DNA of 48,972 bases from Lachnospiraceae bacterium (GTDB taxonomy: Bacteria; Bacillota; Clostridia; Lachnospirales; Lachnospiraceae), in NCBI GenBank assembly GCA_024690825.1, contig JAILOK010000026.1, positions 1-48,972 on the forward strand, given 5' to 3'. A program made the position numbers and the translations under genes. Positions 1 to 48,972 of the stretch are shown one piece after another (the stretch's first letter is position 1; each line of letters starts with the position of its first letter). The notes under the pieces are model-generated. The model was not told where the DNA came from, searched no databases, and saw nothing but the letters and a program-made list of their open reading frames with translations.

Positions 1-461
1 TTCCGACGTTGATATAAAATATGTATCATAGTACTCGTCATATAAGCCAAGGCAGGCATCAGCACCTGCGTTTACAGAAAGTGCCTTCTCTATAACAGTT
101 TCCCATGAACCATACTTATTATAAAAGAACTCAGGAGTTCCACCGTTCTCATTACCTGATCAAGTTCAGCAACCGGAGCACCGCTGTGTTTTTTTGCCAG
201 TTCAACTATCTCATCGTTGCTCATTGTGCCGGAATCCTTCGCATCCTCCTCAGGCTCGGATTCTTCTTCCGTTATCTCCTCGGGTTCTTCTTCAATGTCT
301 TCGTAATCTTCATACTCCTCGAACCCCTCATCATCGTAATACTCTTCCGCTTCCTCCGGTAATTCGGCAACAGGTTCCTCTTTTTTGCCGCATCCGACGA
401 ACAGCTGGGTTCATATGGTCATTATCAGTATTAGCGGAATTAATCTCTTATTAAATCTCAT
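1..461 (-). pseudogene. Broken lipoprotein gene, cut by window edge
   Basis: Reading leftward from an ATG at 461, with GGAG 7 nt upstream, gives a signal peptide (MRFNKRLIPLILIMTI). This is interrupted by an in-frame TGA at 413-411. The frame then continues through a lipobox-like LFVGC, with Cys at codon 24, and a very acidic Glu/Asp-rich linker. Near 150-165 the frame shifts. The other frame continues open to the window edge and reads as ordinary protein (NGGTPEFFYNKYGSW, then a Tyr/Asp-rich stretch). One stop and one frameshift in an otherwise coherent lipoprotein suggest a recent pseudogene or two sequence errors. I do not recognise the family. It lies downstream of tuf, after a terminator. 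Confidence 0.6.
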
Positions 462-528
462 ATCAAATCTCCAGCATAATGCATTTATGTGACTGACTTT
501 ATCTCAAAAACCTAGTATTATTCAATCA

Positions 529-544
529 TTACCATATATGGTAA
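529..544. promoter_or_regulatory. 16-bp perfect palindrome, candidate operator
   Basis: TTACCATATATGGTAA is a perfect 16-bp palindrome. On the minus strand it lies directly behind a TTGACT hexamer (545-550) that could be the -35 of the broken lipoprotein gene. No -10 at the normal distance is convincing, so the promoter itself is uncertain. The rest of 462-596 shows nothing else. Confidence 0.35.
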
Positions 545-596
545 AGTCAAGAGCATGAAAGGGGATTTTTTTATGGTACATGATTTTTGACATGAT

Positions 597-630
597 AAAA
601 GGCTACCGGAGAAATCTCCGGGAGCCTTTT
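597..630 (-). terminator. Intrinsic terminator of tuf
   Basis: AAAAGGCT and CCGGAG form the left arm and CTCCGG and AGCCTTTT the right, with an AAAT loop and a single mismatch. The stem is flanked by A/T runs, so it can terminate in both directions. It closes the rpsL-rpsG-fusA-tuf transcript. Confidence 0.85.
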
Positions 631-651
631 TATTACTTTATTCAGATCTGA

Positions 652-1842
652 TTACTTTATGATGGAAGCAACTCTTCCTGATCCTACTGTACGTCCACCT
701 TCACGGATAGCGAATGTAAGACCCTGCTCCATAGCGATGGGATGGATGAGCTCGATCGTCATCTCAACATTATCGCCGGGCATGCACATCTCAGTGCCTG
801 CAGGCAGGTTGCAAACGCCTGTAACGTCGGTTGTTCTGAAATAGAACTGAGGACGATAGTTGTTGAAGAACGGAGTATGACGTCCACCTTCATCCTTGGT
901 CAGTACATAAACCTGAGCAGTGAAATTTGTGTGGCAGGTAACTGAACCGGGCTTTGCAAGAACCTGTCCTCTTTCGATTTCCTTACGGTCAACACCACGA
1001 AGGAGTGCTCCGATATTATCTCCGGCCTCACCCTGATCAAGAAGCTTACGGAACATCTCGATACCGGTTACAACAGTCTTCTTAACATCTTCCCTGATAC
1101 CTACGATCTCAACTTCATCATTAAGATGAATTGTTCCTCTCTCTACACGGCCCGTAGCAACGGTTCCACGTCCTGTGATCGTGAAGACATCCTCAACAGG
1201 CATAAGGAACGGCTTGTCTGTAGGACGAACAGGTGTAGGAATGTAGCTGTCAACAGCATCCATAAGTTCGATAACCTTGTCACCCCACTCACCCTTGGGA
1301 TCCTCAAGAGCCTTAAGAGCTGAACCGCGGATGATCGGAATATCATCTCCGGGGAATTCATATTCATTTAAGAGGTCGCGAACCTCCATCTCAACGAGTT
1401 CGATAAGCTCGGGATCATCAACCATGTCGCACTTGTTAAGGAAAACAACGATAAAAGGAACACCTACCTGACGAGCAAGGAGAACGTGCTCCTTTGTCTG
1501 TGCCATAACACCGTCAGTTGCAGCAACAACAAGGATAGCTCCGTCCATCTGTGCAGCACCCGTGATCATGTTCTTTACATAGTCAGCATGCCCGGGGCAG
1601 TCAACGTGAGCATAGTGACGATTGGCTGTCTCATACTCTACGTGAGCCGTTGATATGGTGATTCCACGCTCTCTCTCTTCGGGAGCCTTGTCGATCTGAT
1701 CAAAAGCAACAGCTGTACCGCCTGCTCTCTCAGCCAGAACCGATGTAATAGCCGCCGTAAGGGTTGTCTTACCGTGGTCAACATGTCCGATGGTTCCGAT
1801 GTTTACATGTGGCTTGGTTCTTTCAAATTTAGCCTTTCCCAT
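652..1842 (-). CDS. tuf: Elongation factor Tu
   Basis: The GTPase delivers aminoacyl-tRNA to the ribosomal A site. At 396 aa it is the normal family length. The G-domain motifs are all present: GHVDHGKT (about 19-26), DCPGH (about 81-85), NKCD (about 136) and SALK (about 174). Domains 2 and 3 follow, with [13 protein letters not shown]. The ATG at 1842 was chosen because the product starts [16 protein letters not shown] as in other EF-Tu, and AAGGAGG lies 9 nt upstream. Upstream in-frame codons (to 1902) are leader. It is last in the operon after fusA, and it also has its own promoter. Confidence 0.98.
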
Positions 1843-1900
1843 TTCAAAAATCCTCCTTATAATACTGCGCATATGCGCATACGTTGCCGCATTAGATAAC

Positions 1901-1929
1901 ATTATAGTTCAAACGCGGCCCATTTTCAA
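1901..1929 (-). promoter_or_regulatory. Internal promoter for tuf
   Basis: On the minus strand TTGAAA (1924-1929), a 17-bp spacer and TATAAT (1901-1906) form a near-consensus sigma-A promoter in the fusA-tuf gap. It predicts a leader of roughly 50 nt. That leader carries a 14-bp palindrome, TGCGCATATGCGCA (1866-1879), a few bases before the ribosome binding site. Confidence 0.8.
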
Positions 1930-1955
1930 GTTTTCTTTTCTGTCAGGCACCGACC

Positions 1956-4079
1956 TCAACTCTTAGTGGTAAGCACCTTGTCAGCCACATTCTTTGGTAC
2001 CTGTTCATATCTTTCAAAGAACATGGAATAGTTGCCTCTGCCCTGAGTACGTGAACGCAGATCCGTGGAATAACCAAACATCTCGGCAAGCGGCACAAAT
2101 GCGCGAACCATCTTTCCACCGCCGATATCTTCCATTCCCTCTATGCGTCCGCGTCTTGAATTCAGGTCTCCTATGACATCACCCATATAATCCTCAGGCA
2201 TCGTTACCTCAACCTTCATGATGGGCTCAAGCAAAATCGGTGCACCCTTGGCCATGGCATCTTTCAAGGCCATCGAACCGGCTATATGGAATGCCATTTC
2301 CGAAGAGTCGACCTCATGGTATGAACCGTCATAAACATTTGCCGAAATGCCTACTACCGGGAATCCGCCTAAAGTTCCGGACTTCATGGCTTCTTCTATA
2401 CCCTCGCCGATAGCCGGTATATATTCCTTAGGAATGGCTCCTCCGACAACCGAAGATTCAAACTTGTACAGTTCCTCTCCGTTTGCGTCCATGGGCTCAA
2501 ACTTAACCTTGCAGTGTCCGTACTGACCGCGTCCTCCGGACTGCTTGATATACTTGCTCTCAATGTCAACGGTATTTGTGATGGTCTCCTTGTATGCAAC
2601 CTGAGGAGCGCCGACATTGGCCTCAACATTGAATTCCCTTAAGAGTCTGTCAACTATGATCTCAAGATGCAGCTCTCCCATTCCGGCTATGATAGTCTGC
2701 CCTGTCTCGGAATCCGTATGCTGTTTGAACGTCGGATCCTCTTCCGCAAGTTTTGCGAGAGCCTCTCCCAGTTTGTCCTGCCCTGCCTTTGTCTTCGGCT
2801 CGATGGCAAGCTCTATAACGGGCTCGGGGAATACCATGGATTCAAGGATGATGGGATGCTGCTCATCACAGATCGTATCACCCGTCGTGGTAAACTTGAA
2901 TCCTACCGCTGCCGCTATATCACCGGAATAAACCTTTTCCAGCTCCTGTCTCTTGTTTGCGTGCATCTGAAGGATACGTCCGACTCTTTCCTTCTTGTTC
3001 TTTGTGGCGTTCAATACATATGAACCCGAGTTCATCATTCCGGAATACACTCTGAAATAAGCGAGTTTTCCTACAAAAGGATCCGTCATGATCTTGAATG
3101 CCAGAGCAGAAAAAGGCTCTTCGTCGGATGATTTTCTCGAATCCGGATTACCTTCAAGATCCGTACCCTGAATATCGGGTATATCCGTGGGAGCGGGCAT
3201 ATACTCAATGACTCCGTCAAGAAGCTTCTGCACGCCCTTGTTTCTGTAAGCCGACCCGCAGAATACAGGCACTGCATTGCATTCGCAGGTTGCTTTTCTC
3301 AATACTTTTTTCAGTTCTTCAACTGTCGGGACCGTCTCTTCCAGATATTTCTCCATAAGATCATCATCCAGCTCACAGATCTTTTCTACGAGTTCCAGAT
3401 GATATTCTTCGGCAGTGTCCTTCATGTCGTCAGGTATATCTGTGATCTCTATGTCCGTACCCTTATCATTCGTATAGATATAAGCCTTCATCTCAAACAG
3501 GTCGATGATGCCCTTAAACTCATCTTCCTTCCCTATCGGGATGGTGCAGACGATGGCATTCTTACCGAGTCTGTTTCTGATCTGGTCAACCGCGCCATAA
3601 AAATTGGCACCCAGTATATCCATCTTGTTGATGAAAGCCATACGCGGAACATTATAAGTATCAGCCTGACGCCAGACATTCTCGGACTGGGGCTCAACTC
3701 CGCCCTTTGCACAAAAGACTCCCACTGCGCCGTCAAGTACTCGAAGCGATCTTTCAACCTCAACCGTAAAATCTACGTGTCCAGGAGTATCTATGATGTT
3801 TATACGATGCTCCTCGGCTCCGGGTGCGGGTTTATTATCCTTTTCAAGCGTCCAGTGGCATGTGGTCGCCGCAGAAGTAATGGTAATACCTCTCTCCTGT
3901 TCCTGCGCCATCCAGTCCATGGTCGCTGTTCCGTCATGTGTGTCGCCTATCTTGTAGTTGACGCCCGTATAATAAAGAATACGCTCTGTAAGGGTAGTCT
4001 TTCCGGCATCGATATGAGCCATGATCCCTATGTTCCTGGTCCTTTCCAGGGGATATTCTCTGTCTTTAGCGTTACTCAA
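1956..4079 (-). CDS. fusA: Elongation factor G
   Basis: The translocation GTPase moves tRNA and mRNA on the ribosome and acts with RRF in recycling. At 707 aa it is slightly longer than the usual 690-700. It starts [32 protein letters not shown], with P-loop AHIDAGKT, then DTPGHVDF and NKMD. Domains II-V follow, with GRGQYGH in domain IV. The start codon appears to be TTG (4079-4077): GGAGG lies 9 nt upstream and no in-frame ATG or GTG fits better. It sits 32 nt after rpsG. Confidence 0.96.
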
Positions 4080-4111
4080 GGAATTATTCCTCCATTTTTA
4101 AGTTGCCTTGA

Positions 4112-4690
<579 letters not shown>

Positions 4691-4704
4691 TTACTTTTGT
4701 TTAA

Positions 4705-5127
4705 TTAGTTCTTCGGCGCTTTAGGCCTTTTTGCACCATACTTTGAACGGGCCTGCATACGGTTTGCAACGCCGGCCGTATCCAAAGTACCGCGGATGAT
4801 GTGGTACCTGGTACCCGGAAGGTCCTTTACCCTGCCGCCACGGATCATGACAACGCTGTGCTCCTGAAGATTATGGCCTTCTCCGGGAATATAGGATGTG
4901 ACCTCTATTCCGTTCGAAAGACGTACTCTTGCGATCTTTCTCAGAGCCGAATTAGGTTTTTTAGGGGTGGCTGTCTTTACGGCAGTGCATACGCCCCTCT
5001 TCTGGGGAGATTTCGTATCGATCGCCTTTTTCTGCAGTGAATTGAATCCACGAAGCAGAGCGGGTGCCGTAGACTTCTTTACAGAAGACTGTCTTCCCTT
5101 CCTTACCAGCTGGTTGAATGTTGGCAT
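4705..5127 (-). CDS. rpsL: 30S ribosomal protein S12
   Basis: This decoding-centre protein is 140 aa and starts [15 protein letters not shown]. The conserved TPKKPNSAL and [13 protein letters not shown] segments carry the usual lysines at the streptomycin-resistance positions, so the sequence looks drug-sensitive. The ATG at 5127 gives the family N-terminus. A GTG 12 nt upstream (5139) overlaps the GAGGTG ribosome binding site and is unlikely. It is first in its operon and sits behind a consensus promoter. Confidence 0.97.
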
Positions 5128-5178
5128 TTCTCGTTTCACCTCACTTTCTTTTATTATAGTATTTCTTTTACATTCCCT

Positions 5179-5236
5179 GCGTCTGCCTTAAAAAGAGGCA
5201 CACGCAAAGTGTAGCGTGCCAAAGGCACGCTACACT
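5179..5236 (-). repeat. Tandem inverted repeats in the rpsL leader
   Basis: A perfect 13-bp inverted repeat (5208-5220 and 5224-5236, 3-nt loop; arm AGTGTAGCGTGCC) begins right at the rpsL -10 box, so it covers the expected transcription start near 5230. A second, imperfect 10-bp repeat (5179-5188 and 5196-5205, one mismatch) follows within the leader. Neither is followed by a clear U-tract. They may be an operator, an mRNA 5'-end structure or a ribosomal-protein binding site. Confidence 0.6.
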
Positions 5237-5265
5237 ATTATACGCATCTGCTATTACACTGTCAA
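5237..5265 (-). promoter_or_regulatory. Consensus promoter for rpsL operon
   Basis: On the minus strand TTGACA (5260-5265), a 17-bp spacer and TATAAT (5237-5242) match the sigma-A consensus exactly. It lies 10 bp downstream of the rpoC stop, so rpsL-rpsG-fusA-tuf can be transcribed independently of rpoBC. Confidence 0.9.
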
Positions 5266-5274
5266 TAAAATTTT

Positions 5275-8200
5275 TTATTCCTCTTCATCCGTTTCATCGC
5301 CGACAGCTGCAAGCTCTTCCTCATCGACAAACTCCTCTGTATCGTCGACATCATCATAGAGTTCTATTTCCTCTTCAAGATCTATTTCGTCTCCTATGAC
5401 TGTTCCGTCCGTTGAAAGCTGTACCGTACGATAATGCTTCATTCCCGTTCCGGCAGGAATAAGCTTTCCTATACATACATTCTCTTTTAAGCCTATCAGC
5501 CTGTCTATCTTTCCCTTTATCGCAGCTTCTGTCAGAACCTTTGTCGTTTCCTGGAAGGATGCCGCCGAAAGGAAGGAATCCGTTGCAAGAGAAGCCTTTG
5601 TGATACCGAGCAGTACCTGCTTGCCTTCAGCAACAGCTTTTCCTTCGGATTCAAGTCTCTCATTCATATCATCAAAATCAAGGACATCCATCAGCGTTCC
5701 GGGAAGCAGATCGTTTGCGTCTCCGCTTTCTTCAACCCTGATCTTTTTAAGCATCTGTCTGACAATGATCTCAATATGCTTGTCATTGATCTCAACACCC
5801 TGCAGGCGGTACACTCTCTGAACTTCCCTGAGCATGTAGTCCTGGACAGCCCTCAATCCTTTGATCTTTAAAAGATCATGAGGATTTACGGATCCTTCCG
5901 TGATCTCATCACCTGCCGATATCTCCTGTCCGTCCTGAACCTTTATCCTTGATCCGAAAGGAATCAGATAGGATTTTGATTCACCCGTCTCATTGTTTGT
6001 CACTATCACATCTCTTTTATTTTTCTGGTCATTTATGCTTGCAGTTCCGGATATCTCGGATATGATCGCAAGTCCCTTAGGCTTCCTGGCCTCAAAAAGC
6101 TCCTCTACTCTGGGAAGACCCTGTGTGATATCGCTTCCGGCAACTCCTCCTGTATGGAAGGTTCTCATGGTCAGCTGGGTTCCGGGCTCTCCTATTGACT
6201 GCGCTGCTATGATACCTACAGCCTCACCGACCTGAACTGCTTCTCCGGTAGCCATATTCGCACCGTAACACTTTGCGCATACTCCCAGATGTGAACGGCA
6301 GGTCAGGACTGTTCTGATCTTTATTTCTATCTTTCCAAGAAGTTCTTTTCTGTAATCCGCTTCTTTCTTGTCAAGATCGATCTCCTTTTCAGCCTCACCC
6401 TTTGAAGCCTTTTTCTTCGACTTCTTTGAAGCGTCTGCCTCCCACTTTGCTCTGGCTTCTTTTACTTTTTCATCTACCTCGGCATTCTTTGCCTCAATGA
6501 TCCTGTCAGCCCTGTTCGGAGTGATCATGTGGTTGCATCCGACTATAAGGTTTCCTTCATTATCATATATATCTTCGACAGTATATCTGCCGACGATCCT
6601 GTCCCGGAGATTTTCTATCTCTTCCTTTCCGTCCATGAAGGCCTTTACGGTCATGCCGGGGATCTCGCGTCCCGTGCCTTCACAGCAGTCGGTCTCTCTG
6701 ATGATGAGATCCTGAGACACATCCACAAGACGTCTGGTAAGATATCCCGAGTCCGCGGTACGCAGAGCGGTGTCCGACAGACCTTTTCTTGCTCCGTGAG
6801 CCGACATGAAGTATTCCAGAACGTTAAGTCCCTCACGGAAATTGGATTTGATGGGAAGCTCTATGGTATGTCCGGTCGTATCCGCCATAAGTCCGCGCAT
6901 TCCGGCGAGCTGCTTGATCTGCTTGTCAGATCCTCTCGCTCCGGAGTCAGCCATCATAAAGATGTTGTTATACTTATCAAGTCCCTCAAGCAGATCCTTT
7001 GTAAGGACCTCATCCATTTCCTTCCATGTATCGATAACTGCCTTGTATCTTTCCGTATCGGTCACAAAGCCTCTCTTGTAATTTCTCGTTATCTGGTCAA
7101 CGTTCTTCTGTGCTTCATCGATAAGTTCCTGTTTCCTGGCGGGAACCGTCATATCCGAGATCGAAACGCTCATCGCGGCAATTGTCGAATAGTGATATCC
7201 CATCGCCTTGATATGATCGAGCACCTCGGCTGTTTTGATCGCACCGTGATTGTTTATGACCTTTTCGATTATCCTCTTTAATTCCTTCTTTCCTACGAGG
7301 AAATCCACTTCAAGAGCTACTGCATTTTCCTTTTTGCTCCTGTCAACAAATCCCAGATCCTGGGGGAGGATCTCATTGAAAAGGAATCTTCCGAGGATCG
7401 AATGCACGATACCGCTTACCTTCTTTCCGTTCAGAGTTCTCGTTATCTGCACTCCGATCTTTGAATGAAGGGTAATGACACCGTTTTCATAAGCCATAAT
7501 GGCTTCGTTTATACTCTTGAATATCTTTCCTTCTCCGGGCTCTCCATCCCTTTCCTGAGTCAGATAATAAACACCCAGTACCATATCCTGCGTAGGAACG
7601 GTCACGGGACCTCCGTCTGAAGGCTTGAGCAGGTTATTCGGAGATAATAACAGGAATCTGCACTCTGCCTGCGCTTCCACTGAAAGAGGCAGGTGAACCG
7701 CCATCTGGTCTCCGTCGAAGTCCGCATTGAAAGCGGTACATGCCAAAGGATGAAGCTTAATAGCCTTACCCTCTACCAGAATGGGCTCAAATGCCTGGAT
7801 ACCGAGCCTGTGAAGCGTAGGGGCACGATTGAGCATAACAGGGTGCTCTTTTATAACATCCTCGAGCACATCCCATACGACCGGCTCAAGATGCTCTACC
7901 ATCTTCTTCGCGTTTTTGATATTGTGGCTCATGCCGCTCTGCACAAGCTCCTTCATAACAAAGGGCTTGAAAAGCTCTATGGCCATCTCCTTGGGAAGTC
8001 CGCACTGCCAGATCTTCAGTTCCGGACCTACGACGATAACGGAACGGCCTGAATAGTCAACTCTCTTTCCGAGCAGGTTCTGTCTGAAACGTCCGCCCTT
8101 ACCCTTAAGCATATCCGACAGGGATTTTAAAGCCCTGTTTCCGGGGCCGGTAACCGGTCTTCCTCTTCTGCCGTTATCGATCAGCGCGTCTACCGCTTCC

Positions 8201-9093
8201 TGGAGCATTCTCTTTTCGTTTCTGACAATGATATCGGGCGCTCCGAGTTCCAAAAGTCTCTGGAGACGGTTATTTCTGTTTATAATCCTCCTGTAAAGGT
8301 CATTCAGGTCAGAAGTGGCAAAACGTCCGCCGTCCAGCTGCACCATGGGGCGCAGATCCGGAGGGATGACCGGTATGCAGTCAAGTATCATCCATGAGGG
8401 CTGATTTCCGGATTCCCTGAAGGCTTCCACAACCTCAAGCCTTTTGATTATCCTTGCTCTCTTCTGTCCGGTGGAGCTTTCAAACTCCTCTTTTAATTCC
8501 TCTGATTCCTTATCAAGATCTATGGCAAGAAGAAGCTCCTTTATGGCTTCTGCTCCCATGCCGACCCTGAACTTGCTGCCATATGTTTCCCTTGCGTCCT
8601 GATATTCCTTCTCCGAAAGGACCTGTTTGTATTCAAGATCACTGTCCGCAGGATCCAAAACTATATAGGACGCAAAATACAGAACCTTTTCAAGGACTCT
8701 CGGTGAAAGATCGAGAATCAGACCCATTCTGCTGGGTATGCCCTTGAAATACCATATATGCGATACGGGAGCAGCAAGCTCTATGTGACCCATCCTTTCA
8801 CGCCTTACAGTTGCCTTGGTCACCTCTACCCCGCATCTGTCACAGATAACTCCCTTATATCTGATCTTTTTATATTTTCCGCAATGGCACTCCCAATCCT
8901 TGCTCGGTCCGAATATCTTTTCACAGAAAAGCCCGTCCTTTTCAGGCTTCAGCGTTCTGTAGTTTATGGTCTCGGGCTTTTTGACCTCTCCATGCGACCA
9001 GTCCCTTATCTTGTCGGGTGAAGCAAGACCGATCCTGATCGCATCAAAAGCCAAAGGCTCATATTTATCTTTACCGCTTATCATATTTGGCAT
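5275..9093 (-). CDS. rpoC: RNA polymerase subunit beta'
   Basis: The catalytic large subunit of RNA polymerase is about 1272 aa. An N-terminal zinc site (CHCG...CDRCG) is followed by the bridge to the active-site loop [12 protein letters not shown] (about 456-467), whose three Asp hold the catalytic Mg2+. The trigger-loop region and the second zinc site ([11 protein letters not shown]) come next. A Lys-rich insert ([12 protein letters not shown]) and a strongly acidic C-terminal tail (ending GDETDEEE) are added. Two ATGs are adjacent. The second (9093) has AAGGAG at 6 nt and is preferred to 9096. It follows rpoB by about 54 nt. Confidence 0.97.
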
Positions 9094-9147
9094 CATAATC
9101 TCCTTTGCATATGGATTATTATACAGATTGTTCCGCGCTTTGCGCTC

Positions 9148-13047
<3,900 letters not shown>

Positions 13048-13118
13048 TCGCATTTCACCCCGTTCTATAAAGTTGTTAAGAACACCGTCTATCGCGGTTT
13101 TTCGACATTTTCGGGCAC

Positions 13119-13169
13119 AAAAAAGCCTGTGCCACCACAATAGCGCAATCTACATGGTAGCACAAGCCT
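13119..13169 (-). terminator. Attenuator between rplL and rpoB
   Basis: On the minus-strand RNA a 15-bp stem (arms at 13155-13169 and 13123-13137, three G-U pairs) with a 17-nt loop is followed by six U (13119-13124 as A on the plus strand). This is a complete intrinsic terminator just after rplL. It should set the L7/L12 to polymerase ratio by partial readthrough, as the rplL-rpoB attenuator does in E. coli. I see no separate rpoB promoter between it and the rpoB start. Confidence 0.8.
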
Positions 13170-13202
13170 GTATTAATAGTCAAGAATTATTTTTTACTCT
13201 GA

Positions 13203-13583
13203 TTACTTGAGTGTGATTGTTGCTCCCTCTGCCTCGAACTTGCCCTTGATCTCCTCAGCTGTAGCCTTGTCTGCTGCTTCCTTTACGATCTTGGGTGCGC
13301 CCTCTACGAGTTCCTTTGCTTCCTTCAGTCCGAGTCCGGTTACATCACGAACAACCTTGATGACCTTGATCTTGTTGGGGCCTGCGCTTGTAAGCTCAAC
13401 ATCAAATTCGGTCTTCTCCTCGGCAGCTGCATCTCCGCCTGCTGCTCCGCCTGCTGCCACAACTACTCCTGCTGCAGCTGATACGCCAAACTCTTCCTCA
13501 CATGCCTTTACAAGATCATTGAGTTCAAGCACTGAAAGCTCTTTTATAGCGTCAATTATTTCTTCTTTTGTTAACTTTGCCAT
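13203..13583 (-). CDS. rplL: 50S ribosomal protein L7/L12
   Basis: The stalk protein recruits translation GTPases. It is 126 aa. An N-terminal dimerisation helix ([17 protein letters not shown]) is followed by an Ala/Gly-rich hinge and the C-terminal domain ([20 protein letters not shown]). AGGAGG lies 8 nt before the ATG. It is cotranscribed with rplJ and followed by the attenuator. Confidence 0.98.
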
Positions 13584-13619
13584 TTTTATTTCCTCCTATA
13601 TTTGTTCATCTCCTGCTTC

Positions 13620-14213
13620 TTACTCTGCAGGTGTTTCTTCGGGCTTTGCTTCTTCAGCGGGTGCTTCAGCCTTTGCTTCCTCAGCAGGTGCCTCTGTCTT
13701 TGCTTCTTCAGCAGCACCTTCGCCGCCTTCCTCCTTCTTCTGCGCTATCTGGTTTATGACACGCGCAAAATTGGTGATGGGTGACTGAATGCTTCCGAGG
13801 AATTTCGAAAGAAGCTCTTCCCTTGAAAGAATGCTCGCAAGCTGCTTGATGCTGTCAGCATCATAATACTCGCCCTCGATGACTCCGCCCTTTACTTCGA
13901 GCTTCTCCGCTTCCTTTGCAAACTTCACGATCACCCTTGCAGGTGCAGTAACATCTTCTGTAGCCACTGCAAGTGCTGAGGGACCTTCAAGAAGCTGATC
14001 GAGTTTCTCAAAATCCGTTCCTTCAAATGCACGCTTCAACATTGTGTTTTTATACACCTTGTATGAAACACCGGCCTCACGGAGCTGTCTGCGCAGTTTT
14101 GTATCCTGCTCGACCGTAAGTCCTATGGCATCCACCAGAACGGCAGCTTTCGCATCCTTGAGTCTTCCGGATATCTCTTCGACAACCGGGGCCTTAAGTT
14201 CTACCTTTGGCAT
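13620..14213 (-). CDS. rplJ: 50S ribosomal protein L10 with repeat tail
   Basis: The stalk base anchors L7/L12 dimers. At 197 aa it is longer than the usual 165-175. The N-terminal rRNA-binding part starts MPKVELKAPVVEEISGRL. The normal C-terminal L12-binding helix is followed by a tail of three 9-residue units of the type AEEAKxEAP (13620-13710 region), Ala/Glu-rich and negatively charged. GGAGG lies 8 nt upstream of the ATG. The gene is probably autoregulated through the L10 leader upstream. Confidence 0.97.
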   Translation of the reverse strand: MPKVELKAPVVEEISGRLKDAKAAVLVDAIGLTVEQDTKLRRQLREAGVSYKVYKNTMLKRAFEGTDFEKLDQLLEGPSALAVATEDVTAPARVIVKFAKEAEKLEVKGGVIEGEYYDADSIKQLASILSREELLSKFLGSIQSPITNFARVINQIAQKKEEGGEGAAEEAKTEAPAEEAKAEAPAEEAKPEETPAE

Positions 14214-14247
14214 TGCTTTTCCTCCTTTTCTTCAGAATGATAAGCCG

Positions 14248-14374
14248 AAAAAAAAATCCCCGCACCAAAGGCAGGGACAACAAAAGACAAACTGTTCTTT
14301 TTGATCCTCGGCAGGCGTTTCATGCTTACGCGGAAAACCGCACCTGCTGTCTTCGGCTTTTGCTTTTACAAGCA
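14248..14374 (-). ncRNA. L10 leader with intrinsic attenuator
   Basis: The untranslated leader of rplJ contains AGACAGCAGGTG (14341-14354 region, minus strand) and CCTGCCGAGGA (14304-14315 region). These match the paired core I know from L10 leader RNAs, where the L10(L12)4 complex binds. It ends in a 7-bp stem (14257-14263 with 14271-14277) followed by an unbroken U-tract of nine (14248-14256), 35 nt before the rplJ start. Excess L10-L12 is therefore expected to promote termination. Confidence 0.75.
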
Positions 14375-14380
14375 GAAACT

Positions 14381-14410
14381 ACATTACCACACGCCGCGCC
14401 GTAATGTCAA
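14381..14410 (-). promoter_or_regulatory. Promoter for rplJ-rplL-rpoBC
   Basis: On the minus strand TTGACA (14405-14410), an 18-bp spacer and TAATGT (14381-14386). The -35 is perfect and the -10 is weaker. The start would lie near 14374 and give a leader of about 160 nt that includes the L10 leader structure. Confidence 0.65.
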
Positions 14411-14546
14411 GCCAAATAACAGACAATCTTTGCGCCCATCCGATGCATCCGCCGCAGCAAAAAACAGTGTTGTGTATATATATAGTAAAGAAGTACAAAA
14501 TATGCTACTATTAGTTGTGTTTTTTAATATATATTAAGGAGAGGTT

Positions 14547-15947
14547 ATGAAAAAACCAAACTTTCTGTTTATTACACTTCTGATCATATCCCTTGTCCTG
14601 ACTGCCTGTTCAGTGCCCGGGCCGGTAAAGGAACTGATCCCCGGTTTTGAACCGGAACATGAGGAGGAAATACCCGTAGAAGAGGCGGCAGAGGAGCAGA
14701 AGGCAGAGCCTGTTATGACTTTTGTTCCCGAAACAGCGGAAATTCCCGAACCTGACGTCATATCGGAAGATGTGATCGAGGAGAATTCATTTGAAGGATA
14801 TATCCTGGGCGAGGATGATGTCCCCGAAAACGGTGTTTATCTCAAAAGCGTAAAAAATCCCGGGGAAGTAACCATAGTATTCGGGGGCGATATAGATTTT
14901 GACACGGGATACGCAAACATGAATGCTTTAAGATCCCGCGGCGGAGATATCTCCTCGGCATTATCGCCGGATCTCCTCTCACTGCTTCGCGATTCCGATA
15001 TATGCATGTTGAATAATGAATTCCCCTACAGCGACCGCGGGACTCCTACAGCCGGAAAAAAATTCACATTCCGGGCTCCTCCTTCAACTGTTCATTATCT
15101 GACTGACATGGGCGTCGACATCGTCGGACTGGCAAACAATCATGCTTACGATCACGGAAAGGATGCCCTTCTCGACACCTTTGACACTCTCGACGGGGAA
15201 GGCATCCCCTATGTCGGTGCAGGACACAATATTGAAGAAGCCTCAAAACCGGTTTATTTCATAGCGGGCGGCATGAAAATAGGGATAGTCGCCGCAACAC
15301 AGATAGAAAGGACTTCTCCTCCGGATACAAAAGAAGCAACGGAAACCGAACCAGGAGTCTTAAGAACACTGGATCCTTCAAGATTTGTCTCCGTTATCGA
15401 AAATACAAAGGCAAATTCCGATTTCGTGATCGTATTTGTACACTGGGGAAGCGAAAATAAAAACGAATATGAGGCATCGCAGAGAGATCTCGCGGAAAAA
15501 TACGAGGCTGCCGGAGCTGATCTTATTATCGGCATGCACCCTCATGTCCTTCAGGGATTTGATTATGTCGGAAATGTTCCGGTAATGTACAGCCTGGGCA
15601 ATTTCTGGTTCAATTCAAAAACCCTTGACAACTGTGCCGTGTCGGCCGTTATCACGCGCGACGGTCTTAAATCCCTGCGCTTTCATCCCTGCCAGCAGCG
15701 CGACTGCAGAACAACCATGTTTGACGAAGGCAGCGACGAATACAACAGGATAATAAAACAGATGAGGACTTTCAGTACAGAGCATGCCGACATCGATGAT
15801 CAGGGTTTTGTCACCTATACCGAAACATCAAAAGGAAGAGAGACTCTTCCGGCATCCGCTTCTTCAAGACCTGCGCCCAAGCCCGAAGTTCCTGTTGTCG
15901 ATCCCACATTTATAGAACAACCCGAGCAGAACCCGGAAACACCTTGA
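14547..15947 (+). CDS. CapA/PgsA-like lipoprotein, metallophosphatase fold
   Basis: The predicted extracytoplasmic lipoprotein is 466 aa, with a signal peptide ending in the lipobox LTAC (Cys about 21). An acidic linker follows, then a CapA (PGA_cap) domain at about 105-400. Visible motifs are FGGDIDFD, NNEFPYS, GLANNHAYDHG, HWGSE, IIGMHPHVLQGFD and YSLGNFWF, which carry the His/Asp/Asn metal-ligand pattern of this phosphoesterase-like family. CapA proteins take part in poly-gamma-glutamate export or anchoring, but no capB or capC is nearby, so the substrate is unknown. AAGGAG lies upstream of the ATG. The gene runs opposite to its ribosomal neighbours, and a Pro-rich C-terminus ends the protein. 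No clear promoter is seen, although a 14-bp A/T palindrome lies at 14524-14537. Confidence 0.85.
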   Translation: MKKPNFLFITLLIISLVLTACSVPGPVKELIPGFEPEHEEEIPVEEAAEEQKAEPVMTFVPETAEIPEPDVISEDVIEENSFEGYILGEDDVPENGVYLKSVKNPGEVTIVFGGDIDFDTGYANMNALRSRGGDISSALSPDLLSLLRDSDICMLNNEFPYSDRGTPTAGKKFTFRAPPSTVHYLTDMGVDIVGLANNHAYDHGKDALLDTFDTLDGEGIPYVGAGHNIEEASKPVYFIAGGMKIGIVAATQIERTSPPDTKEATETEPGVLRTLDPSRFVSVIENTKANSDFVIVFVHWGSENKNEYEASQRDLAEKYEAAGADLIIGMHPHVLQGFDYVGNVPVMYSLGNFWFNSKTLDNCAVSAVITRDGLKSLRFHPCQQRDCRTTMFDEGSDEYNRIIKQMRTFSTEHADIDDQGFVTYTETSKGRETLPASASSRPAPKPEVPVVDPTFIEQPEQNPETP

Positions 15948-15972
15948 CCACGAATATATGTTCATAATATAA

Positions 15973-16005
15973 AACAACCCGCCGGAAACATTCCGGCGGG
16001 TTGTT
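15973..16005. terminator. Bidirectional terminator, capA-like / rplA
   Basis: A 15-bp perfect stem (15973-15987 and 15991-16005, loop ACA) with core CCCGCCGGAA/TTCCGGCGGG. On the minus side it ends in GTTGTTTTAT. It separates the convergent lipoprotein and rplA genes. Confidence 0.85.
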
Positions 16006-16017
16006 ATCATTTTAATA

Positions 16018-16707
16018 TCAATACTTAGTATTATTCACCTTAACGCCCGGTCCCATTGTAGGTGCTACGGAGATGCTTTTAAGATACTGACCCTTAAGCG
16101 CAGCGGGCTTTGCCTTCTGGATAGCGGAAAGCAGGGCATTGAAATTATCAAGCAGCTGCTCTTCGGAGAATGAAGCTTTTCCTACAGGCACATGGATTAT
16201 ATTCGCCTTGTCAAGACGATATTCCACCTTACCTGCCTTGATATCCTGGATAGCCTTTGTAACATCCATGGTAACCGTTCCTGCCTTGGGATTGGGCATC
16301 AGACCCTTGGGACCCAGAACCTTTCCGAGACGTCCCACAACACCCATCATGTCAGGAGTTGCCACAACAACATCAAAATCAAGCCATCCGTCATTCTGGA
16401 TCTTCGGTATGAGTTCCTCTCCTCCTACATGATCTGCTCCTGCAGCCTGCGCTTCATCCAGCTTGGCTCCTTTTGCAAATACCAGAACCCTGACCGTTCT
16501 TCCGGTTCCGTGAGGAAGCACTACCGCTCCTCTGATCTGCTGCTCAGCATGTCTGCCGTCGCAGCCAGTTCTGATGTGTACTTCTATTGTTTCGTCAAAT
16601 TTTGCCACAGCAGCTTTTTTTACAACTCCCATAGCCTCCTCGGGCTCGTAGAGCTTTGTGCGGTCAATCGCTTTTGCGGCCTCAACATACTTCTTTCCGT
16701 GTTTCAT
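16018..16707 (-). CDS. rplA: 50S ribosomal protein L1
   Basis: This L1-stalk protein contacts the E-site tRNA and also represses its own mRNA. It is 229 aa and starts [20 protein letters not shown]. It contains the conserved [22 protein letters not shown] region. GGAGGG precedes the ATG. It is last in the rpmG-secE-nusG-rplK-rplA run and is followed by the bidirectional terminator. Confidence 0.98.
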
Positions 16708-16720
16708 TTATCGACCCCTC

Positions 16721-17146
16721 CTATTCTTCGACCTCGACACCCATGGATCTTGCCGTGCCGGCTATCATGCTCATTGCAGCCTCAAGGCTTGCCGCATTAA
16801 GATCGGGCATCTTCTTCTTCGCTATCTCTTCCAGCTTATCCTTGGGAAGTTTTGCAACCTTGGTTTTGTTCGGAACACCCGAAGCCTTCTGAATGTTGCA
16901 TGCCTTCTTGATAAGAACAGCTGCCGGCGGAGTCTTCGTGATAAATGTGAAACTTCTGTCCGCATATACGGTAATAACAACAGGTATGAGCACATCTCCC
17001 ATATCTGCAGTCTTTGCGTTGAACTGTTTTGTAAATTCAACGATGTTTACGCCGTGCTGACCCAATGCAGGTCCAACAGGCGGTGCAGGTGTAGCCTTGC
17101 CGGCTTCGATCTGCAGTTTGATATAGCCTTCTACTTTCTTTGCCAT
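16721..17146 (-). CDS. rplK: 50S ribosomal protein L11
   Basis: This GTPase-centre protein is 141 aa, the standard length, and starts [23 protein letters not shown]. The proline pair [16 protein letters not shown] is the thiostrepton-site region. The C-terminal rRNA-binding domain ends [19 protein letters not shown] precedes the ATG. The gene is 13 nt upstream of rplA. Confidence 0.98.
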
Positions 17147-17165
17147 CTGGCGCCTCCTTTGTCCT

Positions 17166-17214
17166 CCCTCGTAAAGAGGGGCTGTGGTTTGCGGGTGGAG
17201 TGTTTCCCTCCCAC
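17166..17214 (-). promoter_or_regulatory. Candidate L1-binding leader before rplK
   Basis: In the nusG-rplK gap the minus-strand RNA can pair GUGG (17211-17214) with CCAC (17184-17187) around an inner GGAG/CUCC stem, leaving an asymmetric loop ACCCGCAAA. This layout resembles L1 operator sites in rplKA mRNAs. A second hairpin, CCCTC/GAGGG (17166-17180), follows. The L1 role is inferred from position and shape. Confidence 0.45.
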
Positions 17215-17225
17215 GTATATTTCCA

Positions 17226-17753
17226 TTATCTCATAAGAGATATCTGGTCAAAACTGATATCTACAGGCGTTTCCCTTCCGAAAAGTTCTACCATGATGGT
17301 AGCCGTCCTCTTGCCTGTGTCCATTCTGGCTATGGGACCGACTGTATCTCTCCAGGGGCCTGCCACTACCATAACGGTGTCTCCGACATCAAAGTTGATA
17401 GCCATATTCTCGACATGGATTCCGAGAGGCTTCATCTCCTCATCCGTAAGAGGCACGGGCTTGCTTCCCGGTCCCACAAATCCGGTGACTCCTCTGGTAT
17501 TTCTGACTACATACCAGGTATCGTCATCCATCACCATATTTACAAGAACATAGCCGGGGAACATTTTCTTTTCCACTTCCTTGCGCTGTCCGTTATCCTT
17601 TGTCTCGATAACGGTCTGGGTGGGAACCCTGATCTCTAAGATCCGGTCCTGCATGTTCCTGTTTTCAATGGCCATCTCAATGTTGGCCTTTACCTTTTTT
17701 TCATATCCGGAATATGTATGGGCAACATACCAATGCGCTTCTTTATCAGCCAT
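17226..17753 (-). CDS. nusG: Transcription elongation/termination factor NusG
   Basis: It binds RNA polymerase and modulates pausing and termination. It is 175 aa. The N-terminal NGN domain starts [22 protein letters not shown] and contains FPGYVLVNM and [12 protein letters not shown]. The C-terminal KOW domain reads [24 protein letters not shown] lies before the ATG. It follows secE by 11 nt, the classic arrangement. Confidence 0.97.
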
Positions 17754-17764
17754 TTATTCCTCCA

Positions 17765-17971
17765 TTATCTTATAAGGAAATTGATACCGTACTGAAGAGC
17801 TCTGTCAATAACAGCTATCAGGGCTCCCGTAACAATGGAAACCACAACAACAGCCACAGTCTGCTTCGTAAGTGTCATCCTGTCCGGCCATACGATCTTC
17901 TTGAATTCGGCCTTGACTCCCTTAAAGAAAGCTGAAAACTTTCCTTCTTTTTTTGCTTCTGATTCAGCCAT
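17765..17971 (-). CDS. secE: Preprotein translocase subunit SecE
   Basis: This small SecYEG subunit is 68 aa with one membrane segment. It starts MAESEAKKEGKFSAFFKG and contains the signature EFKKIVWPDRMTLTKQT, followed by a single hydrophobic helix (VAVVVVSIVTGALIAVI). The ATG at 17971 was chosen because GGAGG lies 7 nt upstream. An in-frame ATG at 17995 would add eight residues and overlap that site. Confidence 0.95.
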   Translation of the reverse strand: MAESEAKKEGKFSAFFKGVKAEFKKIVWPDRMTLTKQTVAVVVVSIVTGALIAVIDRALQYGINFLIR

Positions 17972-18039
17972 GATAAAACCTCCGAAAAGTCGCAAGCTTA
18001 TAACATCCGGATACCGTCAGGCACCGGATGAAAAATCTT

Positions 18040-18189
18040 TTACTTTGTCTCCTTATGAACAGTATGCTTTTTGCAGAATCTGCAATATTTGCTTATTTCC
18101 ATCCTGTCAGGATGTGTCTTCTTGTCCTTCGTAGTATCATAGTTCCTGTTCTTGCATTCGGTACATGCAAGTGTTATTCTTGTACGCAT
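18040..18189 (-). CDS. rpmG: 50S ribosomal protein L33, zinc form
   Basis: A 49-aa gene reading [20 protein letters not shown] and ending [10 protein letters not shown]. Two CxxC pairs (CTEC at 9-12, CRFC at 36-39) form a zinc ribbon, so this is the zinc-binding (C+) type rather than a zinc-independent paralogue. GGAGG lies 9 nt before the ATG. It opens the ribosomal supercluster just behind a strong promoter. The gap to secE carries a CATCCGG/CCGGATG inverted repeat (18004-18030) but no U-tract. Confidence 0.95.
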
Positions 18190-18258
18190 GTTAATGCTCC
18201 TCCATAGTACCCTTAAAAAGGGACAAAAAAATAAGACTGTATTACCCGTCGTTTCCTA

Positions 18259-18287
18259 AATATAACACGGTGATCATACCGTGTCAA
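18259..18287 (-). promoter_or_regulatory. Promoter for rpmG-secE-nusG-rplKA with embedded operator
   Basis: On the minus strand TTGACA (18282-18287), a 17-bp spacer and TATATT (18259-18264). The spacer is filled by a perfect inverted repeat ACACGGT-N6-ACCGTGT (18265-18284) that also touches the -35. A dimeric protein bound there would block polymerase. Confidence 0.85.
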
Positions 18288-18294
18288 TAAAAAA

Positions 18295-18900
18295 ATGAAA
18301 GTAAAGATCTGCGGTCTGACCAGACCGTCCGAAGCCAAATACCTAAATGAGAACCATGTCGATTATGCCGGTATGGTCCTTTTTTGTCCGAAAAGCAAAA
18401 GAAACATTTCAACAGACCTGGCAAAGGAGATAATATCTTCACTTGATCCTTCTGTGAGATCTGTTGCCGTTACGGTATCTCCCAATGCCGGCCAGATCCG
18501 GACCATATATGATGCGGGCTTTGATTATATCCAGATACACGGATCTTTTCCCAATCACTTTCCTGCGGATGTTAACCTTCCTATATTTAAAGCCTTCAAT
18601 GTAAATGATCTTCCGATGCTTGGGCAGTATCTCCTCAACGATGCCATAAAGGGCTTTGTCATGGATGCTCATACACCCGGAAGCGGCAAAACCTTCGACT
18701 GGGATCTGGTAAAAGACCTGGACTTAAACGGCAGGCTTCTGATCCTTGCCGGGGGACTTGATCCTTCAAATGTTAAAAATGCTGTATCTTATGTTCATCC
18801 TGATGTCGTAGATGTTTCTACGGGAGTAGAATTTGACGACCGTCCCGGAAAGGATCCCGAAAAGATAAAAGCCTTTGTCAGCTCCGCTTGTAGTCCATGA
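18295..18900 (+). CDS. trpF: Phosphoribosylanthranilate isomerase
   Basis: It converts N-(5'-phosphoribosyl)anthranilate to CdRP in tryptophan synthesis. It is 201 aa, a single TIM barrel. The N-terminus MKVKICGLTRP carries the catalytic Cys, the Asp acid lies in GFVMDAHTPGSGKTFDW, and the phosphate loops are LAGGLDPSNV and DVSTGVE. The conserved N-terminus fixes the start, yet no Shine-Dalgarno is visible before it and the divergent rpmG promoter lies within 10 bp. No other trp gene is in the window. Its 3' end overlaps proC by 23 bp, convergently. Confidence 0.93.
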   Translation: MKVKICGLTRPSEAKYLNENHVDYAGMVLFCPKSKRNISTDLAKEIISSLDPSVRSVAVTVSPNAGQIRTIYDAGFDYIQIHGSFPNHFPADVNLPIFKAFNVNDLPMLGQYLLNDAIKGFVMDAHTPGSGKTFDWDLVKDLDLNGRLLILAGGLDPSNVKNAVSYVHPDVVDVSTGVEFDDRPGKDPEKIKAFVSSACSP

Positions 18901-19669
18901 TCGCCTCAACCGACGCCATACATGCACTTCTGAATCCGTTTTTTTCCAAAGCCTCCACTCCCCGTATGGTAGTTCCTGCCGGTGAACATACCGCATCCTT
19001 TAATTGTGCCGGATGCTTTCCGGTGTCATAAATAAGTTTTGCGGATCCCATTATCATTTTCGAGACCAGTCTGTATGCCGTATCTCTGGGGATACCGTAT
19101 TTGACGGCAGCATCCGCATAGGCTTCGGCCATAACATCCACAAATGCCGGACCGCATCCGCTTACGGCGCTTCCTATGTCCATAAGCTTTGCAGGCAGTT
19201 CCTCAACGATCCCTATAGATGAAAAAAGTGATATGAGTTCGTTCCTTTCTTCTTCTGTCAGTGAATTAGTCTCTTCAAACAGAAATACTCCCTCTCCGAC
19301 CATCGCGGGTGTATTCGGCATCACGAACTGAACTCTGACGCTGTCACCCAGCAGTCTTTTGAACTTCTCAAAACCCCATCCCGACGCAATGGAGATCACA
19401 GCCTTTCCTTTTATGATATCAAGGACCTCCTTCAGGGCGCTTTCTATCTGATAAGGCTTGCATGCGATAAAGATCATATCCGACTGCTGAACAAGATTTT
19501 TCACATCATCAACTGCGGTTATACCGAGATTTTGACAGTTTTTCTGCAGTTTTTCCTGATGGGGCGCATAAGCCCTGATCATAGCGGGATCTGCAGCCTT
19601 TGATCCGACAAAACCCTCGACAAGCGCATAAGCCATATTTCCCATTCCCACAAAACCGATATTTCTCAT
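18878..19669 (-). CDS. proC: Pyrroline-5-carboxylate reductase
   Basis: The last step of proline synthesis: NAD(P)H reduction of P5C. It is 263 aa. The N-terminal Rossmann motif GFVGMGNMAYALVEG is followed by FIACKPYQIE, MPNTPAMVGEG and the C-terminal SGCGPAFVDVMAEA and SPAGTTIRGVEALE signatures. Its ATG overlaps the hypB2 stop as ATGA, and AAGGAGG lies inside hypB2, so translation is coupled to the hydrogenase maturation operon, an unexpected partner. No terminator is visible because the 3' end lies in trpF. Confidence 0.95.
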   Translation of the reverse strand: MRNIGFVGMGNMAYALVEGFVGSKAADPAMIRAYAPHQEKLQKNCQNLGITAVDDVKNLVQQSDMIFIACKPYQIESALKEVLDIIKGKAVISIASGWGFEKFKRLLGDSVRVQFVMPNTPAMVGEGVFLFEETNSLTEEERNELISLFSSIGIVEELPAKLMDIGSAVSGCGPAFVDVMAEAYADAAVKYGIPRDTAYRLVSKMIMGSAKLIYDTGKHPAQLKDAVCSPAGTTIRGVEALEKNGFRSACMASVEAIMDYKRS

Positions 19670-20322
19670 AATAAAGACCTCCTTTTTTTGAGAAGATAAT
19701 CCTCAAGCTTACCCATACCCTCTCCGGTTTTTGCCGATACGGCAAAGATATTTATTCCGGGGTTGAGTACTGCCGCTCTTTCGGAACACTCTTTGACATC
19801 AAACGAAAAATACGAAAGCGCGTCTGTTTTTGTTATTACCAGAGCATCACTTTCGGCAAACATCAGGGGATATTTTAAGGGCTTGTCGTCTCCTTCCGAA
19901 ACATCAAGCAGCATTATATTAAGATGGGCGCCTGTATCAAATTCGGCCGGGCATATGAGATTTCCGACATTTTCAAGAAAGATCATGTCCTTATCATCGC
20001 CTTTAAGCTCCGCCAGTGCCCGCCTTGTCATGCCGGCATCCATATGACACATGCCGTCAGTATGGGCCTGAATGCTCTTTACTCCGATCTCTTCCATCCT
20101 CAGAGCATCAATATCGGAAGCGATATCGGCTTCTATTACAGATATATCCGCCTTGCCCTTAAGATCTTCTGCCAGTCTTAAAAGGAGGGTTGTTTTTCCC
20201 GCGCCCGCCGCACTCATCAGATTAACAAAAAGGATAGATTTTTGGGACATTTCTTCTCTGAGTGCCTCTGCTGCCTCTTCATTTGATCCCGTTATGCTCT
20301 TTTTAAGCTCTATAGTCCTCAT
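19666..20322 (-). CDS. hypB: HypB-like GTPase, second paralogue
   Basis: A nickel-insertion GTPase of the SIMIBI class, 218 aa. The P-loop reads SAAGAGKTT, with Ser where the first Walker A residue is normally Gly or Ala. The shared features are EADIASD, the metal-site CHMDAGM, FLENVGNLICPAEFD (second metal Cys) and TKTD for guanine. The N-terminal CxxCGC nickel motif of E. coli HypB is absent. The ATG at 20322 lies inside the upstream hypB (20-nt overlap) and has only a weak AAGGAAA site. An earlier start would add 14 atypical residues. It may have specialised away from the first copy. Confidence 0.85.
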   Translation of the reverse strand: MRTIELKKSITGSNEEAAEALREEMSQKSILFVNLMSAAGAGKTTLLLRLAEDLKGKADISVIEADIASDIDALRMEEIGVKSIQAHTDGMCHMDAGMTRRALAELKGDDKDMIFLENVGNLICPAEFDTGAHLNIMLLDVSEGDDKPLKYPLMFAESDALVITKTDALSYFSFDVKECSERAAVLNPGINIFAVSAKTGEGMGKLEDYLLKKRRSLL

Positions 20323-20968
20323 ACTTTTCCTTAATAAATGACATCCATCCGTCGAATCCCGCACCGGTTTTTGCAGAAAGGGAAAAGATCCTTATATCCG
20401 GATTCAACGATAAAACTCTTTCTCTGAACAGTTCCTCATTAAAATCAAATGCCTCTCCTGCATCGGTCTTATTTATGATGAGCACATCACTTGTCTTAAA
20501 CATGAGCGGATATTTTAAGGGTTTGTCATCTCCTTCGGGTATGCCGAGTATCATCACGGAAAGATGTGCCCCAACATCAAATTCCGCCGGGCATACAAGA
20601 TTGCCTACATTTTCCAGAAATATTATATCAAATTCATCTCCCAGTTCATTCAGCCCTTCCTTTGTCATATGGGCATCCATATGACAGGCGCCGCCTGTGT
20701 GAAGCTGTATTACGTCTGCTCCCGTTTTTTCCATCAGGACCGCATCCGTATCGGAATCCACATCTGCTTCCATGACGCCTATCCCCGCTTTACCTGCAAG
20801 CGCCTCCACGGTTCTTTTTAAGAATGTGGTCTTCCCGCATCCCGGAGACCCCATGACATTTACAAAAAAAATATGTTTTTCCGCCAGGTGTGATCTTATC
20901 CCGGCTGCGGTAATATCATTTTGTGAAATGATCCCTTCTTTTACTTCTCTGATCCTTATCCCGTTCAT
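20303..20968 (-). CDS. hypB: Hydrogenase nickel-incorporation GTPase HypB, first copy
   Basis: With HypA it delivers Ni2+ to the hydrogenase large subunit. It is 221 aa. The canonical P-loop GSPGCGKTT is followed by EADVDSD, metal-site residues in GGACHMDAHM and NVGNLVCPAEFD, then NKTD and SAKTG. There is no N-terminal CxxCGC and no His-rich stretch. It follows hypE by 2 nt. The tandem copy downstream shares clear similarity along its whole length. Confidence 0.92.
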   Translation of the reverse strand: MNGIRIREVKEGIISQNDITAAGIRSHLAEKHIFFVNVMGSPGCGKTTFLKRTVEALAGKAGIGVMEADVDSDTDAVLMEKTGADVIQLHTGGACHMDAHMTKEGLNELGDEFDIIFLENVGNLVCPAEFDVGAHLSVMILGIPEGDDKPLKYPLMFKTSDVLIINKTDAGEAFDFNEELFRERVLSLNPDIRIFSLSAKTGAGFDGWMSFIKEKYEDYRA

Positions 20969-20970
20969 TT

Positions 20971-21960
20971 TTAGCAGATCCTCGGGAGACCCTCTCCCAT
21001 CATGGCTTCAAGCCTTCTCATCCCGCCCATGGCAGTCCTCATTATTACACTTCCTTCTTTATCTTCACAGGTGACCGTACCTATTACCCCGGCATTTTTT
21101 CCGTATCTGTCATTTCTTATTATGTCCAGAGCTTTATCTTCGTCACAGGGTGGCACAAAAAATACCATCTTCCCCTCATTTCCCATATATATTGTCTCAA
21201 GTCCCAAAAGGGAGCAGAAATCCCGCACACTTCCGTTTTGTGGAAGCCTCCCTTCCTCCAGTTCGATCCGTGTTCCTGAAGAGGCTGCCATCTCTGCAAG
21301 CACCGTTGCAAGCCCTCCCCTTGTGATGTCTCTCATTGCATGTATATTTACGCCGTTCTTAAAGAGAGACCTCACCATGTCAACAAGCGGAGCATTATCA
21401 CTCTTAACATCATTTTTTATGTTCATCCTGTTTTTTAATATCGCAACATGATGTTCACCGAGACATCCCGATATGATCACGCTGTCACCTGTTTTTATAT
21501 TCCCTGCCGAAATGTCCCGGCCCGAAGGGATAAATCCCACTCCGGATGTGTTTATGAAAAGGCCCCCGCTGCCTTCCGTTACCTTGGTATCTCCGGCAAC
21601 TATCTTTACACCTGCCTCCTTTGCTGTCAGAGCCATCGAAGAAACCACTCTTTCAAGGGCCGCCAGTTCAAGACCCTCGTGAAGTATAAATCCGCATGTC
21701 AGGTATTTGGGCTCCGCTCCCGCGCAGAGAAGATCATTTACGGTTCCGCATACAGACAGTCTCCCGATATCGCCGCCGTCATATTCTATGGGATCTACCA
21801 CAAAACTGTCTGTTGTACAGGCTATTCTTGAACAGCCCTCAACAACGGCACTATCCTCAGCCCGGCATAAAATATCATTTCCGAGATGCTTAAAGAATAT
21901 ATCGTTTATCAGGCCGGCGGTGGTTTTACCCCCTCCGCCGAAAGCCATCGTAATGATCAT
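20971..21960 (-). CDS. hypE: Carbamoyl dehydratase HypE
   Basis: It converts a C-terminal Cys-thiocarbamate to thiocyanate with ATP and supplies the CN- ligands of the NiFe site. It is 329 aa. An N-terminal FGGGGKTT glycine loop and the AIRS/PurM-like fold (VVAGDTKV, DITRGGLATVLAEMA) lead to the C-terminal PRIC, whose terminal Cys is the carrier. The ATG at 21960 follows hypD by 26 nt with a GATGGGG site. It works with HypF, the thiocarbamoyl donor. Confidence 0.95.
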   Translation of the reverse strand: MIITMAFGGGGKTTAGLINDIFFKHLGNDILCRAEDSAVVEGCSRIACTTDSFVVDPIEYDGGDIGRLSVCGTVNDLLCAGAEPKYLTCGFILHEGLELAALERVVSSMALTAKEAGVKIVAGDTKVTEGSGGLFINTSGVGFIPSGRDISAGNIKTGDSVIISGCLGEHHVAILKNRMNIKNDVKSDNAPLVDMVRSLFKNGVNIHAMRDITRGGLATVLAEMAASSGTRIELEEGRLPQNGSVRDFCSLLGLETIYMGNEGKMVFFVPPCDEDKALDIIRNDRYGKNAGVIGTVTCEDKEGSVIMRTAMGGMRRLEAMMGEGLPRIC

Positions 21961-21986
21961 GCTGTTTCCCCATCAACCTTTTTCCG

Positions 21987-23021
21987 CTAACGGGCGGAAT
22001 AATGCACATAGCAGCTGCCTTCGGATGATACCATACATGCCCCCTTCGGAGAAAGAGGAGTACATGCTTTGGAAAACAGGGGACACTGCACTGGTTCCAT
22101 CTTTCCTGTAAGTATCTTATCACAGCAGCACATCACGTCAAACTTTTCATCCTTTACAAGATCTCTGCTTCCGGCGTCATACCCGCTGTATTCCTTTTTA
22201 AGGTACAGCCCCGAATCCGGGATGCATCCGATACCTCTCCAGTATGCATTCCCGTTTTCAAAGTATTCTTCTATCTTTTGCCTGGCTTTAATATTTCCCT
22301 CCCTTTTTACTGCAGAGGGGTAAAAATTCCTTACCCCCGTCTCACCCCGGGAGATCATTTTCAAAAGTCCCCATATGCCTGTTATAAGTTTGTCGGTTTC
22401 AAATCCTGTTATCGCAAACGGAACTCCGTATTTTTTTCCCGTCTCAAAAAAAGGCTTCTCCCCGGTGATCACACTGACATGACCCGGTGCCAGAAATCCG
22501 TCTGTCCCGCTTCCGTCACAGAGCAGCTTTTCAATCACGGGAATCATACATTTTAAGGCAGTCAGCAGTCTCACATTTTTTATCCCCTTTTCCCTTATCT
22601 CGTCAAGCATCAGGGTGTAGACCGGTATCGTGGTCTCAAATCCGACAGCCGCGAAAATAAAATCCCGTCCGGGATCATCCGCTGCCATCCTGATAAGATC
22701 AAAAGGAGAATATATCATCCTGACATCAGCTCCGCCTGCCTTTGCCTCATACAGGGATCCTGTACTGCCGGGCACCCTGATCATATCGCCGAAGGTAACT
22801 ATCGTTTTCCCGTCCCGCGCAAGTTCTGTCAGTCTGTCAATATATGATGAGGCTGTTACGCAGACCGGACATCCCGGTCCCGAGATCAGCCTGATCTTTG
22901 GTGATATTATCTCCCGTATCCCGCTTCTTGCTATGGCTGCCGTATGACTTCCGCAAACCTCCATCAGCTTAAGCTGTCTTCCGTCATAATTTTTAAGATC
23001 TTCAAGAAATCTCCCGGTCAA
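21987..23021 (-). CDS. hypD: Hydrogenase formation scaffold HypD
   Basis: This [4Fe-4S] protein is the scaffold, with HypC, on which Fe(CN)2CO is assembled. It is 344 aa. The conserved motifs are MEVCGSHT, SGPGCPVC, FGDMIRVPG, AVGFETT and LAPGHVSVI. The C-terminal cluster ligands are in MCCCDK, PVQCPLF and SEGSC. Its ATG overlaps the hypC stop by 4 nt, so the two partners are translationally coupled. Confidence 0.96.
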   Translation of the reverse strand: MTGRFLEDLKNYDGRQLKLMEVCGSHTAAIARSGIREIISPKIRLISGPGCPVCVTASSYIDRLTELARDGKTIVTFGDMIRVPGSTGSLYEAKAGGADVRMIYSPFDLIRMAADDPGRDFIFAAVGFETTIPVYTLMLDEIREKGIKNVRLLTALKCMIPVIEKLLCDGSGTDGFLAPGHVSVITGEKPFFETGKKYGVPFAITGFETDKLITGIWGLLKMISRGETGVRNFYPSAVKREGNIKARQKIEEYFENGNAYWRGIGCIPDSGLYLKKEYSGYDAGSRDLVKDEKFDVMCCCDKILTGKMEPVQCPLFSKACTPLSPKGACMVSSEGSCYVHYSAR

Positions 23022-23233
23022 TTTTCTCCAAGCTCCCTGAATGCCTCTTCTATTTCCATCGCTTCTTTTTCACTGACAGTCTGGATTATGCACCCCGCAT
23101 GTATAAGAACCCTGTCTCCGATGTGCACATCTACAAGGCCCGATGCAGCCTTAACTGTATTTCCGGAAAAGTCCACGCTTACATATCTTTCATCTATGAT
23201 CTCTTTTACCGTTCCCGGCAGTGCAACGCACAT
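23018..23233 (-). CDS. hypC: Hydrogenase chaperone HypC
   Basis: A 71-aa HypC/HybG-family chaperone. The N-terminus MCVALPG holds the essential Cys2 that binds the iron ligand group. The beta-barrel segment (VDVHIGDRVLIHAGCII) is followed by a helical C-terminus. It delivers Fe(CN)2CO from HypD to the large subunit. It starts 1 nt after hypF and overlaps hypD by 4 nt. Confidence 0.95.
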   Translation of the reverse strand: MCVALPGTVKEIIDERYVSVDFSGNTVKAASGLVDVHIGDRVLIHAGCIIQTVSEKEAMEIEEAFRELGEN

Positions 23234-23234
23234 G

Positions 23235-25586
23235 TCATTTCTCCCTGCTTACTCCGTATACCTGACCCAGTGCCAGACCTCCGTCCCCCGGCGGGACCTT
23301 TTCATTGATATATACCTCAAATCCTTTTTTCTTAAGAGGCGGGATGACCATGGAAAGCAGCAGACTGTTTGCAAATGTCCCTCCCGAAAGCACAGCCTTC
23401 TTCACATCTTCCGTTTCCCCCGCAAGTGTCAGCATCCTTACTATTGCATCCGCAACAGCAAGGTGTATGCCGTATGCCGGCATATTTTTATCACAAAATA
23501 AACTTTTCTGCCTGACAAGATCCGCGAATAATTTTACGGTATCCGCTATATACATATCTTCTTTCTTTATGATATCAGCCTTCAGCCCGGGTACTCCGCT
23601 TCCGGCCCATCTGTCTGCTGCCTTTTCAGCTTCCGCCTGTAGTTTTTCGGGACATTCACCCTCATATGTGTTTTCGGTACATATGCCAAGAAGAGCCGCG
23701 CATGCATCAAAAAAACGTCCGGCGGATGAAGATATGTGAACATTTATGTTGTTTTGAAGCGCGCTCGCCGTGATCTCATATTTTCTGCCGTAAAACGGGT
23801 TTTCCTCTTCCGTTATGAGTCCGCGTGATATTGCTTCGTAAACAAAACACATTGCAGACTTTTCGGCATCAACTGCTATGCTGTCACCACCCGTCATCTT
23901 CAGGGCTGATATATGGCCGGTTCTTTTGTATCCTCCTGTTTTTCCGGTATCAAAAACAAAAAATTCCCCGCCCCATACCGTGCCGTCATCTCCATATCCG
24001 GTACCGTCAAAAGCGGCTCCGATAAGTCTTTCCGAAAGACCGTGCTCGGCGGCCACAGATAATAAATGCGCATAATGATGCTGTATGGTCTCAGGATTCC
24101 TTCCTTTGATCTCACTAATGGATCTGTACTTTGGGTGGCTGTCCGCAGCATATCTGTCAATCTTCATCTGAAGCATTTTTTCAAATATCTTCACGGCTTT
24201 GCTTCTGCCCTGACATGCACTGTCATCTGAAAGATCTCCGAAATGCCCGCTTAAGATCACATGATCATCTCTTGCAAACGCAAAAACAGCCTTCATGTCT
24301 CCACCGGCGGCAAAAATATCTTTTTTGAAGCTTCTCCCCGTGATCACAGGCTCCGGGACAAACCCTCTTGCTCTTCTTAATACCTGTACCACTTCTTCAT
24401 CGTTTATGCTTATGACCTGGCAGACAGGATCATCCAGGGCGTTTACTATCTTTCTGTCATTTGCAAGCACCAGATCACATGCTCCCTCCTTCAGAAAGAG
24501 CAGGGCATCCTCATCTTCGGATACCATCGGCTGTCCATGTCTGTTTGCGCTCGTCATGACAAGAGGTATCCTGTTTTCAAGAAGAAGCACCTGTATACCG
24601 TCACAGGGAAGCATGGCGCCTATTTTTGAACTCTCATCACATACTCCCCGGGCGAGTTCATTTATATGATTTTTCTTCAGGAGTACTATCGGTCTTTGTA
24701 AAGATCTTAACAGGCCCTCTTCCGTTTCCGATACCTCACAATACCTTCTGACATCATCAACATCCGAAAACATCACCGCAAAAGGTTTATTCTCTCTGTT
24801 CTTGTAAGCCCGAAGCTTCCCGGCCGCCCCCTCTGCCACAGCATCAAAAGCAAAATGATATCCGCCCGTATTCTTTACAGCCACAGTCTTTCCTTCAGAT
24901 ATATACCGGCTTGCAAGTCTTAATGCTTCATCGCCGACGGCGGCCGTGACAGCCTCTCCGTCTTTTCCCGATATATACGCCGTGAGCCCTGGGCCGCATT
25001 TATTACATGCTATTGTCTGGGCATGACGTCTTTTACCGGGCGCGGTATATTCAACGGCGCATTCATCGCACAGAGCAAATTCTTTCATGGTTGTATTCTC
25101 CCTGTCATAAGGGACATCTTCCATGATGGAAAATCTCGGGCCGCACGAAACACAGCTGATGAACGGATGCCTGTACCTTCTGTCAGAAGGGTCCAAAAGT
25201 TCCCTTCTGCAGTCCTCACAGATCCCGATATCCGGAGGCAAAAATCTTATCCTTTCATCTCCCCCCGTACTTTTTTCTATATAAAAATCCTTTGTGATAT
25301 CAACATTTTCTTCAAATTTCTCCCTGCTGATCCTGTCAGTTTTTATCTCACTGATCCTTGCGCAGGGTATTTCGGAATCCTTATCCTTAATACAGGACAG
25401 GCGCCTTACAAGGGCGCCCGCCGTATTTTCATCAGTATCCAAATATATGCATGCTGAGGATCCCGTATTTCTTACAAGTCCTTTTATACCTTTATCCCTG
25501 CAGTATTTAAGGATAAACGGCCTGAAACCGACCCCCTGTACCAGTCCGTAGACCCTCACTCTGAAAAAAGAATCCCGCCTTGACAT
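23235..25586 (-). CDS. hypF: Carbamoyltransferase HypF
   Basis: It makes carbamoyl-AMP from carbamoyl phosphate and passes the group to the HypE terminal Cys. It is 783 aa. In order it has an acylphosphatase domain (VYGLVQGVGFRPF, about 13-25), a double zinc finger (CEDC, CVSCGP, CDEC, CNKCGP), a YrdC-like domain, and a Kae1-like domain with HHYAHLLSVAAEHG and SGGTFANSLLL. The ATG at 25586 matches the family N-terminus and overlaps the echF stop as TAATG. Upstream in-frame codons would add 67 charged residues from within echF. Confidence 0.95.
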   Translation of the reverse strand: MSRRDSFFRVRVYGLVQGVGFRPFILKYCRDKGIKGLVRNTGSSACIYLDTDENTAGALVRRLSCIKDKDSEIPCARISEIKTDRISREKFEENVDITKDFYIEKSTGGDERIRFLPPDIGICEDCRRELLDPSDRRYRHPFISCVSCGPRFSIMEDVPYDRENTTMKEFALCDECAVEYTAPGKRRHAQTIACNKCGPGLTAYISGKDGEAVTAAVGDEALRLASRYISEGKTVAVKNTGGYHFAFDAVAEGAAGKLRAYKNRENKPFAVMFSDVDDVRRYCEVSETEEGLLRSLQRPIVLLKKNHINELARGVCDESSKIGAMLPCDGIQVLLLENRIPLVMTSANRHGQPMVSEDEDALLFLKEGACDLVLANDRKIVNALDDPVCQVISINDEEVVQVLRRARGFVPEPVITGRSFKKDIFAAGGDMKAVFAFARDDHVILSGHFGDLSDDSACQGRSKAVKIFEKMLQMKIDRYAADSHPKYRSISEIKGRNPETIQHHYAHLLSVAAEHGLSERLIGAAFDGTGYGDDGTVWGGEFFVFDTGKTGGYKRTGHISALKMTGGDSIAVDAEKSAMCFVYEAISRGLITEEENPFYGRKYEITASALQNNINVHISSSAGRFFDACAALLGICTENTYEGECPEKLQAEAEKAADRWAGSGVPGLKADIIKKEDMYIADTVKLFADLVRQKSLFCDKNMPAYGIHLAVADAIVRMLTLAGETEDVKKAVLSGGTFANSLLLSMVIPPLKKKGFEVYINEKVPPGDGGLALGQVYGVSREK

Positions 25587-26029
25587 TATCCCTTCTTTTC
25601 CTCCGACGCCTTTGCTTCCATTGCCGCCTTGGCCTCGGCAGCTTTCATCGCGGCAATCCTTCTTTTTTCTTCTTCCGCAGCAAGAACCTCGGGAGACTTC
25701 GTGTATGTATCCTCCTTCTTTTCCGGTCCCGGAACCTGATAGCCTTTTTCCATAAAAAGACATTTCTTCGGACATTTCAACACGCAATATCCGCAGGCTA
25801 TACAGTCAAATCTGTCTATGGTCCATGTGCCGGCATTCCTGTCAACCTTCAGTGCTCCGTTTGGACATGCTCTGACGCACATTCCACAGGAAATACAGTC
25901 ATCTATGCTTATTTTAACATGTCCTCTGCTGCCCTCGGGATAAACAGGCTCTTCATTCGGATACATTTTTGTCGCAGGCTTCATAAAGAGATTTTTCAAA
26001 GCCTCGGGCGCAAATTTCATCAAAGCCAT
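25586..26029 (-). CDS. echF: Ech-type hydrogenase ferredoxin subunit
   Basis: A NuoI-like electron-input subunit of 147 aa. Two [4Fe-4S] motifs, CISCGMCVRACP and CIACGYCVLKCP, pass electrons from ferredoxin towards the small subunit. The N-terminal region contacts the membrane arm. The C-terminus is an Ala/Lys/Glu-rich helix (AAEAKAAMEAKA), longer than needed for cluster binding. The ATG at 26029 has AAGGAG 7 nt upstream. Codons farther up lie in echE. Confidence 0.92.
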   Translation of the reverse strand: MALMKFAPEALKNLFMKPATKMYPNEEPVYPEGSRGHVKISIDDCISCGMCVRACPNGALKVDRNAGTWTIDRFDCIACGYCVLKCPKKCLFMEKGYQVPGPEKKEDTYTKSPEVLAAEEEKRRIAAMKAAEAKAAMEAKASEEKKG

Positions 26030-26040
26030 AACATATCTCC

Positions 26041-27123
26041 TTATCTTTCGGTACAGCTTACACAGGGATCTATCGTCAGCACAAGCAGACCCACATCGGC
26101 GATCTCGGTATTTTTTAACATCTCGCACAGAGCCGGGATATTTGCAAAGGTAGGAGTTCTGATCCTCATCCTGTCAAGGATGGGCTTCCCGGATGCTTTT
26201 ACATAATAAAACGCCTCTCCTCTGGGCTGTTCCAGTCTCATGAAATATTCACCGTCCGGATTACCCTTGACGGGGACCTCAAGATCCTTTTCCGCGGGAA
26301 TCTTTCCTATAGCCTCCCTTATCAGTTTGATCGACTGGAAAAGCTCCATCATCCTGATAAAACATCTGGCGTAACAATCTCCGTCATTACTTACTATCGG
26401 AACAAATGAAAGTTCATCATAAGCGGCATAACCCAGCATTCTCATATCCACCCTGACGCCGCTTGCTCTTGCAAAAGGGCCTACTGCTCCCAGATCATTT
26501 ATCTGCTCCTTTGAAAGTATTCCAACTCCCTTAAGTCTCGAAAGCACAGTCCTGTCTTCAAAAAAGACCGACCTTATGACCCTCAGCTCATCATCAACCT
26601 CATCAAGTGTTGAAAGGATCGTATCCAGCTTGTCACCTTCTATATCCTTTATCACTCCTCCGACTTTATTTACCGAGAATATAAGCCTTCCTCCTGCCGT
26701 AAGTTCATGAAGATCCAGTATTTTCTCCCTTATCCTCCAGCACTGATAGAAAAGATTCTCAAATCCGAATCCGTCGGCCAGAAGTCCGAGCCACAGCAGA
26801 TGCGAATGAATCCTTGAAAGTTCAGCCCATATGGTCCGAAGGAACTTTGCCCTCCTCGGCACCTCCAAGCCCATTATATGTTCAACGGCTTCACAGTAAC
26901 CCATTCCGTGCTGGAAGCTGCATATCCCGCAGGTTCTTTCGGCTACATAAACAAGCTGGTTGAAATCCTTTTTTTCGGCAAGACTCTCCAGTCCCCTGTG
27001 TACAAAACCTATGGAAGGGACTGCCTCAACAACCTTTTCATCCTCTACCACAAGATCGATATGTATCGGCTCCGGGAGCACCGGGTGCTGGGGACCGAAA
27101 GGTATAACGCTCCGCTTTCCCAT
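26041..27123 (-). CDS. echE: Ech-type [NiFe]-hydrogenase large subunit
   Basis: The catalytic subunit holds the NiFe(CN)2CO site. It is 360 aa. The four Ni/Fe cysteines are in RTCGICS (Cys65, Cys68) and DPCVSCTER (Cys354, Cys357). The protein ends exactly at that TER, with no C-terminal extension to be clipped, as is known for EchE and CooH. The NuoD-like fold shows SRIHSHLLWLG and FGFENLF. It lies between echD and echF with short gaps. Confidence 0.95.
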   Translation of the reverse strand: MGKRSVIPFGPQHPVLPEPIHIDLVVEDEKVVEAVPSIGFVHRGLESLAEKKDFNQLVYVAERTCGICSFQHGMGYCEAVEHIMGLEVPRRAKFLRTIWAELSRIHSHLLWLGLLADGFGFENLFYQCWRIREKILDLHELTAGGRLIFSVNKVGGVIKDIEGDKLDTILSTLDEVDDELRVIRSVFFEDRTVLSRLKGVGILSKEQINDLGAVGPFARASGVRVDMRMLGYAAYDELSFVPIVSNDGDCYARCFIRMMELFQSIKLIREAIGKIPAEKDLEVPVKGNPDGEYFMRLEQPRGEAFYYVKASGKPILDRMRIRTPTFANIPALCEMLKNTEIADVGLLVLTIDPCVSCTER

Positions 27124-27132
27124 TTTTCCTTA

Positions 27133-27504
27133 CTACTCCTCCGTTTTCTGCTTTCCCATAGGCGCTGTCTGTCTTATCCTGTACAGCTTGTCCCTGTAGT
27201 CAAGATCGATCATCTTTATTTTCACACCGTAAAGTTCTTTCATTTCATTTTCGTAAAATACGGCTGCGGGCACGATCTGGGTAATGCTCGGTATCTCCTG
27301 TTCCGTATCCGTCACGATGCGAAGTGTATGCAGGCCGTATGTTTCATAATCCGAAAAAGAATAACTCAATTCAAAATTCCCATCTATGAGCGCTGCATTG
27401 GCCTGCGAAAAGCGAAAACCGCTCTTCTTCAGCTCAAGAACCCTTTTCAGGAGATCTGAACCCTCGATCATTTCAAGTTCATTTTCGGGTATCTTTATAT
27501 CCAT
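27133..27504 (-). CDS. echD: Ech-type hydrogenase NuoC-like subunit
   Basis: A 123-aa homologue of the 30-kDa (NuoC) subunit of complex I, without cofactors. The signature VFYENEMKELYGVKI lies at about 83-97. It bridges the small and large subunits in the soluble arm. The ATG has AGGAAGGG upstream and lies 3 nt after echC. Confidence 0.9.
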   Translation of the reverse strand: MDIKIPENELEMIEGSDLLKRVLELKKSGFRFSQANAALIDGNFELSYSFSDYETYGLHTLRIVTDTEQEIPSITQIVPAAVFYENEMKELYGVKIKMIDLDYRDKLYRIRQTAPMGKQKTEE

Positions 27505-27507
27505 TGC

Positions 27508-27963
27508 TCAACCCTTCCTCTTTTTTTCCTTTACCATGGCTTTGTAATCATCGGATTTTTTCTGAAACAGTTTTACTGCTTCAATTATGCCGTCGATTAT
27601 TGCCTGGGGCCTTGCCGCGCATCCGGGAACATAAATATCCACGGGCACGGTAGTATCCGCTCCTCCGAGTATGTTGTAACATTCCTTGAATATCCCTCCG
27701 GAACAGGCACACACTCCGACAGCCACGACAACCTTGGGATTCGGCATCTGATCATAAAGCTGTTTTACCGTTGCCTGATTCTGCGAATTGATCCCTCCCG
27801 TAATGAGAAAGATATCCGCCTGCATGGGATCTCCCGTATTCATCACTCCCAGTCTTTCCGCGTCATACACGGGAGTAAGACAGGCCAGCACTTCTATATC
27901 GCAGCCGTTACAGCTGGATCCGTCATAATGGAGCAGCCACGGCGATCTGGTGATATCTGCCAT
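27508..27963 (-). CDS. echC: Ech-type hydrogenase small subunit
   Basis: A NuoB-like subunit of 151 aa that carries the proximal [4Fe-4S] cluster next to the NiFe site. The cysteine ligands are visible in SSCNGCDIE (18 and 21), VGVCACSGG and YVPGCAARP. The C-terminus is Lys-rich. The gene lies 17 nt after echB with an AAAGGAA site. Confidence 0.94.
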   Translation of the reverse strand: MADITRSPWLLHYDGSSCNGCDIEVLACLTPVYDAERLGVMNTGDPMQADIFLITGGINSQNQATVKQLYDQMPNPKVVVAVGVCACSGGIFKECYNILGGADTTVPVDIYVPGCAARPQAIIDGIIEAVKLFQKKSDDYKAMVKEKKRKG

Positions 27964-27980
27964 ATTAAATTCCTTTCCGC

Positions 27981-28847
27981 TTATTTAATAACCATCAGTA
28001 TCACGAGATTCACTCCCGCGGTAAAAAACGTTACGATCCATGTTATCATGAGCATATCCTGCCATTTCATCCTGGCGCTGCAGTTGTCTATCAGGATCTC
28101 CAGAAAATACACGAGAAGAAAAACTATCACGGAAGCCACAAATCCTGTCATGGTCCCGTTTACGACAAACAGGCATATGACACCCATCAGAAAGACATTC
28201 TCATACCATTCCGTGATCTGAAAAAGAGCCAGATTTTTCGAACCCATCTCCGTGGTTATCCCCTTTACCAGCTCCTGATGCATGTGATGCGATGTGCTGG
28301 TATCGAAAGGAGACTTCCTCATTTTTATGGTAAGGATAAAAACAAAAGCCGCAAAGAAACCGGGCAGTCTGAAAATATAGCTTGTACCGGTCGAAGCTAT
28401 CTCATTAACATTAAAACTTCCCGCGGCAAGATAAAAACCGACACAGGTCAGAAGCACCGCCGGTTCATAAGCCATCATCTGTATCAGCTCCCTCTGGGCG
28501 CCTATGGATGAGTAGGGGGAACTGGTTATGACTCCGGCAAAATACAGAAAGGTCGCCGCCGTGGACAGAACGAAAAAGCACATAAGTATATCGCTTCCGG
28601 AAAAGAACATCACTCCCGTTACCAGCATCAGCACAAAATAAGTAAGGAGCAGAAATGTCTGGGAAGAGTCCACCGATATGGTCTCTTTATTAAAAAGCTT
28701 TATCACATCATAAAAAGGCTGCAGAAGAGGCGGTCCGACTCTTCTTTGCATCCTTGCGGATATTTTTCTGTCCACCCCTTCCAGAAAGCCTCCGATGAAA
28801 GGTGCCAGCAGTATGTACGCGATCGCGTAAACAAATCCTGATCTCAT
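27981..28847 (-). CDS. echB: Ech-type hydrogenase membrane subunit, NuoH-like
   Basis: A 288-aa integral membrane protein of about eight helices at the hydrogenase/membrane interface, carrying coupling residues. It begins MRSGFVYAIAYILLAPFIGG and has the NuoH-family ISARMQRRVGPPLLQPFYD, plus MRKSPFDTS in a cytoplasmic loop. The ATG overlaps the echA stop (ATGA), with GGAGG 9 nt upstream. Longer readings would enter echA. Confidence 0.94.
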   Translation of the reverse strand: MRSGFVYAIAYILLAPFIGGFLEGVDRKISARMQRRVGPPLLQPFYDVIKLFNKETISVDSSQTFLLLTYFVLMLVTGVMFFSGSDILMCFFVLSTAATFLYFAGVITSSPYSSIGAQRELIQMMAYEPAVLLTCVGFYLAAGSFNVNEIASTGTSYIFRLPGFFAAFVFILTIKMRKSPFDTSTSHHMHQELVKGITTEMGSKNLALFQITEWYENVFLMGVICLFVVNGTMTGFVASVIVFLLVYFLEILIDNCSARMKWQDMLMITWIVTFFTAGVNLVILMVIK

Positions 28848-30769
28848 ATCCTGACTCCTCCGATTATCATGCTCATCATTACCACAAGGACTGCGGCGGC
28901 AAAAAACTGTCCGGGACCCATAAGCTTCCGCTGACCGATCCATTTATGCAGATAGAAATTTGACATCCACAGGGTCTTTTCCTCACCAAAGGAATCAATG
29001 AATTTCATATTGTTCCCTGCATTTACGCCATTCATATAGGACAGCACATATGTTTTGCGCATCTTTCTGCTGTATAGAAACGCCAAAAGCGGCACGGCAA
29101 AAACCAGTCCTATGATCACCACCAGCGTCAGCAGGATCTGCGTGGGCAGAACATCTTTATATGTCCCGAACATCTCCTCGATAAGAGGATTCACATACAC
29201 ATGAGAAAGCAGCGGGAAGAGCAGGCAAAGTGCTATCATCAGAACCGCATGTATCGAAAGAGAGATAAGCTCGTTCTTCTTTGTTATATCCCTGAAGGCT
29301 GTTTCCTTCAGATGACTGGCGCTTATTATCTTGCCCATCCACTTGGTCCAGTAAAAAGATGTTGTGGCTGATCCGAGACAGATGAAAAATACCATTATGA
29401 TATTCCCCTCATTGACGGATGCTTTCAGCGCGGACCATTTTGATATGAGCATTCCGAAAGGAGCAAGGAACATTCCCGCAATGCCTATGAACATAAAGAA
29501 TGCCAGCCTGGGGAGAATATACAATAGTCCGTGCATATCTTCTATATCCCTTGAATGAAGGCTGTTCTCGGTAGCTCCCACATCCTGGAAAAGGAGGGAT
29601 TTGGAAATGGCATGAAAGAGCATCAGGAAAATCCCCGCCCAGATCGTCTCGCTTCTTCCCATTCCGGCACAGGCCACCATCAGGCCAAGATTTGAAATGG
29701 TGGAAAAGGCCAGCACCTTTTTGCCGTCACTCTGCGCTATAGCCATAAAAGATGTTATGAGAAAGGTAAAGCCGCCAATAAAAGATATCATGTTTCCGGT
29801 CGTGGTTCTTGCCATTGCGGGGGACAGCCTGAAAAGAATATATATGCCCGCCTTTACCATGGTCGCGCTGTGAAGAAGCGCCGATGAAGGCGTCGGAGCA
29901 ACCATGGCGCCGATAAGCCATGTTGAAAAAGGCATCTGCGCAGCCTTTGTAAGAGCCGCGAACGCGATGAGCGCTATGGGAATGACTGCATAGGACATCT
30001 TTGCGGATCCGAGAACAACAAGCCGGTGAAGAGAAACCGATCCGGAATAATAAGCCAGATACACTATACCTATGGCAAGAGCGGTTCCGCCCAAAAGATT
30101 CATCCACAATGCCCTGAAAGAATTGCTTATCGCAACCGGCTCATGCGTATAACCGATGAGAAGGAAGGAACACACACTCGTTAATTCCCAGAAGAAATCT
30201 ATCCAGAGGAGATTGTCGGAAAGGACAAAGCCATACATGGCTCCAAGAAAAACAAACAGCAGCGTGAAGAAATAGTATCTCCTGTCCCTGAACTGCCTGT
30301 GATGATGATGATAGCCGTGCATATATCCCACTGCATAAACTATGATCAGCGAACCGATGATCCCTATTATCAGACACATCAGTACGGAAAGATGATCGAC
30401 CCGTATCCTTGCCCCTTCATTGATCCCCGGTCCGAAGAATTCAAACCATACGATAAGACCCGTGGGACCCAGCGACAAAAGGCTGATCCAGTATTTTTTA
30501 TATCTGAAGCACAGCACGGTGATATATACCGCAAGTATGATCTCCAGGACCAGTATCGCGCGGTCTGCCAGATGTGTCTCAAAATACAGTTCCCTTACTC
30601 CGGCTCCCGACGCACACCACTGTGCAAGAAGGATACCCGTTGCCGCCATTATCACGACAGAACTTACATACGCAAAACCGTTTCTAAGTTTGTTTATCCT
30701 GGTAAAATAACTGAACACCGCTGCAATGAACGGAAATATGATCAAAAAAGGGATCGTAAATGAATCCAT
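28844..30769 (-). CDS. echA: Ech-type hydrogenase antiporter-like subunit, NuoL-like
   Basis: A 641-aa membrane subunit related to NuoL/Mrp antiporters. It should translocate H+ or Na+ when ferredoxin is oxidised. It has about 14-16 helices. The antiporter core includes IDFFWELTSVCSFLLIG and KAAQMPFSTWLIGAMVAPTPSSA, with the lysines and glutamate of the ion path. A cytoplasmic loop contains HHHH (about 157). It is first in the hydrogenase operon, with GGGAGG before the ATG and a promoter about 30 nt upstream. Confidence 0.94.
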   Translation of the reverse strand: MDSFTIPFLIIFPFIAAVFSYFTRINKLRNGFAYVSSVVIMAATGILLAQWCASGAGVRELYFETHLADRAILVLEIILAVYITVLCFRYKKYWISLLSLGPTGLIVWFEFFGPGINEGARIRVDHLSVLMCLIIGIIGSLIIVYAVGYMHGYHHHHRQFRDRRYYFFTLLFVFLGAMYGFVLSDNLLWIDFFWELTSVCSFLLIGYTHEPVAISNSFRALWMNLLGGTALAIGIVYLAYYSGSVSLHRLVVLGSAKMSYAVIPIALIAFAALTKAAQMPFSTWLIGAMVAPTPSSALLHSATMVKAGIYILFRLSPAMARTTTGNMISFIGGFTFLITSFMAIAQSDGKKVLAFSTISNLGLMVACAGMGRSETIWAGIFLMLFHAISKSLLFQDVGATENSLHSRDIEDMHGLLYILPRLAFFMFIGIAGMFLAPFGMLISKWSALKASVNEGNIIMVFFICLGSATTSFYWTKWMGKIISASHLKETAFRDITKKNELISLSIHAVLMIALCLLFPLLSHVYVNPLIEEMFGTYKDVLPTQILLTLVVIIGLVFAVPLLAFLYSRKMRKTYVLSYMNGVNAGNNMKFIDSFGEEKTLWMSNFYLHKWIGQRKLMGPGQFFAAAVLVVMMSMIIGGVRI

Positions 30770-30806
30770 GCTGTCCTCCCGTTACGGATAGAATAAACTA
30801 TCGAAC

Positions 30807-30839
30807 AGTATACCACAAAATCACGGTACATGGTATCAT
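30807..30839. promoter_or_regulatory. Back-to-back extended -10 promoters, echA and hypA
   Basis: On the minus strand TGGTATACT (30807-30815) and on the plus strand TGGTATCAT (30831-30839) are extended -10 elements pointing away from each other, 15 bp apart. Neither has a good -35. Predicted starts are near 30800 (echA) and 30846 (hypA), each giving a leader of about 30-36 nt. The paired TGGTAT boxes also form an inverted repeat that a regulator could use. Confidence 0.55.
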
Positions 30840-30881
30840 AAAACATGCCCTTTGGCAGATTTTGGAGTATAACGGAAAGCC

Positions 30882-31226
30882 ATGCATGAAATATCTTTTA
30901 TTGCCGGGATCATGGATACGATCCTTGCCGAGGCCGAAAAAAAAGGCCTTACAAATATAACAGGTGCAAAGATCAGCGTGGGCGCTATGACCGGCGCTCT
31001 CCCGGAGTATCTGGAAATGTATTTCAGGGAAGCTTCAAAAGGAACGATACTCGAAAATACCGTACTCGATATAAACATCGTTCCTGTTGCCGCAGAATGC
31101 TCATACTGCAAAAACATCTATGAACCTGACAGAGCAAACGGCTACCTGTGTCCGGCATGCAAAAGCGGCAGCGGCAGAATTGTCCGCGGGCGGGACATAG
31201 TTGTGGACTCGCTCCTATGCGACTGA
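30882..31226 (+). CDS. hypA: Nickel chaperone HypA
   Basis: A 114-aa HypA/HybF-family protein that takes Ni2+ to the hydrogenase with HypB. The N-terminal MHEISF holds the nickel-binding His2. The zinc ribbon is CSYC and CPAC (about 73-93). It is divergent from the ech-hyp operon, although the other hyp genes lie at the far end of that operon. The ribosome binding site is weak (GGAG 14 nt upstream, GGAAAG close by). Confidence 0.94.
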   Translation: MHEISFIAGIMDTILAEAEKKGLTNITGAKISVGAMTGALPEYLEMYFREASKGTILENTVLDINIVPVAAECSYCKNIYEPDRANGYLCPACKSGSGRIVRGRDIVVDSLLCD

Positions 31227-31245
31227 TATCCCGATCATTTTTTTC

Positions 31246-31282
31246 TTTCGGACCGAAAAGAAAAGTGTTACTATAATAACAC
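31246..31282 (+). promoter_or_regulatory. Promoter of the GH3 gene with two inverted repeats
   Basis: TATAAT (31272-31277) with a weak -35 (TCGGAC, 31248-31253, 18-bp spacer). TTTCGG-A-CCGAAA (31246-31258) covers the -35 and GTGTTA-N6-TAACAC (31265-31282) covers the -10. Both repeats could be operator sites, for example for a sugar-responsive repressor (inference). Confidence 0.5.
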
Positions 31283-31323
31283 ACGGCGCTTCAACCTTTA
31301 GCAGGGTGAAAGGAAGGTATCCC

Positions 31324-33600
31324 ATGGATATGAACAAAATCTTAAAAAAAATGACTTTGGAGGAAAAAGCTTCTCTTTGTTCAGGCAGAGATTTCTGGCA
31401 TACAAAAGCAGTAAAAAGCCAGAATATCCCTGAACTTGAAGTAAGCGACGGCCCTCACGGACTTCGCAGGCAGATGCTCGAAGACGATCATTTCGGCGGA
31501 AGCGAGAGCATCAAAGCTGTCTGTTTTCCGGCCGCATGCGCCACTGCCGCTTCCTTCGACAGAAATCTTCTGACAAAAATCGGCAAGGCCATCGGAAACG
31601 AATGTCAGGTTGAAGGAGTCGGAACCATACTCGGTCCGGCGGTAAATATCAAAAGATCTCCTCTCTGCGGCAGAAATTTTGAATATTTTTCCGAAGATCC
31701 TCTGTTAGCGTCCGAGCTGGCCTCCGCCTTCATAAAAGGCGTTCAGAGTAAAAATGTCGGTGCGTGCATCAAGCATTTCCTTGCAAATAATCAGGAGCAC
31801 AGACGTCTTTCAGTCAGCGCCGAAATTGACGAAAGAACTCTTCACGAAATATATCTGGCAGCCTTCGAAAACGCCGTAAAGGATGCAAAACCATGGACCG
31901 TGATGGCCTCGTATAATAAGATCAACGGCACATATGCATCGGAAAACAAAAAATACCTCACCTCCACTCTTCGTGATGAATGGGGATTTGACGGCGTGGT
32001 AATGAGTGACTGGGGCGCAGTATCCGACAGGGTCGCCGGCATAGACGCGGGACTTGATCTTGAGATGCCCGGCACCTACGGCTTAAATGACAGGCTGATC
32101 GTGGATGCCGTTAAAAACGGCCGGCTTTCGGAAGCTGTCGTGGACAAGGCCGCCGAAAGGATCTTAAGGTGGATAGACCGTTTTGAATCACACAGGAGCA
32201 AAAATGCAAAGTGGGACAAGGACGCCGATCATGAACTGGCGGGAAAGGCAGAAGAAGAGTGTGCCGTACTGCTGAAAAATGACGGCATCCTCCCGCTTGA
32301 TAAAAACGACACCATAGCAGTGATCGGAAAATATGCAAAGACGCCCCGGTTCCAGGGTGGAGGAAGCTCGCACATCAATTCCTTCAAGGTAACATCCTTC
32401 ATGGATGCATCCCATGGAAAGGGCCATGACCTGATCTATGCGCAGGGATATGATGACCAGAAAGACGAAACAGACAGAACTCTTCTTACAAAAGCTGTAA
32501 ATGCCGCAAAAAAGAGTGATGTGGCTGTTATATTCGCCGGTCTTCCCGATAATTTTGAAAGCGAAGGCTATGACAGGAAACACATGCGTCTGCCGGACTG
32601 CCAGAACAAACTCATAGAAGAGGTATTGAGAGTCCAGCAAAATGTAGTGGTTGTCCTCCATAACGGCTCTCCTGTTGAAATGCCCTGGGCCGATGATGTC
32701 AAAGGGATCTTTGAGATGTATCTGGGAGGCCAGAATATCGGTCTTGCCCAATACGAGCTTCTTTTCGGAAAGGCAAACCCCTCGGGACGGCTTCCCGAAA
32801 CTTTCCCACTGAAGCTTTCGGACAATCCGTCTTACCTAAACTTCCCCGGATTTAACGATACCGTTGATTACGCGGAGGGCGTATTTGTGGGCTACAGATA
32901 TTATGACGCAAAGGAATACGAAGTCCTGTTTCCCTTTGGTCACGGACTGTCCTACACAACATATAAATACTCAAATTTCAAAGTTTCAAAGAGAAAAATA
33001 AAAGATACCGACACACTTGAAGTCAGCGTGGATGTATCAAATGTCGGCCGCATGGCAGGCAAGGAGGTTGTTCAGATATATGTTGCTCCTCCCGTGACCG
33101 GTGTGCAAAGACCGGTCAGAGAGCTTCGTGCCTTTGACAAGGTCTCCTTAAAGGCCGGGGAAACTAAGACTGTGTCCTTTACCCTCAATAAAAGGGCATT
33201 CTCCTATTATGATGAGGAACTCGGAGATTTTTATGTTCCCGCCGGGGATTATGACATAGAAGTCGGCACCTCCTCAAGAGAGATCAAATTCGCAAAAAAG
33301 GTAAACATTGAATCAGCCAGACTCCCGAGACGCCGTTTTGATGAAAACTCCACCTTCTCCGATTTCATGGATGATCCGAAACTTGAAGCACTGTTAAAGC
33401 CGGTGCTGGATTCCTTCAATCATGTAAATGATAAAAAGGAACTCAAAAAGAGCGAAGCCATCTCACCGGAAATGATCGCAGCCACATTCGGACCCACCCC
33501 TTTGCGGAATGTCCTCGGTTTCGGTGACGGAACCTTTGACCATGAAAAGTTAAAACAGATCACTGACAAGGCAAACAAAATCTGCGGCCTCTCCGAATAA
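31324..33600 (+). CDS. Glycoside hydrolase family 3, beta-glucosidase-like
   Basis: It probably cleaves beta-linked glucosides or related oligosaccharides in the cytosol, as no signal peptide is present. It is 758 aa. The TIM-barrel domain has KHFLANNQEHRR and the nucleophile Asp of VVMSDWGAV (about 229). The second alpha/beta domain and a C-terminal fibronectin-III-like domain (EVSVDVSNVGRMAGKEVVQ) follow. A further 100-residue tail (SFNHVNDKKELKKS to the end) is common in clostridial GH3. The ATG at 31324 has AAAGGAAGG upstream. Earlier in-frame codons overlap hypA and the promoter. Exact substrate cannot be read from sequence. Confidence 0.9.
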   Translation: MDMNKILKKMTLEEKASLCSGRDFWHTKAVKSQNIPELEVSDGPHGLRRQMLEDDHFGGSESIKAVCFPAACATAASFDRNLLTKIGKAIGNECQVEGVGTILGPAVNIKRSPLCGRNFEYFSEDPLLASELASAFIKGVQSKNVGACIKHFLANNQEHRRLSVSAEIDERTLHEIYLAAFENAVKDAKPWTVMASYNKINGTYASENKKYLTSTLRDEWGFDGVVMSDWGAVSDRVAGIDAGLDLEMPGTYGLNDRLIVDAVKNGRLSEAVVDKAAERILRWIDRFESHRSKNAKWDKDADHELAGKAEEECAVLLKNDGILPLDKNDTIAVIGKYAKTPRFQGGGSSHINSFKVTSFMDASHGKGHDLIYAQGYDDQKDETDRTLLTKAVNAAKKSDVAVIFAGLPDNFESEGYDRKHMRLPDCQNKLIEEVLRVQQNVVVVLHNGSPVEMPWADDVKGIFEMYLGGQNIGLAQYELLFGKANPSGRLPETFPLKLSDNPSYLNFPGFNDTVDYAEGVFVGYRYYDAKEYEVLFPFGHGLSYTTYKYSNFKVSKRKIKDTDTLEVSVDVSNVGRMAGKEVVQIYVAPPVTGVQRPVRELRAFDKVSLKAGETKTVSFTLNKRAFSYYDEELGDFYVPAGDYDIEVGTSSREIKFAKKVNIESARLPRRRFDENSTFSDFMDDPKLEALLKPVLDSFNHVNDKKELKKSEAISPEMIAATFGPTPLRNVLGFGDGTFDHEKLKQITDKANKICGLSE

Positions 33601-33619
33601 CAGGGGCTGCGGATAACGG

Positions 33620-33702
33620 GCACCGGTGTTGGAACTGGCAGACAGGCAGGATTTAGGTTCCTGTGTCCTTGCGGCGTGCGGGTTCAAATCCCGCCCGGTG
33701 CA
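33620..33702 (+). tRNA. tRNA-Leu (anticodon UAG)
   Basis: It folds as a class II tRNA. The acceptor is GCACCGG/CCGGTGC with discriminator A. The D arm contains GGAACTGGCAGAC. The anticodon stem CAGGA/TCCTG has loop TTTAGGT, giving anticodon TAG. A variable arm precedes the T arm GCGGG-TTCAAAT-CCCGC. CCA is not encoded. It starts 19 nt after the GH3 stop, with no promoter of its own in that gap, so it is probably released from the GH3 transcript. Confidence 0.95.
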
Positions 33703-33709
33703 TCAAAAA

Positions 33710-33732
33710 AGGCGGTCACTTCCCGGCCGCCT
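33710..33732. terminator. Bidirectional terminator, tRNA-Leu / potD
   Basis: AGGCGG (33710-33715) pairs with CCGCCT (33727-33732). On the plus side it is followed by CTTTCATTTTC. On the minus side it is followed by six U from the A run at 33705-33710. It serves both convergent units. Confidence 0.75.
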
Positions 33733-33761
33733 CTTTCATTTTCACTTTATTCCGGTTATGT

Positions 33762-34826
33762 TCAGTTAGCCTTCAGTTCCTTCCAGAGCTTGTTCAGAAG
33801 CTCATTGGTCTCAGGATCCGTCAAAGTGCAGACCTCACAGTTTTCTGTCACGGAATCATCCGGGAACATGTATTTATCGTTCTGATCCTCCGGCGGCAGA
33901 TTTTCCTTTACCGTCTCATTGGGAGTTGAATAATAAATGAATTCAAAATTCTTCAGCGCCACATCATCCCTGCACAGAAAATCCAGGAATTTGCATGCAG
34001 CTTCGGTATTTTTGCAGTTTTTGGTTATGCACCAGGAATCAAGCCATACATTTGATCCCTCCTTCGGGATCACGTATTCCAGATCCGGGTTGTATTTGTG
34101 TCCCAGGTAAGCTTCTCCCGAATAAACCACAGCTATGGCTGCATTTCCTGCAACCACCTCATCCCTCGCCTCATCAACAAGATATGCCTGAACATCAGGT
34201 TTTTGTTTCAGAAGAGTTTCATATGCTTTCTGTATCTCGTCCCTGTCCGTGGTATTTAACGAATATCCAAGGTATTTTTCCGTGATCTGAAAGGTTTCGC
34301 GGACCGCGTTCTGCATGATTATCTGACCGGCATATTCACCGTTGAACAAAACATCCCAGCTGTCTATCTTTCCATTAACCTTTGTCGTATCATACAGTAT
34401 CCCCAATGTTCCCCAGAAATACGGGAGTGTATATTTATTTTCGGGATCAAAGGACTTCGAAAAATCCCAGTACTTCTGTCCTATATTATCCTTATACTGA
34501 AAAAGCGAATAGTCGATTTCCCTCACTTCATTCTCATTTATAAGCCTTTTGAGCATGTAATCCGATGTACACAGCAGATCGTATCCTATAGCACCCGACT
34601 TGAATTTTGTATACATTTCCTCGGGAGTCGTTGCTTCCTCATACTTGATCTTTATTCCCGTTTCCTTCGTAAAAAGCTTGATCATATCAGGATCGAGATA
34701 CTCCCCGTAGTTAAAAACCGTCAGCGTATCTGCGCTGTCACTTACTTCGCAGCCAAAAACACCCAAAGCCGTGATCGTTATCATTATCCCTGTAAGGATC
34801 AGTGCAAGTGTCTTTTTCCTAATCAT
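33762..34826 (-). CDS. potD: Spermidine/putrescine-binding lipoprotein
   Basis: The extracellular solute receptor of a polyamine ABC importer, 354 aa. The signal peptide ends in lipobox GVFGC. A PotD/PotF-type periplasmic-binding fold follows, with FNYGEYLDPDMIKLFTKETG near the start and LPYFWGTLGILYDT in the hinge region. The ATG at 34826 is preferred over 34832 because the GGGG site is then 8 nt away. It overlaps the potC stop. It is last in potABCD. Confidence 0.92.
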   Translation of the reverse strand: MIRKKTLALILTGIMITITALGVFGCEVSDSADTLTVFNYGEYLDPDMIKLFTKETGIKIKYEEATTPEEMYTKFKSGAIGYDLLCTSDYMLKRLINENEVREIDYSLFQYKDNIGQKYWDFSKSFDPENKYTLPYFWGTLGILYDTTKVNGKIDSWDVLFNGEYAGQIIMQNAVRETFQITEKYLGYSLNTTDRDEIQKAYETLLKQKPDVQAYLVDEARDEVVAGNAAIAVVYSGEAYLGHKYNPDLEYVIPKEGSNVWLDSWCITKNCKNTEAACKFLDFLCRDDVALKNFEFIYYSTPNETVKENLPPEDQNDKYMFPDDSVTENCEVCTLTDPETNELLNKLWKELKAN

Positions 34827-35631
34827 ATACATTTCCCCTTTCTTCCTCCCCTTTTCTCTTCTCCTTAGCCGGCATGTTGTTCATGATCATGAGTATGACC
34901 AGCACCAATACGAATATCATGGTAGAAAGCGCATATATTTCCGGCTTTATGCCTTTTTTTATCTCCCCGTAGATCATGGTTGAAAGCGTATTGACTCCGG
35001 CGCCCTTCGTAAAATATGTTATCACAAAATCATCCATTGACATAGTGAAGGCCATGAAAAAACCTGAAATCATCCCCCCGGATAGCTGGGGCAGCATCAG
35101 CTCAAAAAAAGCCCTCAAAGGCCCTGCTCCCAGGTCTCTGCCCGCATTATAAATTGATATGTTCATTGTCTTCACCTTTGGCATGACGGCAAGTATCACA
35201 TACGGGATATTAAAGGTGATATGCGCGATAAGCACTGAACCAAAGCCCAGAGGCATAAACTGGATGATCCAGAGCATCAGCGCTATGCCGGTGACTATAT
35301 CCGCATTGAGCATGGGTATGTTTGTGATCATCATCATCAGCTTATGGCTTCTTTTTTTCATCGAAGCTATCCCCAGTGCCGCGGCTGTTCCGATCACAAG
35401 GGAAATAAAAGCAGACAAAAAGGCCAGCAGAAAAGTTGTACCCAGTGCGACCCGTATCTGCGAATTGTGAAGCAGGGCTGCATACCACCTGATAGTAAAT
35501 CCTCCCCAGACCACTCTGGATCTGGAATCATTAAATGACAGTATGATCAGGACCGCGATCGGCGAATAGAGGAAAAGGATTATGATCAGGATGTAAAATC
35601 GGCTTAAGAGAGATTTCAGTTTTTCTACCAT
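34819..35631 (-). CDS. potC: Spermidine/putrescine ABC permease PotC
   Basis: A membrane permease of 270 aa with about six helices. The coupling EAA loop reads AGRDLGAGPLRAFFELMLPQL and contacts PotA. The N-terminal FYILIIILFLYSPIAVLIILSFNDS is typical. GGAGG lies 7 nt before the ATG, and the start overlaps the end of potB by 7 nt. It pairs with PotB to form the channel. Confidence 0.93.
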   Translation of the reverse strand: MVEKLKSLLSRFYILIIILFLYSPIAVLIILSFNDSRSRVVWGGFTIRWYAALLHNSQIRVALGTTFLLAFLSAFISLVIGTAAALGIASMKKRSHKLMMMITNIPMLNADIVTGIALMLWIIQFMPLGFGSVLIAHITFNIPYVILAVMPKVKTMNISIYNAGRDLGAGPLRAFFELMLPQLSGGMISGFFMAFTMSMDDFVITYFTKGAGVNTLSTMIYGEIKKGIKPEIYALSTMIFVLVLVILMIMNNMPAKEKRKGEEERGNVYD

Positions 35632-36440
35632 GCCTCTTCCTCCTCTCTTTCATCCTTTTTTACGGTAAAAGTCATGCTTATCAGGATGAAGATCATCAGG
35701 GCAACGGAAAGACCCGCCCCCAGATTCCAGTTCATGCTCTGAATGAATTCCTGTTCGATGATATTACCTACCAGCTGCAGTTTACCGCCTCCGAGTATAT
35801 CTGCTGTAACAAAGCTCGTCATAGAGGGAACAAAGACCATAGTTATGCCGCTCATGAGTCCCGGAAGAGAAAGAGGAAAGATGATCTTCCAAAAGACCGT
35901 GCCCTTCTTTGCTCCCAGATCTCTGGCAGCCTCTATTACATCGGCATCTATCGCGATAACGGCATCAAAAACCGGCAGGACCATATAGGGAAAGTACTCA
36001 TATATGACACCTATCATAATGCTTATCGGTGTATTTGATATGTCAAATCCCGTTATGCCCGCCGCTCTTATTATCATATTCAAGATCCCGTTTGAGGACA
36101 GGATCATCTGCCAGGCCAGAAGCTTCAGTATGAAATTCATCCACATGGGAAGGATCAGGATCACGAGCATGAACCCGCTCCTGGCAAATTTCAGGCGCGA
36201 AATGGCAAGAACCAGCGGATACGCCAGCAATATGCACACAACTGTGCATCCTATCGCGATCTCAAGAGAAAATATCAGAGCCTTTAAGTTTACGGGATCA
36301 AAGATCGCAAGGATATTTGAAAGCGTAAACGCACCTGTCCTGTCGGATATGGCATATTTGATTATCACAATAAGCGGGATCACCGTAAAACCCAGCGCCC
36401 ATACAACATACGGGCCGGACAGAACGCTTCTCCTGTTCAT
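35625..36440 (-). CDS. potB: Spermidine/putrescine ABC permease PotB
   Basis: A membrane permease of 271 aa. The EAA loop reads EAARDLGAKKGTVFWKIIFPLSLPG. Six helices are expected, starting at YVVWALGFTVIPLIVIIKY. The ATG at 36440 lies 4 nt after the potA stop. A TTG 12 nt upstream could also serve and would add four residues. The Shine-Dalgarno is poor, so translation may depend on coupling to potA. Confidence 0.9.
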   Translation of the reverse strand: MNRRSVLSGPYVVWALGFTVIPLIVIIKYAISDRTGAFTLSNILAIFDPVNLKALIFSLEIAIGCTVVCILLAYPLVLAISRLKFARSGFMLVILILPMWMNFILKLLAWQMILSSNGILNMIIRAAGITGFDISNTPISIMIGVIYEYFPYMVLPVFDAVIAIDADVIEAARDLGAKKGTVFWKIIFPLSLPGLMSGITMVFVPSMTSFVTADILGGGKLQLVGNIIEQEFIQSMNWNLGAGLSVALMIFILISMTFTVKKDEREEEEAW

Positions 36441-36444
36441 CACC

Positions 36445-37518
36445 TTATCCAAGCTTATCTATAACCTCCTCATCACTGGATCTGGGTTTCTTCATGATCT
36501 GGATATTCTCGGGGTCTATGAAAAGACCGACCTCACTGTTCACTGCCGCCGGAACATTGCTCTGAACGGACCATTCATAGTCACCTGCGGCAACGCTTAT
36601 ATCATAATAAGCTCCTTTATATATCAGATTCGTCACTATGCCGTTTGTAAAGCCGCTGTCCTTTTTTCCGATCACAAGATCCTCGGGACGAATGACCACA
36701 TCAACAGCCTCATTCGGATCAAATCCTTCATCCACGCATTCAACCTCTACCCCGTGAATCATAACCAGCCGGTCTCTTATCATTATGCCGTTTATAATAT
36801 TGCTGTCACCTATAAAGTCTGCAACAAACGCATTCTGAGGCTCATCATATATGCTTTTTGATGTCCCCATCTGCTGAATGATGCCCTGGTTCATGACGAC
36901 GATCCTGTCCGACATCGTAAGCGCTTCCTCCTGATCATGAGTAACATATACGAAGGTAATTCCAACTTCCTGTTTTATCCTCATCAGTTCTCTCTGCATC
37001 TCATGACGCAGTTTCAGATCAAGAGCTCCAAGGGGTTCATCTAATAAAAGCATCTTCGGTTCGTTTACTATCGCTCTGGCTATCGCTATCCTTTGCTGCT
37101 GGCCTCCCGAAAGGGATGTTGTCATCCTTTCCTCATACCCTTCCATGTTTACGAGTCTCATGGCATATCTGACCTTTTCGGCGATATAGTCCCGGCTCTT
37201 TTTTTTCAGTTTCAGACCGAAGGCCACATTATCTGCAACATTCATATGCGGGAACAGTGAATACTTCTGAAATACCGTATGAACCTGTCTCCTTTCCGGC
37301 GGCAGGGATGTGATGTCCCCTCCTTCAAAATAGACCTGGCCGTGATCCGGTTTTACAAATCCTCCTATGATCCTTAAAAGAGTCGATTTGCCACACCCGG
37401 AAGGTCCCAAAAGAGTCACAAATTCATTTTTTTCTATATTCAGACAAAGATCATCCAGGATCTTTTTTCCGTCAAAACTTTTCGAGATATTTTTGAGTTC
37501 CAGTATAGTGTCGCCCAT
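36445..37518 (-). CDS. potA: Spermidine/putrescine ABC ATPase
   Basis: It powers polyamine import and is 357 aa. Walker A is GPSGCGKST (38-46), followed by a Q-loop (HTVFQKYSLFPHM), the signature LSGGQQQRIAIARA, Walker B (MLLLDEPLGALD) and the switch His in YVTHDQEEA. A C-terminal TOBE domain follows (VDVVIRPEDLVI). It is first in potABCD behind its own promoter. The ribosome binding site is AAGAGGA. Confidence 0.94.
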   Translation of the reverse strand: MGDTILELKNISKSFDGKKILDDLCLNIEKNEFVTLLGPSGCGKSTLLRIIGGFVKPDHGQVYFEGGDITSLPPERRQVHTVFQKYSLFPHMNVADNVAFGLKLKKKSRDYIAEKVRYAMRLVNMEGYEERMTTSLSGGQQQRIAIARAIVNEPKMLLLDEPLGALDLKLRHEMQRELMRIKQEVGITFVYVTHDQEEALTMSDRIVVMNQGIIQQMGTSKSIYDEPQNAFVADFIGDSNIINGIMIRDRLVMIHGVEVECVDEGFDPNEAVDVVIRPEDLVIGKKDSGFTNGIVTNLIYKGAYYDISVAAGDYEWSVQSNVPAAVNSEVGLFIDPENIQIMKKPRSSDEEVIDKLG

Positions 37519-37549
37519 TTATCCTCTTCCTCACTGATTTAATGTAACA

Positions 37550-37601
37550 GTTATACACTATTTTCCGACAATTGACAATCAGACAGGCCTTTGGATAAAA
37601 T
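37550..37601. promoter_or_regulatory. Divergent potA/thrH promoters sharing a -35
   Basis: Plus strand, for thrH: TTGACA (37572-37577), 18-bp spacer, TAAAAT (37596-37601). Minus strand, for potA: TTGTCA (37573-37578), 17-bp spacer, TATAAC (37550-37555). The two -35 hexamers are the same DNA read from each side, offset by one base, so both polymerases cannot sit there at once. Confidence 0.8.
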
Positions 37602-37631
37602 GAGATCAGTCTTAAACGGAGGTTTTTACTT

Positions 37632-38234
37632 ATGGATATAGTATGTCTCGATCTTGAAGGGGTCCTTGTTCCGGAAATCTGGATCGCTTTTTCAAAAGCA
37701 AGCGGGATACCGGAGCTGTCCCGTACCACAAGAGATGAGCCCGATTACGATAAACTGATGCGCTACAGACTCGGCATCCTGAAGGAACATGGTCTTGGAT
37801 TGAAGGAAATACAGGATGTCATTTCGACTATAGACCCATTAGACGGGGCAAAGGACTTCCTGGATGAATTAAGAAGCATTTCTCAGGTTCTGATCCTGAG
37901 CGATACTTTTACCCAGTTTGCCGGTCCGCTGATGAAAAAGCTCTCCTATCCCACCATCTTCTGCAACAGCCTTGTCGTTTCGGATACCGGTGAGATCACA
38001 GACTTTCGGATGAGGATACAGGGAGCCAAACTTGCGACTGTCAAGGCTCTCCAGTCCATAGGATTTGATACGATCGCGGCAGGAGACAGTTACAACGATC
38101 TGGGCATGATAAAAGCCAGCCGTGCAGGATTTCTGTTCCGGAGCACGGAGCAGATAATAAAAGACAATCCGGATATTCCGGCTTTTGACGATTATCCCGA
38201 ATTTCTGGATGCCATAAAAAGTATTTTATTTTGA
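37632..38234 (+). CDS. thrH: ThrH-type phosphoserine phosphatase / homoserine phosphotransferase
   Basis: A HAD-superfamily phosphatase of 200 aa. It closely resembles Pseudomonas ThrH, which dephosphorylates phosphoserine and can move the phosphate to homoserine. Motif I CLDLEGVLVPE has nucleophile Asp7 and the ThrH-typical Glu9. Further matches are AFSKASGI, RTTRDEPDYD, LILSDTF (motif II) and AAGDSYNDLGM (motif IV). CGGAGG lies 9 nt before the ATG. It is divergent from potA. In vivo substrate is inferred from family only. Confidence 0.9.
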   Translation: MDIVCLDLEGVLVPEIWIAFSKASGIPELSRTTRDEPDYDKLMRYRLGILKEHGLGLKEIQDVISTIDPLDGAKDFLDELRSISQVLILSDTFTQFAGPLMKKLSYPTIFCNSLVVSDTGEITDFRMRIQGAKLATVKALQSIGFDTIAAGDSYNDLGMIKASRAGFLFRSTEQIIKDNPDIPAFDDYPEFLDAIKSILF

Positions 38235-38340
38235 AATAAATCGATAAATTTTCTGACAATTTTTAAAAAAGTACTTGCTTTTTTCCTTCCTATATGATAC
38301 CTTTATATTGTGTAAATGGATTTTTACGCCTATTTGTGTA

Positions 38341-38418
38341 CTTCAGGCAACCAGGGATGCACAGATAGAAGCTTTACGGGGGTCTCCCACGATTCATGGA
38401 TGAAAGGAGGGGACAAAG
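38341..38418 (+). promoter_or_regulatory. Structured leader of the FliD-like gene
   Basis: GTCTCC (38382-38387) can pair with GGGGAC (38409-38414), which includes the last bases of the ribosome binding site AAGGAGGGG. The loop exposes CATGGATG (38395-38402). GGA in a loop beside a second GGA in the ribosome binding site is the pattern bound by CsrA, which controls flagellar mRNAs in Firmicutes. Both ideas are inferred. In 38235-38340 I see A/T-rich DNA with no confident promoter or terminator. Confidence 0.35.
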
Positions 38419-39723
38419 ATGGCTGGATTTGCATTAACAAACATATATAACAACTTTCTTACCACATATGCTCCGAAATCCTCGCGCTATGACAACCACA
38501 AGCGCGGAGAATTGAAAAGCATTTATGAGTCTATCGTTAAACAGTCGAAAGAATCTCCCCTGTTTCTCATTGATTACGGAACCGAAACGACAAGTTATGC
38601 CGTTAATATGAAGGAAAATGCGCGTGAGCTCAAAAATGTGATCTCCTCTCTTTCTTCAGAGGATACCATGAGTGTGCTCGATAAAAAGACCGCCTATTCC
38701 TCGAATGAAGATATAGTTACGGCAAAATATATAGGCGAGAGCAATTCCTCGATCGACCCGGATGATGTTCCATCCTTTGAGATCAGTGTAAAGCAGCTCG
38801 CTTCCTCTCAGGTGAACTTAGGCAGATTCATACCGGAAGGCGGGATGGATCTTGTACCAGACACCTACTCCTTCGACATAGAGATAAATGATACGGACTA
38901 TGAATTCCAGTTCAATGTAGAAGCCGCTGATACCAACAAAGACATGCAGGAAAAACTGGCCAGACTCATAAACCGTTCAAATATAGGCGTTACCGCCTCA
39001 GTCGAATCAGACGGGTCAGGACTTTCCGCGCTTCGTCTTGATAGTACGGCAACAGGGACACAGGCCGACGGCAGGAGCATCTTTTCCGTTTCCGACGATA
39101 ATACGAGCAAGGCTTCCGGAGCTGTGGAATACTTCGGATTATCCGATATTACAAGCCCTTCCTCAAATGCGGTATTTTCATTGAACGGATCCGAGCATTC
39201 AGCCTATTCAAATTCGTTTACCATAGATAAGGTATACGAGATAAACCTTAAGGGATTAAATGATGAAGATTCACCGGTTACCGTGGGCCTCCGCCCCGAC
39301 ATCGAGTCACTGGTGGGAAATATCTCCGGTCTTGTGAACGGCTACAATGATTTCATGAGAAGAGCTGCGGAATATACCGAAAGCTACGGCAGATCCACAA
39401 AGTTCAATTCGGAAATGAACAGCATCCGTACTCTCTATCAGAACGAGCTTGACGCTGTCGGTTTGAGTTTTGATGAAAACGGATTACTGGATGTAAACAA
39501 AAAACTTCTGGCTCAATCAGCGGGTGAGGGTGATCCGCACGATACACTGAAGGCGATAACGAATTTCACAAACACGCTTGTCGACAAAGCCGCCCAGATA
39601 TCATTGAACCCCATGAACTATACAAGCCGTGTGGTCGTGGAATATAAAAATCCGGGAAAGAATTTCCCGAATCCCTATATCACAAGCATGTATTCCGGCA
39701 TGATGTTCAACGGATACTGTTAA
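38419..39723 (+). CDS. FliD-like flagellar cap-related protein, orphan
   Basis: A 434-aa protein without signal peptide. From about residue 110 to 390 the layout follows FliD: EISVKQLASSQ, then TYSFDIEINDTDYEF, INRSNIGVTASVESDGSG, NAVFSLNGSEH, a YEINLKGL segment, and SLVGNISGLVNGYNDFM with GLSFDENGLLDVNKKLL. The usual FliD N-terminal signature is missing. The C-terminal coiled heptads are replaced by a short tail (NPMNYTSRVVVEYKNPG to the end, terminal Cys). No other flagellar gene is in the window. It may be an export-dependent filament component or a diverged cap. AGGAGG lies 8 nt before the ATG. Confidence 0.6.
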   Translation: MAGFALTNIYNNFLTTYAPKSSRYDNHKRGELKSIYESIVKQSKESPLFLIDYGTETTSYAVNMKENARELKNVISSLSSEDTMSVLDKKTAYSSNEDIVTAKYIGESNSSIDPDDVPSFEISVKQLASSQVNLGRFIPEGGMDLVPDTYSFDIEINDTDYEFQFNVEAADTNKDMQEKLARLINRSNIGVTASVESDGSGLSALRLDSTATGTQADGRSIFSVSDDNTSKASGAVEYFGLSDITSPSSNAVFSLNGSEHSAYSNSFTIDKVYEINLKGLNDEDSPVTVGLRPDIESLVGNISGLVNGYNDFMRRAAEYTESYGRSTKFNSEMNSIRTLYQNELDAVGLSFDENGLLDVNKKLLAQSAGEGDPHDTLKAITNFTNTLVDKAAQISLNPMNYTSRVVVEYKNPGKNFPNPYITSMYSGMMFNGYC

Positions 39724-39751
39724 AAAAGGAGTCGAAAACCGGCTCCTTTTT
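39723..39751. terminator. Bidirectional terminator, FliD-like gene / glf
   Basis: AAAAAGGAG (39723-39731) pairs with CTCCTTTTT (39743-39751), with an 11-nt loop. The flanking A and T runs serve transcripts arriving from either side. Confidence 0.85.
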
Positions 39752-39760
39752 ATTACCCAT

Positions 39761-40876
39761 TTATAAAATCCTGTCTGCAAGCTTCAATGCTTCATCTATC
39801 GTATCATCCATGTCAAAATACCTGTACTGTCCGAGCCTGCCCCCGAAGATCACATTTCTTTCCTTTTGTGCAAGCTTCTCATATTCCCTGTAAAGACTGT
39901 CATTCTTCTCATCATTAACGGCATAATACGGTTCCCGTCCTTCATCCCATTCCAGCGGATACTCCTTTGTTATAACCGTTCTTTCAGCGCTTGCTTCTGT
40001 ATTTTCGGGTTCGAAATGCCTGTGCTCTATCACTCTGGTATAGGGAACCTCAAATTCAGTGTAATTAATGACAGCATTGCCCTGAAGATCGGGTATGTCG
40101 AGGATCTCTTCCTCAAACTTAAGGCTTCTGTACTCCAGTTTCCCAAGACAGTGGTCAAAATACTCATCGATCATTCCCGTAAAAACAACATTTTCTGCCT
40201 CATAATCCGGATTATCCCTGTCCTTTAGGTAATCAATGCCGGTCCTTACCGGTATCCCGTCAAGGATATCTTCTACCATGGATGTGTAACCACCGATCGG
40301 TATGCCCTGATATTTATCATTAAAATAATTGTTGTCATAGGTAAATCTGAAGGGAAGTCTTCTGATTATGAAAGCGGGAAGATCCGACGCCTTTCTCCCC
40401 CATTGCTTTTCCGTATAGCCCTTGACGAGCTTTTCATAAATATCATGTCCACCCAGCAGCAGAGCCTGTTCTTCAAGGTTCTTCGGTTCAGTTATTCCTG
40501 ATCTTTTTACTTCTTCGATCTGCTCCGATATCTTTTCCTTCGCCTCTTTCGGAGTCACTACTCCCCAAAGGGAGTGAAATGTATTCATGTTAAAGGGAAG
40601 ATTAAAGAGCTCATCCTTATATCTTGCAAGAGGAGAATTTGTAAATCTGTTGAAGTCCGCATGCTCATTCACATATTTCCATACCCTCTCATTCGATGTA
40701 TGAAATATATGCGCCCCATACCTGTGGACATTTATGCCCTCGATTTTCTCCGTATAGACATTACCGGCTATATGGTCTCGTCTTTCAAGAACAAGGACCT
40801 TTTTACCGGCTTTTTTTGCCTCACTTGCAAAAACTGCGCCGAAAAGGCCCGCTCCGACGATCAGATGATCAAGCAT
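39761..40876 (-). CDS. glf: UDP-galactopyranose mutase
   Basis: This FAD enzyme interconverts UDP-galactopyranose and UDP-galactofuranose, the donor for galactofuranose in surface glycans. It is 371 aa. The N-terminal dinucleotide fold LIVGAGLFGAVFASEA is followed by RRDHIAGNVYTE, GAHIFHTSNERVW, the GYTEKQWGRK active-site segment, and the C-terminal GRLGQYRYFDMD. Its first 8 nt overlap the end of the upstream polymerase-like gene, so the two are coupled. It makes galactofuranose-containing polysaccharide likely. Confidence 0.96.
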   Translation of the reverse strand: MLDHLIVGAGLFGAVFASEAKKAGKKVLVLERRDHIAGNVYTEKIEGINVHRYGAHIFHTSNERVWKYVNEHADFNRFTNSPLARYKDELFNLPFNMNTFHSLWGVVTPKEAKEKISEQIEEVKRSGITEPKNLEEQALLLGGHDIYEKLVKGYTEKQWGRKASDLPAFIIRRLPFRFTYDNNYFNDKYQGIPIGGYTSMVEDILDGIPVRTGIDYLKDRDNPDYEAENVVFTGMIDEYFDHCLGKLEYRSLKFEEEILDIPDLQGNAVINYTEFEVPYTRVIEHRHFEPENTEASAERTVITKEYPLEWDEGREPYYAVNDEKNDSLYREYEKLAQKERNVIFGGRLGQYRYFDMDDTIDEALKLADRIL

Positions 40877-42530
40877 TCAGATACCCGTCTTCCTCCCAGA
40901 TAGGCCTCAGGCCATACCGGCACAGACACTCTCCGATACCTATTATCAGGAATATTGAAGGCGTACAGATGATCTGCTGATAACAGAAGAAGTTGTGCGC
41001 CATATATCCGAGGATCGAAAGTACCACGGCTATCACTTCAGGTCTTTCAACAGACTTCTTTGCAAATCTCACAATGCCGCCGATAAAAATACCCGTATAT
41101 GCGATCGCGCCAAGCACGCCGACATTTATGAATGCTGTCATCCACTCATTATGCGCGCAGGTAAGCACTGTATTCTCGCCCCATTTCTCAATGAGCTCGG
41201 GTGCGCAGTATGTATAGACAAGATTATAGAATCCGTCCGGACCGGCTCCGAAGATCTTCCTCATGGGATCACACTGTACAAAGGTCTTTACTGTCACCAT
41301 CCAGGATGAACCTCTGTTATTACCCCAGTAAGTATCAAATCGGAGATAGTTATTGTCACTTTCATAAGGAGTGCCCGCCAAAGCTCCTGTAGAGTTGAGC
41401 ACTATATATACGATGATGGCAGCAACTCCCACTCCGATAAGGATCAGAACTATGGTCCTGACTATCTTAAGCTTCTTTACATCTATGCTGCCCTTTTTGT
41501 CAAGAAGCGTAAATACAGCATATGCGGCGATCGAAAGCACAAACAGTACCCAGGTGATATTTCCCTTCGAAAATCCCATCATGGTATTTGAAAGCTCTAT
41601 TGCGCACTTTGCAAATATGGTCTGCAGTATTCCCACGATCTTCCATCCGCCGAAAAGCAGTATGCAGATCTCCAGGAAGCGCTTCATATACTTGTTTTCC
41701 CTGAAGGAGAAGCAGAACAGCCCGACAAGTATAACAAAATATGCGGCAAATGCACTATCGGAATTCTGCGTTATCATCGTCATGCAGCATACCAGTGTAT
41801 ATAGTCCCGAGAAAATCCTGACAGCCTTTTTATCATAATACCAGAAAGCAAATATGCCGATAGGATAAACAAGCACCATGTAACTTGAAAACCAGGTTGC
41901 CTGTCCGAGCGTGGAAATAAAGTTTATGATATATCCCTCATCGAGATCCAGATACATCTGCAAAGGATCTGTTATCGCCGTTATTGAAAAGTCCTTATTA
42001 TAGAAACGGTTAAGGATACACAGCAGGAATACTATGGTTGAAACGGAAAGATAGATAATGAGACATATCTCATCCCATCTCCAGAAACGGGATGCGAAAT
42101 AATAAAGGAGACAGAAAGCCAGCTGTGCTATCAGTCCCATATACCATCCATCGTATCCGACCAGGGTATAATCCTTGTACGGCGAGAAAAGGAAGGACAG
42201 AATGGCTATGACCGCATAGGCAAGCACAAACCTGTCTATGAGCGAAGTATTCTTCAGATCCCAATAGGCCTTTATCTTCTTTTCGGAGAAGAGCTGCACC
42301 TGATACCATACAAAAACCAGTGCAAGAAGGATCATGGCAACCAGCGTGACCCACTTAAAGAAATGCCATTTTGCTTCTCCCATGTTGTAATACTTATTCT
42401 CATAATAGAGAGGGTATATGGCGAACATGAAGAAAACATAAACGGCAGTGATCTCTTTTAACAGTTTTTTCGAAATCGGGGATCTCTCCGCCACGGAACC
42501 TGATGCTTTCGCCTTTCCTGATCTGCTCAT
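40869..42530 (-). CDS. O-antigen polymerase/ligase-like membrane protein
   Basis: A polytopic protein of 553 aa and about 12-14 helices, Wzy_C/RfaL-like. The large outer loop carries RGSSWMVTVKTFVQCDPMRKIFGAGPDGF, then CAHNEWMTAFINVGVLGAIAY, which fit the family pattern of Arg, G-x-G and HN residues. It probably polymerises or ligates undecaprenyl-linked glycan outside the membrane. AAGGAG lies 10 nt before the ATG. It is first in a two-gene operon with glf. Confidence 0.8.
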   Translation of the reverse strand: MSRSGKAKASGSVAERSPISKKLLKEITAVYVFFMFAIYPLYYENKYYNMGEAKWHFFKWVTLVAMILLALVFVWYQVQLFSEKKIKAYWDLKNTSLIDRFVLAYAVIAILSFLFSPYKDYTLVGYDGWYMGLIAQLAFCLLYYFASRFWRWDEICLIIYLSVSTIVFLLCILNRFYNKDFSITAITDPLQMYLDLDEGYIINFISTLGQATWFSSYMVLVYPIGIFAFWYYDKKAVRIFSGLYTLVCCMTMITQNSDSAFAAYFVILVGLFCFSFRENKYMKRFLEICILLFGGWKIVGILQTIFAKCAIELSNTMMGFSKGNITWVLFVLSIAAYAVFTLLDKKGSIDVKKLKIVRTIVLILIGVGVAAIIVYIVLNSTGALAGTPYESDNNYLRFDTYWGNNRGSSWMVTVKTFVQCDPMRKIFGAGPDGFYNLVYTYCAPELIEKWGENTVLTCAHNEWMTAFINVGVLGAIAYTGIFIGGIVRFAKKSVERPEVIAVVLSILGYMAHNFFCYQQIICTPSIFLIIGIGECLCRYGLRPIWEEDGYLNA

Positions 42531-42585
42531 TTATCAAAATCTCCTTAAATCTGTATAATTTCCCGTGTTGAAACACAGACATGTA

Positions 42586-42613
42586 ATTATAGCACAAATC
42601 TGTCTTTTTTCAA
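42586..42613 (-). promoter_or_regulatory. Promoter for polymerase-glf operon
   Basis: On the minus strand TTGAAA (42608-42613), a 16-bp spacer and TATAAT (42586-42591). The leader contains a small GTGTT/AACAC inverted repeat. Confidence 0.75.
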
Positions 42614-42701
42614 ACCGGGCTTCAGACCCTGTTTTCCCTCAAAATTAAATAAAATACTTTACCGGTGTGTGATCTTATGGTAATTTCCAAATTGCAGGTT
42701 A

Positions 42702-42773
42702 GCGGTCGGTACCACCGCAAAGTTTTTCCGGACCATATCTGTGTCACTGCCCGGCTTGTCCGGATCCGGGCAG
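42702..42773. repeat. Two inverted repeats in 340-bp intergenic region
   Basis: GCGGT/ACCGC (42702-42718) surrounds the palindrome GGTACC, and CTGCCCGG/CCGGGCAG (42747-42773) has an 11-nt loop. Neither has a U-tract. Apart from these, the terminator at 42795-42838 and the polymerase promoter, I see nothing in 42531-42872. Confidence 0.5.
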
Positions 42774-42794
42774 CGATGTCTTATTTGAACATAC

Positions 42795-42838
42795 AAAAAA
42801 GATGCCGGCGGACAAAATGTACTTTTGACCCCGGCATC
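42795..42838 (-). terminator. Terminator of the GT-C-like gene
   Basis: GATGCCGG (42801-42808) pairs with CCGGCATC (42831-42838). An inner CAAAA/TTTTG stem extends it. Six U follow on the minus strand (42795-42800). It lies 35 nt past the stop of the gene. Confidence 0.85.
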
Positions 42839-42872
42839 ATGATATCATTTAAGACAGGATTATCAATTGTAA

Positions 42873-44897
42873 CTACATAAACTTAATGCAGTTCATCTGC
42901 CAGCCGCGATATACGAACTGTTTTTCATCTATCACGGTATGATCATCATATATCTTCTGTTCCTTTGATTCATTGACGGAAGGAAGATATATATAATAAA
43001 AACAGCCTGTTAAACCGGGCGCAAGAGCATCCTCCAGCGATTCCTCGGGAAAAATATACCTCATTTCAAAAGGTATCATATCAGGGTCACCCATATTATA
43101 ACCCGGCAGACCGTTTGCCAGTCCGTTTATCTTTGTATCGTAAAACAGTTCAAAATATGACTTGTTTTCACTGTAACTGTAGGAATACCTTCCTCCCGAA
43201 AGTCCCCATGTGATCTCCTCGTGACCCAGCGAAAATAAAATGCCGTCCTCATCGCTCCTGTCCGAGATCACATAGGAAAGAACCTTTCCCAGCAGTACTT
43301 CATATGAATAGTATTCCCTGTTGCATATGATTGAATCTCCTATGGACGGTGTATTTGTCTTTTCGAAATCCACTATATTGCGTTTTCCCGCATCGAATTT
43401 CTTAAACAGCATCATCGTGACCGGATCTGCCATCCTGAAGGAACTGATAAATGCAGCCAGACAGATCACCACAGTAAGTGCGTCAGCAAACTTTCGTCTG
43501 TTAATGCTCAAAAGCATCAGTGACCCGCAGATATACAGCACGGCAATATGCGAATCCATATACCGCGGCAGCCTGTAGGTAATACACAGACAGTTGAAAA
43601 AAATAAAGATAAGATCACTGATCAACACTATCCCGACAGTTTTTTTCGTCAGTTCTCCGAAATTATCATTTTTCAAAACAAAGAGAGAAATGATGATCAA
43701 CACCGTAAGAATGCAAAACACCCACAGGTAGTTCGCTGTCAGATACAGCTTGAGCACATGTTTTATATGAGATATGTCCAATCCGAATCTTGTATCTTCA
43801 AACTGGGTTCCCCTGTCAATGCCAAGCTTGAAGAAAACAAAGAATATCATTGCCACGGAGGCAAAAAACCAGTTTTTGACATCCGAGACAAGCCTGAGAA
43901 ATATTCTGTTAAACGAACGGATCCCGTTTTGCTTTATATCAAAGATAACGGAAACAAAAACCACGCCGAAACAGACACTTCCGAATACGATCAGGCCGGA
44001 AGCCTTGGAAAAAGTGATCATGATACCGACAATAAGGAATCCGATCCAGTTGTTGACACAGCAGAAACAGATAAGGAGAGGAAACAGACACCAGATATAA
44101 TAATCATAAATATGATAAGTTGATAATCCGCACACCCAGGGGGACAGCACAAACAACGCTCCCGCCAGGATATATTCCGCTTTTTTTCTTCCGGGAACAA
44201 GCTTTCTTTGCAGAAAGATCATGCCGAAAGACGCGGCCGCTATGCAGAGAGAATTAAGTATGAAAAACGCTGTTCGTATATCGCCTGTCAGAAGTTTGAG
44301 CAGGGTAATGATATGGATATAAACAGCAGAAACATGGCTGTGGAATGTTGTAAGCTTTACATCATACAGCGATCTGTAATCCATAGCGTATACAGAACCG
44401 TATAATGTATCCGAATCCCAGGTGAACCTGACTCCTTCGGGTTCCGCAGACAATGTTATTACGAATGCGGAAAGCAAAAAAGCGGCAGCAGCTAAAAACA
44501 GCGTTTCCCTGTCCCTTATCAGACCGTTAAACCACTTTAATAAACTGCCCCTGAATCTCAAAAAAACATATATTGCCGCAAAGATCCAGCATAAGCTGTT
44601 TAACACAGCCGAATAATACCGTATTGATACGATCGTCCTGCCCACACAAAAAACCAGAACCATCTGATAAACCAGTATCAGGATACAAAGTACACTGTAT
44701 TCTGCCTTCAGTTTTTCAGACATCTTACAGTACGAGGATATCACAAAAAGAAGTGCTGAAACCAGGATCAGTCCTGCTTTCACCAGAATAAGAAAAGAAT
44801 TGCCGCTCTCATCATCATAACCTATCAGAAAAGACAGCGCATACGATATAAACGATATCAATCCTAAAACAGAGCCTGTTTTGGCATTTACCTTCAT
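42873..44897 (-). CDS. Large polytopic membrane protein, GT-C glycosyltransferase-like
   Basis: 674 aa with about 12-13 hydrophobic helices over the first 500 residues, then a soluble C-terminal domain of about 170 residues. The first outer loop contains FTWDSDTLYGSVYAMDY, acidic residues placed like the catalytic Asp of GT-C enzymes that use lipid-phosphate sugar donors, and HSHVSAVYIH follows. The family is not recognised with certainty. The ATG at 44897 is preferred to a TTG 9 nt upstream. No good Shine-Dalgarno is visible. Divergent from the YidC-fusion gene, so the two may be co-regulated. Confidence 0.6.
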   Translation of the reverse strand: MKVNAKTGSVLGLISFISYALSFLIGYDDESGNSFLILVKAGLILVSALLFVISSYCKMSEKLKAEYSVLCILILVYQMVLVFCVGRTIVSIRYYSAVLNSLCWIFAAIYVFLRFRGSLLKWFNGLIRDRETLFLAAAAFLLSAFVITLSAEPEGVRFTWDSDTLYGSVYAMDYRSLYDVKLTTFHSHVSAVYIHIITLLKLLTGDIRTAFFILNSLCIAAASFGMIFLQRKLVPGRKKAEYILAGALFVLSPWVCGLSTYHIYDYYIWCLFPLLICFCCVNNWIGFLIVGIMITFSKASGLIVFGSVCFGVVFVSVIFDIKQNGIRSFNRIFLRLVSDVKNWFFASVAMIFFVFFKLGIDRGTQFEDTRFGLDISHIKHVLKLYLTANYLWVFCILTVLIIISLFVLKNDNFGELTKKTVGIVLISDLIFIFFNCLCITYRLPRYMDSHIAVLYICGSLMLLSINRRKFADALTVVICLAAFISSFRMADPVTMMLFKKFDAGKRNIVDFEKTNTPSIGDSIICNREYYSYEVLLGKVLSYVISDRSDEDGILFSLGHEEITWGLSGGRYSYSYSENKSYFELFYDTKINGLANGLPGYNMGDPDMIPFEMRYIFPEESLEDALAPGLTGCFYYIYLPSVNESKEQKIYDDHTVIDEKQFVYRGWQMNCIKFM

Positions 44898-44929
44898 AAT
44901 AATCAAATCTCATCAAAAATGTTTGTTGT

Positions 44930-44958
44930 ATTATATCATAAAATAAAAATGTTGACAT
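44930..44958 (-). promoter_or_regulatory. Promoter for the GT-C-like gene
   Basis: On the minus strand TATAAT (44930-44935), a 17-bp spacer and a 4/6 match -35, ATGTCA (44953-44958). It is divergent from the fusion-gene promoter at 45001-45029. Confidence 0.55.
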
Positions 44959-45000
44959 TCCGCGAAAATCCCGCAGATTTCCGAACAAAACCAAAAAATA

Positions 45001-45029
45001 TTGCTACGGAGCGGATTTACGGTTATAAC
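45001..45029 (+). promoter_or_regulatory. Promoter for the YidC-fusion gene
   Basis: TTGCTA (45001-45006), a 17-bp spacer and TATAAC (45024-45029). The start would fall near 45036, leaving a leader of about 40 nt that contains AAGGAG (45056-45061). Confidence 0.6.
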
Positions 45030-45074
45030 TATTTATGATGAGATTAATCCTACATAAGGAGAACTGCCCGGGTA

Positions 45075-47795
45075 ATGTTCGCGGATCTTTTATATGCCAT
45101 AATAATCTATCCCCTGGAAATATTCATAGAAACCGTTTTCTCGGTTTCCATGAATATGATCGGAAATGCCGGTTATGCGATAATATTTGTCAGCATCGCC
45201 GTCCAGCTGCTGGCCCTTCCCATGTATAAACGCGCAGATGAGATACAGGAACAGGATCGTCTCAAGCAAAAGGAACTGTCAAGGTGGATAGGACACATCA
45301 AAAAGACTTTCAAAGGTGATGAACAGCTGATGGTCCTCTCGGAGTACTATCGGCAGAATGACTATCAGCCCTGGTATTCTCTTCGCGGGATGCTTCCCCT
45401 TCTGCTTCAGATCCCGTTTTTTATAGCAGCCTATCATTTTCTCTCAAACTGCGAAACCTTAAACGGCGCATCCTTTTATTTCCTGAGGGATATGGGTACG
45501 CCTGATGCCCTTCTTAATGCAGGCGGGATATCTGTAAATGTTCTGCCTGTATTGATGACTGTCATTAACCTGGTATCGGGAATAATCTATACCAAAGGAC
45601 TTCCCCTGAAAGATAAACTGCAGCTTTTCATTACTGCCGGAGTTTTTCTCATACTGCTTTATAATTCACCGTCAGGACTGGTATTTTACTGGACCCTTAA
45701 TAATGTATTCTCCCTGATGAAAAATGTATTCATGAAGGTGGTAAAACATCCCCGCGGGATCTTATGCGTGATATCTATTTTGTTTGTAAGTGCTGTATGC
45801 GGAAAGTGTTTTATGAACGGGGCATGGCAAAAGGAAAACGGGATCCTCGTCATGGTCATCGTTTTTGCCCTTGGCTGCATACCTGCGGCAGAACTGATCC
45901 TTGACAGATTCAGATCCCGACGCGGCCGTGATAAAACTCCGAAAACCTGTATATCGGCAGCCGCCAAAACCATATTCCGGATATCCTCCGTCTCAATTGC
46001 CGTATTGCTCGGTGTAATGATACCTGCGGCAACCATTGATTCATCCCCGACCGAATTTATTATCAGGGGACACTATGTTTCGCCGCTTGTGCAGCTGATA
46101 TATACATCCTGTGTTGCTGCCGGACTCTTTGTTCTGTGGGGAAATCTTGTTTTCTTCTTCGCGTCGGAAAAATCTAAAAAAATACTTTTCTTTTTGATGG
46201 TTTCGGGAACCGTATGTGCTCTTGCGGATTTTGTCTTTTTTAAACAACATCTTAACAATATGTCAATGCATATGCAGTACTATGACACCTTCTTTTATTC
46301 GGTGCGTGAGATCCTGATCAACTCCGGCATTCTCCTCTTTATCTGCATTCTCCTTTTCCTGCTTGTCAGATTTAATGAAAAGCTTCTGCAGGCCTTAAAT
46401 TATATCATCCTCGTGTCTGTTACAGCCATGTCCGTGTATCTTGCAGCAGATATTCAGAGAGTGATCAACAATACCTCTCATATAAAAGATGACAGCTACT
46501 ATACCGAAAGCGATGTTCACTTTGATCTGGACAAGAAGGGAAAAAATGTTGTTATCTTCATGCTCGACAGAGCGTTTGGACAGTATGTTCCATACATAAT
46601 AAATGAAAAACCGGGGATCGCGGAAACCTTTTCAGGCTTTACCTATTATCCCAACACGATATCTTTCGGAACAAATACAGCCGAGGGAGCTCCGCCGATC
46701 TTTGGCGGCTATGAATACTCGACCTATAACATCTCAAAGAGAAGCAGTGAAAAAGTATCGGATATACAAAACGAAAGCCTGAAAGTTCTTCCCCGGATCT
46801 TTTCCGAAAACGGTTATAAATGCACAGTACTTGATCCCCCGTATTATATAGACCTTACGCGCAAAACCCTGGAAGAGTACTATCATGATATAGATCCGGA
46901 TATCAATGCGCGGTATGCCGACGGGGTAGTCATGACAGCCGGTGAAGCCGAACGGGATTTCAAATATTTCACGCATGCCGCCAGGATAAACTATATCCGG
47001 CACAGCATCTTTATTGCTTCACCGCTTCTGGCAAGGAGCCTCCTTTATGATGACGGCTCCTATCTGATGCAGGAAAGGATCGATGACAGGATAACCTACT
47101 CCGGTCACAAGCAGGAACTGGAAAAACTGTGGGACATGACAAATATAACCGAATCCGCTGATAATACCTTTACCGTCATAGAAAATGATCTCACTCACTC
47201 GATCAATATAGATCTCCAGCTTCCGGATTATACACAGACGGATGATGTTGATAACTCAGAATTTATGGAAGAGTGGACCTGGCATCTTTCGGATACGGAC
47301 AAAAACATCGGAAGGGACATAAACATGTATACCGCCAATCAGATCCAGACATACCAGGTCAATATGTCAGCATTTTTAAGCATCGGGAAATGGATCGACC
47401 AGCTTAAACAGAACGGTCTGTATGATAATACAAGGATAATCCTTGTCGCCGATCACGGTTACTGGCTGCGTGCTTTTGATGACATGCTGTACGATAAAGA
47501 CGGGATAGTCATGGATCTTGATATGTTCACCCCTCTTCTGATGGTAAAAGATTTCGGAGACGGAGATTTTGAAACTTCGAATGAATTTATGACAAATGCC
47601 GATGTTCCCTCACTTGCCATGAAGGATCTGATAAAAGATCCGGTGAACCCCTATACGGGAAAGAGCATAAACAGTGATCAGAAAAAGGACCGTTTGCAGT
47701 TTGTTTACGGTATAGATCACTGGTATGGCATACACGATGATATATATGATATGAAAAACTGGGATATGGTCGATGATGAGGTTCAATCAAAATGA
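45075..47795 (+). CDS. YidC/Oxa1-like domain fused to sulfatase-fold domain
   Basis: 906 aa. Residues 1-220 form a YidC/Oxa1-like insertase domain: IIIYPLEIFIETVFSV, then SIAVQLLALPMYKRADE, a charged hairpin, LRGMLPLLLQIPFFIAAY and YWTLNNVFSLMKNVFMK. The groove Arg normal in Gram-positive YidC (as in TLIVRLILLPL) is Gln44 here. About seven more helices follow (to about 470). Residues 488-800 are an alkaline-phosphatase/sulfatase-superfamily domain with metal Asp in VVIFMLDRA, probable Thr nucleophile in SFGTNTAEGAPPIFGGYEYS, and VADHGYW. No signal peptidase site is seen, and the catalytic part should face outward. The family includes phosphoglycerol and phosphoethanolamine transferases, so a transferase acting on lipid or glycan is plausible. 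AAGGAG lies 13 nt before the ATG, a long spacing. Confidence 0.85.
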   Translation: MFADLLYAIIIYPLEIFIETVFSVSMNMIGNAGYAIIFVSIAVQLLALPMYKRADEIQEQDRLKQKELSRWIGHIKKTFKGDEQLMVLSEYYRQNDYQPWYSLRGMLPLLLQIPFFIAAYHFLSNCETLNGASFYFLRDMGTPDALLNAGGISVNVLPVLMTVINLVSGIIYTKGLPLKDKLQLFITAGVFLILLYNSPSGLVFYWTLNNVFSLMKNVFMKVVKHPRGILCVISILFVSAVCGKCFMNGAWQKENGILVMVIVFALGCIPAAELILDRFRSRRGRDKTPKTCISAAAKTIFRISSVSIAVLLGVMIPAATIDSSPTEFIIRGHYVSPLVQLIYTSCVAAGLFVLWGNLVFFFASEKSKKILFFLMVSGTVCALADFVFFKQHLNNMSMHMQYYDTFFYSVREILINSGILLFICILLFLLVRFNEKLLQALNYIILVSVTAMSVYLAADIQRVINNTSHIKDDSYYTESDVHFDLDKKGKNVVIFMLDRAFGQYVPYIINEKPGIAETFSGFTYYPNTISFGTNTAEGAPPIFGGYEYSTYNISKRSSEKVSDIQNESLKVLPRIFSENGYKCTVLDPPYYIDLTRKTLEEYYHDIDPDINARYADGVVMTAGEAERDFKYFTHAARINYIRHSIFIASPLLARSLLYDDGSYLMQERIDDRITYSGHKQELEKLWDMTNITESADNTFTVIENDLTHSINIDLQLPDYTQTDDVDNSEFMEEWTWHLSDTDKNIGRDINMYTANQIQTYQVNMSAFLSIGKWIDQLKQNGLYDNTRIILVADHGYWLRAFDDMLYDKDGIVMDLDMFTPLLMVKDFGDGDFETSNEFMTNADVPSLAMKDLIKDPVNPYTGKSINSDQKKDRLQFVYGIDHWYGIHDDIYDMKNWDMVDDEVQSK

Positions 47796-48880
47796 TCCGC
47801 CGCAAACAGGAAACTTCAAATAACCTTATTGAGATCCAACAAAGCTTCGGCGGCTACTGGAGATATCCGGATATGCTGGATTTCTGCAATCTCATCAATC
47901 CTTTTTTCCCGGGAGAAGGAATCCCGGAAGAAATGCAGACTGCATTTGCGGATCTTCTCACTTCGTATCCATCCGGGATGCAGATCAATTCACATCTTGC
48001 ATCCGGACTGTTTAATGTACCCCTCGAATTCATCGTTCCCGGAAACGGGTCCGCCGAGCTAATAAGATCATTTATGAAAAGTCTTACAGGCATCACAGGA
48101 TTTATCAGGCCCTCATTTGAAGAATACCTTAACCGGTGCGATAATGGAAAGTCCGTGTGTTTTGTTCCGGAAAATCCCGATATGTCCTATACCGATAAGG
48201 ATATCATTGAGTTTTTTACAAAAAATAGGGTCAATAACCTGATCTTAATAAACCCGGATAACCCAAGCGGAAATTACATGAAAAAAAACAGTCTTCTAAA
48301 GATCATTAAATGGGCAAAAGAGGCTGAAATAAATCTGCTGGTCGATGAATCCTTTGCTGATTTTGCAGACGAGCCGCAAAACTCTCTTATAGACGAGAAT
48401 ATCTTAAAAACCAATCCCCATCTTTTTGTCATGAAAAGTATTTCCAAATCCTACGGAGTACCCGGATGCAGACTCGGGATCCTTGCATCCGGCAATACAT
48501 CGATGATCAAAAACATAAAAAATGATGTATCAATATGGAATATCAATTCGTTTGGAGAATTCTTTCTGCAGATCGTTGACAGATATCAAAAAGAATATGA
48601 ATCGGCGCTGATACGCTTCCGACAGGAAAGGACAGATCTTAAAGAGAGACTGGATTCGATCCCCGGAATAAGAATCATACCTTCTGAGGCAAACTTTTTC
48701 ATGGCTGAACTGACCGATGGTATGACAGCTTCTATGCTGACGCAGATTCTCTATGATGAACACAGTATACTGATCAAGGATCTGACAAAAAAGATAAACG
48801 ACAGATATGTCAGGATCGCGGTAAGAAACAGCGGGGATAATGACAGGCTGATATCCGCCCTGAAATCAGTATTAAAATGA
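47792..48880 (+). CDS. HisC/CobD-like PLP-dependent enzyme
   Basis: A 362-aa fold-type I class I/II aminotransferase-family protein. The cofactor motifs are GNGSAELI, LINPDNPSGN, VDESFADF, SISKSYGVPGCRLG (Schiff-base Lys) and VRIAVR near the end. It most resembles histidinol-phosphate aminotransferase and threonine-phosphate decarboxylase. No histidine or cobamide genes are nearby. Its ATG overlaps the fusion-gene stop by 4 nt (ATGA), so the two are made together. It may produce a phosphorylated amine or amino acid used by the neighbouring transferase domain (inference). Upstream GAGG lies 10 nt away. Confidence 0.85.
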   Translation: MIRRKQETSNNLIEIQQSFGGYWRYPDMLDFCNLINPFFPGEGIPEEMQTAFADLLTSYPSGMQINSHLASGLFNVPLEFIVPGNGSAELIRSFMKSLTGITGFIRPSFEEYLNRCDNGKSVCFVPENPDMSYTDKDIIEFFTKNRVNNLILINPDNPSGNYMKKNSLLKIIKWAKEAEINLLVDESFADFADEPQNSLIDENILKTNPHLFVMKSISKSYGVPGCRLGILASGNTSMIKNIKNDVSIWNINSFGEFFLQIVDRYQKEYESALIRFRQERTDLKERLDSIPGIRIIPSEANFFMAELTDGMTASMLTQILYDEHSILIKDLTKKINDRYVRIAVRNSGDNDRLISALKSVLK

Positions 48881-48972
48881 TCATATACATTTCCAATAAT
48901 CCACAAATTTCTCCGGTTCGGAATAATTCAGATATTCAAGCGAATAATAACGGTTCAGCAGATCCCGTTCTC
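48881..48972 (-). CDS. Partial gene, C-terminus only
   Basis: The minus strand from the window edge is open for 29 residues and reads ERDLLNRYYSLEYLNYSEPE, then KFVDYWKCI and a TGA at 48883-48881. The other two minus frames are closed early, and the composition (Tyr/Glu/Leu-rich) looks coding. The stop abuts the PLP gene stop with no intergenic base, convergently. Family not recognisable from this fragment. Confidence 0.55.
   Translation of the reverse strand, partial: ERDLLNRYYSLEYLNYSEPEKFVDYWKCI

Follow-up and report, generated by a model that had tools for sequence, protein, structure and literature searches.

The fusion gene and its predicted architecture

The window, the whole stretch of 48,972 nucleotides from a Lachnospiraceae bacterium that was analysed, encodes a protein, P0001, in which a YidC/Oxa1 domain precedes an LtaS-type catalytic domain. 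Its gene lies behind a likely ribosome-binding site, overlaps the start of a gene for a CobD-like enzyme, and shares the window with genes of surface-glycan context on the opposite strand (Table 1). There are 14 promoter-like sites (shuffled mean 10.8, sd 3.8) and 6 terminator-like sites (shuffled mean 3.5, sd 1.9); both counts were set aside.

Table 1. Positions of genes, domains and residues in the window.
Feature	Position	Strand	Basis and remarks
UDP-galactopyranose mutase	39761..40876	-	Profile searches; surface-glycan context
Wzy/O-antigen-ligase-like membrane protein	40869..42530	-	26.4 bits, below Pfam cut-off; surface-glycan context
Likely ribosome-binding site AAGGAG	45056..45061	+	Read from sequence; start codon 13 bases on
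YidC/LtaS-type fusion gene, P0001, 906 aa	45075..47795	+	ORF, Pfam, AF2 model
YidC/Oxa1 domain, residues 1-225	45075..45749	+	Pfam, alignment, AF2 model, Foldseek
Gln44, site matching groove Arg of other YidC proteins	45204..45206	+	Alignment
Additional transmembrane hairpin, residues 226-290	45750..45944	+	AF2 model, alignment
Five transmembrane helices, residues 295-465, LtaS-type layout	45957..46469	+	AF2 model; PMC4192460
Outer alkaline-phosphatase-superfamily (LtaS-type) catalytic domain, residues 483-870	46521..47684	+	Pfam, AF2 model, Foldseek
Asp498, proposed metal ligand	46566..46568	+	Conserved 99/99; matches Glu263 of Listeria LtaS by motif
Thr535, proposed nucleophile	46677..46679	+	Conserved 99/99; matches Thr307 of Listeria LtaS by motif
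His708, proposed phosphate ligand	47196..47198	+	Conserved 99/99; matches His422 of Listeria LtaS by motif
Asp793-His794, proposed metal ligands	47451..47456	+	Conserved 99/99; matches Asp481-His482 of Listeria LtaS by motif
CobD-like PLP enzyme	47792..48880	+	Start overlaps fusion stop; closest NCBIfam model threonine-phosphate decarboxylase

Profile searches and a full-length structure prediction, both proposed in the initial annotation, recovered the two halves of the protein. Residues 33-221 match PF02096 (E = 9.6e-24; 84.6 bits, Pfam cut-off 35), and residues 490-800 match PF00884 (E = 1.9e-6; 27.9 bits, cut-off 25) and contain the motifs FMLDR (495-499), GTNTAEG (532-538) and VADHG (791-795). 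P0001 also scores above the cut-off of the NCBI YidC model TIGR03592 (91.3 versus 84.3 bits), so proteins of this kind are probably annotated as insertases. The AlphaFold2 model, built from an alignment of 99 proteins, has a mean pLDDT of 91.3 and a pTM of 0.88. It contains a five-helix YidC core with a cytosolic hairpin; the order is N-terminal helix, TM1, C1 hairpin (residues 51-98) and TM2-TM5, and the domain superposes on E. coli YidC (6al2) over 206 columns with an rmsd of 3.7 Å in Foldseek. This domain is the best-conserved stretch of the fusion, with a mean pairwise identity of 0.60 across the 99-protein alignment. Seven transmembrane-length helices follow between residues 226 and 465, when the broken helix at 254-282 is taken as one; the hairpin that begins this region reaches 45 residues or more in 90 of the 99 aligned fusions. 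Foldseek matches of the outer domain include LtaP/LtaS, PbgA/YejM and MCR-1, and the model is also matched by sulfatases and one phosphonate monoester hydrolase. The model and the loop charges place the catalytic domain on the outer side, behind five helices. The initial annotation had read an Oxa1/YidC-like N-terminus of about 220 residues, an alkaline-phosphatase-superfamily region at residues 488-800, about seven extra helices between them and an outward-facing catalytic domain, and all four readings agree with these results.

Five transmembrane helices with an outer catalytic domain behind them are also the layout of LtaS, and in the Listeria enzyme Thr307, Glu263, Asp481-His482 and His422 are the catalytic or ligand residues (PMC4192460). 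A profile of the fusion family gave no significant alignment with the GacH-like transferase (L013) of the same genome, so the mapping onto LtaS residues rests on motifs and fold. Given the fold match and the residue conservation, we propose that the outer domain of P0001 has an LtaS-type metal site. The two folds, the topology and the conserved residues are themselves direct outcomes of the computation.

Distribution of the fusion and its groove position

The alignment comprises P0001 and 98 further full-length homologues. Two genome samples, of 150 and 291, were also searched with the C-terminal part, and each hit at E ≤ 1e-20 falls within an open frame of 847-1087 residues. These further fusions and intact long frames show that the fusion is no chance artefact. 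Fusion proteins occur in some gut and rumen bacteria, and the source genome encodes five, P0001 included. Neither a tblastn search of a plasmid collection with P0001 (limit E 1e-30) nor a search of PHROGs gave a match, so a plasmid or phage origin finds no support in these collections. Among the matches listed from the open-access literature, none describes the fusion. The separate canonical YidC that the initial annotation had asked after is present in the source genome (438 residues), and a YidC of canonical length was found in all nine fusion-bearing genomes checked, the G109 frame containing one stop.

Gln44 aligns with an arginine, which we take to be Arg366, in the helix FIVRGIMYPL of E. 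coli YidC. At this position the 99 aligned fusions have asparagine (87), glutamine (7) or serine (5), and the four other fusions of the source genome have Asn, Gln, Asn and Cys; none of the 103 fusions read has a basic residue. The canonical YidC of the source genome has tyrosine there, as do six of seven further canonical YidC proteins from the same family, the seventh having asparagine. Replacement of the groove arginine was correctly noted in the initial annotation, but the argument drawn from it against protein insertion is weak when taken alone: eight canonical proteins of the family also lack a basic groove residue, making the groove criterion a poor test.

A TagF-like partner, a domain swap and head-group genes

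A gene for a TagF-like protein, with a PF04464 family match and a TagF-like fold (best structural match, TagF with CDP-glycerol), directly adjoins 78 of the 112 fusion frames at 80 loci. All 81 pairs of fusion and TagF-like genes are on the same strand, with a median gap of 4 bp. Among unselected genomes of the class, the stand-alone TagF-like gene is present in eight of nine that bear a fusion and in none of 282 others, two of which carry a YidC-fused TagF form; Fisher tests gave 8e-15, and 2e-8 by genus, values that overstate independence since the genomes and loci are related. Within the family, the gene occurs in 6/6 fusion-bearing genomes and in 1/144 others, three of the latter carrying the YidC-fused form. 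In the lone exception, G052, a different YidC-transferase fusion adjoins the TagF-like gene. Conversely, G389 has a fusion and lacks a TagF-like gene, which is also absent from the sequence covered at 14 of the 81 loci; one of the 14 is without an intact fusion frame, and contig ends cut some of them short. Fusions outnumber TagF-like genes at 18 of 67 loci, equal them at 48 and are fewer at one, an excess that fits one donor serving several acceptor-specific enzymes; the source genome has two TagF-like genes.

Six genomes (G022, G286, G383, G086, G135 and G051) carry a YidC domain joined to the TagF-like enzyme rather than to the LtaS-type one. Three of these YidC-TagF fusions adjoin a separate sulfatase-superfamily gene, and that of G022, the one compared, is homologous to the catalytic half of P0001 (E = 2e-11). 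A quick tree of 33 YidC-LtaS, three YidC-TagF and 52 canonical domains placed each fusion type in one clade, and joining the two clades was not rejected (p-AU 0.545). Unlike the YidC-LtaS fusions, the YidC-TagF fusions of G022, G286 and G383 keep a groove lysine, so the role of the groove may differ between the two types. The linkage and the domain swap, like the folds, are read directly from the computations.

Genes for CDP-type head groups were found at 38 of 81 loci, a raw, seed-based count; the other 43 loci have none of the head-group genes sought. Choline-kinase-like, EamA, CTP-transferase, PEP-mutase and Ppd genes adjoin part of the modules. LicD, the usual CDP-choline transferase, occurs at four of 81 loci, and genes of the LicA and LicC types can also serve other enzymes. 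The automatic labels "PepM" (L011) and "PntC" (several loci) proved too broad and were replaced by the seed-based counts. A possible correlation of residue 112 (Glu or Gln) with the head group was considered but dropped, as the Glu rows with LicA/LicB are possibly just kin. At the P0001 locus itself, the CobD-like enzyme scores 165.8 bits, below the NCBIfam cut-off of 290.55 for threonine-phosphate decarboxylase, and shares homology with CTP-transferase/PLP proteins adjoining four other fusions, over their C-terminal half. The presence of this enzyme hints that the head group here is an amino-alcohol phosphate.

Across loci, the TagF-like and head-group genes support the surface-transferase role put forward in the initial annotation, which had foreseen neither them nor the domain swap. 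Its sequence observation stands as a whole and its interpretation in part, the case built on Gln44 being weak and the lipid-presenting groove plausible.

Proposed function and comparison with known systems

We see about an even chance that P0001 is an extracytoplasmic head-group transferase of the LtaS/EptA type with a built-in YidC-fold domain, working with the PF04464 TagF-like protein as CDP-alcohol transferase. Support is good for the enzyme class and the pathway; that the donor is lipid-linked and passed on by the YidC domain, and what the acceptor is, we infer. The head group would be made in the cytosol and activated with CTP, and the one-helix-anchored TagF-like enzyme would then charge a membrane-linked acceptor to give a lipid-linked donor. 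The YidC domain might let the donor head group cross the membrane, or hold the donor where the membrane is thinned, after which Thr535 would accept the group and hand it to a surface glycan. Depending on the locus, phosphocholine, aminoethylphosphonate, a phosphoethanolamine-like group or glycerol phosphate could be moved onto the surface polymer, bound by a phosphate or phosphonate link. It is plausible that the groove carries a lipid-linked substrate or presents it, because YidC and its relatives scramble lipids in vitro, as reported in PMC10491306.

A wider and more tentative reading is that the Oxa1-type fold has been reused as the translocation step of glycan decoration, in a rearrangeable machine for many head groups. 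Its three parts would be a cytosolic CDP-X transferase, a YidC-fold passage for the lipid-linked head group and an outer Thr transferase, with the YidC domain having moved between the inner and the outer enzyme. To our knowledge, this would be the first Oxa1-superfamily member dedicated to lipid movement instead of protein insertion. Bacterial capacity for phosphonate synthesis is mostly directed to the cell surface, and the steps past activation are called unknown, in the excerpted text of PMC6697681. For some bacteria of the rumen and gut, the module offers candidate enzymes for these steps, and such a machine, if real, would provide the missing transfer step of phosphonate tailoring in fusion-bearing bacteria. 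The fusion may also be a natural case of a YidC domain that has left protein insertion.

The usual acceptors of PF04464 enzymes are polymer ends or lipid-linked sugars. LtaS-type enzymes usually draw on ordinary phospholipids, for which a TagF-like step is unneeded, and this counts against the proposed donor route. It is conceivable, with perhaps half the likelihood of our preferred reading, that P0001 is an ordinary LtaS/EptA-type transferase acting on membrane phosphatidylglycerol or phosphatidylethanolamine, the YidC domain being a membrane-thinning scaffold that presents the lipid head and the TagF-like enzyme treating the same polymer from inside without making a donor. The outer half has LtaS, PbgA and MCR-1 among its nearest structural matches, some loci lack a TagF-like gene and the source genome has more fusions than such genes, all of which would suit a phospholipid donor; yet such a donor would leave superfluous the close coupling, in position and in occurrence, to the TagF-like gene and the CDP-head-group genes, as well as the YidC-TagF fusions.

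Retention of the C1 hairpin and core helices, together with the established functions of YidC in protein insertion and folding, would fit a domain that still serves as insertase or chaperone, for polytopic glycan polymerases or for its own enzyme. We regard this as improbable, given the canonical-length YidC in each of the nine genomes checked, the fusion of YidC domains to two enzymes apparently of one pathway and the six fusion frames at the single locus L106; the non-basic groove of all 103 fusions points the same way, though the eight canonical proteins share it. The resemblance of the partner to the polymerases TagF, Cps3D and TarL raises the slightly fainter prospect that it makes a teichoic-acid-like chain inside, which YidC guides out and the outer domain attaches, but aminoethylphosphonate and choline lack a free hydroxyl on which a chain could grow, and the half-open YidC groove is short compared with a long chain. 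Very improbable is an outer hydrolase, a phosphodiesterase or sulfatase, in a fusion that recycles surface groups: sulfatases and phosphonate monoester hydrolase do match the model, but Thr is proposed as the nucleophile, matching LtaS, where sulfatases have Cys or Ser, the membrane part is arranged as in transferases and many loci look biosynthetic.

On the preferred reading of P0001 as a head-group transferase, its nearest relatives are LtaS/LtaP/GacH and EptA/MCR, which share the five transmembrane helices before an outer catalytic domain, the Thr nucleophile and a similar ligand set. The fusion differs from them in the whole YidC domain in front, in a first ligand that is Asp rather than Glu, and in having a TagF-like gene as partner, often with CDP-head-group genes as well. 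Neisseria PptA is likewise an outer alkaline-phosphatase-type transferase, of phosphocholine, but the excerpted text of PMC10434233 describes no YidC domain and a donor thought to be a phospholipid; by its authors' own statement, evidence for Lic-1 and PptA in one species is lacking. Gene types related to those of Lic-1 (LicA, LicB, LicC, LicD) and PntC tailoring adjoin part of the fusion modules, in which transfer would apparently fall to the TagF-like enzyme and the outer transferase, LicD being rare. The partner shares fold and family with TagF/TarL/Cps3D (PF04464), but it is short and anchored by one helix, and is either genetically linked to a YidC domain or part of one protein with it. 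With YidC/Oxa1/SpoIIIJ the fusion has in common a complete YidC core with C1 hairpin; it is set apart by the Asn, Gln, Ser or Cys in its groove, the attached transferase, its coexistence with a canonical YidC and the single clade formed by its 33 sampled YidC domains.

Architecture, proposed active site and groove of the fusion protein

Domain searches bear out an initial annotation of P0001 as an Oxa1/YidC-like N-terminus joined to a sulfatase-superfamily C-terminal half. Pfam PF02096 matches residues 33–221, with the NCBIfam YidC domain model also above its cut-off, and PF00884 matches residues 490–800. In an AlphaFold2 model built from an alignment of 99 proteins (mean pLDDT 91.3, pTM 0.88), the first domain matches E. 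coli YidC and the outer domain matches LtaP, LtaS, PbgA/YejM, and MCR-1. Helix positions and loop charges place a five-helix YidC core with its C-terminus inside, followed by a hairpin, five LtaS-type helices, and the outer catalytic domain; the charge signal is clear at most loops and weak at residues 361–367. The seven extra helices previously noted between the two halves thus correspond to the hairpin plus the LtaS-type five. The hairpin spans at least 45 residues in 90 of the 99 aligned fusions, among which the YidC domain is the best-conserved part (mean pairwise identity 0.60; the catalytic domain averages 0.50 and the region linking the two 0.29).

According to PMC4192460, the catalytic residues of Listeria LtaS are Thr307, Glu263, Asp481, His482, and His422. 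Motif order and fold identify Thr535, Asp498, Asp793, His794, and His708 of P0001 as their respective counterparts, which we propose to form an LtaS-type site. Each is invariant in all 99 aligned fusions.

Gln44 of P0001 aligns with the groove arginine of E. coli YidC, which we take to be Arg366. The replacement of this arginine had been read as an argument against simple membrane-protein insertion. The change itself is steady, with the aligned fusions carrying Asn (87), Gln (7), or Ser (5) and the four other fusions of the source genome Asn, Gln, Asn, and Cys. However, canonical YidC domains of class genomes (52 in all) carry Lys in 33 cases, Arg in 11, Tyr in 7, and Asn in one, and the Tyr and Asn cases are the eight canonical proteins from the Lachnospiraceae in this set, among them that of the source genome. 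The substitution is therefore a mark of the fusions rather than proof of lost insertion.

P0001 is not the sole YidC of its genome, which encodes six PF02096 proteins: one canonical YidC (438 aa, contig C78), whose neighbors are presumably jag, mnmE, mnmG, rsmG, and parAB as recognized by eye, and five fusions, each on its own contig. The fusions all exceed the PF02096 cut-off and four exceed that of PF00884, the copy on contig C9 scoring 22.0 bits against a cut-off of 25. A short, canonical-length YidC also occurs in all nine fusion-bearing genomes checked, with one stop in the frame of G109. PF00884 has two other matches in the source genome: one protein is sulfatase-like (643 aa), and the other is a 586-aa frame matching GacH phosphoglycerol transferase, a conventional member of the superfamily. 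The fusion-family profile gave no significant alignment to this GacH-like enzyme.

Features and their coordinates in the window and in other loci
Feature	Location	Strand
YidC/LtaS-type fusion gene P0001, 906 aa (ORF)	window 45075-47795	+
677-aa membrane protein	window 42873-44906	-
434-aa protein	window 38419-39723	+
CTP transferase with CobD-like PLP domain	L048:12089-13885	
CTP transferase with CobD-like PLP domain	L052:4901-6706	
CTP transferase with CobD-like PLP domain	L069:12061-13878	
CTP transferase with CobD-like PLP domain	L087:4898-6730	
721-aa TagF-like partner	L133:10535-12700	
787-aa fusion, fusion-type YidC with different LtaS-type half, beside TagF-like and TagD-like genes (G052)	L231:11413-13776	
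GacH-like phosphoglycerol transferase, source genome	L013:817-2556	

Family spread and the TagF-like partner

At least 508 stretches encode a relative of the query. We surveyed 76 of these loci and aligned 98 full-length fusions from them. By label, which may be wrong for bins, 67 loci are from Clostridia, two each from Negativicutes, Coriobacteriia, other Actinomycetota, and unassigned sources, and one from a Treponema bin. Distribution is patchy across overlapping genome samples: fusions occur in 6 of 150 family genomes, at least 9 of 291 class genomes, and at least 2 of 299 phylum genomes, the latter two being lower bounds because at most four candidates were scored per genome (four of the source genome's five fusions were picked up). 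The single congener included in the family sample lacks the fusion, and no catalytic-part match at E ≤ 1e-20 fell outside frames of 847–1087 aa in the family and class samples. Tandem copies occur; of the six fusion frames at locus L106, two are truncated by the locus ends, and the locus has one TagF-like gene.

The commonest neighbor of the fusions is a protein of about 415–440 aa with the N-terminus YIDPGTGSMLF and a PF04464 match. This TagF-like gene directly adjoins 78 of 112 fusion frames (80 loci), and eight of the remaining frames lie at a locus edge; the two genes always share a strand (81 pairs) and are separated by a median of 4 bases. In the model of one partner (pLDDT 90.5), a single N-terminal helix of membrane length precedes a body that best matches the structure of TagF with bound CDP-glycerol; the solved proteins closest in sequence are Cps3D and TarL.

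To assess co-occurrence independently of locus choice, we searched the partner alignment against the same unselected genomes. Stand-alone partners were found in 8 of 9 fusion-bearing class genomes versus none of the 282 without a fusion (among the latter, G286 and G383 carry the partner fused to a YidC domain), in 4 of 4 genera with the fusion versus 0 of 177 without, and in 6 of 6 fusion-bearing family genomes versus 1 of 144 others, although these tests overstate independence because the genomes are related. In the class sample, 12 of 15 partners are no more than 1 kb from the matched fusion part and all 15 no more than 5.2 kb. Two cases run counter to the link: the fusion-bearing G389 lacks a partner, and the source genome has five fusions versus two TagF-like partners, its third PF04464 protein (contig C31) being of another kind. 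Fusions outnumber partners in 18 of 67 loci, equal them in 48, and are fewer in one; this surplus fits one donor serving several acceptor-specific enzymes.

The YidC domain is also found on the PF04464 enzyme itself, in six genomes (G022, G286, G383, and the family genomes G086, G135, and G051), with G022 encoding both kinds of fusion. YidC domains thus occur on either enzyme of the pair. A separate sulfatase-superfamily gene adjoins the YidC-TagF fusion in three of the six (G022, G286, and G086, the last at 19.9 bits, under the cut-off of 25); the G022 enzyme shows homology to the P0001 catalytic half (E 2e-11), sharing the FTYYPNT and ADHG regions. No separate transferase was recognized near the YidC-TagF fusions of G383, which neighbors Ppd-like, CTP-transferase, and PEP-mutase genes, or G135, whose neighbors are similar to those genes in sequence; in G051 the neighborhood is cut by a contig end. 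G052 is alone among the family genomes in having a stand-alone partner without a fusion-profile match. Two genes from that partner it encodes a fusion-like YidC domain on a different catalytic half, which resembles the G022 and G086 separate enzymes (E 9e-59 and 3e-37). In a quick tree, YidC-LtaS domains (33 rows) and YidC-TagF domains (3 rows) each form one clade.

Head-group genes near the fusions

Using Pfam-checked proteins, window proteins, and the LicD-like gene of locus L062 as seeds, we found at least one head-group activation gene in 38 of 81 loci and none in 43, as raw counts. These encode LicC-like CTP transferases (23 loci), choline-kinase-like proteins (15), PEP mutase (8), phosphonopyruvate-decarboxylase-like (6), CobD-like (5, window included), LicD-like (4), and TagD-like proteins (2). 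An EamA permease occurs in eight of the 81 loci. In the source genome, the C46 fusion neighbors PEP mutase, TPP enzyme, class V transaminase, NTP transferase, and TagF-like genes, and the C60 fusion TagD-like and TagF-like genes.

In the window, the start of the next gene, encoding a CobD-like PLP enzyme, overlaps the fusion stop. This enzyme is homologous to the C-terminal half of CTP-transferase/PLP proteins beside four other fusions. These two-domain proteins possibly make a CDP-amino alcohol; they carry a CobD-like PLP half where T. denticola PntC is described as having a transaminase half. For the window locus, the head group can reasonably be guessed to be an amino-alcohol phosphate. Since the contig ends 92 bases past the CobD-like gene, the operon may have more genes than are seen here. 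A 677-aa membrane protein encoded divergently from the fusion gene matches neither Pfam nor NCBIfam at E 0.01, and a 434-aa protein in the window has weak FliD-like matches and is not a typical FliD. At locus L133, the C-terminal ~300 residues of the long TagF-like partner have no Pfam match; PEP mutase, Fe-alcohol dehydrogenase, and Ppd-like genes are also present, a set that suggests a hydroxyethylphosphonate head group.

A proposed route and its relation to known systems

Every single part of this module is a member of a known family. Among the matches listed, we found no open-access report of YidC joined to an LtaS-type transferase or TagF-like enzyme, and a term search of a 2009 YidC evolution survey returned no "fusion", "fused", or "sulfatase" (PMC2706819). 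We consider it probable that the enzyme class is assigned correctly and that the module is linked to head-group activation. That the YidC domain passes a lipid donor is more tentative, at somewhat below even chances.

In the proposed order, the TagF-like enzyme would charge a lipid, whose head group would then gain access to the outer face by way of the YidC domain and be transferred by the outer domain. This order is suggested because the module seems to join two phosphocholine routes and because YidC/Oxa1 proteins are reported to scramble lipids: a preprint describes scrambling by YidC in vitro and, in simulations, by every Oxa1 protein tested (PMC10491306). The steps that lead to phosphonyl modifications are described as unknown in PMC6697681. 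According to PMC10434233, phosphocholine is attached either through CDP-choline and LicD or through a lipid donor and PptA, with no evidence for both routes in one species. The module appears to combine elements of these two routes: CTP activation and the TagF-like enzyme lie on the inside and an LtaS-type enzyme on the outside, with the YidC fold going with either enzyme.
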